NCBI RefSeq assembly: GCF_000177215.2 | Contig: NZ_CM001368.1 | Location: 806,001-870,000, forward strand | DNA from: Solidesulfovibrio carbinoliphilus subsp. oakridgensis | Lineage (GTDB): Bacteria; Desulfobacterota; Desulfovibrionia; Desulfovibrionales; Desulfovibrionaceae | Reading direction: 5' to 3' | Length of the DNA stretch: 64,000 nucleotides | Part shown: positions 1 to 64,000 of the stretch, piece after piece | Position numbering within the stretch: the stretch's first letter is position 1 | How the letters are laid out: the number at the start of each line of letters is the position of its first letter | Translations under genes and position numbers: made by a program | Notes under the pieces: generated by a model | What the model saw: the letters and a program-made list of their open reading frames with translations, nothing else | Database searches by the model: none | What the model was told of the DNA's origin: nothing

Positions 1-113
1 GGCGCGGCCGGACCGGCGAGGACAAAGACGAGGAGGACAGCCGCGAGTTTCCGGATGCGCGCGGTCCGGGGAAGGGACCGGAAGAAGGGGAGGAAACGGT
101 ATGTGTTGGTCAT
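1..113 (-). CDS. N-terminus of an exported protein (partial, runs off the window)
   Basis: Reading leftwards from the ATG at 113-111, the frame stays open to base 1 and gives about 37 residues. They start MTNTYRFLPFF, then a basic stretch (RTARIRK), then a hydrophobic run (LAAVLLVFVLAG) ending PAA. This is the pattern of a Sec signal peptide or an N-terminal membrane anchor. The mature part lies outside the window, so no function can be given. The ribosome-binding site is weak (cagg about 10 bases upstream). It is divergent from the phosphodiesterase-like gene at 624. Confidence 0.45.
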   Translation of the reverse strand, partial: MTNTYRFLPFFRSLPRTARIRKLAAVLLVFVLAGPAA

Positions 114-623
114 GGTAAAAGCCTGATGTCTTTGGACCGCACCGCTTTCGGGAAGCGGGAGTCCGGTTCGGAAGGTTCGGAGCCGGCGGCCGCAGCCTTC
201 CGAACCCCTGGTTCCGGTTTGAGGGAGGCCTTGCCCGGCGTGGGTTGCCGTGGGTTTTCCCGTCGCCCCGGCGCTACGCTGGCCGATCGTACCCTACCGC
301 GGAAATAAAAGCAGCGGGAAAGAAGCGATTGTCGGCAACGTTTCACGGCGTCAAGGAAAATCTGCCGCGTGCGGCCCGAAACTCCGGCCTCGGGGAAGGG
401 TTTCGGGCCCCGGTCCCGGCCTGACAAGCGCCCGGCCCGCTGCCGGGAAAATCGGACCGCCCCGTCCCGGTTGCTTCTTTTTTCCAGGCATGATGGTCTG
501 GCCCCGACTGATCCACGGCCGCGGCTTTTGCGGCCGTTCCCTGGGCAGGACCTTTTTTTCCTGCTACACGGGCAACAGCGGACCCGTCCGCAACCCTCAA
601 CAAGAAGGGGCGAACCACACGCC
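114..623. other. 510-bp divergent spacer with two perfect inverted repeats
   Basis: No convincing gene: the open frames are short, disagree on strand and show no ribosome-binding site. It holds two perfect inverted repeats. The first has 11-bp arms at 165-175 and 196-206 (ggttcggaagg / ccttccgaacc). The second has 10-bp arms at 373-382 and 400-409 (ggcccgaaac / gtttcgggcc). Neither is followed by a T-run, so they look more like operators or structured leader elements than intrinsic terminators. The region must carry the promoters for both divergent genes, but I see no clean -35/-10 pair. Confidence 0.5.
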
Positions 624-2471
624 ATGCATTCCCGAAAAACGTTCCGCAAAACCCTCGTCCTTGGCATCGACGGCCTGGACCCGGGCCTGACCCGCCGCCT
701 GATGGGACAGGGGCACCTGCCGCACCTGGAGAAGCTTTCGCAAAAAGGCGTCATGTCCGATCTTTTGACCGCCAATCCGGCCCAGAGCCCGGTGGCCTGG
801 ACCTGCCTGGCCACCGGGGCCAATCCCGGCGTCCACGGGATATTCGATTTCATCGTGCGCGATCCGGCCACCTGCCTGCCCCGGCTGTCCCTGACCCGCA
901 CCGGCCCGGGCGGCCGTCCCGAGCCGGCCTACGACGCCCCGACCTTTTTCGAGGTGGCGGCCAGGGCCGGGCTTCCGGCCACGGCCGTGCGCTGGCCGGT
1001 CACCTATCCGCCGGCCTACGCCGGGGTGAAGGTCCTCTCCGGCCTTGGGGCCCCGGACGTCATGGGGCGGCTTGGCAACTACGTCCAGTATATCGAGGAA
1101 GGGCGGCAGGCCGGCGGCGGGCGGGGCCGATTCGAGACGGTCCGCTTTGCCGACGGCCGGGCCACCGTGTCCGTGAACGGGCCGGTGGCCGTGGTCGCGG
1201 GGAAACGGACGCCGGCCCGGGTCGCCTTGGAGCTATTGCGCGGTGAGGGCAGGCTGGCCTACGTGGTCTGCGGCCAGACGGGACGCCTCGAGGCCGGCCA
1301 GTGGTCGCCCTATCTGACCCTGGACTTCGATCTCGGCCAGGGGCGGCGGGTGTCCGGCGTCACCCGTCTCCTGCCGACGAGTCTCGATCCCCTCGAACTC
1401 TACTGCGGGCCGATCCAGGTCGATCCTCGGAACCCGAGCCTGCCGGTGGCCTCGCCCGCCGGCTATGCGGCCGAACTGGCCCAGGCCCTCGGCGGCTCCT
1501 ATTCCACCCTTGGCATGCCCGAGGAGACCAAGGGCCTGACCGACGGCGTGGTCACGGACGAGGCCTTCCTGACTTTTTGCGAGGAGGTGACCCGGGAACG
1601 GGAGGCCATGCTCGACCACGAGCTGCACCGCTTCCGCGAGGGCCTGCTCTCCGTGGTTTTCGACACCTCCGACCGCATCCAGCACTGCTTCTGGCGGCTG
1701 CACGATCCGGCCCATCCCCTCTATGACGCGGCCGCGGCCAAGCGGCTCGGCCCGGTCATCGAGAACCATCTCGTCCGCATGGACGCCGTGGTCGGCCGGG
1801 CCATGGAGGCGGCCGGCGACGACACGGCCCTTTTCGTCTGTTCCGACCACGGCTTTTGCTCCTACGACCGGTCGGTCAATCTGAACGCCTGGCTGGCCGA
1901 GGCCGGGTATCTGAAACTCAAACCCCACGACCCGGTCGACCCGGGCGAACTCTTCCGCCATGTGGACTGGTCGGCCACCCGGGCCTATGCCCTGGGTTTC
2001 GGGTCCATCTACCTCAACGTCGCCGGCCGGGAGCGAAACGGCATGGTCGCCCCGGGCGAGGCCAGCCGGGCCCTGGCCGAGGAAATCGCCGGCCGCCTGG
2101 AAACCCTCGTCGATGCCGGCAAACCGGTGGTGGCCGCAGTGCACCGCAAAGAGACGCTCTACAAGGGACCGCTCACGGACCAGGCCCCGGATCTGGTCGT
2201 GGGGTATCGGCCGCCGTACCGCGTGGCCTGGACCTCGGCCATCGGCGGCACGGGCCCGGGCATCTTCACGGACAACCGCCAGAAATGGTCCGGCGACCAC
2301 TGCGTGGACGCCTCCTTTGTGCCGGGCACGCTTTTTTCGAACCTGCCCCTGGCCATCGGACCGGCCGTGCCGCAGACGCGGCTGGCGGCCACGGTCTGCC
2401 GCGCGCTTGGCCTCGAACCGGATGGACACATGGAGCCGGACCTGCTGTCCGATCACGGCCCCCCTGCTTGA
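624..2471 (+). CDS. alkaline-phosphatase-superfamily phosphodiesterase / nucleotide pyrophosphatase
   Basis: 615 residues, type I phosphodiesterase fold. The N-terminal strand carries VLGIDGLDPG (about residues 12-21) with the first metal-binding Asp. The nucleophile region is about 55 residues on, in SPVAWTCLATGANPGVHG. Later come FDTSDRIQH and SDHGF, the usual His/Asp metal ligands of the superfamily. No signal peptide is seen, so it is probably cytoplasmic. The frame is open well upstream, but the ATG at 624 has a gaagggg motif and starts just ahead of the conserved strand. Substrate is unknown; the family includes nucleotide pyrophosphatases and phosphoglycerol-type hydrolases. Its 3' end overlaps the promoter of the MarR gene. 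Confidence 0.85.
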   Translation: MHSRKTFRKTLVLGIDGLDPGLTRRLMGQGHLPHLEKLSQKGVMSDLLTANPAQSPVAWTCLATGANPGVHGIFDFIVRDPATCLPRLSLTRTGPGGRPEPAYDAPTFFEVAARAGLPATAVRWPVTYPPAYAGVKVLSGLGAPDVMGRLGNYVQYIEEGRQAGGGRGRFETVRFADGRATVSVNGPVAVVAGKRTPARVALELLRGEGRLAYVVCGQTGRLEAGQWSPYLTLDFDLGQGRRVSGVTRLLPTSLDPLELYCGPIQVDPRNPSLPVASPAGYAAELAQALGGSYSTLGMPEETKGLTDGVVTDEAFLTFCEEVTREREAMLDHELHRFREGLLSVVFDTSDRIQHCFWRLHDPAHPLYDAAAAKRLGPVIENHLVRMDAVVGRAMEAAGDDTALFVCSDHGFCSYDRSVNLNAWLAEAGYLKLKPHDPVDPGELFRHVDWSATRAYALGFGSIYLNVAGRERNGMVAPGEASRALAEEIAGRLETLVDAGKPVVAAVHRKETLYKGPLTDQAPDLVVGYRPPYRVAWTSAIGGTGPGIFTDNRQKWSGDHCVDASFVPGTLFSNLPLAIGPAVPQTRLAATVCRALGLEPDGHMEPDLLSDHGPPA

Positions 2472-2507
2472 CGCGATGGTCGTCGGCCTGTATAGTTTCA
2501 AAAACTA
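2468..2507 (+). promoter_or_regulatory. sigma-70 promoter with overlapping palindromic operator for the MarR gene
   Basis: TTGACG at 2468-2473 and TATAGT at 2491-2496 are 17 bases apart, close to the housekeeping consensus. A perfect palindrome, tagttt-caa-aaacta (2493-2507), covers the -10 element and the start region, about 20 bases ahead of the MarR ATG. MarR proteins typically bind such sites and repress themselves, so autorepression of the downstream MarR-MFS genes is the likely role (inference). The -35 overlaps the stop codon of the upstream gene. Confidence 0.75.
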
Positions 2508-2527
2508 ACTATTAGAAAGGTGAAGCC

Positions 2528-3010
2528 ATGGCCGACAAGCTGGATACATGCGCCCGCGAACTCCTGGATGTCATGCCGCTCGTCATGCAGGATCTGCGGC
2601 GGACCATGCGCAGCCATGCCTCCCCGGACCTGCGCGTTCCGGAACTGCGAAGCCTGGCCTTCCTGCGGCACAGCCCTGGCTCGAACCTGACGGACCTGGC
2701 CGAACACATCGGCGTGTCCCTGCCCTCCATGTCCAAGCTCGTGGACACGCTGGCCTACCGGGGGTTTATCGACCGCCAGTCCGATCCCGACGACCGGCGG
2801 CGGGTGCGGCTGCGCCTGACCACGGATGGCCTGTCCGTGCTGTCCGCGGCCCGCGAGGCCGTGAAGACGGCTTTTGCCGTCAAGCTGGCCCGCCTGGACG
2901 CCGGAGCCATCGAGACCGTGACCACGGGCCTGCGGCTCCTGCGCCAGCTGTTCGACGGTTCCCTGGAAGAGCGTGGGACGCCGCGGGAGACCGAGGCGGC
3001 CGGGGCCTAG
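2528..3010 (+). CDS. MarR-family transcriptional regulator
   Basis: 160 residues, normal MarR length. The winged-helix part is visible: an ELRSLAFLRHSPGSNLTDLAEHI recognition-domain lead-in (broken here: ELRSLAFLR, then NLTDLAEHIGVS), then LVDTLAYRGFIDRQ and the wing DPDDRRRVRLRLT at about residues 86-98, followed by the C-terminal dimerisation helix. The ATG at 2528 follows aaagg. A palindrome over its own promoter suggests autoregulation. The next genes are an MFS exporter and an aldo/keto reductase, a common MarR target set for drug or reactive-compound resistance; the effector is unknown. Confidence 0.92.
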   Translation: MADKLDTCARELLDVMPLVMQDLRRTMRSHASPDLRVPELRSLAFLRHSPGSNLTDLAEHIGVSLPSMSKLVDTLAYRGFIDRQSDPDDRRRVRLRLTTDGLSVLSAAREAVKTAFAVKLARLDAGAIETVTTGLRLLRQLFDGSLEERGTPRETEAAGA

Positions 3011-3220
3011 CGCCCTGTCCCGCCCCTAGGTTCTTCGGCCGGGAGCTTCGCCGGGGGCCGCCGGGACGGCCTCGCACGCCCGGAGCGGCCGGCGGGACGG
3101 GAGGGCGGCGCACGCGCGGCCCTGGTTCAGAGCCTTCAAGATGTTGCCGAGCACACAGGACTCCGCCAGGCCACCCGGGCCGCCCGGTCCCGGCGGGAGT
3201 CGGACAGGACACGCCTCATC

Positions 3221-4507
3221 ATGGATCATGCCTCACGTCACCGGGAAGGCGGCGGTTTTCGCAGCCGCTCCCGCCAGTCCCTGGGACTGCTGTCCCGATC
3301 GTTTCGCCACCGCAATTTCCGGCTCTTTTTCGCGGGCCAGTTCATTTCCCTGGTCGGCACCTGGATGCAGTCCGTGGCCGTGTCCTGGATGGTCTACCGG
3401 CTGACCGGATCGAGCATGGCCTTGGGGGTGGTCGGCTTCGTGAGCTACCTGCCGGTGTTCGTCTTCGGCCTTTGGGGCGGCTACGTGGCCGATCGCGGCA
3501 ACAAGCGGACCATCCTGGTCGCCACCCAGGTCGCGGCCATGATGCAGGCCCTGGCCCTGGCCGCCCTGGATTTTTCCGGCACCGCCACGGTGTGGCAGGT
3601 GGGCGGGCTGGCCATGGTCCTTGGCGTCATCAACGCCGTGGACATGCCGACCCGGCAGGCCTTCGTGGTGGAGATGGTCGGCAAGGAAGACCTGCACAAC
3701 GCCATTGCGCTCAATTCCTCCATGTTCAACAGCGCCCGGGTGGTCGGCCCGGCCCTGGCCGGCGTGCTGGTGGCGGCGGTGGGGGAGGGGTGGTGTTTTC
3801 TCGGCAACGGCCTCAGCTACCTCGCGGTCATCGCCGGGCTCTTGCTCATGCGCCTGCCGCCCGCGCCCTCCCGCGCGGACAAGCCGCGCATGCTGTCCCA
3901 CGTGGCCGAGGGCCTGGTGTATGCCTGGCGGGACCGGCCCATGCGGGCGATTCTGGCCGGGCTTTGCCTCATAAGCCTTTTTGGCGCGTCCTACATGGTC
4001 CTCATGCCGATTTTCGTGGATGCGGTGCTCGGCGCCGGGGCCCGGGGGCTCGGGTTCATCATGGCCGCCACCGGCCTTGGCAGCGTGGCCTCGGCCCTTT
4101 TCCTGGCCGTCAGGCAAGGGAGCCGGGGACTTGGCCGACTGCGGGTGGCGGCCGGACTGGGATTTGGCGCGGCGCTCATCCTGTTTGCCCTCTCCCGGGT
4201 CTTCTGGCTGTCCCTGCTCCTGGCCCCGGTGCTCGGGTTCTGCATGATCCTTTTTTTCGCGGCCGCAAACACCATGCTCCAACTGCGAAGCCCGGACGCC
4301 CTGCGCGGCCGGGTGATGGCCCTGTATTCCATCACCCTGGTCGGCATGGCCCCCTTTGGCTCGCTCTTCGCGGGCGGCGTCTCGAGTTTTCTCGGCGCCC
4401 CCCTGACGGTCGGACTGGCCGGCGCCATCTGTCTCGTCGGGGTCGCCCTGCTCGCCATCAACCAGCCCGCGGCCGAAGCCGACGCCAGGCCAACGGCAGA
4501 CCGTTAA
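3221..4507 (+). CDS. MFS transporter, EntS/MFS_3-like exporter
   Basis: 428 residues with about 12 hydrophobic segments. The N-terminal cytoplasmic stretch runs into SFRHRNFRLFFAGQFISLVG, then GTWMQSVAVSWMVY, the pattern of the EntS-like efflux branch of the major facilitator superfamily. The loop after helix 2 has GYVADRGNKR, matching the MFS GxxxDRxGRR signature. A substrate cannot be read from sequence. The ATG at 3221 has aggac about 12 bases upstream; about 210 bases without a clear promoter separate it from marR. It is 11 bases ahead of the aldo/keto reductase gene, so the two are likely cotranscribed. Confidence 0.88.
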   Translation: MDHASRHREGGGFRSRSRQSLGLLSRSFRHRNFRLFFAGQFISLVGTWMQSVAVSWMVYRLTGSSMALGVVGFVSYLPVFVFGLWGGYVADRGNKRTILVATQVAAMMQALALAALDFSGTATVWQVGGLAMVLGVINAVDMPTRQAFVVEMVGKEDLHNAIALNSSMFNSARVVGPALAGVLVAAVGEGWCFLGNGLSYLAVIAGLLLMRLPPAPSRADKPRMLSHVAEGLVYAWRDRPMRAILAGLCLISLFGASYMVLMPIFVDAVLGAGARGLGFIMAATGLGSVASALFLAVRQGSRGLGRLRVAAGLGFGAALILFALSRVFWLSLLLAPVLGFCMILFFAAANTMLQLRSPDALRGRVMALYSITLVGMAPFGSLFAGGVSSFLGAPLTVGLAGAICLVGVALLAINQPAAEADARPTADR

Positions 4508-4518
4508 GCGGAGGAACC

Positions 4519-5541
4519 ATGCGTACACGGGAACTGGGCAAAACGAGCCTGTTCGTCTCGGCCGTCGGCTTTGGCGGCATCCCCATCATCCGTCTGACGT
4601 TCGAGGAGGCGGGCAGCGTCCTTCGCCACGCCGTGGACCGGGGCATCACCTTCTTCGACACCGCCAACCGCTATGTGGACAGCGAGGAAAAGATGGGCCG
4701 GGCCTTTGCCGGCATCCGCGACAAGGTGGTCATCGCCACCAAGACCGGCCAGCGGCAGGCCAGCCCGGCCATGGAAGAATTGGAACTGAGCCTCACGCGC
4801 CTCGGCACGGACCATATCGACCTCTACCAGCCGCACCAGGTGTCCAAGCCCGAGGAGCTCGACGTGCTGCTCGGGCCCGGCGGGGCCATGGAAACGCTGG
4901 CCAAAGCCAGGGAGCAGGGCAAGATCCTTCATATCGGCATCACCTCCCACAGCCTGGAGATGGCCCGCAGGCTCGTGGCCACCGGGCTTTTTTCCACCAT
5001 CCAGTTCCCCTACAACATCGTCGAGACCGAGGCCGGGGCGGCGCTTTTCCCCGAGGCCAAGGCGGCGGGCATGGGCATTCTGGTCATGAAGCCCTTTGCC
5101 GGCGGCATGCTCGACGACGGCGACCTGGCCCTGCGCTTTTTGCGCCGCGACCCCGATCTTCTCGTCATACCGGGCTGCGATACCGTGGCCCAGGTCGATC
5201 AGGCGGCCGACCTCTTCGAGGGGGAAACCGCCTGGACCGAGGCCGACGAGGCCAAGGCGCAGGCCTACCGCGACGAGCTCGGTTCGCGGTTTTGCCGGCG
5301 GTGCGAGTACTGCCAGCCCTGCCCCCAGGGCGTGCGCATCACCTATGCCATGATGTACCGGGTGGTGGCCAAGCGGATGTCCCCGGCCAAGGCGGTCGCC
5401 TTTGCCGGCGAGACCATGGAGACGGTGCGCGAATGCATCGACTGCGGGGAGTGCATGACCCGCTGTCCGTACAATCTGCCCATTCCGGAGATGCTGCGCG
5501 AACACCTGGAGATGTACGACGGGCACCGGGCCGCGAAGTGA
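4519..5541 (+). CDS. aldo/keto reductase with C-terminal 2x[4Fe-4S] ferredoxin domain
   Basis: 340 residues. The N-terminal TIM-barrel part has the aldo/keto reductase residues in order: GFGGIPI, FDTANRY (Asp and Tyr), VIATKTG (Lys), DLYQPHQ (His) and GITSHS. The last third holds two cysteine clusters, CRRCEYCQPCP and CIDCGECMTRCP, each typical of a [4Fe-4S] centre. It belongs to the ferredoxin-type aldo/keto reductases common in anaerobes, probably passing electrons between NAD(P)H or ferredoxin and a carbonyl substrate; the substrate is unknown. Start ATG at 4519 follows gaggaa with ideal spacing. It lies directly behind the MFS gene. Confidence 0.9.
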   Translation: MRTRELGKTSLFVSAVGFGGIPIIRLTFEEAGSVLRHAVDRGITFFDTANRYVDSEEKMGRAFAGIRDKVVIATKTGQRQASPAMEELELSLTRLGTDHIDLYQPHQVSKPEELDVLLGPGGAMETLAKAREQGKILHIGITSHSLEMARRLVATGLFSTIQFPYNIVETEAGAALFPEAKAAGMGILVMKPFAGGMLDDGDLALRFLRRDPDLLVIPGCDTVAQVDQAADLFEGETAWTEADEAKAQAYRDELGSRFCRRCEYCQPCPQGVRITYAMMYRVVAKRMSPAKAVAFAGETMETVRECIDCGECMTRCPYNLPIPEMLREHLEMYDGHRAAK

Positions 5542-5547
5542 ATTTCG

Positions 5548-5580
5548 GGCGGCGGGCTCTGAGAGCCAGTGCCCGCCGCC
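5548..5580 (+). terminator. GC-rich hairpin after the aldo/keto reductase gene
   Basis: Perfect 10-bp arms ggcggcgggc (5548-5557) and gcccgccgcc (5571-5580) with a 13-base loop, 6 bases past the stop codon. There is no T-run, so termination by this alone is uncertain; it could instead protect the mRNA 3' end. Confidence 0.45.
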
Positions 5581-5617
5581 GGTCGCTTTGCATCCACATC
5601 CACTCCAGGGAGGGACC

Positions 5618-6217
5618 ATGGACACCCAGGCCGCTTTGCGCGACGCCTTGTGGGAGGGCGGGGCCGTCACCGTCTCGCCCGAACCCGTCACCCTCAAATC
5701 CGGGCGGCGCAGCCACGTCTATATCACGCTGCGCCATTTCGTGTGCGAACCGGCCAACCGGACTCTTTTGGGCGACGTCTTCGGCACGTGGCTCGGGGAC
5801 CGCCCTGTGGCCCTCGGGACCGTGGCCAGTTTGCTGTCCCCGGTCCTGGCCGGGGCCTTTGCCGGGCGTTTCGGCCTGCCGCTGGTCCTTTTCAGGCCGG
5901 ACGCTTCCGAAAAGGGTCTGGCCGGCTCGGTCTTCGGCCGGGCGGCCGTTTTGCCCGTGGTGCTGGTGGACGACGTCCTGACTTCCGGCGGCACGGCCAA
6001 GGCGGCAGCCGGGGCCTTGGCCGCGAGCGGTGCGGCCGCACCTTCCCTCTTCGTCTTCGTGGACAAGCGTTCGGCCGGACTGCGAACCGCGTTTCCCTTG
6101 GCCGTGGCCGCGCCCCTGACCCTGGAGGAGCTTTTGCGCCACGGCATCCGGTCCGGCCGCCTGTCCGGAGAGGCCGTGCCCTGGGCGGAAGAAGAGCTGG
6201 CCTTTCTGGCGCAGTGA
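5618..6217 (+). CDS. pyrE: orotate phosphoribosyltransferase-like PRTase
   Basis: 199 residues. The PRTase signature is clear: VVLVDDVLTSGGTAK near residue 117 binds the PRPP ribose phosphate. LKSGRRSHVYI near the N-terminus matches the orotate phosphoribosyltransferase strand LKSGRxSxxY. It would convert orotate and PRPP to OMP in pyrimidine synthesis. A GTASLL-type central region replaces some residues usual in PyrE, so a related PRTase role is possible. The ATG at 5618 follows agggagg; an in-frame ATG ten codons earlier lacks such a site. Confidence 0.8.
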   Translation: MDTQAALRDALWEGGAVTVSPEPVTLKSGRRSHVYITLRHFVCEPANRTLLGDVFGTWLGDRPVALGTVASLLSPVLAGAFAGRFGLPLVLFRPDASEKGLAGSVFGRAAVLPVVLVDDVLTSGGTAKAAAGALAASGAAAPSLFVFVDKRSAGLRTAFPLAVAAPLTLEELLRHGIRSGRLSGEAVPWAEEELAFLAQ

Positions 6218-6263
6218 ATTTTATCCGGATAGTATTGACGGTTCAATTTTATCCGGGTAAATA
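6217..6263 (+). promoter_or_regulatory. two palindromic boxes around a TTGACG element, upstream of DUF2239 gene
   Basis: aattttatccggata (6217-6231) and aattttatccgggta (6245-6259) are near-identical direct repeats 28 bases apart. Each is centred on tatccggata, itself a perfect 10-bp palindrome in the first copy. TTGACG (6235-6240) sits between them and TAAATA (6258-6263) lies 17 bases later, so the boxes straddle the promoter. This is the layout of a dimer-bound operator pair. The regulator is unknown. Confidence 0.65.
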
Positions 6264-6289
6264 TCCCTCCGCAACACAGGGAGGGAAAC

Positions 6290-6904
6290 ATGGAACGCAA
6301 CCAGGAAACGGGCTGCACGGCCTTTGCCGGCACAGCGTGCGTGGCGGCCGGGCCCCTTGGGGCGGTGGTTCTTCAAGTCAAAACGGCCGGGCACGACGGC
6401 ACCGGCATCCTACTTTTTGACGATGCCACCGGCCGGCCCATCGATGTGGACTGGCGCGGCACGCCTGAAGAGGCTGCAGCCAGGATCGGACCGGCACCGA
6501 CCCCGGAAGTTGCCGCCCCTCGGGGTCCCGGCCGGCCCAAGCTCGGCGTGGTGGCCCGGGAAGTGACGCTTTTGCCGCGCCACTGGACCTGGCTGTCCGG
6601 CCAGCCGGGCGGAGCCTCGGTGGCCCTTCGAAAGCTCGTGGAGCAAAGGATGCGGGAAACCGCCGGCCAGGATAAGGCCAGGCTCGCGGCCGAGGCGGCC
6701 TACCGGTTCATGACCGCCGTGGCCGGCGACCTGCCGGACTACGAAGAGGCGACCCGGGCCCTTTTTGGCGGCAGGGGCGGGGATTTTGCCGCTCGTATCG
6801 TGGACTGGCCCCAAGATGTGCGGGACTACGCCGTCCGGCTGGCCAGTCCGGCCTTTATCGAAGAGAGTGGGGCTCGGCGGACTGAAGCCCTGGCGGGGAA
6901 ATAA
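6290..6904 (+). CDS. DUF2239 family protein
   Basis: 204 residues. It has the recognisable DUF2239 plan: an N-terminal domain with a GTGILLFDDATGRPIDVDWRG segment (about residues 44-64), a linker with RGPGRPKLGV, then a C-terminal helical part containing REVTLLPRHWTWLSGQPGG and ALRKLVE. The C-terminal half resembles a small DNA-binding or RHH-like fold in wording only; no function is known for the family. Start ATG follows gggagggaaac. Expression is probably controlled by the paired boxes just upstream. Its TAA overlaps the A-tract of the convergent SRP RNA terminator. Confidence 0.8.
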   Translation: MERNQETGCTAFAGTACVAAGPLGAVVLQVKTAGHDGTGILLFDDATGRPIDVDWRGTPEEAAARIGPAPTPEVAAPRGPGRPKLGVVAREVTLLPRHWTWLSGQPGGASVALRKLVEQRMRETAGQDKARLAAEAAYRFMTAVAGDLPDYEEATRALFGGRGGDFAARIVDWPQDVRDYAVRLASPAFIEESGARRTEALAGK

Positions 6905-6931
6905 AAAAAAGCGCGAGTCGCCTCGCGCTTT
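6903..6931 (-). terminator. intrinsic terminator of the SRP RNA
   Basis: On the minus strand, arms aaagcgcgag and ctcgcgcttt (6908-6917 / 6922-6931 on plus) form a 10-bp stem with a 4-base loop and run straight into eight T residues. It lies 3 bases past the 3' end of the SRP RNA. It also backs onto the stop codon of the convergent DUF2239 gene. Confidence 0.9.
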
Positions 6932-6934
6932 CAA

Positions 6935-7021
6935 GGGAAGCCGGACACCCGGCTTCAACCGTTACCGCTGCTTCCTTTCGGACCTGACGGGGTTGGCGGC
7001 GAAACCGCCGCCCGACTTCCC
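6935..7021 (-). ncRNA. ffs: signal recognition particle RNA, small bacterial (4.5S) type
   Basis: On the minus strand the segment carries the invariant domain IV core: GTCAGGTCC-GAAA-GGAAGCAGC, with a GNRA tetraloop and both asymmetric internal loops, that binds the Ffh protein. The ends pair (gggaag at the 5' side, cttccc at the 3' side), giving a hairpin of about 87 nt, the small eubacterial type. It lies 8 bases downstream of tRNA-Ser and is followed by a strong terminator, so the two may be made from one precursor. Confidence 0.93.
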
Positions 7022-7029
7022 TAAATTCG

Positions 7030-7119
7030 TGGCGGAGAGGGAGGGATTTGAACCCTCGGTACCCGTTAAGGTACATACGATTTCCAATCGTACTCCTTCG
7101 GCCGCTCGGACACCTCTCC
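7030..7119 (-). tRNA. tRNA-Ser, anticodon GGA
   Basis: 90 nt on the minus strand. The acceptor arm is GGAGAGG / CCTCTCC with discriminator G and an encoded CCA (7030-7032). The anticodon stem-loop CGATTGGAAATCG places GGA in the loop, decoding UCC and UCU. A long variable arm (TGTACC...GGGTACC region) is present as expected for serine tRNA, and the T arm contains GGTTCAAATCC. Confidence 0.96.
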
Positions 7120-7174
7120 GCGAAGCACAGGTAAGTAGCTGCGAACCCGGTCTTTGGCAAGCAAAAAATGCGGG

Positions 7175-8068
7175 TCAGCCCAATTTTTTCCCGGTCAGGA
7201 CCTCGTAGGCCTTTAAATACTTTTCCCGGGTCTTTTCCACCACGTCGGCCGGCAGGTTCGGCGCGGGGGGCTGTTTGGAAAAGCCGATGGAGGTCAGCCA
7301 GTCGCGCAGGTACTGCTTGTCGAAGCTCGGCTGGGATTTCCCGGGCGCGTAGCCGGCGGCCGGCCAGAAGCGCGAGGAGTCCGGGGTCAGGACCTCGTCG
7401 ATGAGGATCAGCCCGTCGTCGGTCAGGCCGAACTCGAACTTGGTATCCGCGATGATGATGCCGCGCTCCCGGGCGTAGTCCCGGGCTTTGGCGTACATGG
7501 CCAGGCTTGTGGCCTCGACCTGGGCGCACAGTTCCGTTCCGAGCAGGTCCTTGGCTTTGGCCAGCGTGATGTTCTCGTCGTGGGCCCCGAGTTCCGCCTT
7601 GGTCGAAGGCGTGAACAGGGGCTCGGGCAGGATGTCGGATTCGACCAGCCCGGCCGGCAGGGCGTGGCCGCAGACCGTGCCCGTTTTCCGGTAGTCCTTG
7701 AGGCCCGACCCTGTGATGAACCCGCGCACGATGCACTCGATGGGCAGCGGCCTGGCTTTTCTGGCCACCACCGCCCGGCCGGCCAGCATGTCCGCGTAGG
7801 GGGCGAGCCCGGCGGGAAAGTCCCCGGTCTCGGTCGCCAGCAGGTGGTTCGGGATCATGTCCCTGAACATGTCCATCCAAAAAAGGGTGATCTGATTGAG
7901 GATCACGCCTTTTTGCGGAATCGGGTCCGGCATGATGACGTCATAGGCCGAAATCCGGTCCGTGGTGACGATTAAAAGGCTTTCGGGGGACAGTTCGTAG
8001 ATGTCGCGGACCTTGCCCCGGGAACGCAGGGGATAGGCCTTGATGTCGGTTTCGGTCACGGCAGGCAT
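7175..8068 (-). CDS. purC: phosphoribosylaminoimidazole-succinocarboxamide synthase (SAICAR synthase)
   Basis: 297 residues, the longer PurC type. It joins CAIR and aspartate with ATP in purine synthesis. Visible motifs: SRGKVRDIYEL near residue 15 (nucleotide-binding), TTDRISAYDVIMPDPIPQKG, ARPLPIECIVRGFITGSG and IIADTKFEFGL, followed by LIDEVLTPDSSRFW, all diagnostic. The start at 8068 (MPAVTETD) has a gagga motif; the open frame extends further upstream into hisD but without homology. It follows hisD by 16 bases in the same direction and precedes tRNA-Ser. Confidence 0.96.
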   Translation of the reverse strand: MPAVTETDIKAYPLRSRGKVRDIYELSPESLLIVTTDRISAYDVIMPDPIPQKGVILNQITLFWMDMFRDMIPNHLLATETGDFPAGLAPYADMLAGRAVVARKARPLPIECIVRGFITGSGLKDYRKTGTVCGHALPAGLVESDILPEPLFTPSTKAELGAHDENITLAKAKDLLGTELCAQVEATSLAMYAKARDYARERGIIIADTKFEFGLTDDGLILIDEVLTPDSSRFWPAAGYAPGKSQPSFDKQYLRDWLTSIGFSKQPPAPNLPADVVEKTREKYLKAYEVLTGKKLG

Positions 8069-8084
8069 GTCGGGTCGTCCTCGC

Positions 8085-9392
8085 TTAGGCTTTGAAGCGG
8101 CATTCCACGCTCCTCGCGTGGGCTTCGAGATTTTCCAGTCTGGCCAGCCGGGCGATCTTGGCCCCGTGGGCGGCCACATAGGACGGGGCGGCGGCGATGA
8201 GGCTGGTCTTTTTCGTGAAGGTGGCAACGGACAGGGCCGAGGAGAACCGGGCCGTGCCCATGGTCGGCAGGACGTGGTTCGGGCCGGCGAAATAGTCGCC
8301 GACGGGCTCGGGGCAGTGGTGGCCCATGAAGACCGCGCCGGCATGGCGGACCTTGCCGACCAGGGACCAGGGATCGGCCACGCACAGTTCGAAGTGTTCC
8401 GGGGCGATGGCGTTTATGAGCTCCATGCCGACGTTAAGGTCGGGCACGGCCACCACCGCGCCGAACCGGCGCAGGGACGAGGCCGCGATGTCGTTTCGGG
8501 GCAGGTCGGCCAGCTGCTTTTCCAGCTCCTTGCACACGGCCACCAGAAGGGCGGCGTCCGGTGAGACGCACACAGCCGCGGCCATGGGGTCGTGCTCGGC
8601 CTGGGACAGCATGTCGGCGGCCAGCCAGGCCGGGTTGGCCGTGGAATCGGCCAGGATGGCGATTTCACTGGGGCCGGCGATCATGTCGATGCCGATGGTG
8701 CCGATCAGGAGTCGTTTGGCCGTGGTCACGTAGATGTTGCCCGGCCCGACCACCACGTCCACGGCCGGGATGGTGGCCGTGCCGTGGGCCAGGGCGGCGA
8801 TGGCCCAGGCGCTGCCCACCCGGTAGAGTTCGGAGAGGCCCAGGATCGAGGCGGCGGCCAGGATGTAGGGATTGAGCGTCCCGTCCTCACGCGGCGGGGA
8901 AACCACCGCGATGCGGGGCACGCCGGCCACCTGGGCCGGAATGGCATTCATGAGCAGGCTTGAAATAAGCGGCGTCTCGCCGCCGCGGCCGCCCGGCACG
9001 TAGCAGCCGGCCGCGTCCACCGGGGTGACGATCTGGCCGAGCATGGTGCCGTCGGCCGACGGCAGCCACCAGGACTGCTCTTTCTGGGCGGCGTGGAACG
9101 CCCGGATGTTGTGGGCCGCCTCTTCGATGATGGCGAGATCGCTTGCCGGCACGGCGGCCCGGCCGGCGGCGATGTCCTCGGCGGAGACGCGCAGGCAGTT
9201 GGCCTCAAAGGTCTTGCAGTCGAAGCGGCTGGTGAATTCCACCAGCGCCTCGTCGCCGCGCTGGGTCACGTCGGTCAGGATGCGCCGGACCTTTTCGGCG
9301 GCGTCGTCGGCCGCTTCCTCACGGCCGGCGAGAAGCGCCCGCAGGGGACCGAAATCTTCCGGTCCGGCAACGGTGAAACTGGGGCAGGGCAT
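8085..9392 (-). CDS. hisD: histidinol dehydrogenase
   Basis: 435 residues, normal length. It oxidises histidinol to histidine in two NAD-dependent steps. Family motifs are clear: VDAAGCYVPGGRGG, NPYILAAASILGL, VDVVVGPGNIYVTTAKR, IDMIAGPSEIAILAD, LSQAEHDP, and the zinc/catalytic region INAIAPEHFEL. A GGRGG replaces the more common GGKA after the Tyr. The ATG follows aagga at slightly long spacing. It is placed with purC rather than in a his operon. Confidence 0.96.
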   Translation of the reverse strand: MPCPSFTVAGPEDFGPLRALLAGREEAADDAAEKVRRILTDVTQRGDEALVEFTSRFDCKTFEANCLRVSAEDIAAGRAAVPASDLAIIEEAAHNIRAFHAAQKEQSWWLPSADGTMLGQIVTPVDAAGCYVPGGRGGETPLISSLLMNAIPAQVAGVPRIAVVSPPREDGTLNPYILAAASILGLSELYRVGSAWAIAALAHGTATIPAVDVVVGPGNIYVTTAKRLLIGTIGIDMIAGPSEIAILADSTANPAWLAADMLSQAEHDPMAAAVCVSPDAALLVAVCKELEKQLADLPRNDIAASSLRRFGAVVAVPDLNVGMELINAIAPEHFELCVADPWSLVGKVRHAGAVFMGHHCPEPVGDYFAGPNHVLPTMGTARFSSALSVATFTKKTSLIAAAPSYVAAHGAKIARLARLENLEAHARSVECRFKA

Positions 9393-9530
9393 AATCGGAT
9401 ATCCTTGAAAGAGGGCTTTGGGAGATGCTGCCGAAAACGCCTTTTCCTATGCCCAACCTGGAAAAATGTCGAGGCGGACGACAACGCCCGCCCCGGCTGG
9501 CGACGGCAAATCCTTCATGAAAGACTTGAA

Positions 9531-12374
9531 CTATGACTTCTGGTGCAGCGTTTTGCCGTTTCCTCTGTCGCGCTCGGCCGGATGCTGGCCCGGGGATGCC
9601 TCCACCAACGGCGGGCCCGGTTCCCCGGCCGCAGCGGGGGCAAGCGTCTCCGGCGGCTCGGGCAGGACGCACCGCTCGCTCGTCGTCTTGCGGGCCAGAA
9701 GCGGCTCGATGGATTGTCCGGCGGCCAGCCGGCGGGCCATCTCCAGCTGTTCGGACCGGCAGGGGGCATGGCCGTCGATGACCGCGCCGAGGATCCGGCG
9801 CAGGATACCGGTGTACTGGGGGCCGGGCTCCACGCCGAGCTTCTTGAGGTCGTTGCCCGTCACCTCCACCCGTTTGCCGCGCAGGCTCGTCAGGTGTTGG
9901 GACACATACTTCTGGAGCGGCTCCCGGGGGTTTCTGGCCATGAGAAAGAGGGCTCCCTCGATGGGCAGGCCTTCGAGGAGAAAGTAGAGCTCCGAGAGCG
10001 GCCCCTTGTGGTACTCCCAGTTGAAAAGCCCCTGGGCGGTCTCCCGGATCTGGACGCGAAGGCTCGCGATCTCCCCGGCCGTGCGCTTGGAGAAATTGAG
10101 CCGCTTGGCAATGACCGTAAACTGCTCCGCATCCATGCCCGAGCACAGGGCCAGGAAATAGACCAGCCAGTTCTGGGGGGCGGGCTCGATGTAGAGGAGC
10201 CGGTACCAGTTAATGACGTTCTCCACCTCCATGAGCACCGTCTCCCGGGCCGGCGTCAAGGCCAGCAGCGGATGGACGGCGGCCAGGAGCTTGTATTCCT
10301 GCATGCGGCGCAGGCAGGCGAGCGGATTTTTTTCTTCCAGGATCAGCCGCAGTTCGTGGAAGACCCGGGCCCCGGAGAGGCGGTGGAAGAAGTTGTGGCG
10401 CACGGCGTTTTTGATCAGCCGGTCGGTCTGGCCGCCGATGCGGAAGCCGAAGCGTTCGCTGAAGCGGATGGCCCGGACGATGCGGGTCGGGTCCTCGACG
10501 AAGCTCAGGGAGTGCAGGACCCGCAGCACCCGCTCCTTGATGTCGCGCTGGGCCCCGAAAAAATCCACCAGCTCGCCGAACCGGTCGGGCAGGAGGTGGA
10601 CGGCCAGGGCGTTGACCGTGAAGTCCCGGCGGTACAGGTCCATCTTGATGGAGGAGAGTTCCACCGTCGGCAGGGCGGCCGGGTATTCGTAGTATTCGAG
10701 CCGGGCCGTGGCCACGTCCACGCGCGCGTCGCCGGGCAGGATGATGACCGCGGTCTTGAACTTGGGGTGGGCCTTGTACCGGCCGCCGTAGGCCTTGGCC
10801 ATGGCCGCGGCAAAGGCGATGCCGTCGCCCTCGACCACCAGGTCCACGTCGTAGTTGGGGTGCTTGAGGAGGAGATCCCGCACGAATCCGCCGACCACAT
10901 ACACGGCAAAGCCCATTTCGCGGCCCAGGTCCCCGGCCTTTTTGAGCAGTTCCAGGATGTCCTTGGGCAGGCGTTCGCGAAGAATGCCCCCGATGTTGCG
11001 ATCACGCTTGCGCTCGGGCAAAAGCGATTCCGGAATCCGGGCCGGCTCCTTGACCAGCGTATTGACCAGGTCGGTGCGGGTGACCACGCCCGAGAGCCTG
11101 CCGTCCTCGACCACCGGCACCAGCCGCTGCCGCCGGCCGAGGATGATCTCCATGACCGGGTAGAGGTCGGTTTCGGCCGTGACCACGGCCGGGTCGCGGA
11201 TCATGTATTCGGCCACAGGCACGTCGCCAAGGCCGTGGTTGATGGCCTTGTCCATGATGTCGTGCTCGATGACCCCGACGCACCGGCGGTTGCCCTTGGC
11301 CGTCACGGGCAGGGCTTTTAAGCCGTAGCGGGTCATGATCTCCTCGGCCCGGCGCATGGTGGCCGTCTCCTCGATGGACACGGCCGGCTTGCTCATGAGC
11401 TGGCGGACCAGGATCTGCGGATTGACCTGAGAGTAGAGCAGGCCGAAAAGCTCCTCGCGCACCTGGGTGAGCGTCCGGTTCTTGATGGAGGCCGAGGCGG
11501 CGTAGGGATGACCGCCGCCGCCGAGCGAGGCGCAGATTCTGCCCACGTCCACGTCCGGGCTGCGGGACCGGGCGACCAGATGGACCCGGTCGTTCATGAG
11601 CCCGATGGCGAAAAGGACGCGCAGGTTCTCCATGTCCAGAAACTTGTGCACGAGCAGGGCGAAATCGCCGATGTACTGGTCCGAGGTGGCTTCGGCGATA
11701 ACCACTTCCACGCCGTTTATGTCATGGGTCTGGGCCGACTCGATGAGCTGGCTCATGATGGTGATCTGGTCCGAAGAGAGTTCCCGGGTCATGAGGTCGG
11801 CGATGACGCCCACGTCCATGCCCCGGGCCCGCAGCCAGGCGGCGGCGGCCAGGTCGTGCTCCGTGGTCGAGGCGAAGGTGAACGAGCCCGTATCCTCGTA
11901 GATGCCAAGGCCGAGGATGGTGGCCTCGTCCGTGGTCAGGGAGAGGTCCTCGGCCATGATCCGTTCCATCAAAATGGCCGTGGTCGAGCCCCAGGGCTTG
12001 ACCACCGAAAGGGCGGCGGCCACGTCCTCGTCCGTGTCCGGGTGGTGGTCGTAGCAGTGGATGGCAAGATCCGTATTGGCAAAGACCGGCTCGATATGCG
12101 GCACCCGGGACCGCTGGCGGGTATCGACCAGGACCAGGGTATGGACGCTTGTGGGCTCGATATCCTTGAAATTTTTGAAATTGAAAAGATAGGTCGCGCT
12201 CTGGATGAAAAAATGCCGGATGTTTTTTTCCTGGCTGCCCGGAAAGATGAGGGTGGCGCCGGGATAGAGCTTGCCGGCGGCGATGATGGCGGCCAGACAG
12301 TCGAAATCGGCGTTGGCATGGCCGGTGACGATGACCGGCGCGGCCAGGAGCGGCGGCTTGGGCGGAAAACTCAT
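9531..12374 (-). CDS. fusion protein: DHH/DHHA1 phosphoesterase + two CBS domains + CCA/A-adding tRNA nucleotidyltransferase
   Basis: 947 residues in four parts. Residues about 10-315 are a DHH-DHHA1 phosphoesterase: TGHANADFDCLA, VLVDTR, CYDHHPDTD and, at the end, GGGGHPYAAS. Residues about 325-450 are two CBS domains, each with the VRQLMSKPAVSI / VAEYMIRDPAVV pattern. From about 480 is a class II polymerase-beta nucleotidyltransferase with VYVVGGFVRDLLL, the DVDLVVEGDG metal-binding pair, RRDFTVNALA and EDPTRIVRAIRF. A basic, Pro-rich tail ends it. Such DHH-CBS-PAP fusions occur in delta-proteobacteria and Aquifex-like genomes; the last domain completes or A-tails tRNA 3' ends. Encoded 15 bases after xerD. 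Confidence 0.93.
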   Translation of the reverse strand: MSFPPKPPLLAAPVIVTGHANADFDCLAAIIAAGKLYPGATLIFPGSQEKNIRHFFIQSATYLFNFKNFKDIEPTSVHTLVLVDTRQRSRVPHIEPVFANTDLAIHCYDHHPDTDEDVAAALSVVKPWGSTTAILMERIMAEDLSLTTDEATILGLGIYEDTGSFTFASTTEHDLAAAAWLRARGMDVGVIADLMTRELSSDQITIMSQLIESAQTHDINGVEVVIAEATSDQYIGDFALLVHKFLDMENLRVLFAIGLMNDRVHLVARSRSPDVDVGRICASLGGGGHPYAASASIKNRTLTQVREELFGLLYSQVNPQILVRQLMSKPAVSIEETATMRRAEEIMTRYGLKALPVTAKGNRRCVGVIEHDIMDKAINHGLGDVPVAEYMIRDPAVVTAETDLYPVMEIILGRRQRLVPVVEDGRLSGVVTRTDLVNTLVKEPARIPESLLPERKRDRNIGGILRERLPKDILELLKKAGDLGREMGFAVYVVGGFVRDLLLKHPNYDVDLVVEGDGIAFAAAMAKAYGGRYKAHPKFKTAVIILPGDARVDVATARLEYYEYPAALPTVELSSIKMDLYRRDFTVNALAVHLLPDRFGELVDFFGAQRDIKERVLRVLHSLSFVEDPTRIVRAIRFSERFGFRIGGQTDRLIKNAVRHNFFHRLSGARVFHELRLILEEKNPLACLRRMQEYKLLAAVHPLLALTPARETVLMEVENVINWYRLLYIEPAPQNWLVYFLALCSGMDAEQFTVIAKRLNFSKRTAGEIASLRVQIRETAQGLFNWEYHKGPLSELYFLLEGLPIEGALFLMARNPREPLQKYVSQHLTSLRGKRVEVTGNDLKKLGVEPGPQYTGILRRILGAVIDGHAPCRSEQLEMARRLAAGQSIEPLLARKTTSERCVLPEPPETLAPAAAGEPGPPLVEASPGQHPAERDRGNGKTLHQKS

Positions 12375-12389
12375 AGGTGAAGTGTTGCC

Positions 12390-13319
12390 TTAACTTTTGC
12401 CAGGGGCGCGGGACCGGGGGTGGTGGGCGCGGTGTACGGCCAAAAGTCGGCCGGCCTGGACATGGGTGTAGATTTCGGTGGCGCTGATGTCGGCGTGGCC
12501 GAGCAGCATCTGGACGGTGCGCAGGTCCGCCCCGCCCTCGAGCAGATGGGTGGCGAAGGAGTGGCGCAGGCTGTGGGGCGAAATTCGGGTGGACACCCCG
12601 GCGGCCAGGGCGTGGGCCTTGATTTTTTTCCAGACAGCCTGGCGGCTGAGGCCCTGGCCGGAGCGGTTTAAGAAAATGAACTGCTCCCGGGGATGAAACG
12701 CGCCGCGCATGGTCAGGATATAGGTGGAAAGAAACTCCCGGGCCAGGGCGTGAATCGGGGTCAGCCGCTCCTTGGCCCCCTTGCCGAAGACGCGGAGCAG
12801 GCCGGCCTGGGCGTCGTAGTCGCCAAGAGTCAGGCCGACCAGTTCCGACACCCGCAGGCCGGCGGCGTAGAGGAGTTCGAGCATGGTCCGGTCCCGGTAG
12901 CCGAGGGGCGTGGCGGTGTCCGGCGCGTCCAGGAGCCTGGCCACGTCCTCCCGGGACAGGACGTCGGGGAGCAAGCGCGGCAGCTTGGGATTTTCAATGA
13001 GCGCGGCCGGGGACTCGGGCAGCCACTTTTCGGCCGCGGCAAAGGCGAAAAAACCGCGCAGGGCGGAGAGATGCCGGGCCAGGGACCGGCTCTGAAGGCC
13101 GCGGGTGCGCAGGTGCATGAGATAAAGGAAAAGAGTGTCGTCGGTAACGGTTTCGAGGGCGGCGGCGTGACTGTTTAAGAAAATCAAAAAGCTTGTGATG
13201 TCCGTCGAATAGGCGGCGATGGAATGCTCGGCCAGCCCCTTGGCCACGATCAGGTGCTCCAGGTAGCGGTCCACCCAGGGGTGGGAAGGAGGGGGGGAGG
13301 CGGTGTCGATGGTCATCAT
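12390..13319 (-). CDS. xerD: site-specific tyrosine recombinase XerD-like
   Basis: 309 residues. The N-terminal SAM-like core-binding domain starts near HPWVDRYLEHLIVAKGLAEHS. The catalytic domain holds every expected residue: Arg in AAGLRVSELVGL, Lys in GKGAKERLTP, the HxxR box SPHSLRHSFATHLL, His in LLGHADISAT and the Tyr nucleophile in EIYTHV. It is expected to resolve chromosome dimers at dif, alone or with XerC. Two adjacent ATG codons (13319, 13316) can start it; upstream open frame shows no homology. It heads the minus-strand run xerD - DHH fusion - hisD - purC. Confidence 0.93.
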   Translation of the reverse strand: MMTIDTASPPPSHPWVDRYLEHLIVAKGLAEHSIAAYSTDITSFLIFLNSHAAALETVTDDTLFLYLMHLRTRGLQSRSLARHLSALRGFFAFAAAEKWLPESPAALIENPKLPRLLPDVLSREDVARLLDAPDTATPLGYRDRTMLELLYAAGLRVSELVGLTLGDYDAQAGLLRVFGKGAKERLTPIHALAREFLSTYILTMRGAFHPREQFIFLNRSGQGLSRQAVWKKIKAHALAAGVSTRISPHSLRHSFATHLLEGGADLRTVQMLLGHADISATEIYTHVQAGRLLAVHRAHHPRSRAPGKS

Positions 13320-13463
13320 GGCGCCCGCCGACCCTGACACGATTTCCCCGGCCCGGCAACGGCCGGCCGGGAGGGGCCGACGCCGCTTGACACGGACTTT
13401 TTGTCGCATTTAGATTCGCGCCCTTGCGCCCGCGCCGGGCGATACCTGTCCAAAGGAGCCCCC

Positions 13464-14630
13464 ATGATCGAATTTCCCATGGCCGACCGCCTGGCCGCCC
13501 TGCCGCCGTACCTTTTCGCCGAAATCGACCGGGTCAAGGCCCAAGTCCGGGCCCGGGGCGTGGATATCATCTCGCTTGGCATCGGCGACCCCGACATGCC
13601 GACGCCCGAATTCATCGTCGAAGCCCTGGCCGCCTCGGCCAAAAAGCCGGAGAACCACCAGTACCCGGATTACGTCGGTCTCTTGTCCTTTCGCACGGCC
13701 GTGGCCGACTGGTACAAGACCCGGTTCGGCGTGGCGCTCGATCCGGCCACCGAGGTGGTGAGCCTCATCGGCTCCAAGGAAGGGATCGCCCATTTCCCGC
13801 TGGCCTACGTCAACCCCAGCGATCTGGTCCTGGTCTGTCCGCCGAACTATCCGGTCTATCCCGTGGCCACCGGCTTTTGCGGCGGCACCGTGAAAAACCT
13901 GCCGCTTCTCGAGGAAAACGACTACCTGCCCGACCTCGACGCCGTGACCGACGCCGAATGGGCCCGGGCCAAAATGATTTTCGTCAATTATCCCAACAAT
14001 CCGACCGCCGCCACCGCACCGCGTTCCTTTTACGAGAAGCTGATCAAAAAGGCCCGCGAGTCGAAGACCATTGTCGTGTCCGACGCCGCCTACACGGAGA
14101 TGTACTACGATCCCACCGACAAACCGCTGTCGATCTTCGAGATCGAGGGAGCGAAAGACGTGGCCATCGAGTTCCACTCCCTGTCCAAGACCTACAACAT
14201 GACCGGCTGGCGCATCGGCATGGCCGTGGGCAACGCCCAGCTCGTCAAGGGACTCGGCAAGATCAAGGAAAACGTGGATTCCGGCATCTTCCAGGCCGTG
14301 CAGGAGGCGGGCATCGCTGCCCTGGTCCACGGCGAGCCCTATGCCGAGAAGTTTCGGGCCGTGTACAAGGAGCGCCGGGACGTGGCCGTGGCCGCCCTGG
14401 CCAGGATGGGCATTGCCTGTCGCACGCCCAAGGCTTCGTTCTACCTCTGGTGCAAGGTCCCGGCCGGCCAGACTTCGGCCGCCTTCGTCACCAAGGTGCT
14501 GGAGCAGACCGGCGTGGTCGTGACCCCGGGCAACGGCTTCGGCGCGCCCGGGGAAGGCTATTTCCGCATCGCCATGACCGTGCCCGTGGCCCGGATGGAG
14601 GAGGCGCTGTCACGGATCGCCAAGCTGTAA
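13464..14630 (+). CDS. dapL: LL-diaminopimelate aminotransferase
   Basis: 388 residues, fold-type I PLP aminotransferase. Visible features: ISLGIGDPDMPTP near the N-terminus, SLIGSKEGIAHFP, NYPNNPTAA, VVSDAAYTEMYY, and the PLP lysine in HSLSKTYNMTGWRIGMAVGN (about residue 235). This wording fits DapL, which turns tetrahydrodipicolinate directly into LL-diaminopimelate and bypasses the acylated Dap route. Start ATG at 13464 follows a perfect aaaggag. It is divergent from xerD and overlaps the start region of folK. Confidence 0.92.
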   Translation: MIEFPMADRLAALPPYLFAEIDRVKAQVRARGVDIISLGIGDPDMPTPEFIVEALAASAKKPENHQYPDYVGLLSFRTAVADWYKTRFGVALDPATEVVSLIGSKEGIAHFPLAYVNPSDLVLVCPPNYPVYPVATGFCGGTVKNLPLLEENDYLPDLDAVTDAEWARAKMIFVNYPNNPTAATAPRSFYEKLIKKARESKTIVVSDAAYTEMYYDPTDKPLSIFEIEGAKDVAIEFHSLSKTYNMTGWRIGMAVGNAQLVKGLGKIKENVDSGIFQAVQEAGIAALVHGEPYAEKFRAVYKERRDVAVAALARMGIACRTPKASFYLWCKVPAGQTSAAFVTKVLEQTGVVVTPGNGFGAPGEGYFRIAMTVPVARMEEALSRIAKL

Positions 14631-15133
14631 CCGCCTACATCGGCCTCGGCTCCAACCAAGGCGACCGGGAATCCTGGCTGGCTTTGGCCCGGGAGCGTCT
14701 GGCGGCGCTCCCGGGGGTGGCGCTTGCGGCGCAAAGTCCCATCTACGAGACCGAGCCCTGGGGCGACCCGGACCAGCCGCAGTTCCTGAACCAGGTCGTG
14801 GCCCTCGGCCTCGACCCGAGGGAGTGGCCGGCCAGACGGCTCCTGGCCGCCTTGCAGGCCATCGAGACGGACCTTGGCCGGGTGCGGAGTGAGCGGCGTT
14901 TCGGCCCCCGGACCCTGGACCTGGACATCCTGGCCTACGGCAACGAGCGCCTCGAGGAGCCGGACCTGGTCGTGCCGCACCCGAGGCTCCGGGAGCGGGC
15001 CTTTGTCCTGGTGCCGCTGGCCGATATCGCCCCGGACCTGGAGCTGGCGGACGGACAGGGCGGCAGCGTGAGACAGGCCCTTGGGAAAATCCCTTTCAAA
15101 ATTGCCGGCAATACGCTACAGACACCGCGTTGA
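14627..15133 (+). CDS. folK: 6-hydroxymethyl-7,8-dihydropterin pyrophosphokinase, no canonical start codon
   Basis: The protein clearly is HPPK: AYIGLGSNQGDR opens it, then QSPIYETEPWGDPDQPQFLN, RFGPRTLDLDILAYG, and VPHPRLRERAFVLVPL, so it should transfer pyrophosphate in folate synthesis. The problem is the start. No ATG, GTG, TTG or CTG lies in this frame between the family N-terminus and far inside dapL, which is read one base ahead. I placed the start at a GTA codon (14627) that overlaps dapL's TAA, giving about 168 residues; GTC at 14609 is an alternative. Non-canonical initiation, a -1 frameshift from dapL or a sequence error could each explain it. Confidence 0.82.
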   Translation, partial: VTAYIGLGSNQGDRESWLALARERLAALPGVALAAQSPIYETEPWGDPDQPQFLNQVVALGLDPREWPARRLLAALQAIETDLGRVRSERRFGPRTLDLDILAYGNERLEEPDLVVPHPRLRERAFVLVPLADIAPDLELADGQGGSVRQALGKIPFKIAGNTLQTPR

Positions 15134-15166
15134 TCGAGCCTTGAGAAGGGGCTTGGAAGGAGCAGT

Positions 15167-15481
15167 ATGTTCAAATGGCTCATTCTGATCGCAGCTGCGT
15201 TCATTCTCTATAAGCTTTTCATGGGCGACCGGGGTCGCAAGAAAGAACAGGAAGTCGAGGCCAAAAAGCGCATGGCCGCCACCGGCGAGATGGTCAAGGA
15301 TCCGGTCTGCGGCACTTATGTGCCGGCCGACGCCAACATCCGGGCCCGGGACGGCAACAAGGTCTATGCCTTTTGCAGCTACGAATGCCGCGACGCCTTT
15401 GTCAAACGCCTGGAGGCCGTCCGCACCCAGTCCGTGGAGCAGGCCGAGGAAAAGGAAAAGGCGGAAACCGGCCGGTCCTGA
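15167..15481 (+). CDS. small membrane-anchored TRASH/YHS-like domain protein
   Basis: 104 residues. An N-terminal membrane helix (MFKWLILIAAAFILYKLF) is followed by a basic linker. The compact domain MVKDPVCGTYVPAD ... YAFCSYECRDAFVKR (about residues 42-85) has Cys-x20-30-Cys-x3-Cys, as in YHS/TRASH domains that bind metal ions such as copper. A charged tail ends it. Ligand and partner are unknown. It starts about 33 bases after folK with ggaagga upstream, so it may be in the dapL-folK transcript. Confidence 0.78.
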   Translation: MFKWLILIAAAFILYKLFMGDRGRKKEQEVEAKKRMAATGEMVKDPVCGTYVPADANIRARDGNKVYAFCSYECRDAFVKRLEAVRTQSVEQAEEKEKAETGRS

Positions 15482-15666
15482 TCCCACGGCGCCGCTTGGG
15501 CCCATTCCCGTGGTCTGGCGAAACCCCGAAGCAGCGTCTTCGCCCGAACGCGGGCTGGACCGCCTCCCTTGTGTCGCGCCCCGGCGAAATAGTCCTTTCC
15601 TCCGTTGGCGGCTTTCCCACCCTGGCGTGGCGGCCGGCCGCCCGGCCGCCGAGGCGAAGCGATTCC

Positions 15667-16599
15667 ATGAAGACCCGTATCGTCGATGTGGCGATCAACG
15701 TGTTCGGCAAGCCGGCCCAGACGGCCTTGTCCCTGGTCTCCCTTTTGGCCTGTTCGGGCCGCTTTATCGACCGGATCTATTTCATCGAAGAACCGGACGG
15801 CATGAACACGGCCTTCACCCATGCCGAGACGCTTCGTGTCCTGGGCGACCGGGTGGTCCATTACCGTCCGAAGTTCATGAACTGGCGCTACGCCGTGGAC
15901 CCTGCCCGCCTCGTCGACCCGGACTACCGTCACGCCCTGCGCTACCAGTACGCCTTCGAGCACACGGACAAGAACTACCTGCTCCTTGTCCACAACGACT
16001 GCGAATTCACGCACGACGTGGTGGGGCACCTGCTTGGCCGACTCGGCGGCCACACGGGCGTGGGCGAGATCGGCCAGTGCTGGCTGTGCCCGGCCCATCA
16101 CCTGGGCCGCTGCGGGCCGGGCCGCCATCTGGAATTCCGGCCCGACTTCGACGAGGTCCGGGCCCTCTACGACGCCCTGGACCAGTCCATCTACCGGCGG
16201 CGCTACACCGAGGAGCCGACCGAAGCGCTGGTCGGAACCCCCTGGCCCCTGCCCGAATGCCGGCTCAATGAATTCTGCTGCCTCTTGAGTATGGCCAAGG
16301 CCCGGCCGGCCACCTGTCCCGAAGGCCCGGCCAGGCCCTTCGGGGCTTACGTCGATGTCGGCAACCCCTGGACCGGCAACGGCATCCTGGACATCGGCGT
16401 GGCCTGGTTCGGCGATCTCGTCCGCATGGGCCATACTTTCGGCCACGTTCCCCTCAAGGACCACGTGCGCCACGTGACCGGCGGCCACAAGGCCCTTTTC
16501 GCCCCGGACCTGTACGTGGCCAGCGAGGAAAAGGCCCTGGCTGTCCTCCGCGCCCGGTTCGGCGGCATCGGTTCGGCAAATCCACAGGAAGGTGCGTGA
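15667..16599 (+). CDS. conserved-looking protein of unknown function, possibly glycosyltransferase-like
   Basis: 310 residues. I do not recognise a family with certainty. It is soluble, with strong alpha/beta character: MKTRIVDVAINVFGKPAQTALSL at the start, then FIDRIYFIEEPDG, YLLLVHNDCEFTHD (an NDCE motif at the end of a strand, as in nucleotide-sugar DxD sites) and a C-terminal DVGNPWTGNGILDIGVAW. It has scattered His, Trp and Cys residues. The strand-then-acidic motif and the early helix would fit a small GT-A type glycosyltransferase, but this is only inference. Start ATG at 15667 gives the first conserved-looking strand; it has only a weak gaggcg. Its stop overlaps the start of the nitroreductase gene, so the pair is cotranslated. 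Confidence 0.7.
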   Translation: MKTRIVDVAINVFGKPAQTALSLVSLLACSGRFIDRIYFIEEPDGMNTAFTHAETLRVLGDRVVHYRPKFMNWRYAVDPARLVDPDYRHALRYQYAFEHTDKNYLLLVHNDCEFTHDVVGHLLGRLGGHTGVGEIGQCWLCPAHHLGRCGPGRHLEFRPDFDEVRALYDALDQSIYRRRYTEEPTEALVGTPWPLPECRLNEFCCLLSMAKARPATCPEGPARPFGAYVDVGNPWTGNGILDIGVAWFGDLVRMGHTFGHVPLKDHVRHVTGGHKALFAPDLYVASEEKALAVLRARFGGIGSANPQEGA

Positions 16600-17420
16600 T
16601 GACCCTTTTCCGCATAGGCGAGAAATGCCGTGGCTGTGGCCTGTGCGCGGCCGCCTGCCCGGCCAGCCTGGTGCGCCAGAAGGCTCCCGGCGAACGTCCG
16701 GTTCCCCTGGCCGGCCGTGAGGCCCACTGCATCCGGTGCGGCCACTGCGCAGCCGTCTGTCCGTCCGGCTCTTTTGCCCACACCCTGCTCGACGGCCGGG
16801 ATTTCGAACCGATTCGGCGAAAGGACCTGCCCACCCCGGCCTCCCTGCGCCACCTCCTCATGGCCCGCCGCTCCTGCCGCACCTATGATGCGAAGCCCTT
16901 GGCGCGCGAGAAGATTCTCAACCTGATCGAAGCCGTGCGCCACGCCCCGACCGGGCACAACACCCGTCAGGTCGGCTATGTGGTGGTGGACGGACCGGAC
17001 CGGATGGACGAGGCACGCCGGGGCGTGCTGGAGTGGATCAATCTGGAGGTCGCGGCCGGCTCGGCCCGGGCGGCCGAACTGCATTTGGCCGGAGCGGCCC
17101 GGGCGGCCGAGCGGGGCAAGGACGTGATTTTTCGCGGCGCGCCCCACGTGGTGGTGGTTCATGCCCCGGCCGAGGGCATAACGCCGGTCCTCGACGCGGC
17201 CATCGCCTGCTCCTGGCTCGAAATCGCGGCCGCAGCCGGCGGCTATGGGGCCTGCTGGTGCGGCTACCTCATTTTCGCCCTGGCCGCCTATCCGCCGCTT
17301 GGCGAACGCCTCGGCATCCCGGCCGGCCACCGGGGCCACGCCGCCTTGCTCCTCGGCCGTCCGGCCTCCCGCCCGGTATCGATCCCGCCGCGCGGCATGC
17401 CGGAGGTGAAGTTTTTTTAA
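16599..17420 (+). CDS. nitroreductase-family protein with N-terminal ferredoxin domain
   Basis: 273 residues. The first 60 hold two [4Fe-4S] motifs, CRGCGLCAAACP and CIRCGHCAAVCP. The rest is a nitroreductase (FMN) domain starting at RHLLMARRSCRTYDAKPLAREKIL with APTGHNTRQ and, near the end, a GACWCGYL segment and the C-terminal strand. Such ferredoxin-nitroreductases are frequent in anaerobes; the natural substrate is unknown. The ATG at 16599 overlaps the TGA of the preceding gene and follows aggaagg. The gene ends two codons before a strong hairpin array. Confidence 0.88.
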   Translation: MTLFRIGEKCRGCGLCAAACPASLVRQKAPGERPVPLAGREAHCIRCGHCAAVCPSGSFAHTLLDGRDFEPIRRKDLPTPASLRHLLMARRSCRTYDAKPLAREKILNLIEAVRHAPTGHNTRQVGYVVVDGPDRMDEARRGVLEWINLEVAAGSARAAELHLAGAARAAERGKDVIFRGAPHVVVVHAPAEGITPVLDAAIACSWLEIAAAAGGYGACWCGYLIFALAAYPPLGERLGIPAGHRGHAALLLGRPASRPVSIPPRGMPEVKFF

Positions 17421-17434
17421 GATGCCTCCGGCGG

Positions 17435-17585
17435 CCAGAGAGAAACTTTTTGCAAAAAGTTTCTCTCTGGACTCTCTTCAAAAAATTTTGGCGCGCTTCG
17501 CGTCGTGGCTGTCGATGGACGCCCCTTCGAGGGGGGCCGGGGGGAATGATTCCCCCGGCGGGGTCCGGGGCGTAGCCCCGATCTT
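17435..17585. repeat. intergenic array of strong hairpins (terminator/repeat element) between nitroreductase and tgt genes
   Basis: It begins with a perfect 17-bp stem and 2-base loop: arms 17435-17451 and 17454-17470, with AT-rich inner half (aaacttttt / aaaaagttt). It continues with a UUCG-type hairpin cccct-tcg-agggg near 17523-17535, an interrupted palindrome gccggggg...cccccggc near 17536-17559, and cggggc-gta-gccccg at 17566-17580. The set lies between convergent genes. The layout looks like a dispersed intergenic element with a bidirectional terminator, but only one copy is in this window. Confidence 0.6.
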
Positions 17586-18722
17586 CTATTCTTCGGTCTG
17601 CTCTTCGTCTGTCGGGTACACGGCTTCCATCTCGGCCCGGAAGGCGGCGAAGCGGCCGTCGCGGATGGCCTGCCTGGCCCGCTCCATCATGATGGAAAAA
17701 AAAGTCAAATTGTGCAGGGTGTTGAGTCGGTAGGACAAAAGCTCCCGGGCCACGTAGAGGTGGCGCAGGTAGGCTTTGGAAAAAGTCTGGCAGGCGTAGC
17801 AGGGGCAGGTCGGATCGAGCGGGGTGTCGTCCTCGCGGTATTCGGCCCGCTTGATGTTGACCTTGCCCTGGAAGGTGAAAAGGGTGCCGTTTCGGGCATT
17901 TCGGGTCGGCAGGACGCAGTCGAACATGTCTATGCCGGCGGCCATGCCGGCGAGCAGGTCGCGCGGCGCGCCGACCCCCATCAGGTAGCGGGGCCGGTCG
18001 GCCGGGAGCAGGGGAGTGGCGTCGCCCAGGATGTCGTACATCTCCTCGCGGCTCTCGCCCACGGAAAGGCCGCCCAGGGCGTAGCCGTCAAAGCCGATCT
18101 CCAGGAGCTGGGCCGCGCTTTCGGCCCGCAGGTCCTTGAAAAAGCCGCCCTGGACGATGCCGAAAAGGAGCTGGCCCCGGTGGCCGCCCGGATGGGCCTG
18201 CCGGCACCGTCTGGCCCAGCGGGTGGTCAGGGCCAACGATTTCTCCGTGTAGGCCCGGTCCGCGCCGTAGGGCACGCATTCGTCCAGGACCATCATGATG
18301 TCGGAACCCAGGTTCTGCTGGATGGCGATGACCTTTTCCGGGGAAAAGAGATGGCGCGACCCGTCGATGTGCGAGGAAAACGTCACGCCTTCCTCCGCGA
18401 TCTGGCGCAGGCCCGACAGGCTAAAGACCTGAAACCCGCCGGAATCGGTCAGGATCGGCCCGTCCCAGCCCATGAAGCGGTGGAGCCCGCCGAGTTTGGC
18501 CACCAGCTCGTCGCCAGGGCGCAGGTACAGGTGATAGGTGTTGCCGAGGATGATCTGGGCCTTGAGGTCGTGGAGGTCGGTCGGGCACAGGCTTTTGACC
18601 GTGCCCTGGGTGCCGACGGGCATGAAGATCGGGGTTTCGACGTCGCCATGGGCGGTCGTCAGGCATCCGGTTCTGGCATTGCCGTCGCCCGGGCCGAGGG
18701 TAAAAGTTCCTGGTACGTTCAT
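17586..18722 (-). CDS. tgt: queuine tRNA-ribosyltransferase
   Basis: 378 residues, normal length. It exchanges guanine 34 for preQ1 in tRNAs with GUN anticodons. Diagnostic motifs: [26 protein letters not shown] with the catalytic region, [19 protein letters not shown], the nucleophile Asp in [13 protein letters not shown], and the zinc site [18 protein letters not shown] start at MNVPGTF (18722); the open frame runs 23 codons further without homology. The gene faces a hairpin array and is divergent from ade. Confidence 0.95.
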
Positions 18723-18821
18723 GTGCCATGATATAAGGGATTTTCGGGCGAGGTTCAACCAGGCTTGTCCCTGGTTTTCCTCCGCCGGCATACGAGAAAC
18801 CCGAACCCCAGCGAGTCCGCC

Positions 18822-20549
18822 ATGCCCGAATCCGAGAGCCTGGATACCATCCGGCGGCGACTGGCCGCCGGACGCGGCGACGAGCCGGCCGATCTGCTCC
18901 TCCGAAACGCCCGGGTCCTAAACGTCCTTTCCGGCGAGATCCACCCGGCCAATGTGGCCGTGGCCGAAGGGGTGGTGGTCGGGTTCGACGGCCGGGAGGC
19001 GCACACCGTGGTCGAGGCGGACGGGCGGTTTTTGTGTCCGGGCCTGATCGACGGCCATATCCACATCGAATCCACGCTTCTTTCCCCGCCGGTCTTCGCC
19101 CGGGCCGTGGCTCCCCACGGCACCTGCGCCGTGGTTTCAGACCCCCACGAGATCGCCAACGTCCTGGGGCTTACCGGCATCGAATACATGCTGGCCTGCA
19201 GCCGTGACCTGCCCGTGACCTGCTATTTCATGATGCCTTCCTGCGTGCCGGCAACGGACATGGCCACGTCCGGGGCCAGGCTCGGGGCGGCGGAAGTGGC
19301 CGCCATGCTGGCCCGGTATCCGGACCGGATCCTGGGATTGGCCGAGGTCATGAACTATCCCGGGGTAGTCAATGGCGACGAGGACATGCTGCGAAAGCTT
19401 CGGGCCGCCCGGGGGCGGGTCATCGACGGCCATGCCCCGGGTCTGACGGGCCGGGCCCTCGACGCCTACGTCACGGCCGGGCCGGGCTCGGACCACGAGT
19501 GCACCGAACTGGACGAAGCCCGGGAGAAGTTGCGGCGGGGCCTGCACATCATGATCCGGCAGGGCAGCACGGAAAAAAACCTGGACGCGCTCATCGCGCT
19601 GGTGACGCCGGAAAATGCGGGCCGGTTTTCCCTGGTCAGCGACGACCGGGACCCGGTGGACCTGAGCCGGGAAGGGCACTTAAACGCCCTGGTGCGGATG
19701 GCTGTCGAGCGGGGCGTGCCGCCGCTTCGGGCCGTGGCCATGGCCTCCATCAACCCGGCCCGGTATTTCGGCCTCAGGAGAAGGGGGGCCGTGGCTCCGG
19801 GCTACCGGGCCGACTTCATGCTGATAAATGACCTTGAATCATTTGATATTACAGATGTTTATCTGGCTGGCCGGCATCTGGACGAGTGGGAGTTCGCGGA
19901 CCGCTCCTGTCTGACGCCGCCCCGGGCCATGCGGGTCGGCGGGGAACTGGCCGAAGCGAGTCTGGCCGTGCCGGCCGCGACGTCCCGCATCCGGGTCATC
20001 GGCATGGTGCCGGGCCAGATCGTCACCGAGCACCTCACCTGGGACGCGACAGTCCGGGACGGCCTGGCCGTGGCTGATCCAAGCCGCGATCTGGCCAAGC
20101 TGGCCGTCATCGAGCGGCACAAGGCCACGGGCAACGTGGGGCTTGGTTTCGTCTCGGGGCTTAAGCTCCGGCGCGGGGCCATTGCCGGCACGGTTGCCCA
20201 CGACGCCCATAACATCATCATGGCCGGAGTCAACGACGCGGACATGGTGCTGGCCGCCCGGACACTCATGGTGTCCGGTGGCGGGTTCGCGGTGGTTGCC
20301 GACGGCAGGGTCCTGGCCCAGGTCCGTTTGCCCGTGGCCGGGCTCATGAGCGACGCGCCGCTTGAGGTGGTGACCCGGGAGCTTGCCGGTTTGACGGCGG
20401 CGTATCGGCAAGTCTCGGGCGGCGTGGTCCTGGCCCATCCGTTCATGGCCATGTCGTTTCTGTCCCTGGAGGTGATTCCGGCGCTCAAGCTCACGGACAA
20501 GGGGCTCTTTGACGTGGCCGCGTTTTCGCCGGTGTCGCTGTTCGTGTAG
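18822..20549 (+). CDS. ade: adenine deaminase
   Basis: 575 residues, amidohydrolase superfamily. Metal-site motifs are in order: [44 protein letters not shown] and [13 protein letters not shown], followed by a C-terminal domain with [12 protein letters not shown]. This matches Ade, which deaminates adenine to hypoxanthine in salvage. Length agrees with the family. I use ATG 18822; an in-frame TTG at 18765 is also open but has no better site. A small hairpin (aaccagg 18757-18763 / cctggtt 18770-18776) lies just upstream. Confidence 0.94.
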
Positions 20550-21065
20550 GGAAACCGGCCCGATGACGGTTCTGGGCGGCAGCCGTGGTGCCATGGTTTG
20601 CGGCGTGGCCAAAAAATATCCCGGCAATGATCGGCCAGAATCGGAATGCTGGTTCGCAGGAGGCTTTCCAAGGGCAAGGCCGCCTTCCAGGCGCATCCGG
20701 ACACATCAGGCGACGGAGACAAAGACAAGCGGCCAGGGTTTTTCCGTCTTTCTTTCCCTTTCGCCTTTATGTCTCATAATGTAAATTATGTTAACTTTGT
20801 TTCCTGGGAAACCTGCAGGGAAGGCAAATCCTGCCGGGTCTTTCCCTTGCGCGAACCCGCTCATTCTTCGGAGCTGCGCGTGGCGTCTGCCTTGGCTGCC
20901 CGTGCTACCCCGGTTACCGTATTTCTTTTCCCGCCTGTTTCGTTCGGACTTGCGGTTGGCGGGCCGGCGAAAAGCCATCCGGCAGCAATCTCCGACAGCA
21001 GGAAATGTATTCACCTATTGATTATTTTTGTTGATAGATATTTATTGTGCGAACATTATCCCGTA

Positions 21066-21240
21066 GAAAGATTTCACCGCGTTCGCCTCTACGGAAAACC
21101 TTGCTAGAAAGTTGGCTCGCTTTCCGGCTTCCCGATCTTCCTTCCAGATGCGCCAGTTTGCCGCCTTCACGCCTTTGCCCTCCGGACGCAACCGCTTAAA
21201 CCCAGAAGACCCGGCACGGCGCCAGGCCTTCTGGGTTTTT
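21066..21240 (+). ncRNA. candidate small RNA of about 175 nt (promoter to terminator)
   Basis: TTGATA (21031-21036) and CATTAT (21054-21059) are 17 bases apart, so transcription could start near 21066. A hairpin ccgtaga / tctacgg (21061-21067 / 21088-21094) lies at that position, and the segment ends in the terminator at 21199-21240. No open frame of note lies between. Size and layout are those of a stand-alone bacterial sRNA, but I cannot match it to a known family such as 6S by eye. It could also be the leader of nothing, as no plus-strand gene follows. Confidence 0.4.
21199..21240 (+). terminator. intrinsic terminator
   Basis: Arms aacccagaag (21199-21208) and cttctgggtt (21228-21237) are perfect, with a 19-base GC-rich loop and a T-tract (21236-21240) on the plus strand. 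On the minus strand it would follow typA with only three T residues, so the better reading is plus. It lies about 47 bases past the typA stop. Confidence 0.7.
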
Positions 21241-21286
21241 CGTGACAGGCAGTCGTAAGCAGGCGACCAGCCGCCAAACCTCCCTA

Positions 21287-23125
<1,839 letters not shown>

Positions 23126-23204
23126 GCGGGGGTTCCTTGAAAAAACGTTGCCGGCGCGGATCCTCTCCGCTGCCGGGCCAGGGGACATACCGTAATGCAC
23201 GGGC

Positions 23205-24938
23205 TTAGGCAATCGGCAGGGTGAACGTGAAGGTGCTGCCCGACCCGGGCTTTGATACGTAAAATATGCGGCCGCCGTGTGACTCGACGATATGTTTGCA
23301 GATGGCAAGCCCAAGTCCCGTGCCCTTGGGCTTGTTGGTCAGGGTGGCGCCGATCTGGTTGAATTTTTCAAATACCTTGTGCTGCTCGCTTTCCGGGATG
23401 CCGATGCCCGTGTCGGTCACGTCGACGACGATGTAATGCCCTTCCGTCCGGGCCCGGCAGGTGACCGAGCCGCGTTCGGTGAATTTGAGGGCATTGGAGA
23501 CCAGGTTGACCAGGACCTGGATGAGCCGGTCCCGGTCGCCGAGCACCTCCGGCAGCCGGCCTTCGATGCGGGTGTCGAGCGACACCTTCTTGTGGCTGGA
23601 AAGCAGGCCCACCGAGGCGGACATGACGTGGCGCACCACTTCGGCCGGGTCCACACGCTCTTGCTTGAAGGCCATCTTGCCGGCCTCGAGCTTGGCCAGG
23701 TCCAGGACGTCGTTGATGAGGTGCTTGAGCCGTTCGCCCTCGGAGACGATGATGCCGAGGTTCTCCATGACCTGCTCGGCCTGGCGGCGACGGCGCGGGT
23801 CCCTGTCGAGGAGCGGCAGGAAAAGTTGTTCCAGGCGCTTTTCGATGATCACGGCAAATCCGAGGACCGAGGTGAGCGGGGTACGGATTTCGTGGGAAAC
23901 CATGGACAGAAAATCGGACTTGGCCCGGTTGGCCGCTTCGGCCGCCTCTTCCGCCCGCTTGCGGATGGTCACCTCGTGGGTGAGCCGTTCGTTGATGCGG
24001 GTCAGTTCGGCCGTGCGCTCGGCAACCCTGGTTTCGAGCTCGTCGTGGTAGCGCAAGAGCGTCTGCTCCGCCTTCTTGCGCACGGTCACGTCCTGGAGCG
24101 ACCCGTCGAAACGCTCGGGTTCGCCGGCGGCGTCGCGGATGCGGCGGGCGTTGATGAGGCCCCAGATGGTGTTTCCGGTTTTGGTCGTCATCTGCACTTC
24201 CAGGTTTTTCACCTGGTCGTAGCGGGTCAGTTCCGACCGGATGCGCTGGCGGTCCTCGGGGTGGGTCACGATCTGGTCCACCACGTTTTTGATGCGGCGC
24301 ATGAGCTCGCGGGTCGAGGCATAGCCGAGCAGCGAGGCCATGGCCGGGTTGGCGCTGATGAGCCGGCCGTCGAGCGAGCTCTGGAAAATGCCTTCCGCGG
24401 CGTTCTCCACGATGCCCCGGTATTTCTCCTCGGCCCGTTTGAGGGCCTGTTCGTTTTTTTTGCGCTCGGTCACGTCCCGGGCCACGATGATGGCGATAGG
24501 GCCTTCCTCGCCGCTGGCCAGGCGGAAGGTCACCTCCACCGACGGGCTGACGCCGCCCCTGACGCCCGGACGGCCGAGCACGGTTTCGATGCGGCCGGCC
24601 GCGAAGTCCCCGGAAAAAAGGCCGCGCAGGTGGTCCACCGCCTCCTGGGGCAGGAGTTCCTCGAACAGGCGGCCGACCAGGGCCTGCCGGTCCTGGCGCA
24701 GCATGGTGCCGGCCGCGCCGGCGGCGTCGGTGATGCGGCCGGTGCGGCCGTCGACCAGGAAAATGGCCTCGCCGGTCTGGTCAAGGAGCGACCGGAACCG
24801 CTCCAGTTCCTCGAGGCGGCGTTTGAGCTCCGGATAATAGCTCTTGCTGACCGAGTGTTCGCCGAACCCGAGCAGCCTGGCCCGGCGGTCGTCCCGGTCA
24901 GGACCGGGGCCGGCTGGGGCTTTCGCAGGCACTTTCAT
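23205..24938 (-). CDS. PAS-domain sensor histidine kinase (hybrid lacking a receiver)
   Basis: 577 residues, no membrane helix, so a cytoplasmic sensor. Two PAS domains (about residues 45-165 and 170-290) have the usual IFLVDG and IFQSSLDGRLISANPAM wording, then ERKKAEQ-type linkers and a coiled coil. The HisKA H box is FLSMVSHEIRTPLTSVLGF (about residue 355). N, G1 and G2 boxes are LVNLVSNALKFT, DTGIGIPESE and GTGLGLAICKHIVESHGG. Partner and signal are unknown; there is no response regulator nearby. Its start overlaps the end of the alcohol dehydrogenase gene by 41 bases. Confidence 0.92.
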   Translation of the reverse strand: MKVPAKAPAGPGPDRDDRRARLLGFGEHSVSKSYYPELKRRLEELERFRSLLDQTGEAIFLVDGRTGRITDAAGAAGTMLRQDRQALVGRLFEELLPQEAVDHLRGLFSGDFAAGRIETVLGRPGVRGGVSPSVEVTFRLASGEEGPIAIIVARDVTERKKNEQALKRAEEKYRGIVENAAEGIFQSSLDGRLISANPAMASLLGYASTRELMRRIKNVVDQIVTHPEDRQRIRSELTRYDQVKNLEVQMTTKTGNTIWGLINARRIRDAAGEPERFDGSLQDVTVRKKAEQTLLRYHDELETRVAERTAELTRINERLTHEVTIRKRAEEAAEAANRAKSDFLSMVSHEIRTPLTSVLGFAVIIEKRLEQLFLPLLDRDPRRRRQAEQVMENLGIIVSEGERLKHLINDVLDLAKLEAGKMAFKQERVDPAEVVRHVMSASVGLLSSHKKVSLDTRIEGRLPEVLGDRDRLIQVLVNLVSNALKFTERGSVTCRARTEGHYIVVDVTDTGIGIPESEQHKVFEKFNQIGATLTNKPKGTGLGLAICKHIVESHGGRIFYVSKPGSGSTFTFTLPIA

Positions 24939-26091
24939 AGATGGCTTCGATGTCGGTTGCGGTTGGCTGCCTCGGATTGGTCAGCAGGCAGGGATCGTCC
25001 AAGGCCTTTTGGGCCAGTTCGCGCATGTTTTCCGGGGTGACGCCGAGATCGGCCAGCCCCACGGTCACGCCGGCCACCTGTTTGAAGTCGCGGATGGCGT
25101 CGAGCACGGCTTTCTTGTTGGCGCACGGCGCGCTCCCCTTCTCCAGGCGCGCGCCGAGAAGCCGGCCTATTTCCTCGTAACGTCCCGGAGCGGCTTCGTA
25201 ATTGTAATCGGCCACATGGTCCATGAGGATGGCGTTGCAAAGGCCGTGGGGCAGGTCGAGCAGGCCGCCCAGGCTGTGGGCCATGGCATGGACTGCGCCG
25301 AGAATGGCGTTTGAAAAAGCCATGCCGGCATAGAGGCTGGCTAGCAGCATGCCCCCCCGGGCCTCGATGTCCCCTGGCGCGGCCATGGCCCGCAGGAGGT
25401 TGGCCCGGATCAGGCGCATGGCCTCCAGGGCCAGCAGGTCCGTCACCGGACCGTGGGCATTGGAGACGTAGGCTTCCATGGCGTGGGTCAGGGCGTCCAG
25501 GCCGGTATGGGCCGTCAGCGTCTCCGGCATGGTCACGGTGACGTCGGGGTCGATGAGCGCGGCGTCGGGAATGAGCGTTTTGCTCGCAATGGCGATTTTG
25601 ACCTTGCGGGCCGTGTCCGTGACAATGGCGAACTGCGACACCTCCGCCCCGGTCCCGGCCGTGGTCGGGACGCACAAAAGCGGCGGTCCGGGGCGGTCCA
25701 CGCTGTCCACGCCCTCGAATTCGAGGATGTGGCGGCCATTGGCCGAGACGATGCCGATGGCCTTGGCGCAGTCCATGGCCGAGCCTCCGCCGACCGCGAC
25801 CAGGGCGTCGCAGCCGCACGCGGCAAAGGCCGCCGCCCCGGCCATGACCTCATGGTCCCGGGGATTGGAGGAAAGGCTGGAAAAAAGCGAGGATTCGATG
25901 CCGGCCGCGGCCAGGCTCCGTTCGACCTGCTGGGGCCAGCCAAGAGCCAAGAGGTCCGGATCGGCCACGAGCAGTGCCCGCCGGACTCCGAGCCCGGCCG
26001 CCTGATGGCCGGCCAGCCCCAGGGCCCCCTGGCCGAAAACGAATTCCGGGGCCACGAATTTGCGCATGGACAGCAAAAATTTTTCCCGCAT
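24898..26091 (-). CDS. iron-containing alcohol dehydrogenase
   Basis: 397 residues. It belongs to the Fe-dependent (group III) alcohol dehydrogenases. The NAD-binding part has VGGGSAMDCAKAIG, then CVPTTAGTGAEV. The metal ligands are readable: Asp in the SLIDPDV-type segment (LIDPDVTVTMP), His in HTGLDALTHAMEAY, HAMAHSLGG and DLPHGLCNA. Such enzymes reduce aldehydes in ethanol metabolism of sulfate reducers; the substrate here is inference. I start at MREKFLL (26091), which has ggggagc upstream, giving the usual family length; 22 more codons upstream have no homology. Its 3' end overlaps the histidine kinase start. Confidence 0.93.
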   Translation of the reverse strand: MREKFLLSMRKFVAPEFVFGQGALGLAGHQAAGLGVRRALLVADPDLLALGWPQQVERSLAAAGIESSLFSSLSSNPRDHEVMAGAAAFAACGCDALVAVGGGSAMDCAKAIGIVSANGRHILEFEGVDSVDRPGPPLLCVPTTAGTGAEVSQFAIVTDTARKVKIAIASKTLIPDAALIDPDVTVTMPETLTAHTGLDALTHAMEAYVSNAHGPVTDLLALEAMRLIRANLLRAMAAPGDIEARGGMLLASLYAGMAFSNAILGAVHAMAHSLGGLLDLPHGLCNAILMDHVADYNYEAAPGRYEEIGRLLGARLEKGSAPCANKKAVLDAIRDFKQVAGVTVGLADLGVTPENMRELAQKALDDPCLLTNPRQPTATDIEAIYESACESPSRPRS

Positions 26092-26218
26092 GCGCTCCCC
26101 CTTGGGCCGGCACTTCTTTCCGCCCCGCTTTTCCGCCGTTTGTTCAAGCGACGCCAAGCCGCGCCACGGCCACCGTCCGATGCCCGGGACGCGGCACCGC
26201 CCTGCCCTCTATAGTTAT

Positions 26219-26248
26219 CCATGGAAAAAGTAGATACTTTTTCCATGG
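26219..26248. terminator. perfect 14-bp palindrome between ydjC-type and alcohol dehydrogenase genes
   Basis: Arms ccatggaaaaagta (26219-26232) and tactttttccatgg (26235-26248) with a 2-base centre. It lies 8 bases past the stop of the YdjC-like gene (minus strand) and about 130 bases ahead of the alcohol dehydrogenase start. Because the stem itself ends in A/T-rich blocks rather than a T-tail it can be a terminator on either strand or an operator for the dehydrogenase. Confidence 0.5.
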
Positions 26249-26256
26249 GCGCGACT

Positions 26257-27057
26257 CTAGCCGAGAAAAACGGAACCCGCACCTGTCGCGGCCGGCCGGG
26301 GTACGGTTGCGGCCGGAAACGCCGGAGCCGCGAAAACGATTCCCCGATCGGCCAGGGCTGTGGCCAGGGCCGGGTCGGCAAAGACGCGCAGTTCTTCCTC
26401 GCGGCCGGCGGCATAGGTGCTTATGGCCAGAAGTTCGGTGTCCACCCGGCCCGGATGGGCCATGACCTCGACCACGCCCGTTTCGCCCAGTTCCGCGAAG
26501 GCGTTGTCCACCAGGGCGAGAAACCGCTCGGCTGACAGGTCTTCGCCGAAAAACCGGGTGATGCAGGTGTCGGCATGGGGCACGCCGGCCGCGGCCAGGG
26601 TCTGGCGCATGTCGTCGGAAAGGGCCCTGGCCGGCACCCCGAGTTCCCGGGCCAGTTCCAGAAAGACGGGAAACACCTCCGGCCGCTTGTGGATATGGTG
26701 GTGCGAATCGAGGTGGCTCGGCGTCAGTCCCGTGGCCCGGAACCGGGCCAGTTGGGCCCGCCATTCGCGGCGCACCTCGTCCGGATCGACGTCCGTGACC
26801 GCGATCTTCTTGCGGGGAAAGGTCCCCTCCCCGGTCACGAGGGTCGAAACGTCTCCGGCCGGCAGGCATGGCGTGCCGCCGGTCAGTTGCAAATGGAGCC
26901 CCACCCGGCCGGCGATGGCCGGCCCCAGGCGCGCGATCCGCTCCACGCCGCCCTTCACGCAGACCATGGCCGTGGTGCCGGCCACCACGCCGGCCGCCAT
27001 GGCTTCCAAAATGCCCTGGCTTACGCCCTCGTCGGCATTGACGAAAAGCCGCCGCAT
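26257..27057 (-). CDS. YdjC/ChbG-family carbohydrate deacetylase-like protein
   Basis: 266 residues. The family motifs are present: NADEG near residue 7 (normally NADDFG), GLHLQLTGG, LDSHHHIHKRPEVFP, and VEVMAHPG before the C-terminus. Proteins of this fold remove acetyl groups from amino sugars such as chitobiose or act in hopanoid synthesis (HpnK). The second Asp of the metal pair is Glu here, a conservative change. Start ATG at 27057 follows aaggagg. It is directly downstream of elbB. Confidence 0.85.
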   Translation of the reverse strand: MRRLFVNADEGVSQGILEAMAAGVVAGTTAMVCVKGGVERIARLGPAIAGRVGLHLQLTGGTPCLPAGDVSTLVTGEGTFPRKKIAVTDVDPDEVRREWRAQLARFRATGLTPSHLDSHHHIHKRPEVFPVFLELARELGVPARALSDDMRQTLAAAGVPHADTCITRFFGEDLSAERFLALVDNAFAELGETGVVEVMAHPGRVDTELLAISTYAAGREEELRVFADPALATALADRGIVFAAPAFPAATVPRPAATGAGSVFLG

Positions 27058-27157
27058 CCATCCTCCTTGACGGAATCCGCACCGTACCCTGCCGCGCCGT
27101 CTTGCCCTTCGGACCAGATACGGCTGCCGCCCCTGGCCGTCGCCGGGCCGCCTCCGG

Positions 27158-27817
27158 TCAGGAGGCCTTGACCCGGTCGAGCACGGCCGCAACGAGCTTC
27201 TCGATGCCCTTGGCGATGTCGGCAATGCCGGGCCCGAGCATGTAGGCCGGGGTGGTGACAAGGTTGTTGGCCGCGTCCACCTGGATCTCGTCCACGGCCC
27301 TGGCCACGTGTCTTGCCCCGGCCGCTTCCAGGCCCTGGATCGTGGCCGGGTCGTTGCCGATGGTCAGTTCGGGGTGGAATTTCCCCAGGACCAGGGCCAG
27401 AACCGCCGGGGCGATGCAGATGGCCCCGATGGGCTTGCCGGCCGCGTGCATGGCGGCAACAAGGGCCGCAACCGAAGGGAAAACCGTCCCATGGGCACCG
27501 TTTGTCGCGAAATCGCACAGGTTCTTGACCGCGCCCATGCCGCCCGGCAGGATCAGGCCGTCGAGCTCTTCGGCGCGCACGCCGGCCACGTCGGCAATAT
27601 TGCCCCGGGCGATGCGGGCGGCTTCGGTCCGGGCGTTGCGGTGCACCTTGCCCGGTGTCCGGGTCACATGGTCCACGGCCGTAAACGGCATTTCCGGAGC
27701 CAGGCAGACCACCTTGGCGCCGGCCTTGTCCAGGAAATAGAGGGTCAGGGTGGCTTCGTGGATCTCCGATCCGTCGAAAACGCCGCACCCGGACAACAAG
27801 ACGCCGATGGTTGCCAT
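27158..27817 (-). CDS. elbB: ElbB-like DJ-1/PfpI family glyoxalase
   Basis: 219 residues. It is the isoprenoid-linked ElbB branch of the DJ-1/PfpI fold. Visible: IGVLLSGCGVFDGSEIHEAT at the start, DGLILPGGMGAVKNLCDFA, and the nucleophile elbow GAICIAPAVLA with Cys. ElbB has weak glyoxalase activity and was tied to isoprenoid accumulation in E. coli. ATG at 27817 follows aaggagc. The gene is divergent from the LeuA-like synthase and precedes the YdjC-like gene. Confidence 0.9.
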   Translation of the reverse strand: MATIGVLLSGCGVFDGSEIHEATLTLYFLDKAGAKVVCLAPEMPFTAVDHVTRTPGKVHRNARTEAARIARGNIADVAGVRAEELDGLILPGGMGAVKNLCDFATNGAHGTVFPSVAALVAAMHAAGKPIGAICIAPAVLALVLGKFHPELTIGNDPATIQGLEAAGARHVARAVDEIQVDAANNLVTTPAYMLGPGIADIAKGIEKLVAAVLDRVKAS

Positions 27818-28001
27818 ACGCCCCCGCTCCTTGGCTATGGAAAATGGGATGAGCCGATCTGGGTTGGAGGGAAAAAATATCCTTTGCTCCGTGTTTCGTC
27901 AAATGATCCGCCCCGATCCGCCCGGCCACTCGCCTCCCCGGCGCCCCTGGCCGGCCGCCCGCTCCCGTTGCCATCGGGACGAAAACGGCGCATGAAGGCC
28001 C

Positions 28002-29204
28002 ATGCCCAAGCGCTCGCCCTCCCGTTTTCCGGCTCCCCGCCTCACGCCCCTGATCCTATCGGACACCACCCTGCGCGACGGGGCGCAAATGCCGGGCGTC
28101 CGGTTTTCCGTGGACGACAAGGTGGCCATTGCCAAGGCCCTGGCCGATGCCGGCGTCGGCGTCATCGAGGCCGGGTTTCCGGCCGGATCCGAGCGCGAGA
28201 TCGAGGCCGTGCGGCGGATCTGCGCCGAAGTGCCGGGGCCGCGCATCATGGTCCTTTGCCGGGCCGTGGCCGGAGACATCGACGCCGCCTGGGAAGCCCT
28301 TGCCGATGCCGCACCCGAGGGACGCGGGGTCGGGATCTTTCTGGCCACCAGTCCCCTGCATCGCCGCCACAAGCTCGGCAAATCCAAGGCCCAGTGCCTG
28401 GACATGATCGGCCGGGCCGTGGCCTATGCCAGGAAGCGGTTTTTGAAAGTGACGTTCAGTTGCGAGGACGGCAGCCGCACGGAACCCGCCTTTCTGCGCC
28501 AAGCGTATGGCGTGGCCATGGACGCCGGCGCCACGGGCATCGGCTTTCCGGACACCTTGGGCGTCCTGACCCCGGAGGCGGTCCGGCGGCGGGTGCGGAT
28601 GCTCGCCGCCCTGGCCCATCCTCGGGGCGTGCGCCTGCGCGTCCACTTCCACAACGACCTCGGGCTGGCCACGGCCAATACCCTGGCCGCCGTGGCCGCC
28701 GGCGCGGACATCGTCCACCTGACCGTGGGCGGCATCGGCGAGCGGGCGGGTAACGCCGCCCTGGAAGAGACGGTCATGGCCCTTATCCTCAACCAGAAGC
28801 AGTACCGCCGTTCCATCGGCGTGGATCCGGCCAAACTGACGGGCCTTTGCCGCCTGGTGTCGCGCCTGTCCGGGGTGCCCCTTGCGGCCAACAAGGCCGT
28901 GGTCGGGGCCAACATTTTCGCCACCTCGGCCGGGGTGCACCAGGACGGCCTGCTCAAGCACCCGGACACCTACCTGCCGTTTCGGCCCGAGGCCGTGGGC
29001 GCGGACGGCATCCGCCTGCCTTTGTCCCCCCTGTCCGGCAAGGCGGCCCTGGCCCTGCGCCTGGCCGAGCTTGGCATCGAGCTTTCGCCGGACGAGCTTG
29101 GCCGGACCAGCCGGATCATGAAAAACGCGGGAAAGGAGGCCTGGGCCGACGAGGAGGCGCTCCTGCGCCGGGCCGCCGCCGCCGCCAGGCAGGCAAGCCT
29201 GTGA
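28002..29204 (+). CDS. 2-isopropylmalate / homocitrate / Re-citrate synthase family enzyme
   Basis: 400 residues. A TIM-barrel acyl-CoA aldolase of the LeuA/NifV type: LILSDTTLRDGAQMPG opens it (LRDGxQ metal/CoA motif), then VIEAGFPAGSEREIE, a VHFHNDLGLA motif with the HxN metal site, and AGNAALEE. It lacks the C-terminal LeuA regulatory domain by length. LeuA, homocitrate synthase (NifV), citramalate synthase and Re-citrate synthase all share this core, so the substrate is not settled. It is followed immediately (stop overlaps start) by an ABC exporter. Confidence 0.88.
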   Translation: MPKRSPSRFPAPRLTPLILSDTTLRDGAQMPGVRFSVDDKVAIAKALADAGVGVIEAGFPAGSEREIEAVRRICAEVPGPRIMVLCRAVAGDIDAAWEALADAAPEGRGVGIFLATSPLHRRHKLGKSKAQCLDMIGRAVAYARKRFLKVTFSCEDGSRTEPAFLRQAYGVAMDAGATGIGFPDTLGVLTPEAVRRRVRMLAALAHPRGVRLRVHFHNDLGLATANTLAAVAAGADIVHLTVGGIGERAGNAALEETVMALILNQKQYRRSIGVDPAKLTGLCRLVSRLSGVPLAANKAVVGANIFATSAGVHQDGLLKHPDTYLPFRPEAVGADGIRLPLSPLSGKAALALRLAELGIELSPDELGRTSRIMKNAGKEAWADEEALLRRAAAAARQASL

Positions 29205-30970
29205 ACGCCCCTTCTTCCTCCCAGCCCTTTTTCGGCCGCCACGTCTGGGCCCTCTATGCCTTCCTGCGTCCCTACAAAAAGGCCGTCATGGGCGGACTGG
29301 GCCTGAACGTCCTGGCCCGGGTCTGCGACCTGCTGCCCCTGGCCGTGGCCGGCCGGGTCATCGACGCCGCCGCGGCCGGCACCCGCGATCCTCATGTCTA
29401 CGTCCTCTACGGCCTGGGCATCCTTTGCAGCTTCGTCTTTCTGGCCATCTTCCAGAGCGGCTCGGACTATGTCCTGGCCGCCATGGCCCAGAAGGCCCGC
29501 CACGACATCCGGCTTGCCCTCTACGGCCACCTGCAGACCCTGGATCCGGCCTTTTTCGAGGACCGGCAGACCGGGGACATCATGTCCGTCATCGTCGGCG
29601 ACGTGGATACCCTCGAAAGCTTTCTGACCGACTCCTCCACCTCGATTATCCGGGTGGCGGTCACCTTCCTCGGCATCTACGGCTACCTCTTTTTCCTGGA
29701 ATGGCGGCTGGCCACGCTCCTTTTCATTCCGCTGCCCATCGCCGTGCTGGCCATCCGCCACTTCGTCACCCGGGTCCAGCCGCGTTATCGCGAGGCTCGG
29801 CGGGCCGTGGGAGCCATCGGGGCCCTGCTCGAAAACAACATCTCGGGCATGGGCGTCATCCAGGCCTACACGGCCGAGGACCGGCTCTACGACGCCGTGT
29901 CCGCCCGTTCGGCCACCTACCGCGACGAGGCCGTGGCCGCCGAATTCGAGCGGGCCCGGTTTCTGCCCGCCATGTACGCCGTGGCCGGACTGTCCTTTGG
30001 TGCCGTCTTTGCCGGCGGCGGCTGGCTGGTCGCGGCCGGGCACGGACCGACGGTCGGGGACTACACCACCTTTGTCCTGTTCGCGGCCCGGCTCGTGCTG
30101 CCGCTGTTCGTCTTCGGCATGCTCATCAACCAGATCCAGCGGGCCGAGGCCGCGGCCGCGCGCATAAGCGAGCTTTTCGCGGTGCGGCCCCGGGTGGCCG
30201 ACCGGCCGGAGGCCGTGGCCCTGGCCGGCCGGCCGATGCGCGTGGATTTTTCGGACGTCCGCTTCGCCTACCCGGGCCGGGAGCCGGTCATAAACGGGGT
30301 CAGCTTTACGCTTGGCCAGGGCAACGTCCTCGGCGTGGTCGGTCCGACCGGGGCCGGCAAATCGACGCTGGTCAAGCTGCTCCTGCGCTACTTCGAGCCG
30401 ACCGGCGGCGAGATCACCCTCGATGGCGTGCCGCTCGCCGCCTACACGCTTCGCAGCTACCGGGGGCTTCTCGGCTACGTCTCCCAGGAAGCCTTCCTTT
30501 TCCACGGCACGGTGGCCGAAAACATCCTGCTCGGCCGGCCCGAGGCCGACAGGGAGGCCGTGCGCCAGGCGGCGACCGTGGCCGGGGCGGACGAATTCAT
30601 CCTGAAGCTGCCAAGCGGCTACGACACCATCATCGGCGAGCGCGGCATGAAGCTTTCCGGCGGTGAGCGCCAACGGGTGTCCCTGGCCCGGGCCATCCTG
30701 CGCGATCCGGCCATCCTCATCCTGGACGAGGCCACCTCGGCCGTGGACAACCAGACCGAGGCGGTCATTCAGCAAAATCTCCACTCCTTCCGCCAGGGAC
30801 GCCTCACCCTGGCCGTGGCCCACCGGCTGTCCACGGTGCGCCAGTGTTCGGAGATTCTGGTGGTGGTTGACGGCTATGTGGTCGAGCGCGGCGACCACGA
30901 CAGCCTGCTGGCGGCGGGCGGCGTCTATGCCGGCATGTGGGCCGTGCAGAGCGGCCAGGATCTGGCGTGA
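29201..30970 (+). CDS. ABC transporter, fused permease and ATPase (MsbA type)
   Basis: 589 residues. Six hydrophobic segments fill residues about 25-290, followed by an ATPase with Walker A VGPTGAGKSTLVKLLL, Q loop VSQEAFLFHG, signature KLSGGERQRVSLARA, Walker B ILILDEATSAVDN and H-loop VAHRLSTVRQC. It forms a homodimeric or heterodimeric exporter, often of lipids, peptides or drugs. Start GTG at 29201 overlaps the TGA of the preceding gene. The stop overlaps the start of the DUF1858-like gene. Confidence 0.93.
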   Translation: MNAPSSSQPFFGRHVWALYAFLRPYKKAVMGGLGLNVLARVCDLLPLAVAGRVIDAAAAGTRDPHVYVLYGLGILCSFVFLAIFQSGSDYVLAAMAQKARHDIRLALYGHLQTLDPAFFEDRQTGDIMSVIVGDVDTLESFLTDSSTSIIRVAVTFLGIYGYLFFLEWRLATLLFIPLPIAVLAIRHFVTRVQPRYREARRAVGAIGALLENNISGMGVIQAYTAEDRLYDAVSARSATYRDEAVAAEFERARFLPAMYAVAGLSFGAVFAGGGWLVAAGHGPTVGDYTTFVLFAARLVLPLFVFGMLINQIQRAEAAAARISELFAVRPRVADRPEAVALAGRPMRVDFSDVRFAYPGREPVINGVSFTLGQGNVLGVVGPTGAGKSTLVKLLLRYFEPTGGEITLDGVPLAAYTLRSYRGLLGYVSQEAFLFHGTVAENILLGRPEADREAVRQAATVAGADEFILKLPSGYDTIIGERGMKLSGGERQRVSLARAILRDPAILILDEATSAVDNQTEAVIQQNLHSFRQGRLTLAVAHRLSTVRQCSEILVVVDGYVVERGDHDSLLAAGGVYAGMWAVQSGQDLA

Positions 30971-31182
30971 CGCTCGATCCCGACACGGCGACCGTGCTTG
31001 AGGTCGTGGCCGCCTGCCCGGCCACCCAGGCCGTCTTCCGACGCTACGACACGGCGGCCGGCTGCTGTCTTTTGTGCGAAGGGCTTTTCGAGACCATCTG
31101 CGGGCTCGCCGCCCGGTTCGACCTTGACCGGGAGGCGCTCGTAAACGATCTTCGGGCCGTGATGAAAAAGGAAGAAGTATGA
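30967..31182 (+). CDS. DUF1858-like small CxxC redox-type protein
   Basis: 71 residues from GTG at 30967. The wording matches DUF1858 / hybrid-cluster-associated disulfide domains: TVLEVVAACPATQAVFRRYD, then AAGCCLLCEGLFETICGLAARF, LDREALVNDL. Three cysteines lie in GCCLLC plus one in ETICGL. It should be a small cytosolic protein, perhaps a thiol or metal carrier. Start overlaps the ABC exporter stop (4-base coupling) and its stop overlaps the selD ATG (gtATGA), so all are translated together. That places it directly at selD, where a selenium or sulfur function is possible (inference). Confidence 0.75.
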   Translation: MTLDPDTATVLEVVAACPATQAVFRRYDTAAGCCLLCEGLFETICGLAARFDLDREALVNDLRAVMKKEEV

Positions 31183-32228
31183 CGATCGAACTGGTCAAGA
31201 CCGTCACCGCCGCCGGCTGAGCGGCCAAGATTCCTCCAGGGGACCTGGAGGCCATCTTGCGGGGCCTGCCCCCTGTCACCGATCCTCGCCTGCTGACCGC
31301 CCAGGGTGTCAACGAGGATGCGGCCGTGGTGCGCCTTCCGGACGGCCGGGGCCTGGTTCAGACCGTTGATTTCTTCACGCCCATCGTCAACGATCCCTAC
31401 AAGTTCGGCCGCATCGCCGCGGCCAATGCCCTGTCCGACGTCTACGCCATGGGCGGGGTGCCGCTTTCCGCCATGAACATCGTCTGCTTTCCCGTAAAGA
31501 CCATGGACCGGATGATCCTGGCCGAGATCCTGCGCGGCGGCCTGGACGCGGTGCTCGAAGCCGGAGCCGTGCCGGCCGGCGGGCACAGCGTGGAGGACAA
31601 GGAGATCAAGTACGGCCTGGCCGTCTCGGGCCTGGTCGATGCCGACGGCTTTGCCGCCAACACGGGGCTTGTGCCCGGCGACGTGCTCCTCCTGACCAAG
31701 CCGCTCGGCACCGGCGTCCTGGCCACGGCGCTCAAGGGAAATTTCGGCGACGCGGCCGTGCTCGAAGACCTGCTTTTTCAGTGGGCCGGCCGGCTCAATG
31801 CCGCCGGTGGCCGGGTCATCCGGGAGCTGGGCCTCAAGGCGGCGACCGACGTGACCGGCTTTGGCCTCGGCGGCCATGTGCTGGAAATGGCGCGGGCCTC
31901 GCATGTGGCCGTGGAGCTGCGCCTGGCCGACATCCCCTTCCTGCCCCAGGCCGTGGAACTGGCGGGCCTGGGCATGTTGCCCGCCGGCAGCTTCGCCAAC
32001 CGCAACTACTGCGCCAGCGCGGTGTCCGTGGCCCCCGGCCTGGACCCCATCCAATCCGATCTGGCCTTCGACGCCCAGACCTCCGGCGGCCTGGTCCTGG
32101 CCGTGCCCGAAGCGAAAGTGGAGGCGGCAAGAAAGATGCTACTCGATGCCGGGGATCTTGCGGCGGTTATTGGACGGGTGGTGGAGGCAGAGGCAGCGGA
32201 AGGGGCGGCGAGGCTGCGGCTGATTTGA
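31179..32228 (+). CDS. selD: selenide, water dikinase (selenophosphate synthetase) with in-frame UGA selenocysteine
   Basis: 349 residues if the TGA at 31218-31220 is read as Sec14. Without readthrough the gene would seem to start at 31257. Residues: ATG 31179, then TVTAAG-Sec-AAK, where Sec and Lys17 line up with catalytic Cys17 and Lys20 of E. coli SelD. Downstream: TDPRLLTAQGVNEDAAVV, VDFFTPIVNDPYKFGRIAAAN, AGGHSVEDKEIKYGLAVSG and DVTGFGLGGH, all SelD motifs. It makes selenophosphate from selenide and ATP for Sec-tRNA and tRNA selenation. A hairpin follows the UGA. Start overlaps the DUF1858-like gene by 4 bases. Confidence 0.95.
31218..31259 (+). promoter_or_regulatory. UGA codon and bacterial-type SECIS hairpin of selD
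   Basis: TGA 31218-31220. Six bases after it a stem begins: caagat (31226-31231) / atcttg (31254-31259), then a single bulged T (31232) opposite cc, then cctccagg (31233-31240) / cctggagg (31244-31251) with a GGA loop. A bulged U below a short G-containing apical loop close to the UGA is what SelB recognises in bacterial SECIS elements. Confidence 0.8.
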
Positions 32229-32251
32229 CAATAACGGTTGAGGTTAACTCC

Positions 32252-32593
32252 ATGTATTACGATGTGATCTTTCATTTTGATCAAGACGCCGAAAAACTCA
32301 GTGTCGCTTTAAGCAATGTACGAAACTATATAAAAGCACTTCACGCTGAAAGTTTCACCATTGTTCTTGTGGTAAACGGACCCGGCATCAAAATGATGGG
32401 CAAGACCGATAGCCAGGCAGAGCAACTCACAGAATTAGCCTCGCTCGGCCTCAGTGTCCGTGTCTGTCAAAATGCCTTGCATCACTTCCATCTCAAGCCG
32501 GAATGGCTCAATCCTGTCTGTCAAATAGTTCCTGCGGGAATTATTGAAATTGTCGATCTTCAAAGAAAGGCTTTCACCTACATCAAGCCCTGA
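32252..32593 (+). CDS. DsrE-like family protein
   Basis: 113 residues. DsrE/DsrF-like fold (small alpha/beta, hydrophobic first strand): MYYDVIFHFDQD, ALSNVRNYIKAL, FTIVLVVNGPGIKMM, QLTELASLGLSVRVCQNALHHFHL and CQIVPAGIIEIV. Cys in VRVCQNAL lies at the position of the sulfur-carrying Cys in many DsrE relatives. The gene is clearly richer in A+T than its neighbours, so it may have come in by transfer or be under different selection. It follows selD by 23 bases. DsrE-type proteins move sulfur (and, in some selenium loci, selenium); its role here is inference. Start ATG at 32252 has a weak gag. Confidence 0.75.
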   Translation: MYYDVIFHFDQDAEKLSVALSNVRNYIKALHAESFTIVLVVNGPGIKMMGKTDSQAEQLTELASLGLSVRVCQNALHHFHLKPEWLNPVCQIVPAGIIEIVDLQRKAFTYIKP

Positions 32594-32687
32594 TGCTCCC
32601 TTTCGATACAGTAGAGTTCAAAAGGCAAGGCATTGGTGCATCGGCCCTTGCGAACGGATGGGGCAAAGATGAAGGTGAGAAAATTCT

Positions 32688-33227
32688 TTAAGGCCGACAC
32701 CGTACCGCATCCACCTTCCACATCCCCCCCTCTTCCACCATCTCGAACGTAGCCGCCTTGTCCTTCTCTTCCGGCCATTTGTAGGCCACCACCGCCTTCC
32801 CTTCCGCTGACGACTCGGTCTTGTACCGATACGCCCCTGCCGGTTCGTCCTGGGCGCAGGTCAGGGGATTGTAGTCCAGGCCGCACAGTTCGCCGGCCAC
32901 GTACCTGCCGTTGCAGTTTTCCTGTACCGCCGCTTTTTCCTGGGCCGCCATGTCATCGAGCAGCCGTTTGGTGAAAAATCGGGCATAGCCCTTGTCGGCC
33001 TTGGGTTTGTAGCTGGGCGCGCGGAGCACGAATTCGAGCAGGTTCGGGTCCTTGCCGGACAGGTGCAGGACTTTGTCGAGAGCCTTTTCGGCTTCGGATG
33101 CGGCGACGTGGTAGCCGGCGTTTCCGACCGGGGCCGGTTCCCCGGTCTGGGCGGGGGCGGCGGCGAGCAGCAGGACAAGGACAAGCCACAACAGGGACGG
33201 CAGGCGGGGCGAATGCAGGCACGGCAT
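32688..33227 (-). CDS. exported protein of unknown function
   Basis: 179 residues. A signal peptide (MPCLHSPRLPSLLWLVLVLLLAAAPAQTG) is followed by a mature domain with HVAASEAEKALDKVLHL, FTKRLLDDMAAQEK, CNGRYVAGELCGLDYNPLTC and a C-terminal strand ATFEMVEEGGMWKVDAVRC. The C-terminal half resembles DUF3828-type domains that occur in periplasmic proteins; I cannot confirm it. Four cysteines suggest disulfides. It is convergent with the DsrE-like gene. Confidence 0.7.
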   Translation of the reverse strand: MPCLHSPRLPSLLWLVLVLLLAAAPAQTGEPAPVGNAGYHVAASEAEKALDKVLHLSGKDPNLLEFVLRAPSYKPKADKGYARFFTKRLLDDMAAQEKAAVQENCNGRYVAGELCGLDYNPLTCAQDEPAGAYRYKTESSAEGKAVVAYKWPEEKDKAATFEMVEEGGMWKVDAVRCRP

Positions 33228-33343
33228 ACGGGCGGGCTCCGGCTACAGGTTTTGGTCCATGCCGTTCCCTACCCGAGGCGGCGGTGTCTGTCATGTCGAC
33301 TCGGGTAGGCAGCAAGCGGCCAAATCCCGTGACCAACACCGAA

Positions 33344-33371
33344 AGCCCGTTGCGGAAAACCGCAACGGGCT
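33344..33371 (-). terminator. hairpin terminator downstream of rpsT
   Basis: Arms agcccgttgcgg (33344-33355) and ccgcaacgggct (33360-33371), 12 bp perfect, loop aaaa. It lies 26 bases beyond the rpsT stop on the minus strand, with ttt after the stem. Terminates rpsT (and possibly the convergent transcript). Confidence 0.75.
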
Positions 33372-33397
33372 GAAAAACTGGCAAAAAACCGTAGGAG

Positions 33398-33667
33398 TTA
33401 GGCCTGCTTGCTCTTGCTGATGGCCGTGGACAGACGGGAGATGTTACGGGCCGCGGTCTTCCAGTGAATGATTTTCTTGGTAGCGGCCTTGTCCAGGACC
33501 TTGGTGGCGGTCAGCAGGGCCGTTTCGGCGGCGGCGGTGTCGCCGGTGGCCAGGGCGGCGCGCACGGTTTTGATGACGTTGCGCACGCGGGTTTTCACCG
33601 CCCGGTTGCGAGCCCGGGCCAAAAGACTTTGACGATGCCGTTTCAGAGCGGATTTATGGTTGGCCAA
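33398..33667 (-). CDS. rpsT: 30S ribosomal protein S20
   Basis: 89 residues, matching family length. [14 protein letters not shown] opening, basic helices with [20 protein letters not shown] and C-terminal [14 protein letters not shown]. It binds 16S rRNA early in small-subunit assembly. The ATG is preceded by ggaacgatcc (gga). A consensus TTGACA lies 61 bases upstream of the start codon. A stand-alone transcript ends at the hairpin after the stop. Confidence 0.97.
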
Positions 33668-33704
33668 GGATCGTTCCTCCGTGTGATGTTCGCTAAAGCA
33701 GGAT

Positions 33705-33733
33705 TACTTAAATTGATGGCCTGGAACTGTCAA
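33705..33733 (-). promoter_or_regulatory. promoter of rpsT
   Basis: On the minus strand, TTGACA (plus 33728-33733) is a perfect -35; 17 bases on is TAAGTA (plus 33705-33710), a weaker -10. The nearby TAAGTAAT region offers other registers. Position fits rpsT transcription. Confidence 0.55.
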
Positions 33734-33809
33734 GCAAAAAATGCCATTTCGAGCGTAACGAGGCAAGCCACAAACCGCACTGCGACCACGTGGCGTCCCT
33801 ATTGGGGTG

Positions 33810-33838
33810 GTCCAGGAGGGGATCACCCCCTCCTGGAC
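33810..33838 (-). terminator. hairpin terminator after glyS
   Basis: Arms gtccaggagggg (33810-33821) and cccctcctggac (33827-33838), 12 bp perfect with a 5-base loop, about 35 bases past the glyS stop. No long T-run follows, but the stem is strong. It separates glyQS from the rpsT promoter. Confidence 0.6.
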
Positions 33839-33872
33839 GCCGGAGGCATCTTTTCGCCTCCCTCCCCCGCCG

Positions 33873-35966
33873 CTATACCTGCAAGGCCGCGAAATCGGCC
33901 ACCCGGCCGAGGCGGTCCACCAGGGATTTGAGCAGGTTCAGGCGGTTTAAGCGCACGTCCATGTCGTCGCACATGACCATGACGTTGTCGAAAAAGGCGT
34001 CCACGGTGGGGCGCAGCTCATAGAGAAGGTCGAGGACCCCGGCGTAGTCGCCGGCTTCGAATAGCGCGTCGTAGCGCGGGAAGACGTCGGCGCAGACCGC
34101 GGCCAAGTCCTTTTCGGCCTGCTCTTCCAGAAGCGCCGCCTTGACCAGGCCGGTCAACGGCTGGCCGGCGCCGACGCCCTGCTTGCGGATGATGTTGGCC
34201 GCGCGCTTGAAGGTCAGGACCGCCTGGCCGAAGTCCGGCTTGGCGGCAAAGGCGGCCAGGGCCGGGATGCGGGCGGCAAGCTCGGCGATGTCGGTGAAAG
34301 ACGCCCCGGCCGCGGCCTCGACCACCAGTGTGTCAAAGCCCCGGCCCGTGAAGTAGGCCTTCAGGCGCTGGCCGAAGAAGTCGAGGAGCCTGGCCAGGAT
34401 GTGGGTGCGGTCGACCTTGAACTTGACCTCGCCGTAGCCGTCGAGGGCGGCCTGCAAGAGCTCCATCAGGTTCAGGCGCAGCCCGTGCTCGATGACGATG
34501 CGGCAGATGCCAAGGGCCGCCCGGCGAAGGGCATACGGGTCGGCCGCGCCGGTCGGGGCCATGTCCAGGCCGAAGCAGCCGGCCAGGGTGTCGGCCTTGT
34601 CGGCCAGGGACAGGACCGCGCCGGCCAGCGTGGCCGGAACCGGGCTGTCCGGACCGGCCGGCAGGTACTGCTCGGCAATGGCCCGGGACACGGTCTTGGA
34701 CTGGCCCTTGCGGCGGACGTAAATGCCGCCCATGATGCCTTGCAGTTCCGCGAACTCCCCGACCATGTCGGACACGAGGTCCACCTTGGCCAGTCCGCCG
34801 GCCTGGGAGGCCTCAAGCATGACTTCAGGTTTTCCGGCCTGCTCGGCCACCACGCCGCACAACCGCTCCAGGCGGCGGGCCTTGTCGCGCATGCTGCCAA
34901 GGCCGGCCAGAAAGACCACGCTTTCGAGCTTTTTCTGCCAGGTCTCAAGGTCGGTGGCCAGATCGGCCTCCCAGAAGAACCGGGCGTCTTCCAGGCGGGC
35001 GGTCAGGACCCGCTGCCAGCCCCGGCGCACCAGGTCCACGTTGCCGGGCACAAGGCCCAGTGTGGTCAGAAAGACCGGTAAGAGCCCGCCCTTCCCGTCC
35101 TCCACGGCGAAACTCTTCTGATGCGTCTCCATGCTGGTAATCAGCACCTCGCGGGGCACGTCCAGGAACTTGGGATCGAGTCGGCCGAGCAGCACCACCG
35201 GGTGCTCGGTCAGGCCCGTCACCTCGGCCAGGAGCGCCGGATTGATGACCGCCGTGCCGCCGGCCTCCCGGGCCAGGGTCTCGGCCTGGGACCGCACCAG
35301 GCTTTCTCGCTCCCGGGCGTCGAGGACCACCTTGCCCTGGTCGCGGATGATGCCGAAATAGTCCTTGGCCGCGGCCACGTCAAAAGGCCCGGGCCCCATG
35401 ATGCGGTGCCCCCGGGTCCGGCGGCCGGAGACGATGCCGTCGAGTTCAAAGGGCACGACCGCGTCGCCAAGCAGGGCCAAAAACCAGTGCACCGGCCGGC
35501 CAAAGGCGAAATCGCGGCTGCCCCAGCGCATCCGTTTGGGAAAGGAAAGCTTTTTGACCGCCTCCAGACACATGCCCGGCAAAAGAGCCATGGCCGGCTC
35601 GCCGCCGGTGGTCTTGTTGAGGGCCAGGTATCGGCCCTTGCCGGTCTCCATGACAAAGACGTCGGCAACGTCCTTGCCTTGCCCCTTGGCAAAGCCCACG
35701 GCAGCGGGCGTGGGATTGCCCGAGGCGTCGAAGCCGACCCGCTCGGGCGGACCGGTCACAAGCTCCTCCTCCCGCCGCGAATCGGCAGCCAGTTCCGGGA
35801 TGCTCACCACGAGACGGCGCGGCGTGGCAAAGGCGGTGACAGCGGAGGCGTCGAGCTTGGCCTGGGCCAGGGCATCGGTGAAAAGGGTCCGAACCTCGCT
35901 GGCGAGTCCGGACAGGAATCGGGCCGGCATCTCCTCGAACCCGATCTCGAACAGGAAATGGGACAT
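33873..35966 (-). CDS. glyS: glycyl-tRNA synthetase beta subunit
   Basis: 697 residues, normal length. It supplies tRNA binding and partners GlyQ. Starts MSHFLFEIGFEEMPARFL, with KRMRWGS, LLGRLDPKFLDVPREVLITSMETHQKSF, and a C-terminal anticodon-binding region with VDAFFDNVMVMCDD. Encoded 12 bases after glyQ, a fixed bacterial pair. ATG at 35966. Confidence 0.97.
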   Translation of the reverse strand: MSHFLFEIGFEEMPARFLSGLASEVRTLFTDALAQAKLDASAVTAFATPRRLVVSIPELAADSRREEELVTGPPERVGFDASGNPTPAAVGFAKGQGKDVADVFVMETGKGRYLALNKTTGGEPAMALLPGMCLEAVKKLSFPKRMRWGSRDFAFGRPVHWFLALLGDAVVPFELDGIVSGRRTRGHRIMGPGPFDVAAAKDYFGIIRDQGKVVLDARERESLVRSQAETLAREAGGTAVINPALLAEVTGLTEHPVVLLGRLDPKFLDVPREVLITSMETHQKSFAVEDGKGGLLPVFLTTLGLVPGNVDLVRRGWQRVLTARLEDARFFWEADLATDLETWQKKLESVVFLAGLGSMRDKARRLERLCGVVAEQAGKPEVMLEASQAGGLAKVDLVSDMVGEFAELQGIMGGIYVRRKGQSKTVSRAIAEQYLPAGPDSPVPATLAGAVLSLADKADTLAGCFGLDMAPTGAADPYALRRAALGICRIVIEHGLRLNLMELLQAALDGYGEVKFKVDRTHILARLLDFFGQRLKAYFTGRGFDTLVVEAAAGASFTDIAELAARIPALAAFAAKPDFGQAVLTFKRAANIIRKQGVGAGQPLTGLVKAALLEEQAEKDLAAVCADVFPRYDALFEAGDYAGVLDLLYELRPTVDAFFDNVMVMCDDMDVRLNRLNLLKSLVDRLGRVADFAALQV

Positions 35967-35978
35967 GGCGTGGGTCCT

Positions 35979-36854
35979 TTATGCGCTTTGGGTGAGGAGC
36001 GGATAGCCCAGTTCCTTGCGCTGGGCGGCGTACAGCCGGGCCAGATTCGAGGCCAGGGCCCGCACGCGGCCGATGTAGCCGGTGCGCTCGGTGATGGAAA
36101 TGGCTCCCCGGGCTTCGAGCATGTTGAAGGCGTGGGAACACTTGAGGCAGTAGTCGTAGGCCGGCCAGGGCAGGCCAAGCTCGCAAAGCCGCTTGCACTC
36201 TTTTTCGCAAGCCGCGAAATGGGCCAGGAGCATGCCGGCGTCGGATTCCTCGAAGTTGTAGCGCGAGTGCTCGTACTCGCCCCGCTGGTGGACCTGCCCG
36301 TAGGTCACGTGCTCGTTCCAGGCCAGGTCGTAGACCGATTCCTTCTGCTGCAAGTACATGCTGATGCGCTCGAGGCCGTAGGTGATCTCGACAGAGACCG
36401 GCGAAAGGTCGATGCCGCCCACCTGCTGGAAATAGGTGAACTGGGTGACTTCCATGCCGTCGAGCCAGACTTCCCAGCCAAGACCCCAGGCGCCGAGGGT
36501 GGGCGATTCCCAGTCGTCCTCGACAAAGCGGATGTCGTGGTCGGCGGCGTTGACCCCAAGGGCGGCCAGGCTTTCCAGGTAGATCTCCTGGATATTGTCC
36601 GGCGAGGGCTTGAGGATGGCCTGGAACTGGTAATAGTGCTGCAAGCGGTTGGGATTTTCCCCGTAGCGGCCGTCGGTCGGCCGGCGGGACGGCTGGACAT
36701 AGGCCGCTTTCCAGGGTTCGGGGCCGATGACCCGAAAGAAGGTGGACGGGTTGAACGTTCCCGCCCCGACCTCGGAGTCGTAGGGCTGGACCACGAGGCA
36801 GCCGGATTTGGCCCAGAAGTTTTGCAGCGTCAAGATGACATCCTGAAAATACAT
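35979..36854 (-). CDS. glyQ: glycyl-tRNA synthetase alpha subunit
   Basis: 291 residues. Catalytic subunit. Motifs: [46 protein letters not shown]-type [27 protein letters not shown] and [16 protein letters not shown] start at MYFQ (36854), aligning to the family N-terminus and with ggagcg upstream; a TTG eight codons before is less likely. First gene of the glyQS unit, 98 bases after recO. Confidence 0.96.
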
Positions 36855-36952
36855 GGTCGCTCCGATTTCAAGGTTCAACCGCCGGCCGGACCGGGCCGGC
36901 TCATTGCCGGATCAAACGAAAAAAAGCCCAACGATCCCATGGCGGCCACGTG

Positions 36953-37705
36953 TCAGGCCCGGACGAAGCCGCCCTGTTCCCAGGCCAGGCCCATGTGGTA
37001 GCGCACGAGCAGGTCCACGGTCCGGGAAAATTCCCGGGCCGCCGCCGGTTCGGGACGGCAGGCCGCCCAGTGGCCCGGATCCTTGGCCACGGCGGCGTCG
37101 AACAGGGCCAGGGCGCCGGACCCCAAGGGCTGGCGCACGCCCCCGTCCAGGCCGTTGCGGCAGTCCGGACAGACGATCCTGCCGGCCTCCACGTGGCATA
37201 CGGCCCCCTCCCCGGCCAGGGGCGCGCCGCAGGCGGCGCATCGCGCGCACCCGGGCAACATGCCGTGCAAAAACGCCATCCTGGCTCGAAAAAGCAGCGG
37301 GAAAAGCGGCGACGGCGTGGCCGGCTCGGTCTCCAGGGCGGCGAGCATGGCCCGAAGTAACGCGTAGGCTTCGGCCGTTCCTTGGGGCCCAAGCGGCACC
37401 GCCTCGAAAAATTTCAAGCAATTGACGGCCATGCCAAGCCGCGCCGGTTCCGTACGCAACACGCGCGGCGCGTCAAGAAGCTTGGCCTCGGTCAGGCAGT
37501 GGTACCCCCGATAGCCTGACCGCCGCACCTTGAACCGGACGTGGTTGAAGGCGTCGAGGCAGCCGAGGAACCGACGGCGGCTTTTCATGCCGCCAAAGGC
37601 AAAGGCCGTGTACAGGCCGCGCACCGGCGAAAAAAGGCGCACCCAGGCGTCTATTTCCCGAAACCGCCCCACCTTGAGCACGAGCGCCTTTTCGGAAAAT
37701 TCCAT
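36953..37705 (-). CDS. recO: DNA repair protein RecO
   Basis: 250 residues. N-terminal OB-fold: EFSEKALVLKVGRFREIDAWVRLFSPVRGLYTAFAFGG; C-terminal helical part with a zinc-type site CARCAACGAPL ... CPDCRNG. It loads RecA through RecF-RecR at gaps. Gene order rodZ-recO-glyQ-glyS has equal direction. ATG at 37705. Confidence 0.93.
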   Translation of the reverse strand: MEFSEKALVLKVGRFREIDAWVRLFSPVRGLYTAFAFGGMKSRRRFLGCLDAFNHVRFKVRRSGYRGYHCLTEAKLLDAPRVLRTEPARLGMAVNCLKFFEAVPLGPQGTAEAYALLRAMLAALETEPATPSPLFPLLFRARMAFLHGMLPGCARCAACGAPLAGEGAVCHVEAGRIVCPDCRNGLDGGVRQPLGSGALALFDAAVAKDPGHWAACRPEPAAAREFSRTVDLLVRYHMGLAWEQGGFVRA

Positions 37706-37816
37706 GCCAGCCTCGAAACGTTCTCAGATGCCGGACCAACGGGAACCCACGCCAACCCTTCGCAAGCCCCGCCGCACGGGCGGCGGCTCCCAGGCGTGCC
37801 GCAGGCTCCGCCGCCG

Positions 37817-39181
37817 CTAGGGGAAGCGGATGGTCTTGACCGCGCCTTTTTCAGTGACCACGGGCGTTTCCTTGCCATCGTAGCGAAAAATCACACTGCT
37901 CGGATTGCCGAGCTTGATCTCGATTTTCTCGGAAAAGGGCACGGTCAGCCGCTGGCCCTTTTTCACGTAGATTTCCTTGGACGGGCCCTTGTCCGGGTTG
38001 ACGATGACCCAGCTGCCGTCCTGGCCGTAGATTTCCACTTCCTTGGCTCCCGCACCCGGGACGGCCTCCCCGCCAAGGGCCGGGGCGGTGGCGGCCGGTG
38101 CGACCGGCGTGGTCGGCACGGCCGGCGCCTGCGAAGGCGCCGGCGCCCCGGGGACGGCCTGAGCCGCTTCGTCGGGAGTCTTTTTGGCCACGAACTTCAG
38201 GGTTTTGACCGAGCCCTTGCCGGCCTGGAACGGATAGAGTTTGTTGTCGAAGCGGATCTCCACCCCCGGGGCATTGCCCAGCCGCACAAGCAGGTAATCG
38301 GCGAAACGGCCGGTGAAGGTGTCGCCTTTTTCCAGCATGGTCTCGTGCATGGTGCCGCCGTCGGCGCCGGCCTGCAGCCAGCACCGGTCGTTGGCCACGA
38401 TGGTGACCGTGTGGGGGCCGTGTTCGCCCACGGTAAAGGCCTTGGCCGAGGGGGCCGGGGCGGCCGGTTCGGGCGCGACGGGAATCGCGGGGGCGGCCGG
38501 GGCGGACGGACCGCTCGTGGCGATGTCCTGGGTGGCCCGGTCTTCGGCGCTCGGCTCGGGCAGGGTCGTGGCCTCGGCCTTGGGCGCGGGCGGCGCCACC
38601 GGCGCAGGCGTTTCCGCCGCCGGGGCGGGCGTCTGGGGCGGGGGTGCCTGTTCGGCAGGCCTTGGCACGACCGGAACCGGACGGGCCGGTTCCGATTCCG
38701 AAGCCAGGGGCGGGGCGGCGGGCTTTGCCGTGGCCTGGGGCGCGGCGCTTTCCGTCTCGTCACCGGACTTGGCCAGGACATGGGCGAAGAGATACCAGCC
38801 CAGGCCGGCCACCGCCAGGAACGCCACAAGACACAGGAGCGCGGGTACCAGGGGTACCTTGGAGGCCGGCTTCACGGCGCAGCCGCAGTCGTCCTCGGGA
38901 ATGTCCTTTATAAGCGACACATTGCCCACGACCGGTTCTTCGGGCTGATAGACCTGGGAGAGCCGCCGGTTGAACTCCTCCTGGTCCACTCCGAGGAGCC
39001 GGGCGTAATTTTTGATAAACCCCTTGGCATAGACCGGGTGGGGCAAAACACTTTGGTTGCCTTCCTCAATGGCCGTGAGGCAACTGCGCGTGATCTTTAT
39101 CTTGTCCGACACATCCTCGATGGTGAGGCCTTGCCGCTCCCGTTCCTCACGCAAAATAGTCCCTAACTCACGCAAATCCAT
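37817..39181 (-). CDS. RodZ-like protein: HTH domain, membrane helix and two C-terminal RodZ/DUF4115-type domains
   Basis: 454 residues. N-terminal HTH_25 domain MDLRELGTILREERERQGLTIEDVSDKIKITRSCLTAIEEG, then VYAKGFIKNYARLLGV; one membrane helix LVPALLCLVAFLAVAGLGWYLF at about residue 112. A long Pro/Ala/Glu-rich linker follows, then two C-terminal domains of similar plan: around WLQAGADGG (residue about 265-330) and SWVIVNPDKGPSKEIYVKKGQRL (about 390-454), the last with LTVPFSEKIEIKLGNPSSVIF. RodZ helps hold MreB at the membrane. Having a second DUF4115-type domain is not the usual E. coli plan. Next to recO. Confidence 0.88.
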   Translation of the reverse strand: MDLRELGTILREERERQGLTIEDVSDKIKITRSCLTAIEEGNQSVLPHPVYAKGFIKNYARLLGVDQEEFNRRLSQVYQPEEPVVGNVSLIKDIPEDDCGCAVKPASKVPLVPALLCLVAFLAVAGLGWYLFAHVLAKSGDETESAAPQATAKPAAPPLASESEPARPVPVVPRPAEQAPPPQTPAPAAETPAPVAPPAPKAEATTLPEPSAEDRATQDIATSGPSAPAAPAIPVAPEPAAPAPSAKAFTVGEHGPHTVTIVANDRCWLQAGADGGTMHETMLEKGDTFTGRFADYLLVRLGNAPGVEIRFDNKLYPFQAGKGSVKTLKFVAKKTPDEAAQAVPGAPAPSQAPAVPTTPVAPAATAPALGGEAVPGAGAKEVEIYGQDGSWVIVNPDKGPSKEIYVKKGQRLTVPFSEKIEIKLGNPSSVIFRYDGKETPVVTEKGAVKTIRFP

Positions 39182-39249
39182 ATCAAAAACTCCTCTGTGA
39201 CCACGACGCCGGGGGCGGGAGGACCCCCACGCGGCGGGCGGACCAAGCC

Positions 39250-40242
39250 CTACAGCTTGATCTCGATAACCGCCTTGGACCGCAGATTATCAATGTATTC
39301 CTGAAAAAGTTTATCGAACTTCTGCTTGTAGAGCATTTCCTGGATCTGGTCCCTGGCGCCCTCGAAGGAGGGACCGCCGGCCGGCGTCGGGGCGGGCGCG
39401 GCAGGAGCCGGGGTGGAGGCCGCCCCGGTGCGCAGGACCAGCAGCACGGCCTTGCCGTCGAGCATCACCGGCGGGCTGACCTGCCCGGCGGGCACGGACT
39501 TCAAGGCGTCGCGAAGCGGCGGAGCCAGATCCTTGGCCTGCACATCGCCGAGGTCGCCGCCCTGGTCCCGGCCGGGACCGATGGAATACTTTTTGGCCGC
39601 ATCGGAAAACTTCAGGGATCCGGAAGTGATCTGGGCGCGGAGGTCGTCGGCCTGCTTTTTGGTGGCCACCATGATGAAGCCGATGGTGCCGGAAACCTTG
39701 GGGCCGAGGATGGACTTGGCCGTGGGCAGCGCGCCCTTGTTCTTCTCGTAATAGTCCCGGATCTCGTCGTCGGTGACCAGGACCTTGCGGTGCACCATGA
39801 AGCCGAGCAGACGTTTTTTCACGCTGTCAAGACGCATGCGCTCGCGGAAGTCCTTGAGCGTCATGCCTTCCTTGTTGAGTTCGGCCACGAACTGCTGCTG
39901 GGTCAGGTTGTTCTTCTTTTTGATCTCATCGATCTGGGAGTCGAGTTCCGTTTCGGAAATCGAGACCTTGAGGCGGGCGGCCTCCTGTTCGATGAGTATG
40001 TCGTTGATCATGCTCTCCAGGACCTGCCGGCGCAACTCGGCGGCCTGCGGGTCGTCGGGCCGCATCGAGACGCCTTGCGTGCGCTGCAGGAGATCGGCCA
40101 GGCGCGCGTTGACGTCGAACATGGTGATGAGTTTGCCGTTGACCACGGCAACCACCTTGTCCACCAGTTGGGTGGCCCAAGCTGTGGTGGTCAGGGCGAC
40201 CAGCAGGACGAGCATGAGACAGATTTTAGGGAGACGGGGCAA
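39250..40242 (-). CDS. surA: SurA-like periplasmic peptidyl-prolyl isomerase/chaperone
   Basis: 330 residues from TTG at 40242, the only start with a good site (ggagg six bases upstream); a signal peptide follows directly (KICLMLVLLVALTTTAWA). The N-domain has VDKVVAVVNGKLITMFDVNARL, and a parvulin region contains KSILGPKVSGTIGFIMVATKKQADDLRAQI, SDAAKKYSIGPGRDQGGDLG. It should help outer-membrane proteins fold. The next gene downstream is rodZ-like; the previous is the SurA/RodZ hybrid lipoprotein. Confidence 0.88.
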   Translation of the reverse strand: MPRLPKICLMLVLLVALTTTAWATQLVDKVVAVVNGKLITMFDVNARLADLLQRTQGVSMRPDDPQAAELRRQVLESMINDILIEQEAARLKVSISETELDSQIDEIKKKNNLTQQQFVAELNKEGMTLKDFRERMRLDSVKKRLLGFMVHRKVLVTDDEIRDYYEKNKGALPTAKSILGPKVSGTIGFIMVATKKQADDLRAQITSGSLKFSDAAKKYSIGPGRDQGGDLGDVQAKDLAPPLRDALKSVPAGQVSPPVMLDGKAVLLVLRTGAASTPAPAAPAPTPAGGPSFEGARDQIQEMLYKQKFDKLFQEYIDNLRSKAVIEIKL

Positions 40243-40425
40243 TGTGATCCTCCGTGAGGGGCTTCCCGGGCATGACAGGACAGGCACGCCACGCCGGCAT
40301 GGATGCCCCGGTGCGATGCGGCCGCTGCGACGTCCTCCTCCCAGGCTGACGCAACCGCGCATCGGGGGCCTATAAACGTTTTTACCAACCCAGGCAATCG
40401 TGGTCCCGGCCACCCGGGCGGACAC

Positions 40426-41988
40426 TCAGGGAAATTCCAGGACCCGGCTCTCTTTTTTCCCCACCACCACTGTGGCTTCCCGGTCGCCGGCACGGTAGGC
40501 CACTTCGCTCGGGCTGCCAAGGCGCACGGTCAGCTTCCGGGAAAAGGCGATCCGGTGCGGCTGGCCCGGCTTGAGGTAGACCCGCTCCTCCTGGCCGCCG
40601 TCCACGGCAAAGCGGATCCAGCTGGCCTTGACGGCGGTGAACTCCACGGCTCCCGCCTCGTCGGAATGCACCGCTTTCGCGTCAAGCGGGAAGGCGGATG
40701 GCGGCGTAAGGGCTTGCTCCGCAGGCGGTGGCGGCGCGGCCGGTTCGTCGTTCCGGCCGGGTTCGGGCGTCGGGGCCGGGTCCTTGTCCGGGGCGGCCTC
40801 GGGCGACGGCTGCGGCGCGGCGAGGGGAGCGGCCGGTTCGGCCGCAGCCGCTGCGTCCCCGGCCGGCGGCGAGGCGGCGGCAAGGTCGGCGGCCGGCCTG
40901 ACACCGGCCCCGGCCTTGTCGGCCAGGACTTTTTCCGCCTGCCCGGCGCTTTCGTCCGGGGCGTGAAGTTCTTCCCGGGCCAGGGCCAGCCCGTTTTGCG
41001 GCCGCGTTTGCGCCACAGTGGCCGCCTCCGGTCTTTCTCCGGCCAGAAGCTGTCTGTTGACCGTGATCCGGGCTCCGGCCAGGGCTTCGGCCAGCCAGGC
41101 GGCAAAAGTCTTTTCCAGTTTCCGGGCGCCCAGCTCGGCCTCGACTCGGGCATAGGCCTTGGCCGGATCGAAGACGGTTGCGGGCTCGCGAGAAAGGACC
41201 ACCAGAAACCACGTCTCCGTGTCCGCTCCCAACAGGCCCGAGGCCTCGCCGGGTTTGAGGCCCTTGACCGCCTGGCGCCAGGGTTCGGCCAGATTTTTTT
41301 CCGGCACCGTGGCCTCGCGCACCGTGATGCCGTCAAGGCTTTCGAGGGAAGCGGACTGTCCGGATTTGCGCCAGGCGGTCAGGGCCGCCTGGACGGCCTC
41401 GGCTTCGCGGCCGCGCACCTCGGCCAGGCGCACCCGGGCCGGCCGGGTGAAGGCATCGATGTGTTCCTTATAATAGGCCGCGGCCTCGGAAACATCCACG
41501 CGTGCGTTTTGCCGCAGGACTTCCCGGGAAAATTTGGCCAGGGCCAGACGGTCGCCGAGGACCTCGCGCCAGCGGCCGAGGTCGATGCGCTCCTCAAGGA
41601 GCATCCGTTCGAAGGCGTCGCCGGAATCGCCGGTGGCATAGTCGGCCCGCACCTGCGCCTCGGCCGCCTCCACTTCGGCCGGCGTGACCGCGAGCCCAAG
41701 CCGGGCCAGCTCCTGGCGTACGAGCCTGGCCACGATCATGTCGGCCAATACGGCCCCGTACTCGGCCCGCAATTGCTCGACCGCGGGATTGCCGGCCTCG
41801 GGCGCGCCGAGGCGGCCAAGGCCGTGGCGCGCCTCCAGATCCGGCAGCCGGATGGGCGCGCCGTTGACCACGGCCACCACCCCGGGCTCCCTGGCCGCAT
41901 CCTGCTTGCAGCCGGCGGCCAGGGCCGCCAAGGCGACGGCCAGGGCAACGGCCGTCAGCCGGCGAAACAGGATGCGGCCGTCGGTCAC
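40426..41988 (-). CDS. lipoprotein with SurA-like N-terminal domain and RodZ/DUF4115-type C-terminal domain
   Basis: 520 residues, GTG start at 41988 overlapping mfd by GTGA. Signal peptide ending in a lipobox, LAALAAGCKQD, so it is a lipoprotein. Next comes PGVVAVVNGAPIRLPDLEARHGLG, the SurA N-domain opening, and a helical region with LADMIVARLVRQELARLGL. A parvulin-like middle with YYKEHIDAFTRPARVRLAEV follows. Pro/Ala/Glu-rich linker. The last 70 residues, SWIRFAVDGGQEERVYLKPGQPH and LTVRLGSPSEVAY, closely repeat the C-terminus of the RodZ-like protein two genes away. This domain union is unusual. Function inferred only: periplasmic folding factor coupled to a cell-shape/wall module. Confidence 0.85.
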   Translation of the reverse strand: MTDGRILFRRLTAVALAVALAALAAGCKQDAAREPGVVAVVNGAPIRLPDLEARHGLGRLGAPEAGNPAVEQLRAEYGAVLADMIVARLVRQELARLGLAVTPAEVEAAEAQVRADYATGDSGDAFERMLLEERIDLGRWREVLGDRLALAKFSREVLRQNARVDVSEAAAYYKEHIDAFTRPARVRLAEVRGREAEAVQAALTAWRKSGQSASLESLDGITVREATVPEKNLAEPWRQAVKGLKPGEASGLLGADTETWFLVVLSREPATVFDPAKAYARVEAELGARKLEKTFAAWLAEALAGARITVNRQLLAGERPEAATVAQTRPQNGLALAREELHAPDESAGQAEKVLADKAGAGVRPAADLAAASPPAGDAAAAAEPAAPLAAPQPSPEAAPDKDPAPTPEPGRNDEPAAPPPPAEQALTPPSAFPLDAKAVHSDEAGAVEFTAVKASWIRFAVDGGQEERVYLKPGQPHRIAFSRKLTVRLGSPSEVAYRAGDREATVVVGKKESRVLEFP

Positions 41989-44900
41989 GACGCCCCCCCC
42001 TCTTCGCCGAGGGCGGCCAGTTCCCTGGCCCAGGCGGCCACGGCCTCTGGCAGGGGCAGGGTCTGGTCAAGGGGCAAGGCGAGGCGGCCCGGCGGCAGGA
42101 GCTTGACGCCCTGGCCCCGGCTGCCGGCAAAGGCCACCACTCGGTCCAAGGAAACGGCCGCGCCTTCGGCCTCGAAGGACACTACGAGCCGGGATGGCGC
42201 GATCTCGGCCTTCTGGGCCCCCAGGCGCGAGAGCACCTGCTTCAAGGCCAAAACGGCCCGGAAATTGTCCACTTCCGGCGGCTGGGGACCGAACCGGTCA
42301 CGGATTTCGGCCATGAGTTCGGCCAGCCGCTCTTCGGTCCGGGCCGTGGACAGGGCCTTGTAGAGCCGCAGCCGATCGGAAGCCTCGGGCACGTAGCGTT
42401 CCGGGATGCGGGCCGGAATGCCAAGCGTCAGCTCCGGCTCGGTCCGCTCCTTGACCGGTTCGCCCTTGAGCCGCCCCACTTCCTCGGCCAGCATCTCCAG
42501 GAACATGTCGAGGCCGATGCGGGCGATATGCCCGGACTGGGCCTCGCCGAGGATGTTGCCGGCCCCGCGCAGGCGCAGGTCCTCCATGGCCACCTGGAAC
42601 CCGGCCCCGAGGTAGTCCATGTCGAGGATGACGCGCAGGCGCTTTCGGGCCAGTTCCGGCACCTTCTCGATGCTCGGCACCACGAAATAGGCGTAGGCCT
42701 GCCGGGGCGAGCGCCCGACCCGGCCGCGCAGCTGGTAGAGCTGCCCCAGGCCGAACATGTGGGCGTTGTCCACCACAAGCGTGTTGGCCCGGGGGAAGTC
42801 CAGGCCGGACTCGATGATCGAGGTGCAGACCAGAATGTCGGTCTCGCCGTGCCAGAAGCCGTGCATGGCCTCCTCGAGCGCCGTCTCGGACATCTGGCCG
42901 TGGGCCATGGCCACCTTGGCCTCCGGGGCGAGCGTCTTGACGAAGGCGGCCACATCCTCCAGGCCCTGGACCCGGTTGTGGACCCAGAAGACCTGGCCCT
43001 GGCGTTCGAGCTCCCGGCGCAGCACTTCCTTTAAAAAGGCCTCGTCGCGTTCGACGAGGGCGGTTTCCACGGTTTTTCTCTCGGCCGGCGGGGTCTCAAT
43101 AACCGAAAGGCCCCGCACGCCGGAAAGGGACAGTTGCAGGGTGCGCGGGATGGGCGTGGCGGTCAGGGTCAGGGCATCGATGTTCTTTTTGAAGGCCTTG
43201 AGGCGTTCCTTGTGCTTGACCCCGAACCGCTGCTCCTCATCCAGAATGAGAAGCCCGATGTTGGGAATGGTCACGTCGGCGGAGAGGATGCGGTGGGTGC
43301 CGATCAGGATGTCCACCTCGCCGCGGGCGACCGACTCCAGCACCACCTTGCGGCGCTTGGGCGACACGAAGCGCGAGAGCATCTCCACCCGGACCGGGAA
43401 ACCCTCCAGGCGGGCCGCGAAATTTTGGTAGTGCTGCTCGGCCAGGACCGTGGTCGGACAGAGCATGGCCACCTGCTTGCCGTCGAGCACGGCCCGGAAG
43501 GCGGCCCTCAGGGCCACCTCGGTCTTGCCGAAGCCGACGTCGCCGCAGACGAGCCGGTCCATGGGCTCGGGCCGCTCCATGTCGGCCAGCACCTCGGCGA
43601 TGGCCTTTTCCTGGTCCGGGGTCTCCTCGAAGCCGAAGGTGGCCTCGAATTCGAGGTAGAGCTCGTTGGTCGGACCGTAGGCATAGCCCTTGGCCACCTG
43701 TCGGTAGGCGTACATCTCGACCAGGTCGGCGGCGATGCGTTCGATGGCCTTCTTGGCCCGTTCGCGCACGGACTTCCACCGGGCCCCGCCCAGGCGGTCA
43801 AGCGGGGGCGAGATGCCTTCGGGACCCTTGTAGCGCTGCATGAGCCCCAGCCGGTCGGCCGGAAGATAGAGCTTGTCGTCGTCGGCGAAGACCAGGAGCA
43901 GGTAATCGCCGCCGGTGGCGTCCACGGTCATGCGAGTAAGCCCCTCGAAGGTGGCCACGCCGTAGTCGCGGTGGACGATCAGATCGCCGGGACGGATGTC
44001 GTCAAAGGAGGTCAGGCCCTTGAAATCCTTGTCCCTCCGCCCTTCCCCGCCCGCGCCCGAAGCCTCGGGGTGGAGAATGTCCTCGGGCAGGATCCGGGTG
44101 TCGCGCCAGGCAAGCTCCATGCCGTGGCGAAGGCCCGAGAGCAGGGCGTAGAGGCCGGGTTCGCCCGGGCTGTAGCCGGTGCGAAAGGCCAGTCCCTCGG
44201 GCTCGATCATCTGGAGGAACTTCTTGCGGGACCGTTCGCCGTGAAAGGACAGGATGGTCTGGCCGTGGCCGTTCCATTCCTTGAGGGCCGCGGTCAGGGT
44301 GGTCCAGGGCCGCTTGTCCGAGCCGGGTTTCCAGAAAAGATCCCCGAACCGCTCCAGGGTCTTTTCCGACAGGTCCGGACCGTGGCGTCCCCGGCCCATG
44401 ACCAGGTCTTCGAAAAGGATGCGCCGGCCGGCTACCAGGGCCTTTCGAGCCATGTTCTCGGGCCAGAGAATCCGGGAGGTCGGCCAGGGGTGGCCCCGCT
44501 CCTTGGTCTCGGCCTCGAAAAACCGCCGCCAGGCGTGCTCCACCTCTTCCAGGCGCTCCTTGACCTTGGTCGCGTCGCACACGATCCAGGCGGCGTCCTC
44601 GGGGAACCAGGCCGACAGTTCCACCGGCCGTTCGTAGAAGAGTCCGGGCCAGATGCCGCCGTCGGCGGCTGCGACCGCCGCCTCCAGGTGGCTTTTGGCC
44701 GCGCGGTGCAGTTCGCCCGTGCCGGCGATGGTCTCCCACAGGGAAGCGGCCTCTTCCTTGAAGGTCTCGGACAGGACGGCCGGCGCGGCTGGCACGAAGA
44801 CGGCTTCCGAAAGCTCGGCCAGGGACCGCTGGGACCCGGCGTCGAACCGGCGGATCGCTTCCACGGTGTCGCCGAAAAATTCCAGGCGCAGGGGATTTTC

Positions 44901-45437
44901 ATAGCCCGGGGGGAAGATGTCCAGAATGTCGCCGCGAAGGGAGAATTCGCCCGGGTTCGTGACCATGGGCGTGCGCTTGTAGCCCCACAAGACGGCCTGC
45001 TCGGCAATGAGGTCCCGGGGCAGCTCCTCGCCCACGGCCACGGTCAGGATATTGCCTTCGAGGGCCCGGGGCGGCGGCCACTTGGGCAGGAGGTTGTCGG
45101 CCGTGAAAAGAAGGATGCGCGGTCCGCTGCCCATGGCGGCGTAGGCCAGAAAGGCCATGCGTCTGGCCCAGAACGCGCCGCTTGGCCGGCCCGGGGCGTA
45201 GGACGGCAGGGCCATGTAGGGCGCGGCCCACAGCGACCCGGGCGAGGCCGGGGCCACGAGGTCAAGGAGCGAGGCGATTTTGGCCAGTTCGGTATGGCCC
45301 GGGGTCACCACCACGGCGGACTGGCCACGGCCGAGCGCCTCGGCGGCCAAAAACGCCAAGGTGGCTGGTCCGCTTTTGTAGACCGAGGCGGAATCCGGGC
45401 TGGCCAGGAGATCGGAAAGGGAGGGAGTGCGGGACAA
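41985..45437 (-). CDS. mfd: transcription-repair coupling factor
   Basis: 1150 residues. TTG at 45437 with aagagg upstream; the open frame goes further with no match. UvrB-like N-part; RNA polymerase-interaction GDLIVHRDYGVATFEGLTRM (about 490); helicase motifs GDVGFGKTEVALRAAF, DEEQRFGVKHKERLK, TATPIPRTLQLSLSG, VDNAHMFGLGQLYQLRGRVGRS. It frees stalled RNA polymerase and brings in UvrA. Ends with GTGA overlap into the hybrid lipoprotein gene. Confidence 0.97.
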   Translation of the reverse strand: MSRTPSLSDLLASPDSASVYKSGPATLAFLAAEALGRGQSAVVVTPGHTELAKIASLLDLVAPASPGSLWAAPYMALPSYAPGRPSGAFWARRMAFLAYAAMGSGPRILLFTADNLLPKWPPPRALEGNILTVAVGEELPRDLIAEQAVLWGYKRTPMVTNPGEFSLRGDILDIFPPGYENPLRLEFFGDTVEAIRRFDAGSQRSLAELSEAVFVPAAPAVLSETFKEEAASLWETIAGTGELHRAAKSHLEAAVAAADGGIWPGLFYERPVELSAWFPEDAAWIVCDATKVKERLEEVEHAWRRFFEAETKERGHPWPTSRILWPENMARKALVAGRRILFEDLVMGRGRHGPDLSEKTLERFGDLFWKPGSDKRPWTTLTAALKEWNGHGQTILSFHGERSRKKFLQMIEPEGLAFRTGYSPGEPGLYALLSGLRHGMELAWRDTRILPEDILHPEASGAGGEGRRDKDFKGLTSFDDIRPGDLIVHRDYGVATFEGLTRMTVDATGGDYLLLVFADDDKLYLPADRLGLMQRYKGPEGISPPLDRLGGARWKSVRERAKKAIERIAADLVEMYAYRQVAKGYAYGPTNELYLEFEATFGFEETPDQEKAIAEVLADMERPEPMDRLVCGDVGFGKTEVALRAAFRAVLDGKQVAMLCPTTVLAEQHYQNFAARLEGFPVRVEMLSRFVSPKRRKVVLESVARGEVDILIGTHRILSADVTIPNIGLLILDEEQRFGVKHKERLKAFKKNIDALTLTATPIPRTLQLSLSGVRGLSVIETPPAERKTVETALVERDEAFLKEVLRRELERQGQVFWVHNRVQGLEDVAAFVKTLAPEAKVAMAHGQMSETALEEAMHGFWHGETDILVCTSIIESGLDFPRANTLVVDNAHMFGLGQLYQLRGRVGRSPRQAYAYFVVPSIEKVPELARKRLRVILDMDYLGAGFQVAMEDLRLRGAGNILGEAQSGHIARIGLDMFLEMLAEEVGRLKGEPVKERTEPELTLGIPARIPERYVPEASDRLRLYKALSTARTEERLAELMAEIRDRFGPQPPEVDNFRAVLALKQVLSRLGAQKAEIAPSRLVVSFEAEGAAVSLDRVVAFAGSRGQGVKLLPPGRLALPLDQTLPLPEAVAAWARELAALGEEGGAS

Positions 45438-45450
45438 GGCATGCCTCTTG

Positions 45451-45494
45451 AAAAAAAACACGGGATGGCCGCCGCCACGGGTGTGGCGGCGGCC
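45451..45494 (-). terminator. hairpin terminator between cheW and mfd
   Basis: Arms ggccgccgccac (45467-45478) and gtggcggcggcc (45483-45494), 12 bp perfect, loop gggt. On the minus strand an eight-T run (plus 45451-45458) follows after eight bases. It lies about 100 bases after the cheW stop and just ahead of mfd's ribosome-binding site. Confidence 0.65.
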
Positions 45495-45596
45495 GGGAAT
45501 GCGAAAGAGCAAAACGGACGGGCCGAAACGACGGCCACGGCACTCTTCGTGCGCGCAAACCGTCGGCCGCCCGCAAAAAACGTCTCGCGAAAAAGC

Positions 45597-46076
45597 CTAG
45601 AAAGAAGTGCCGAGCATGTCGCGTTCTTCGCCGGACAAAAGCTTGTTGAGGTCAAGGAGGATCAGCAGCCGGTCCTCGAGCTTGCCCACACCGCTTATGT
45701 ACTCCGATTCCAGCCCCGACACGACCGGTGGTGGCGGTTCCACCGTGCTGGCGGGTATGCGCAGCACCTCGGAGACGGAATCGACCACAAAGCCGACGAT
45801 CATATTGTTGATTTCAATGACGATAATCCGGGTATGCTTGTCGTGGTCCCGGGTGGACAGCCCGAACCGGCGACGCAGGTCGATGATGGGTATGACCTTG
45901 CCCCGCAGGTTGATCACGCCTTCGACAAATTCCGGGGCGCGCGGGACCTTGGTGATATCCATCATGCGGATGATCTCCTGCACGCTCAGGATATCGACAC
46001 CGAACTCTTCCTCGCCAATGCTGAACGTGACGAGTTGGAGCAGTTCGGCGTCCTGTTTTTTGAGGGTCTCCTCCAT
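45597..46076 (-). CDS. cheW: chemotaxis coupling protein CheW
   Basis: 159 residues. SH3-like CheW: LLQLVTFSIGEEEFGVDILSVQEIIRMMDITKVPRAPEFVEGVINLRGKVIPIIDLRRRFGL, then RIIVIEINNMIVGFVVDSVSEVLRI and a C-terminal RLLILLDLNKLLSGEE. It links CheA to chemoreceptors. No other che gene is in the window, so it may be an extra copy. ATG at 46076 follows ggag. Confidence 0.95.
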   Translation of the reverse strand: MEETLKKQDAELLQLVTFSIGEEEFGVDILSVQEIIRMMDITKVPRAPEFVEGVINLRGKVIPIIDLRRRFGLSTRDHDKHTRIIVIEINNMIVGFVVDSVSEVLRIPASTVEPPPPVVSGLESEYISGVGKLEDRLLILLDLNKLLSGEERDMLGTSF

Positions 46077-46193
46077 GCGGCAAGCTCCCGTTTTGATGTG
46101 ACCGCGAAATCCGCGGCGATACGTCCCGCTTTTCGACTATCTAGCCGAATTTCCCCGGGTTCGGCAAGGGCGCCGCTCCGGAAAGGCCGAAAA

Positions 46194-46676
46194 CTACTCT
46201 CCCGAGGCTTCGCGCTGGCGTTCCTCGGGCGTCATGCTCCAATAGGGAAACCCGTCCCTGGTGCGCCGGACCTTGAGCTCGCTGTCCTCGCCCTTTTTCA
46301 CTTTGACGGCGAAAAGGACGTCATGGCCGTCGAACTCGACCCAGGCGCCGGCCACCTTGACCTGGTCGCCCTCCTTGAGGCCGATGGCTCCCAGGTCCAC
46401 GAATTCCTTGGGCCCGACATGCACGATCTCGACGGATTTGTCCTTTTTGTCCTCGATCTGGAGGGCCACGCCCGGGGCCATGCCCGGAATCGGCGTCACA
46501 TCCACGATTTTGAGGACCCGCCCCTTGAGGGAATCGGCTTCCTTGGGGTCGAACATCCGATCGTACTCCCCGCCTTTTTCCCATCCCTTAATGTTGGGAT
46601 TGGCCTTGGCGGCGGCGAGAGCCGTGCCCGGCAGGCACAATGCGGTCAAAAAGAGCGACAAGACAAGCGCACGCAT
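46194..46676 (-). CDS. exported protein of unknown function
   Basis: 160 residues. Clear signal peptide (MRALVLSLFLTALCLPGTALAA), then a short beta-rich domain: ADSLKGRVLKIVDVTPIPGMAPGVALQIEDKKDKSVEIVHVGPKEF, DQVKVAGAWVEFDG (each strand alternates hydrophobic residues) and a C-terminal EERQREASGE. It looks like a small periplasmic OB-like or SH3-like barrel; no family assigned. ATG at 46676 has aaggag upstream. Lies between cheW and the aminopeptidase. Confidence 0.75.
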   Translation of the reverse strand: MRALVLSLFLTALCLPGTALAAAKANPNIKGWEKGGEYDRMFDPKEADSLKGRVLKIVDVTPIPGMAPGVALQIEDKKDKSVEIVHVGPKEFVDLGAIGLKEGDQVKVAGAWVEFDGHDVLFAVKVKKGEDSELKVRRTRDGFPYWSMTPEERQREASGE

Positions 46677-46758
46677 GGCTATCTCCTTGCCGGCCATCGA
46701 TATTGGCCGGCCATTTCGCATCGGGGCACCGCCGCGATACGGTTCCTTGCGGCCTGCG

Positions 46759-47958
46759 TCAATAGAGGAACTGGCCGTTTTCGTAAACCGTGGCCTCGTG
46801 GCCGTCGGCCAGGCGGGCCCGCACCCGTTTGGGTTCGGTATTGACCAGATCCCAGTGGAGGGCCGAATCGTTGAATCCCAGCTCCTCCTTGCGCGGCCCG
46901 TCAAGCCCGGCCGGATCGCCGTCAAAGGTGTCGGAGTAGGAGCTTCCCACGGCCACATGGCAGTTTCCGTGCGGCCCGCCGAAATTCTCGTCATAGAGCG
47001 TATTGGCCATGAACCGGTCGATCATGGAGAACCGCTTGTCGGTCAGGGAGAATTCGCCCAGGCGCGAGGCGCCCGGGTCCATGGCCAGCTGCTTGCGCAC
47101 GAATTCCTCGCCCTGCTCGGCCGCGATGTCCGTCACCACGCCGTCCTTGAAGGTCAGGCGCACGCCCCGCACGTAGTTGCCGCTGCGGTACGACGGCTGG
47201 TCCGCGTAGTAGCGGCCGGAGGTGCCGCGCCAGTCAGGCGAGGTGAAGATCTCGAAGCTCGGGATGTTGTGGCCGGAAAGCCCAAGCCAGCGGCGATGCC
47301 GGCCGGGGGTGACCGTCAGGTCCACGTTGTCGGACTCGACGCGAAGGGAGACGGCCTTGATCGAGTTGAGCCAGGCCTTGATCTCCCGGGCTTCCTCGTA
47401 AAGCGTGCGCCATCGGGCCACGGGATCGGCATCCTTGAGGAAACAGGCGGCCGTGACCTGGGCGGCATATTCCCGGCCGGTCATGCCGGCCTTGGCGGCC
47501 AGTTCCTTGGTGGGATAGAGGCACAGGGTCCAGCCGAATTCGCCTTTCTCCTCCCGGCGGACCAGAATGTCGCGCAGGGGCTTTCTGGCCAGGGCGGCGG
47601 TGGCGATCCGCTTGGGGTCGATGCCGCTTAAGTGCGTCAGGCTGTCCGGGGCGAGCAGATGCATGGCGCCGTGGACGTTTTCGTGGAGCACGGCCTGACC
47701 GGGCGTCTGGAAGACGAGCTGGGCCTCGTCGGCGGAGCCGTAAAAGGCGGTTTCCATGGACGGAGTCAGGGTCAGGCGCGGCACGGGATTGAGTCCCCGG
47801 GCCAGGAGCTTGGCGTAGACCGCCTCGGCCAGGCCCAGGGCGGCCAGATCGAATTGGACGAGCACGACGTCCCCGGGCTTGTAGGGTTCCACCCGCGAGG
47901 TGGTTAGGCCCCACAACAGGACATCGGCATATTTGTCGAGTTGGGTGCGTGTCAGCAC
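46759..47958 (-). CDS. M29-family aminopeptidase
   Basis: 399 residues from GTG 47958 (aaggaaa upstream). LTRTQLDKYADVLL start is typical of AmpS/AmpT/PepS. Metal ligands: Glu in AEQGEEFVRKQL, Glu in GEFSLTDKR, the HGNCHVAVGSSY and HWDLVN boxes. It clips N-terminal residues from peptides. An ATG further upstream (48051) adds non-conserved residues. Divergent from infA. Confidence 0.93.
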   Translation of the reverse strand: MLTRTQLDKYADVLLWGLTTSRVEPYKPGDVVLVQFDLAALGLAEAVYAKLLARGLNPVPRLTLTPSMETAFYGSADEAQLVFQTPGQAVLHENVHGAMHLLAPDSLTHLSGIDPKRIATAALARKPLRDILVRREEKGEFGWTLCLYPTKELAAKAGMTGREYAAQVTAACFLKDADPVARWRTLYEEAREIKAWLNSIKAVSLRVESDNVDLTVTPGRHRRWLGLSGHNIPSFEIFTSPDWRGTSGRYYADQPSYRSGNYVRGVRLTFKDGVVTDIAAEQGEEFVRKQLAMDPGASRLGEFSLTDKRFSMIDRFMANTLYDENFGGPHGNCHVAVGSSYSDTFDGDPAGLDGPRKEELGFNDSALHWDLVNTEPKRVRARLADGHEATVYENGQFLY

Positions 47959-48140
47959 GGCAATTTCCTTTTTCACGGGGATATAGCGTGAAAGACATAC
48001 CGGCGGCAAGGCCAGGTCCGTAGCGGCGGGTTGTGCGCCAACCCTTGCCATCTGCTTAAAAAACGACTACCTTACAACGTTCACGACATCGCGACCAGGG
48101 CGTCGCCGCCTGCGGGCGTGTCGTCAGGAGGATACCGTTT

Positions 48141-48359
48141 ATGGCCAAAGAAGGCGCCATCGAGGTTGACGGTGTGGTGCAGGAAGCCCTGCCCAACGCC
48201 ATGTTCCGTGTGGAGCTCGAAAACGGGCACGAAGTGCTGGCCCATATTTCCGGCAAAATGCGCAAGTTCTACATCCGCATCCTGCCCGGCGACCGGGTCA
48301 AGGTCGAGCTGTCGCCCTATGATCTGACCCGCGGCCGCATCACCTACCGCCTGAAGTAA
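48141..48359 (+). CDS. infA: translation initiation factor IF-1
   Basis: 72 residues, exact family length. [48 protein letters not shown]... OB-fold wording, ending GRITYRLK. It binds the 30S A site with IF-2 and IF-3. ATG at 48141, gagga upstream. Followed by a GC-rich hairpin. Confidence 0.98.
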
Positions 48360-48360
48360 G

Positions 48361-48385
48361 GCCGCCCGCCGCAGAAACGGGCGGC
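48361..48385 (+). terminator. hairpin after infA
   Basis: Arms gccgcccg (48361-48368) and cgggcggc (48378-48385), right after the stop codon. No T-run, so only a tentative terminator. Confidence 0.35.
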
Positions 48386-48424
48386 GCGGCCCGGAGAAGC
48401 CCCCAGGCCGCGCCGGCTCCCGGC

Positions 48425-50032
48425 TCACATCTCCGAGAGCAGCTCCAGCAGTTCCGCGTCCACGGCCACAAGCCGCTGGCGGAGTTCCGCCTGTTCTTCG
48501 GTCGGACGGCGGGTGAGCGCTTCCTTGCGCTCCCGCATCCGGGCCAGGCGGCCTTCCATCTCGGCCAGAAGGACCTCCCAGTCGATGCGCGGCCGGGCCT
48601 TGGCCTCGTCGATGGAAACCAGCGGCTCGGCGCCGGGCGTCAGGGTATATTCCTCCAGATACTGGGGGATGCGGACCGTCAGGCCAAACCGTTCCCGCAC
48701 CAGCCCGGCCAGGGTGGTGAGCGCCTTCTGCTCGCCGTGGACCAGGAAGACCTGCGGGTGGTTGACCTTGAAATGCGAAAGCCAGGTGAGGATCTGGCTC
48801 TGCCCGGCGTGGGAGGAAAACCCGCCGATGGTGAAGATTTTCGCGTTGACGGCCACCTCCTCGCCGAGAATCCGAATGGTTTTGGCCCCGTCCACGATCT
48901 TGCGGCCGGGCGTGCCCATGGCCTGGAATCCCACGAAGACGATGCTCGCATCCTGGCGCCAGAGATTGTGGCGCAGGTGGTGCTTGACCCGGCCGGCGTT
49001 GCACATGCCGCTGGCCGAGATGACGATGGCCGGGCCCTTTAGGGTATTGATCTCCCGGGACTGGTCGGTGGTCTGGGTGAAGCGCAGGTTCGGCAGGGAC
49101 AGCGGATCCTCGCCCCGGTCGAAAAGAACCCGGGTCTCGTCGTCGAGGTAGTCCGGGTTTCGCTTGAATATTTCCGTGGCCTTGGTGGCCAGCGGGCTGT
49201 CCACGAAGACCGGCAGGTCGGCCGGGATCTTGCCTTCCTTCGAGAGCAGGTGCAGGCAAAAAAGGATCTCCTGGGTCCGCTCCACGGCAAAGGCCGGGAT
49301 GATGACCTTGCCGCCGCGTTCGTAGCTGTAGGCGATGGCCTCGGCCAGCTCCCGGCGGCTCTGGGATTCGTCTTTGTGGTCCCGGTCGCCGTAGGTGCCC
49401 TCCAGGAAGAGGTAGTCCGCGTCCACGGGCTTGTCGGGGTTGTTGACCAGGAGCTGGTCGGGCCGGCCGAGGTCGCCGGAAAAGAGCATGCGGGTGCGGG
49501 CACCGTCTTTTTCCAGCGTCAGCTCGATGAAGGCCGAACCCAGGATATGCCCGGCGTTGTGGTAGACGGCGGTCACGCCCGGAGCCGGGGAAAAGGCCTG
49601 GCCGTAGGGTATGGCCACGAGCCTGTCCACGGTTGCGGCCGCGTCGGCCCGGGTGTAGAGGGCCTCGACCATCCGGCCGCCGTGGCGGCGGCTTTTGCGG
49701 CTGGCCCACTCGGCTTCCATTTCCTGGATGTGGGCGCTGTCCTCGAGCATGATGCCAAGCAGGTCCCGGGTCGGCGGAGTGCAGTAGATCTTTCCGGAAA
49801 ATCCGGTTTTGACCATGCGGGGCAGCAGCCCGGAATGGTCGATATGGGCGTGGGTGATCAGGAAAAAGTCCATTTCTCTTGGGACATAGACGGCCGTGTC
49901 CAGGTTGCGGCGCTCGATGGGCTCGCTGCCCTGGTGCATGCCGCAGTCGATGGCGAAGCGGGCGGAGTCTGTTTCGATCACATGGCAGGAGCCGGTGACG
50001 GTGCCGGCCGCGCCGAGGAACTTGACCTTCAT
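48425..50032 (-). CDS. MBL-fold/beta-CASP ribonuclease (CPSF-type)
   Basis: 535 residues. HAHIDHSGLLPRMV is the zinc motif, beta-CASP part has GKVIIPAFAVERTQEIL, then FTIGGFSSHAGQSQIL. Such bacterial CPSF-like MBL proteins act as RNA endo/exonucleases. C-terminal end is a helical region with RLARMRERKEAL. ATG at 50032. Convergent with infA; divergent from the LOG gene. Confidence 0.9.
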   Translation of the reverse strand: MKVKFLGAAGTVTGSCHVIETDSARFAIDCGMHQGSEPIERRNLDTAVYVPREMDFFLITHAHIDHSGLLPRMVKTGFSGKIYCTPPTRDLLGIMLEDSAHIQEMEAEWASRKSRRHGGRMVEALYTRADAAATVDRLVAIPYGQAFSPAPGVTAVYHNAGHILGSAFIELTLEKDGARTRMLFSGDLGRPDQLLVNNPDKPVDADYLFLEGTYGDRDHKDESQSRRELAEAIAYSYERGGKVIIPAFAVERTQEILFCLHLLSKEGKIPADLPVFVDSPLATKATEIFKRNPDYLDDETRVLFDRGEDPLSLPNLRFTQTTDQSREINTLKGPAIVISASGMCNAGRVKHHLRHNLWRQDASIVFVGFQAMGTPGRKIVDGAKTIRILGEEVAVNAKIFTIGGFSSHAGQSQILTWLSHFKVNHPQVFLVHGEQKALTTLAGLVRERFGLTVRIPQYLEEYTLTPGAEPLVSIDEAKARPRIDWEVLLAEMEGRLARMRERKEALTRRPTEEQAELRQRLVAVDAELLELLSEM

Positions 50033-50191
50033 GAAGCCTCCGAGGTGTGGGCCGGACGGCCGGCCGCGTCTTGATAAGAAACGCCCTACCGGGCAAGATC
50101 AAAGGGCTTGGGCGCTTGGCGGAAGTCGGCATGTATCCCGTTTGGCCGCCGCTGAAAAGGGCCGTGCCCGGTTCCCGGCGAAGGAGACTCC

Positions 50192-50848
50192 ATGAGCGCC
50201 TCGCGACAGTATCTCATCGACGACCTGTCCGTCACCGAATCCTGGCGGCTTTTCCGGATCATGGCCGAAATCGTCGATGGTTTCGAGGAACTCGGGGGCA
50301 TCAATCCGGCCGTGTCCATTTTCGGCTCGGCCCGGGTGCCGGCCGCGGACCCGCTCTACCAGGACACGGCAAGGCTGGCCGAACTGCTCTGCAAGGCCGG
50401 CTATTCGGTCATCACCGGCGGCGGGCCGGGGCTCATGGAAGCGGCCAACAAGGGCGCGGCCGAGGCCGGCGGACAGTCCATCGGCCTGCACATCCACCTG
50501 CCCCTCGAGCAAAAGCCCAACCCGTACCTGACCATCCGAAGCGAATACCGGTATTTTTTCATTCGAAAGCTCATGTTCGTCAAATACGCCATGGCGTATA
50601 TCGCCATGCCGGGCGGTTTCGGCACCCTGGACGAGGTGTCGGAGGCCCTGGTCCTCATCCAGACCCGGCGCATCAAGCCCTTTCCGATCGTCTTTCTCGG
50701 CTCGGCTTTCTGGGGCGGGCTCATCGACTGGTTCAAGGGGACGTTGCTCGAACGGGGCTTTGTCTCGCCCGATGACATGGAGCTCATTACGGTTGTGGAT
50801 ACGGCCGAGGAGGCGGTGGCCTTCATCCGCCGCCACGTCATCATCTAG
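50192..50848 (+). CDS. LOG-family phosphoribohydrolase-like protein (TIGR00730 type)
   Basis: 218 residues. Rossmann fold with the LOG motif pair: VITGGGPGLMEAANKGA and MPGGFGTLDEVSEAL. LOG enzymes cleave the ribosyl bond of cytokinin or purine nucleoside 5'-phosphates. ATG at 50192 has gaaggag upstream. It also carries VSIFGSARVP near residue 42. Confidence 0.93.
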   Translation: MSASRQYLIDDLSVTESWRLFRIMAEIVDGFEELGGINPAVSIFGSARVPAADPLYQDTARLAELLCKAGYSVITGGGPGLMEAANKGAAEAGGQSIGLHIHLPLEQKPNPYLTIRSEYRYFFIRKLMFVKYAMAYIAMPGGFGTLDEVSEALVLIQTRRIKPFPIVFLGSAFWGGLIDWFKGTLLERGFVSPDDMELITVVDTAEEAVAFIRRHVII

Positions 50849-50855
50849 TGCCGCG

Positions 50856-50888
50856 TTCTCGAAATTCGTGCATACGAATTTTTGAGAA
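50856..50888. repeat. AT-rich imperfect palindrome between LOG and GNAT genes
   Basis: ttctcgaaattcgt (50856-50869) faces acgaatttttgagaa (50874-50888), with two bases extra on the right arm and centre gcat. It begins just past the LOG stop. Could be a terminator or an operator for the GNAT gene; no T-tail. Confidence 0.4.
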
Positions 50889-50951
50889 TAACATGGTAAA
50901 GTTCTTATTTTTTAGCCAACGCCACACGAGCGCGCAAAGGAGCGACGCCGC

Positions 50952-51443
50952 ATGCAGACGACCTCCCCGCCAAGCCTTTCCCGCCAGGCCTCGAATATCG
51001 CCCCGGCCACGGACATGGCCGTGGTCCGGGTCCTTTTCCAGGAATACGCCACGGGACTCGGTTTCGACCTGTGCTTTCAGAATTTCGACCAGGAGCTGGC
51101 CGACCTGCCCGGCTGCTACGCCCTGCCGGCCGGCGGCATCTGGCTGGCCTGGCACGACGGCATGCCGGCCGGGTGCGTGGCCCTGCGGCCGCTCGGGGAC
51201 GGGCGGTGCGAGATGAAGCGGCTTTACGTCCGCCCGGCCTATGCCGGCCAGGGGCTCGGCCGGGCCCTGGCCGAGGCGGCCGTGGCCGGGGCCCGGGAGC
51301 GCGGCTACCGGGCTGTGCGGCTCGACACTCTGGCGAGCATGACCGCTGCCAACGCGCTGTATAAAAAGCTCGGGTTCCGCCCTATCGAGCCTTACCGCGA
51401 GAATCCGCTGGCCGGGGCTCTTTATTACGAACTGGCGCTCTAG
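50952..51443 (+). CDS. GNAT-family N-acetyltransferase
   Basis: 163 residues. The acetyl-CoA site is plain: MKRLYVRPAYAGQGLGRALAEAAV, with C-terminal LDTLASMTAANALYKKLGF. It acetylates an unknown amine. ATG at 50952; AT-rich promoter area upstream. Confidence 0.88.
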   Translation: MQTTSPPSLSRQASNIAPATDMAVVRVLFQEYATGLGFDLCFQNFDQELADLPGCYALPAGGIWLAWHDGMPAGCVALRPLGDGRCEMKRLYVRPAYAGQGLGRALAEAAVAGARERGYRAVRLDTLASMTAANALYKKLGFRPIEPYRENPLAGALYYELAL

Positions 51444-51589
51444 TTTTTCCCGCCGCGATTCTGGTCCGCCGGGTCCGGAAACTGGCCCGGGTCGGAGAAC
51501 CGAGCCCGGCCGGGCCTTCCCGGGGACGGTTTCCGGCGACAAGTGCTTGTCGTCCTCCCCGCCGGCCAGGGCCCGGGCGGTCCCCTCCC

Positions 51590-52570
51590 CTACCACCGCC
51601 GGCCGAGGGCCTCCCGCCACGGCGGACTGACAAGCGCTCGAAACGGCCCCCCCACCTGCCCGGCCGGCATCCGCACCCCGGCCAGCTCCACATCGCGCAT
51701 GTAGAAAAGCCGAAGCGGCTTTTCCGCCTCCCCGCCGGCGAATCCGTTTGCCGGGGTCAGCCGCAGCCACGACCGCCCTTCCCGGTCCGAGGCCCAGACC
51801 GCTTCGGGCAGAAAGGCCGTGGGCGCCAGGCGTGGCCCAAGGGCCGCGTACAGGGCCGCGCAGATGGCCGGAAACGGCTCCTTGTAGAGGCGCCGACCCG
51901 AGGCGGGCAGGGTTTCGTTGGTGACGCAGGCGATCGGGTCTTGGGGAAGGTCGACATAGACGGCGGGTCGGGTCGCATCCCCGGTCACCACCCGGCCGAC
52001 GCCCAGGGCGGTGAGAAGCGCATGGGCGCGCCCAGCCACCTGGGGCAGGTGCTCGATGCCGACCAGGTCCGGAGTATCGTGCCCCCTGCGCCTGGCGAGC
52101 AGGTACTGGCCAAGGAGCAGGATGCCGGTGCCGGCTCCGAGGTCGAGGCCGACGAACCGCTCTCTTGCGGCCGGCACCGGTCGAGCCAGCAGGGCGGTGA
52201 GCAAATGGGCCGTTTTGGGCAGGTCGAGGAGCATCTGCAAGGCAAAGCCGTGGTGCAGGAGCAGGCGGCGCAGGCCGTCCTGGCCTGCGAGGCTCCGCGT
52301 CCCGCCCCGGCGGCGCACGAACTGGCCGGCCAGACGTGTGGCCTCCTCAAGGGTTACCGCATCGCCAAGCCGTTCGGGATGGACATAGTTGAAGCAATAC
52401 TTGAGGCACAGACTGAAAAGCCCCGGCCCGTCCACGGGCACGTCCGGGCGGCACAGCCGGGCCACCAGCGAAAAGAGCGAACCCGGCACGTAGTCTTCGG
52501 GCGACATGACCGGCCCGGCCGGCGGGTCGCGCTCCAAGAGCCGCAGGGACAGGGCTTTGAGGTCATCCAT
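51590..52570 (-). CDS. SAM-dependent methyltransferase-like protein
   Basis: 326 residues. Rossmann SAM loop VGLDLGAGTGILLLGQYLLA near residue 140, then LVGIEHLPQVAGRAHALL and VVTGDATRPAVY. Helical N-terminal region with YVHPERLGDAVTLEEATRL. The post-IV NPPY-like motif is not obvious. Substrate unknown. ATG at 52570. Confidence 0.72.
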   Translation of the reverse strand: MDDLKALSLRLLERDPPAGPVMSPEDYVPGSLFSLVARLCRPDVPVDGPGLFSLCLKYCFNYVHPERLGDAVTLEEATRLAGQFVRRRGGTRSLAGQDGLRRLLLHHGFALQMLLDLPKTAHLLTALLARPVPAARERFVGLDLGAGTGILLLGQYLLARRRGHDTPDLVGIEHLPQVAGRAHALLTALGVGRVVTGDATRPAVYVDLPQDPIACVTNETLPASGRRLYKEPFPAICAALYAALGPRLAPTAFLPEAVWASDREGRSWLRLTPANGFAGGEAEKPLRLFYMRDVELAGVRMPAGQVGGPFRALVSPPWREALGRRW

Positions 52571-52644
52571 GACGGCCCTATGGGGACCGGTTCGGCCGGC
52601 CGGACCGCCGCCTGGCGTGGGGAATGGGCACAGCGGGTCCGGGG

Positions 52645-52932
52645 CTAGAACTGGTACAGGGCGTCGAAGCAGGTAAAGGTGTCGGTGACGCCGTTTTGGT
52701 AGCAGATCTGGGCCGCGTCATCGATGTACCGGACATCGTCCATGGGAATGGCCTGCCGGCTGCCCGCGATCCACATCCGGTACACGCCTTTTTTCGTGTC
52801 CAGGACCAGGGGCGGATCGGCGTAAAAGTATTTGCCGTCGTTGAGTTCGACATAATAGGTGTGCCGGGCACAGCCTCCAAGGGAGGCGCCGGCCAGGGCA
52901 AGAAGGACGAGAACCAGGAAAGCGGCGCGCAT
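52645..52932 (-). CDS. small YgdI/YgdR-like lipoprotein
   Basis: 95 residues. Lipobox LAGASLGGCARH, then HTYYVELNDGKYFYADPPLVLDTKKGVYRMW, an SH3-like small domain as in DUF903 proteins. Inferred outer- or inner-membrane lipoprotein. ATG at 52932 with gaggtctcc upstream. Confidence 0.78.
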   Translation of the reverse strand: MRAAFLVLVLLALAGASLGGCARHTYYVELNDGKYFYADPPLVLDTKKGVYRMWIAGSRQAIPMDDVRYIDDAAQICYQNGVTDTFTCFDALYQF

Positions 52933-53004
52933 GGAGACCTCCCGCGCCCGGACCGGGCGCGCCTTGGGGTGTTGTGTGCAGGGCATCGTGGCCGGTCCAG
53001 GCGG

Positions 53005-53628
53005 CTAGGGCCGGACGGGCTGGCGGGTTTCGCCGCCGGCCGGGGCCTCGAACAGGGTTGCGGCCTGGCGAAACGAGGCGGCGGCGGCCTCGATGTCCTT
53101 TCGGGCCTGGGCCAATTCCACCGAAACGGGCAGATCGCCCACGTTTTTCTCCACCAGTCCCATCCACTGGAGTTCCTTTTCCAGCTTTCCGGCAATGACG
53201 CCCAGGCCGTTTTTGAGCAGTCCCCCCACCCGCGTCACATCCGTGGCGCAAGACGGATCGAGCAGGTCGTAGACATAGACCATGTCCCCGGCGTTCAGAA
53301 AGAGTTCCCAGCAGGCGGACAGGGAGGCGCGAAGGGCCAGGACGTCCTTGATCCGCTCGGTGTTGCCCTCTTTGCTCAGGGAGGCGTAGTAGTCCGTGAC
53401 CTTCAGCAGATGGTCGTAGATCTTGGCGCTTTGGCTGGCAAAGGCGGCGTTGAAGGACCGGGTGTCGGCCTTGGCGGCCAGGGCCGGCCCGACGGCCAGG
53501 GCCAGAAGCAGGGCCATGGCGCAACACGCTGTCCCGGCCAGGCGAAGCCAAGCCTGAAAGGGCCGGATCAGGTCGGCTGTCCCCATTTTTTGGAGCGCGC
53601 GTGTGCGCAAGGGCCGGAAAATATGCAT
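53005..53628 (-). CDS. exported helical protein of unknown function
   Basis: 207 residues. Signal or anchor helix GTACCAMALLLALAVGPALAA after about 30 residues, then helical mature part with KIYDHLLKVTDYYASLSKEGNTERIKDVL. I recognise no family. Start choice is unclear: MHIF at 53628 or MGTADL 14 residues later; neither has a good site. Part of a run of small exported proteins in the same direction (52645-54194). Confidence 0.6.
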   Translation of the reverse strand: MHIFRPLRTRALQKMGTADLIRPFQAWLRLAGTACCAMALLLALAVGPALAAKADTRSFNAAFASQSAKIYDHLLKVTDYYASLSKEGNTERIKDVLALRASLSACWELFLNAGDMVYVYDLLDPSCATDVTRVGGLLKNGLGVIAGKLEKELQWMGLVEKNVGDLPVSVELAQARKDIEAAAASFRQAATLFEAPAGGETRQPVRP

Positions 53629-53657
53629 GGGCGCGTGCCGGACGTCTGGGCCGGTGA

Positions 53658-54194
53658 CTACCGGGTCGTTGCCGGGAGGCCGGCGGCGTCGAGCGGCGCC
53701 AGGGCGGCCCGGGCCTGGAGGGAGGCGATCTGGGCGGCGGTCAGACGTTTGGCGCAGGCATTTCTGAGCTTGACGGCCCGCTGCCGGTATTTTTCGGGGA
53801 GCGAGGATGCGGCCGCGGCCAGGGAGGCATAATAGTAGGCGTTCTCGTCACTTATCGGCACACCGGCATAGCCCCGGCTGTAGACGTCGGCCAGGACGTA
53901 GCGGGCGTAGCCAAAGGCGAAGTCGGAGGACAGTACGAGCCAGGCAAGGCCCTGGCGGAAATCCTGGGCGACACGGGTGCCGTTCAGATAGGCCACCCCG
54001 ACCTCGCAGGCGGCGCTGGCATCGCCGGCTTGGGCCCGGGCCACGAGATCCTCGAAGGTGGCGGCCGAAGCGGCGGCTTCCTCGGGATCAGGCGGCAGGG
54101 CCTCGGCCTGAACCCGGGACGCGGCGCACAGGAGGAAAATGGCGGCCACAGGCCCCAGGCAGAGGATCGACAACGTCCGGGAGCGCACGGGCAT
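53658..54194 (-). CDS. exported SEL1-repeat protein
   Basis: 178 residues. Signal peptide MPVRSRTLSILCLGPVAAIFLLCAASRVQA, then SEL1/TPR-like repeats: ARAQAGDASAACEVGVAYLNGTRVAQDFRQGLAWL, YARYVLADVYSRGYAGV. Probably a periplasmic protein-binding scaffold. ATG at 54194. Confidence 0.78.
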   Translation of the reverse strand: MPVRSRTLSILCLGPVAAIFLLCAASRVQAEALPPDPEEAAASAATFEDLVARAQAGDASAACEVGVAYLNGTRVAQDFRQGLAWLVLSSDFAFGYARYVLADVYSRGYAGVPISDENAYYYASLAAAASSLPEKYRQRAVKLRNACAKRLTAAQIASLQARAALAPLDAAGLPATTR

Positions 54195-54209
54195 GGGGAT
54201 TGCTCCTTG

Positions 54210-54238
54210 AAAAACGGCCGCGCCTGTTGGCGCGGCCG
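54210..54238 (-). terminator. intrinsic terminator of the ilv operon
   Basis: On the minus strand, cggccgcgcc (54229-54238 side) with ggcgcggccg gives a 10-bp perfect stem, 4-base loop, then five T (plus 54210-54214). It follows the ilvC stop by 18 bases. Confidence 0.85.
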
Positions 54239-54256
54239 CGTCAGGGCGTCTGGTGT

Positions 54257-55246
54257 CTATTTCTTGAGCCAGCTCATCATGTCGCGCAGCTTCGCCCCCA
54301 CCTTCTCGATGGGATGCTCGGCGTTGATGCGGCGCATGGACAGGAAGTGGGCCCGGCCGGACATGTTCTCCACAATGAATTCCTTGGCAAAGGTGCCTTC
54401 CTGGATTTCTTTGAGGATCTTTTTCATTTCCTTACGGGTCTCGTCGGTCACCACGCGCGGGCCGCGCGAGTAGTCGCCGTACTCGGCCGTGTCGCTGATG
54501 GAATAGCGCATGCGCGACAGGCCGCCCTCGTACATGAGGTCAACGATGAGTTTCAGTTCGTGCAGGCACTCGAAGTAAGCGATCTCGGGCTGGTACCCCG
54601 CCTCGCACAGGGTCTCGAATCCGGCCTTGACCAGCTCGGAAGCGCCGCCGCACAGGACCGCCTGCTCGCCGAAAAGATCGGTCTCGGTCTCTTCCTTGAA
54701 GGTGGTGGTCAAAACGCCGCCGCGCGTGCCGCCGATGCCCTTGGCATAGGCGAGCGCCAGTTCCATGGCCTTGCCCGTGGCGTTCTGGTGCACCGCGATC
54801 AGGTTCGGCACGCCGGCCCCTTCGGTGTAGACCCGGCGCACGAGGTGGCCGGGGCCCTTGGGCGCGACCATGGTCACGTCCACGTCGGCCGGGGGCACGA
54901 TCTGCTGGAAGTGGATGTTGAACCCGTGGGCGAACATGAGCATCTTGCCGGGCTTGAGGTTCGGCAGGACGTCTTTTTCGTAAAGGGCCTTCTGGTGCTG
55001 GTCCGGCACCAGGATCATGATGATGTCGGCGGCGGCCGAGGCTTCGGCGGCGCTCATGGGCGTGAAGCCGTTCTCCTTGGCCAGCTGCCAGTTGGGACCG
55101 CCGGGACGCTGGCCGATGACCACCTTGACGCCCGAATCGCGCAGGTTCTGGGCATGGGCGTGGCCCTGGCTGCCGTAGCCGAGGACGGCCACGGTTTTAT
55201 CAGCCAAAAGGGAAAGATCGGCGTCCTGGTCGTAATAGATTTTCAT
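54257..55246 (-). CDS. ilvC: ketol-acid reductoisomerase
   Basis: 329 residues, class I. NADPH loop [19 protein letters not shown] (about 22-40), Mg-binding/catalytic [20 protein letters not shown] and C-terminal [20 protein letters not shown]. Converts acetolactate in valine/isoleucine synthesis. ATG at 55246 with aaggagc; a GTG one codon before also fits. 13 bases after ilvN; same operon. Confidence 0.97.
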
Positions 55247-55259
55247 CACAGCTCCTTTT

Positions 55260-55742
55260 TTATTCCTGCATGCCGCGTCGCATGGCGACCGAGCCTGTGC
55301 GGGCGACTTCCTTGATGCCGAACCGTTGCAGCAAGCTTATGAGCGCGGTCAGCTTGTCCTGGGTGCCGGTGACTTCGAGCACGAGCTCATCCAAGCTCAC
55401 GTCCACCACCTTGCACCGGAAAATGTCGACGATACGGAGCACTTCGGCCCGTTTTCCGCCTTCCGCGTCCACCCGCAGGAGCATCATCTCGCGCTCCACG
55501 GATTTGACGCCGGTCAGGTCCACCACCTTGAGCGTGGTCACGAGCTTTCGCAGCTGCTTGACGATCTGTTCGATGATGGCCTCGTCGCCCTCGGTGGTGA
55601 TGGTCATCATGGACAGGCCCTCGGTCAGGGTCGGGGCCACGTTCAAGGTTTCGATGTTGTACCCCCGGCCGCTGAAAAGGCCGGCCACCCTGGAGAGCAC
55701 CCCGGGCTCGTCCTCGACCAGTATGGAGAGTATGTGGCGCAT
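55260..55742 (-). CDS. ilvN: acetolactate synthase small (regulatory) subunit
   Basis: 160 residues. ACT domain opening [33 protein letters not shown], which binds valine, then [20 protein letters not shown]-terminal part with [21 protein letters not shown]. Controls IlvB by feedback. Spacing 8 bases to ilvB, 13 to ilvC. Confidence 0.96.
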
Positions 55743-55750
55743 GGGGGCTC

Positions 55751-57448
55751 CTAGACGAGGATCATCTCGGTTATGGACTTGCCGGCCGGGACCATGGGCG
55801 CGACGTTTTCCTCGCGGTCAATGACCACATCCACAATGACGGTCTTTGGCAGGGCAAAGGCCTCGGCGAGGACCGATTCCACTTGCCCTGGGTCGGTCAC
55901 CCGGAAGCCGGCCGCGCCGTAGGCCTCGGCCAGTTTGACGAAGTCCGGGGCCACGTCCAGGCAGGTGGCGCAGTAGTTCTTCTCGTAGAAGAGTTCCTGC
56001 CACTGGCGGACCATGCCAAGGTAGCCGTTGTTTAGGATCACGATCTTGACGGGCAGGCCGTAGCACACGGCCGTGGCCAGCTCCTGGATGCACATCTGGA
56101 TGGAGCCGTCGCCGGCCACGTCGATGACGAGCCGGTCCGGAAAGGCCATCTGCGCCCCGATGGCCGCGGGAAAGCCGAAGCCCATGGTGCCAAGGCCGCC
56201 GGAACTGATGAACGAGCGGGGCCGGACGAACTGGTAGAACTGGGCCGCCCACATCTGGTTCTGGCCGACCTCGGTGGTGATGATGGCCTCGCCCTTGGTC
56301 AGGCGGGAGATGACCTCCACCACGTACTGAGGTTTGATCTTGTCCGTGTCCGAGGCGTAGGTCAGCGGCTTTTCCTCTTGCCAGGCCGTCACCTGCGAAA
56401 GCCACGGCGCATGGCGCTTCGGGAAGGATTCCGTCCCTTCCGCGAGGACCGGCTCCAGGGTCTGGCGCAGGGCCGTCAGGAACTTCTGGCAGTCGGCCAC
56501 CACCGGAATGTGCACGTGCACGTTTTTCTGGATGGAGGTGGGGTCGATGTCGATGTGCACGATCTTGGCGTTCTTGGCGAATTCGCTGATCTTGCCCGTG
56601 ACGCGGTCGTCAAAGCGGCAGCCGATGGCCAGGATCAGGTCGGCGTGGCTGATGGCCATGTTGGCGGCGTAGGTGCCGTGCATGCCGAGCATGCCGAGCC
56701 AGAGGGGATCGTCGGCCGGGAAGCAGCCAAGGGCCATGAGGGTGGCCGTGACCGGGATGCCGCAGGACCGGGCCAGCCAGGCCAGATCCGCGCTCGCGCC
56801 CGAGGCGATGACCCCGCCGCCGGCGTAGATGATGGGCTTTTTGGCCCGGCGCACCACCTCCGCCACCTTGACCACCTGCTTGGGGTTGGGCGTGTAGGTG
56901 GGATTGTAGCTGCGCATCTTGATATCTTTGGGGTAGTTGTACTCGCAAACAGCCCGCTGCACGTCCTTGGGCAGGTCGATCAGCACCGGTCCCGGCCGGC
57001 CGGTGGAGGCCAGGTAAAAAGCCTCCTTGATGACCCGGGCCAGGTCCCGCACGTCTTTGACCAGGTAATTGTGCTTGGTGCAGGAGCGCGTGATGCCGAC
57101 GATGTCGACTTCCTGGAAGGCGTCGTTGCCGATGAGCGGCGTCGGCACCTGGCCGGTGATGACGACCACCGGCACGGAATCCATGTAGGCTGTGGCGATG
57201 CCGGTTACGGCATTGGTGGCTCCGGGGCCCGAGGTCACCAGACAGACGCCTACCCTGCCCGTGGCCCGGGCATACCCGTCCGCAGCGTGGATGGCTCCCT
57301 GCTCATGGCGCGCCAGCACGTGTCGCAGGGGATACTTCGGCAGCTGGTCGTAGATATCGATGACCGCACCTCCGGGGAAGCCGAACACGACTTCCACATC
57401 CTCGCGGCGCAAGGATTCCAGAAGGATCTGGGCCCCGGTGAGTTCCAT
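55751..57448 (-). CDS. ilvB: acetolactate synthase large (catalytic) subunit
   Basis: 565 residues, TPP-dependent. Catalytic Glu in [22 protein letters not shown]/Mg motif [32 protein letters not shown]. Makes acetolactate or acetohydroxybutyrate. ATG at 57448 lies one base past the DUF465 gene stop. First ilv gene. Confidence 0.97.
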
Positions 57449-57449
57449 G

Positions 57450-57683
57450 CTATTGGTCCTCCGCCTTGCGGTATTTCATCAGGAGCGTTTCGATGCGGGT
57501 CTTTCCGGACAGCTTCTTTTTCTTGATTTCCTTCAGTTCCGTCTCTTCCGAAGGGGTCAGGAAGGGTTTCCCTTCCATCTTGTCCAGAATCTTTTCAAAC
57601 GCGACATGCTCCTCGTACAGACTCTTCAGTTCGGGGTCTGCCTCAGCGTACTTGCCAATGAGCTCCAGATCGCGTTGGTCCAT
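57450..57683 (-). CDS. DUF465 small protein (YdcH-like)
   Basis: 77 residues, helical: [33 protein letters not shown], then [26 protein letters not shown]. Coiled coil likely. Function unknown in the family. 1 base from ilvB, so it is translated with the ilv operon. Confidence 0.88.
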
Positions 57684-57707
57684 GGCGAAGACTCCTTGTT
57701 GACGGTT

Positions 57708-58085
57708 CTAGTCACATCCCGATCCGGTCACGGCGGACCAGTCGGGTTCGGACTCGGCGGAAATGCGCAAGGTCTTTTTCCGGGACTTCTCCCCGGACAC
57801 AATGGCCACCTGCCGGGGCCGAAGCCCCAGGCAGCCGGCCAGAAAGACGGTCAATCCGGCGTTGGCCTGCCCTTCCACGGCCTTGGCCCGCAGCCGCACC
57901 CGCAGCCGGCCTTCGGCCAGCCCGGCCAGGGTGTCCCGGCTTCCCCCGGGAGTTACCACCACCCGGAGCGTCCAGACGCCCGGTCCGTCGGCTGTCGCGA
58001 AAACGGGCAGTCCGGCCTTGGCTTCGGCCACCGCGCCGGATGGGCGCCTCTTTCCCGGCCCTGTCGGGCGGCCGCTTTTTGCCAC
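57708..58085 (-). CDS. DUF167 / YggU-like protein
   Basis: 125 residues from GTG 58085, chosen because aggagg lies 5 bases before it; the open frame goes 54 codons further. Family core: GVWTLRVVVTPGGSRDTLAG, RLRVRLRAKAVEGQANAGL, then VAIVSGEKSRKKTLRI. YggU has no settled function and usually sits with yggT, as here. Confidence 0.82.
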   Translation of the reverse strand: MAKSGRPTGPGKRRPSGAVAEAKAGLPVFATADGPGVWTLRVVVTPGGSRDTLAGLAEGRLRVRLRAKAVEGQANAGLTVFLAGCLGLRPRQVAIVSGEKSRKKTLRISAESEPDWSAVTGSGCD

Positions 58086-58344
58086 GCCGGCCTCCTGTGC
58101 CCAGACGGCCCGGTCGGCCGCCTGTCTCAAAACAGCCGACGCCCGCCCCGCCGTCCCTGCCGGCCAGCGGTTCCCGTCGTCCGGGCGGCACCCGGGCAGG
58201 CATATGGCGAATTTCCGTTCGGATGGGAGAAGGTTATCGCGGATCACGGCAACCGGGCCTGCGCTTGGGGCGGCGTCTCACATCCCGCCGGTTGTGCGTC
58301 CTTTCGGGCAAGGGCTCGGCCATAGGCGGTCCGCGACGCTCCGG

Positions 58345-58650
58345 TTACAGGTGTCCCATGCCGCCCAGGCGCAAAAGCGTCGGCACCAGGAACCACTGCA
58401 GAAACTGGATGGCCAAAATTACCACAATGGGGGAAAGGTCGAAGCCCCCGATCGTCAGGAACGGCAACCACCGCCGGACCCGGTAGAACACCGGATCGGT
58501 CATGGCCCGCAGGAACCGGACGACGGGATTATAGGGATCGGGCCGCACCCAGGACATCAGGGCGGCAATGATGATGATCCAGAAATACAGGGAGAGGACG
58601 ATGTCCAGGACCCTGGCCAGCGCGACAAAAAAATATCCAATGATATCCAT
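58345..58650 (-). CDS. YggT-family membrane protein
   Basis: 101 residues, two or more membrane helices: IGYFFVALARVLDIVLSLYFWIIIIAAL, then WVRPDPYNPVVRFLRAMTDPV, and a C-terminal hydrophobic stretch. YggT proteins support K+ or osmotic handling or division in some bacteria; role here unknown. ATG at 58650 has aggaaaa. Confidence 0.87.
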   Translation of the reverse strand: MDIIGYFFVALARVLDIVLSLYFWIIIIAALMSWVRPDPYNPVVRFLRAMTDPVFYRVRRWLPFLTIGGFDLSPIVVILAIQFLQWFLVPTLLRLGGMGHL

Positions 58651-58846
58651 GTATTTTCCTTTGGCAGAAGACGACCAAGCAACCGCGCTTGAGCCGAAAA
58701 ATGGCACAGCGACTGGTTTTAATCAAGATAATTCGAGGCCTGGCCCGCCCGTCCGGCAGAGTCGGCCCCCGGCCTTTTGACGAAAAGCGGACGGGCCGGG
58801 CTATTTCCGATTCCCGTCCGTCCCGGGCCTCCGGCCTCCCCCCCCG

Positions 58847-59515
58847 CTACGTCCCGGCTGCTTCCGGGGCCAGGCACCGGCGCAGGCTGTGGAAGTCCGG
58901 GAGGTACATGGCGGCCAGGAGCCCCGGGTTTTTGTACGACCAGAACTCGATACCGGCCGCCCTGGCCGACCGCTCGTCCAGGGCCGAATCCCCGATGTAG
59001 GCCACATCGGCCTTGGGGAGATCCCAGGCGGCCAGAATGGTGAGCACGCCTTCGGGATCGGGTTTGGGGCGCTTGAGGCTGCCGGCGCTGACCACGGGAC
59101 TGAAATAGTTGTCGATCTCGAAATGACGCAAAAGCCGTTCCACGGTGTTGGTCCGGTTGGTGTGGACCGCCATGCGGATGCCCCGGCCGGCCAGGACGTC
59201 GAGCAGTTCGACCAGGCCGTCTTCCAGGAAGATATAGGGAAAGATGTCGTCGTAATCGAGATTTCGCCGGACGGTGTCCGCTTCCTCCAGCCGGTCGGCC
59301 GGGATGATGCGGGCCAGGCACTCGGTGACCGAATGCATGTGCACGTAGTCTTCCTCTTCCGGAGTGATGGGCAGCATGCCGAGCCCTTCGCGGATGAGGT
59401 TGTAGTACATGCGGTTGGCGTCGCGGGAATCCACCAGCACGCCGTCGCAGTCGAAGATGACGCCCTTGACCCGGCCGAGGAAATCCGGGGGCGAAAGGGG
59501 GTTGCAGACGTACAC
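58847..59515 (-). CDS. HAD-superfamily phosphatase
   Basis: 222 residues. HAD motif I VIFDCDGVLVDS (residue about 19-31), motif II HTNRTNT, motif III KPKPD-like LKRPKPDPEGV and motif IV YIGDSALDE. Hydrolyses a small phospho-substrate. ATG at 59515. Confidence 0.92.
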   Translation of the reverse strand: MYVCNPLSPPDFLGRVKGVIFDCDGVLVDSRDANRMYYNLIREGLGMLPITPEEEDYVHMHSVTECLARIIPADRLEEADTVRRNLDYDDIFPYIFLEDGLVELLDVLAGRGIRMAVHTNRTNTVERLLRHFEIDNYFSPVVSAGSLKRPKPDPEGVLTILAAWDLPKADVAYIGDSALDERSARAAGIEFWSYKNPGLLAAMYLPDFHSLRRCLAPEAAGT

Positions 59516-59525
59516 CGTCGCCTCC

Positions 59526-60338
59526 TTAGGGTTTGGGGATCACGATCGGCCGGGGCGCGTCGAGCCAGGGCGCGTCGGGATCGGGACGGGTCTTGCCGAG
59601 TGTCCGCCAGCCGGTGGCGCAAGCGGCCAGAAGCGGCCTCTCCGGCCGGCCGTCCGGGAACCAGCCGGCCAGCTCCGGGGCGGAGGGTTCGGCAAACGGC
59701 AGGCCGGCGTCGAGCAGGGTCGCGGCCATGTCCGGATCCACCACGAAAAGCCCTGCCCCCTCCGGGGCGACGGCCCAGAATGGGGACAGGACCTGTCGCC
59801 AGGGCGGCCGGAATTCGTCGGCCAGGGCGGCCGCCGGCAACATGTCCCCGACGCCGGCCAGGGCCGTGGCCAGTTCCTCGTCCGAATCGTCGTCGCCAAG
59901 GCCCAGGCTTTCGGCCATGGCCGTGGCGAACCGCACGTCCAGTTCGCCCGTGCCGGCGAGCTCCAGGAGGCTTTCCTCGACCATGTAGGCCAGGCACAGG
60001 GCCAGCTGGGCGCTTTTCGCCCGTCTGGCGCCCACCCGCTCGGGGTGTTCCTGGTCGGCGAAGGCCTCGCGCACGGCAAAGGAGGTGTCGGCGAAAAAGT
60101 GGCCGCCCGAGGCTCCGGCCAAGAGCGCCAGGTCTTTGGGGTTTTTGACTTCCCGGCGCAAGCGGTCGAACCCGCGGAGCATTCCGGCCAGTTCGTCGCC
60201 GATAAGCGGCAGGCCTTCCGGCCGCAGCCAGGGGCCGGCACCGGAATCGGCCAGGCCGGGATCGAGAAACCGCACGCCCGGGACAAGGCCGTGGGACAGG
60301 GCCGGGTGGAGGCTCGGGAAATACAGCAGGCCATGCAT
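59526..60338 (-). CDS. protein of unknown function
   Basis: 270 residues, soluble, no family seen. Opening MHGLLYFPSLHPALSHGLVPGVRFLDPGL, a helical middle with LCLAYMVEESLLELAGTGELDVRFATAMAESLGLGD, and a C-terminal strand APRPIVIPKP. It ends 10 bases before the HAD gene and follows the cysteine-rich gene, so the three may form an operon. Confidence 0.72.
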   Translation of the reverse strand: MHGLLYFPSLHPALSHGLVPGVRFLDPGLADSGAGPWLRPEGLPLIGDELAGMLRGFDRLRREVKNPKDLALLAGASGGHFFADTSFAVREAFADQEHPERVGARRAKSAQLALCLAYMVEESLLELAGTGELDVRFATAMAESLGLGDDDSDEELATALAGVGDMLPAAALADEFRPPWRQVLSPFWAVAPEGAGLFVVDPDMAATLLDAGLPFAEPSAPELAGWFPDGRPERPLLAACATGWRTLGKTRPDPDAPWLDAPRPIVIPKP

Positions 60339-60361
60339 GGGAAAACCGTCCTTGCGAAAGC

Positions 60362-60733
60362 TTACCCCTGGCGCGAAAAAAAACGGCCGCACCGGCCGGG
60401 ACAGGCGGGCAGGGCCAGCAGGCACAACTCGCCTGCCGCATGGGCGCAATCAGGGAAGGACGTCGTACCACCGGGCAGGTAATCCTGACAATTGCCTTCT
60501 TTGGCCAAGGTGGCCGGGAAACGGGCCTGCCAGACCCGTCCGGCCTCCTCTTCGCCAAGGCCCAGGTTCTCGGCCCGAAGCAGAAAGTCGTCAAAGGCCC
60601 GGCCCAGGCGGTGCACCACCACGCACACGAAGCCCTCCTCCAGGCCGGGATTCACGTGTTCCGCATACAGGCAGCGGCCGGCCAGGAAATGGCGGCAACC
60701 CTGGCCGGAGAGCCGGGTCAGCCAGGCCGGCAC
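60362..60733 (-). CDS. cysteine-rich small protein of unknown function
   Basis: 123 residues from GTG 60733. Eight cysteines in short spacing: GQGCRHFLAGRCLYAEHVNPG, EGFVCVVV, EGNCQDYLPGG, SFPDCAHA, ELCLLALPACPGRCGRFF. This looks like a metal or iron-sulfur binding protein and I believe it is a conserved family in sulfate reducers, but I cannot confirm. Divergent from tatA. Confidence 0.65.
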   Translation of the reverse strand: MPAWLTRLSGQGCRHFLAGRCLYAEHVNPGLEEGFVCVVVHRLGRAFDDFLLRAENLGLGEEEAGRVWQARFPATLAKEGNCQDYLPGGTTSFPDCAHAAGELCLLALPACPGRCGRFFSRQG

Positions 60734-60820
60734 GGCCTGTCCCAAGGGCCCGGGCCCCTTCCTTGACCTGCTCCCAGGCCGCGTGTATAGCCTCGGCCAA
60801 CCCATTCGCGGAGGCATGTC

Positions 60821-61018
60821 ATGTTTGGACTCGGATTTCCGGAGCTTATCATCATTCTGGTCATCGTGCTCGTCATGTTTGGAGCCAACAAGCTTCCCGA
60901 GATCGGTGCCGGCATGGGCAAGGCCATCAAGAACTTCAAGAAAGCCACGACCGAACCCGACGAAATCGACGTCACCCCGGGCAAGCAGCCCAAGGACGAT
61001 TCGCCGGACAAGAACTAG
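60821..61018 (+). CDS. tatA: Sec-independent translocase TatA
   Basis: 65 residues. [42 protein letters not shown]: short N-terminus, one helix, FGxxKLPE hinge and amphipathic helix. Forms the Tat pore. No tatBC here. ATG at 60821 has cggaggc. Confidence 0.95.
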
Positions 61019-61041
61019 GCCCAGGCCCAGCCGATCGCAAG

Positions 61042-61071
61042 GCCCCGTCGGGATTCCCGGCGGGGCTTTTT
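61042..61071 (+). terminator. intrinsic terminator of tatA
   Basis: Arms gccccgtcggg (61042-61052) and cccggcggggc (61056-61066), one G-U pair, 3-base loop, then five T. It runs to the stop of the convergent amidase gene. Confidence 0.88.
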
Positions 61072-62219
61072 CATGGGCCAGGCTTGCCTGGCTCCCGGAC
61101 CACGGCCAACAGGGCGTCGGCCAGGGCCTTGGCCAGGGCCTGGCGTTTTTCCGGCACGGCGAGCAGCGCGGCGTTGCCGGTGTTGGAGAGAAAGCCGGCC
61201 TCGACCAGGATCGCCGGGGCATCGGCCTCGGCCAGCAGGCGGAAGGGACCGGCCCCGACGCCCCGCAGGGGCAAGGGCGAACCGGCCGGCCAGGACTTGG
61301 CCAGAACCGCGGCCAGGGCCGCCGCCCGGACGGTGTGCCCGGTTCCTGCCGCCTGCCGCACCGCCCTGGCGAAATACTCCTGCCCTCCCCGCCCCAGGTC
61401 CGCGACATGGCGGCCGGAGGCCATGCTTTCCGCCTTGGCCGCCGCCCCGGCCAGGGCATCTGTCGGCGTCCGGGCGAAGGTATGGAAGGACACGCCGGCC
61501 ACGACGGGCTCGGTGGTCAGCCGCGTGGCGTGCACGGACAACAGCAGGTCCGCGCCGTAATACCCGGCCAGGGCGGCCCGGGCCCAGCCCGGCAGGGCCA
61601 CATCCGCCGTCCGGGTGAGCGAGACGGCCGGTCCGTCCGGAATGGCGGCCAGGAGCCGGGCCAGCCGCAGGGCCAGGTCCAGGGCCACGTCGGCCTCGCG
61701 CAAGCCTTCCCCTGGCGCGCCGCTGTCCGCGCCGCCATGGCCGGGGTCGATGAGCAGGCGAAAGGGCCCGTCCCAGCGGGGGGGGGCGTTTCGGGCGAGA
61801 AGCGCCTGGCGCTCGGCCCGGGCCTCTCCGGCCAGGGCCGAGGATCGCCGGGGCGGCGTCTCCCGGCTTTTTGCGCCCGAGGCCGGCTGCGGAAACTGGC
61901 TGATGGTTTCGACCATGATCCGGGACAGGGTGTCCTCGGGATTAAGCCGCACGGCCGCGGTGAAATGATGGAGCGCCTGCCGGGCGTCGCCCTGCTGGAA
62001 ATAGGCCCGGCCGAGCAGGGCCTCCACCCGGTCGTTTCGGGGATCCTTGGCCTGGGCCTCGAGCAGGATGGGCAGGGCCTTGGCCGGATTGCCGTCGTTC
62101 AGGGCGTCCTGGCCCTGGTTGGCCAGTTCGTCGGCCGAATCAGCCAAAAGAAGGGCTGGCCGGCCGGCCAGGGCCAGTCCGGCCAGCCCGAGAAAGGCAA
62201 GGGCGTTGCGACGGTTCAT
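61071..62219 (-). CDS. N-acetylmuramoyl-L-alanine amidase (Amidase_3) with TPR segment and probable Tat signal
   Basis: 382 residues. N-terminus MNRRNALAFLGLAGLALAGRPALLLA has a twin Arg before a hydrophobic run, a Tat-type signal. TPR-like helices follow (GNPAKALPILLEAQAKDP). Amidase_3 motifs: LIDPGHGGADSGAPG, with the later LSVHAT and the C-terminal Glu in ILVEAGFLSN. Cuts the peptide stem off the glycan. ATGA overlap with miaA; converges on tatA. Confidence 0.9.
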   Translation of the reverse strand: MNRRNALAFLGLAGLALAGRPALLLADSADELANQGQDALNDGNPAKALPILLEAQAKDPRNDRVEALLGRAYFQQGDARQALHHFTAAVRLNPEDTLSRIMVETISQFPQPASGAKSRETPPRRSSALAGEARAERQALLARNAPPRWDGPFRLLIDPGHGGADSGAPGEGLREADVALDLALRLARLLAAIPDGPAVSLTRTADVALPGWARAALAGYYGADLLLSVHATRLTTEPVVAGVSFHTFARTPTDALAGAAAKAESMASGRHVADLGRGGQEYFARAVRQAAGTGHTVRAAALAAVLAKSWPAGSPLPLRGVGAGPFRLLAEADAPAILVEAGFLSNTGNAALLAVPEKRQALAKALADALLAVVREPGKPGP

Positions 62220-63142
62220 GAACGCCCTCCCCCATGCCAGGCGACGACGGCCGCGGCCATGCCGGCGTGGTCGTCCGGGGCGAACCAGACCACGTCCGGT
62301 TCCTTGCGAAACCAGGTCTCCTGGCGCTTGGCATAGGCCCGGGTGTTGGAGAGCCAGGCGGATTTTGCCGCCGCAAGCGGCCTGGCCCCGGACAGGAAGG
62401 CGGCCAGCTCCGGGCCGCCGATGCCGGAAAGTCCCGGGGCGTCGGCCGGATACCGGGCCAGGGCGGCGCGCACCTCGTCCACGGCTCCGCCTGCCGCCAT
62501 GGCCTCGATGCGGTTGGCCAGATGGCGGGCCAGGACGTTTCGCGGCAGGGCCAAGCCGATTTTGAAGATATCGTAGTCTGGCGCCTCGGGATCGCCCTCG
62601 GCGTGCCAGGAGGTGAGCGTCCGGCCCGTGGCCGCCCAGACTTCCAGGGCCCGGGTCACGCGCTGGCGGTCGGCCGGATTGATCCTCGCGGCCGCGTCCG
62701 GATCGACAGCCACCAGGCGTGCGTGGGCGACGGACGGCCCTGCGGCATCGTATTCCCTGGCCACGGCCGTGCGGACCTCGGGCGGCACCGGCGGAATCGG
62801 GGCCAAGCCGCCGAGGATGGCCCGGAAATAGAGGCCCGTGCCACCGACGAGCAGCGGCAGGAGACCCCGTTCGGCAATGGAGCCGATGACCAGCCTGGCC
62901 CGTTTGGCGAAGTCCCCGGCGCAGACCGGCCGGTCGAGGGGCGTGTCACCGTAGAGGAAATGGGGGCAGCGGTCCTGTTCGGCCGGCGTCGGCTGGGCCG
63001 TCAGCACGGCCAAGCCCTGGTAGACCTGCCTGGAATCGACGTTGACCACTGCCCCGCCAAAGGCCTCGGCCAGACGGAGCGCGGCCTCGGTCTTGCCCGT
63101 GCCCGTGGCCCCAAGGAGACAGACGACCCGTGTGGCGGCCAT
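62216..63142 (-). CDS. miaA: tRNA dimethylallyltransferase
   Basis: 308 residues. P-loop GATGTGKTEAALRLAEAFG, then NVDSRQVYQGLAVLTAQPT, LVGGTGLYFRAILGGLA and a C-terminal region with RAYAKRQETWFR. Adds the prenyl group to A37 of tRNAs reading U-starting codons. ATG 63142; 4-base overlap with the amidase gene. Confidence 0.96.
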   Translation of the reverse strand: MAATRVVCLLGATGTGKTEAALRLAEAFGGAVVNVDSRQVYQGLAVLTAQPTPAEQDRCPHFLYGDTPLDRPVCAGDFAKRARLVIGSIAERGLLPLLVGGTGLYFRAILGGLAPIPPVPPEVRTAVAREYDAAGPSVAHARLVAVDPDAAARINPADRQRVTRALEVWAATGRTLTSWHAEGDPEAPDYDIFKIGLALPRNVLARHLANRIEAMAAGGAVDEVRAALARYPADAPGLSGIGGPELAAFLSGARPLAAAKSAWLSNTRAYAKRQETWFRKEPDVVWFAPDDHAGMAAAVVAWHGGGRS

Positions 63143-63144
63143 TC

Positions 63145-63660
63145 TCAGCCTTCCTTGCCGGGGCCGGCCTGGCCGTATTTTTCGAGCATCCGCTCGCGGA
63201 CCGATTCCGGGACCATGCCGCGTATCTCCCCGCCGTGCTTGGCCACTTCCTTGACGATGGTGGAGCTGATGTAGAGCCACTTGTAGTCGGTCATGATAAA
63301 GACGGTCTCGATGGTCCGGTCGAGCTTCCTGTTCATGAGCGCCATCTGGAACTCGAATTCGAAGTCGGACACGGCCCGCATGCCGCGAAGGATGACGTTG
63401 GCCTGCCTGGCCTTGACGTAGTTGACGAGCAGCCCGGAAAATCCTTCCACCAGCACCCGCTCGTCATGGGCGAAGACGCCCTCGGCAATGGCCACCCGCT
63501 CCTCCAGGGAGAAAAGCGGCGTCTTGTGGGAGTCGCCGGCCACGGCCACAATCACTGTGCCGAAGATCTTGGCCGCCCGGCGCACCAGGGAGACATGCCC
63601 GTTGGTCAGGGGGTCGAAGGTTCCGGGGTAGACGGCGAAGCAGGAAGGATTGGTGTCCAT
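63145..63660 (-). CDS. coaD: phosphopantetheine adenylyltransferase
   Basis: 171 residues. FAVYPGTFDPLTNGHVSLVRRA holds the HxGH-type motif (TNGH), with ISSTIVKEVAKHGG near the end. Makes dephospho-CoA. ATG 63660 lies inside the 3' end of rsmD (55-base overlap). Next to miaA by 2 bases. Confidence 0.95.
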   Translation of the reverse strand: MDTNPSCFAVYPGTFDPLTNGHVSLVRRAAKIFGTVIVAVAGDSHKTPLFSLEERVAIAEGVFAHDERVLVEGFSGLLVNYVKARQANVILRGMRAVSDFEFEFQMALMNRKLDRTIETVFIMTDYKWLYISSTIVKEVAKHGGEIRGMVPESVRERMLEKYGQAGPGKEG

Positions 63661-64000
63661 AGAATGATCCTCGTTTGACCGTAAAGCCGGTCGGTCAGGC
63701 ACTCGAGGGTGTCGGGCACGGCCGTGTCGGGCAGGTCGGCACCGGCCTCGATTTCCGCCACGATGACGCCGCCGGGCGCGAGCAGCCCGTTGGCGACGAG
63801 CCCGGCCAGGGTCGGCGGCAAAAGCCCAAGGCCATACGGCGGGTCGATGGCCACCAGGTCAAAGGTCTGGCCGGCGAGCCGTGGCAGGGCCCGGGCCACG
63901 TCGGCCTCGACGACCTTGGCCTCGTCCGGCGCCAGGCCCAGGCCGCGCAGGTTTTCCCGCAGTACCCGGGCCACGGCCGGGTGCTTCTCGACAAAAAGGG
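63606..64000 (-). CDS. rsmD: 16S rRNA (guanine966-N2)-methyltransferase, partial (runs off the window)
   Basis: About 131 C-terminal residues. Motif FDLVAIDPPYGLGLLP (DPPY, base amino methyltransferase), NGLLAPGGVIVAEIE, and an IILW ending. Paired with coaD, a common neighbour. The end overlaps coaD by 55 bases. The N-terminus is beyond 64000. Confidence 0.92.
   Translation of the reverse strand, partial: LFVEKHPAVARVLRENLRGLGLAPDEAKVVEADVARALPRLAGQTFDLVAIDPPYGLGLLPPTLAGLVANGLLAPGGVIVAEIEAGADLPDTAVPDTLECLTDRLYGQTRIILWTPILPASPSTPEPSTP

Follow-up and report, generated by a model that had tools for sequence, protein, structure and literature searches.

The window, i.e., the whole 64,000-nt stretch of DNA analysed here, contains a selD gene with an in-frame TGA at 31218–31220, flanked by genes for a small Cys-rich protein and a DsrE-like protein (Table 1). 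As the initial annotation had proposed, the TGA shares one frame with the ATG at 31179 and the body of SelD; the nearest in-frame stop upstream of this ATG is at 31125, and the frame ends at the stop 32226–32228. The start of selD overlaps the stop of the preceding 71-aa gene (ATGA). Motifs of the AAGGA type before a start codon can serve as ribosome-binding sites, and one of them precedes selD. Both the position of the ATG and a GGA in front of it are found in all ten genus loci shown (10/10).

Table 1. Features of the selD locus, in positions of the window
Feature	Position	Strand	Basis and remarks
Cys-rich small protein, 71 aa	30967..31182	+	CC..C motif; between ABC transporter gene and selD
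Likely selD ribosome-binding site, AAGGA	31168..31172	+	Sequence; six bases 5' of ATG
selD, selenide, water dikinase (selenophosphate synthetase)	31179..32228	+	349 aa, putative Sec at residue 14; TIGR00476
Predicted bacterial SECIS-type hairpin	31227..31258	+	Fold and comparison with relatives
Shortened ORF with TTG start	31257..32228	+	Given by a mechanical ORF list; active-site loop missing
DsrE-like protein	32252-32593	+	23 bases 3' of selD; PF02635, 29 bits (cut-off 22.7)

Read through the TGA, the product scores 337.4 bits against the curated equivalog model TIGR00476 of NCBIfam, well over its cut-off of 125, falls just short of a second SelD equivalog model (NF002098; 294.6 bits, cut-off 299), and matches both AIRS domains in Pfam. 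The in-frame starts between the TGA and position 31330 are TTG 31257, GTG 31326, and GTG 31329. The part after 31257 is 83–85% identical to sequences of Solidesulfovibrio aerotolerans, S. alcoholivorans, and Desulfovibrio sp., which puts the source of the window within Solidesulfovibrio or close to it. The main relevance of the locus is to annotation: a mechanical ORF call, which starts at the TTG, loses the first 26 residues of SelD together with its active site; the initial annotation had expected this start of a standard gene caller.

Among solved SelD structures, 3u0o, which we take to be the Cys form of the E. coli enzyme, is homologous to the window protein across residues 3–341. The alignment sets residue 3 on residue 6 and runs without gaps until residue 30; hence Cys17 is the counterpart of Sec14 and Lys20 that of Lys17, in agreement with the earlier matching of Sec14-AAK to Cys17-xx-Lys20 of E. 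coli SelD. The two proteins differ in that the E. coli enzyme has Cys where Sec is expected here, and its second Cys (CGCK) is Ala in the window protein (UAAK). U14 and K17 also align with the CAAK of solved chain 2yye. Chains 2yye and 2zod are presumably Aquifex SelD, whose natural residue at this place would be Sec13; the AAK and PGDL motifs C-terminal to the active-site residue are common to both proteins, whereas the solved chain has Cys where the window SelD has Sec. Conserved catalytic Cys and Lys residues within a glycine-rich N-terminal loop are described for the Leishmania enzyme in PMC7595633. A literature search for Cys17 together with Lys20 gave no match.

SelD matches with E-values of 0.001 or better were found in 218 of the 247 genomes of the order. 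For comparison of the codon at the Sec position we used 110 loci, i.e., the window's own, 29 that were fetched, and 80 chosen from the remaining listed matches, the latter including each of the three listed matches that lacked an internal TGA. At the Sec position, 107 of these loci have TGA and three have TGC; all nine same-genus relatives are among those with TGA. At the level of the phylum, SelD matches over the cut-off occur in 220/247 genomes and, among the matches listed, four have no internal TGA and the others have one each. In genus g3, 54 of the 71 genomes have a SelD match over the cut-off, and 49 of these 54 have one internal TGA within the match. Four of the other five were read: two of the three TGC genes, and L148 and L152, both with TGT, i.e., Cys, at the Sec position. 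The fifth, G204, has a SelD match without TGA.

In the 110 loci and the two TGT genes, no relative with a residue other than Cys or Sec at this position was seen, which had been named in the initial annotation as an observation that would speak against a selenoprotein; the motif search for hairpin pairs accepted only U or C at residue 14, so that other residues were undetectable by it. Of the residues that immediately precede the Sec position, Val9 (92%), Ala11 (93%), Ala12 (93%), and Gly13 (100%) are conserved across the 107 UGA genes. Lys7, Thr8, and Lys10 are not (33–63%).

In the predicted fold of the window RNA, six bases separate the TGA from the first paired base. A lower stem of 5 bp is followed by a bulged U at 31232, an upper stem of 8 bp (31233–31240 paired with 31244–31251), and an apical loop GGA at 31241–31243; the distance from the TGA to the loop is 20 nt (31221–31240). 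The fold energy is −22.2 kcal/mol for 48 nt and −20.0 kcal/mol for 42 nt. These features fit the bacterial SECIS model as set out in the relevant part of PMC13188914 (loop of 3–9 nt with a G in the first two positions, stem of 4–16 bp, UGA-to-loop distance of 16–37 nt, energy of −7.5 or lower); loop, stem, spacing, and energy all agree, and no departure from that part of the model was seen. Taken alone, the fold of the window is weakly better than that of shuffled sequences (z = −1.82; 9 of 200 shuffles equally good), and a search of the window with Rfam at gathering scores returned SRP RNA and tRNA only, with no SECIS. It is the comparison with relatives, and not the lone fold, that makes the predicted hairpin convincing.

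At least six of the seven upper-stem pairs are present in 106 of the 107 UGA genes, and the remaining gene has five; loss of the hairpin with UGA retained, the other refuting observation named in the initial annotation, was therefore not seen in these 106 genes. Elsewhere in the 110 genes, a pairing of at least 6/7 occurs at 391 of 30800 codon positions. When the codons of the hairpin residues were redrawn synonymously, 4125 of 21400 trials attained it; the protein sequence by itself thus biases the stretch somewhat towards the stem without explaining it. The exact hairpin core is present in 75/107 UGA genes. Unconstrained 42-nt folds of these genes contain seven of the pairs in 74 cases, six in 19, five in 11, four in one, and none in two (L069 and L072); the fold of L098 reaches only −7.2 kcal/mol. 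The hairpin is also where synonymous variation has its minimum: the ten lowest of 183 usable eight-codon windows all begin at residues 13–22 and show 0.43–0.79 of the expected variation, the median of all windows being 0.99. The 107 UGA genes are a set in which the hairpin restricts the codons 3' of Sec. The variation, pair counts, and redraws together uphold a constraint at the RNA level across relatives, and so favour the SECIS role that the initial annotation had assigned to the putative hairpin.

Covariation within the seven-pair stem is thin. One pair is A-U in 54 genes, G-U in 46, and a C-U mismatch in 7; another is G-C in 95 and G-U in 5, with a two-sided change to A-U in 3; the remaining pairs are mostly fixed. 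The eighth pair, 31233/31251, varies on both sides (GC 51, CG 14, UG 10, UA 6) and is unpaired in 26/107 genes, but its variation may be driven by the protein, because its 5' base is the first base of a codon. A bulged U is known from the SECIS of E. coli fdhF. The hairpin described here differs in that its bulged U is not conserved: position 31232 is C in 44 of the UGA genes, T in 34, A in 15, and G in 14. It is position 31231 that is an invariant T; this is the second base of codon 18, a codon for Ile or for a different residue whose codon has T in the middle. Hence, of the hairpin as originally described, the GGA loop, the six-base spacing, and the bulged U in the fold of the window stand, whereas the bulged T is variable in relatives.

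The genome encodes the machinery for selenocysteine. A tRNA-Sec scoring 82.7 bits (cut-off 47) is located approximately 4.7 kb before the window, and ARAGORN calls tRNA-SeC with anticodon TCA at the same place; two further places in the genome narrowly exceed the cut-off, with 48.8 and 48.3 bits. SelB (358.2 bits, cut-off 242.25) and SelA (613.5 bits, cut-off 267.9) are both present. Two FdhA genes over the cut-off contain one in-frame TGA apiece, the TGA being counted regardless of its position in the protein. As a separate observation, two in-frame TGA codons occur in L131 (G000:C1:3513472-3513813), whose match to formate dehydrogenase is weak.

The frame, its conservation, the constraint on the RNA, the homology to SelD, and the presence of the machinery are direct observations; the insertion of Sec and its catalytic role are suggested by analogy with the known pathway. 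On these grounds, we are nearly certain that selD of the window encodes selenophosphate synthetase as a selenoprotein, the UGA being read as Sec by means of SelB and the downstream hairpin. With a ribosome at the UGA at 31218, SelB carrying GTP and Sec-tRNA-Sec would bind the hairpin just downstream and deliver selenocysteine in place of termination. In the resulting enzyme, Sec14 with Lys17 would substitute for the Cys/Lys pair of Cys-type SelD, and the product would be selenophosphate, formed from selenide and ATP.

The TGA could instead be a true stop, with SelD beginning at TTG 31257 and lacking the N-terminal active-site loop. The mechanical ORF list gives exactly this start, and a solved chain, 2zau, probably the N-terminally truncated Aquifex SelD named in a reference title, matches the window SelD from residue 35 onward only. 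Nevertheless, the conservation of Val9, Ala11, Ala12, and Gly13 ahead of the TGA in the 107 UGA genes, the unchanged place of the ATG in all genus loci, and the five Cys relatives, which read straight through the position, make such a short protein very unlikely. A sequencing error, or a nonsense mutation in what was a Cys codon, could also produce the TGA by a single base change, as TGC and TGT are one base away from TGA and are present in some relatives; the occurrence of the same TGA in 107 of 110 loci of different genomes, including every same-genus relative, reduces this probability almost to nothing.

Alternatively, near-cognate suppression might insert some other amino acid at the UGA, the hairpin being merely a stimulator of read-through. 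Stem-loops after the UGA of SPS genes that disfavour termination (SRE/HRE) are indeed discussed in a section of PMC4561486. Against this, the genome has tRNA-Sec, SelA, and SelB, both FdhA genes likewise contain one in-frame TGA, and Cys is the sole other residue seen at the position, and we consider suppression of this kind highly improbable.

Sec-containing SelD is the reading that we retain, and it is a correct but ordinary case. Desulfovibrio vulgaris and D. desulfuricans presumably belong to the same order as the organism of the window. Their selenoproteomes, as given in Table 3 of PMC1794560, include SelD, so that the same enzyme is listed as a selenoprotein in another genus, the comparison being drawn from that listing. 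The same source, in its part on selenoprotein counts, reports 38 Sec-containing SelD proteins and names FdhA and SelD as the most widespread selenoproteins; according to PMC4561486, Sec is encoded by 19% of the SelD genes detected in its reference genomes, and its position never differs. SelD has long been counted among the selenoproteins, including in the two Desulfovibrio species; Sec-SelD is already well known in these bacteria, and the window leaves the knowledge of SelD unchanged.

Five Cys genes were read, and three of them (L089, L148, and L152) have 6–7 of the seven stem pairs after the Cys codon, while L092 and L093 have two. Among the TGC genes, L089 keeps 7/7 pairs. The hairpin therefore does not separate Sec from Cys genes. 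The stems in L089, L148, and L152 are likely remnants of a lost SECIS, and their presence in three of five genes fits a recent change from Sec to Cys that left such remnants; SECIS-like structures after Cys codons are mentioned in one place in PMC1794560.

A second set comprises 26 UGA genes of genus g3, and six or more of the seven pairs are present in 25 of them; at least one gene (that of G226) is common to this set and the 107 genes. The retention of the hairpin alongside UGA thus holds for 25 genes of this genus, with the exception of L141, where the UGA is accompanied by 4/7 canonical stem pairs. The stretch in L141 still folds at −16.2 kcal/mol, and the gene may use a different hairpin. 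Its sequence 3' of the UGA (PPQVLAGLL) resembles that of the Cys genes.

The 71-aa protein was found by tblastn in all nine same-genus loci and in L062, among 109 relative loci; its best Pfam match is ScdA_N (E 0.029, below the cut-off), and it has no match in NCBIfam at E 0.001. One might picture this protein, the DsrE/YedF-like protein, and SelD as a selenium-handling unit of Solidesulfovibrio, in which the small protein would pass selenide to the Sec enzyme, but we regard this as unlikely. The DsrE-like protein resembles YedF weakly, its 20.2 bits falling short of the cut-off of 110, and it is present in three of the 109 relative loci (L020, L022, and L023), 80 of which extend to approximately 600 bases of flanking sequence or less.
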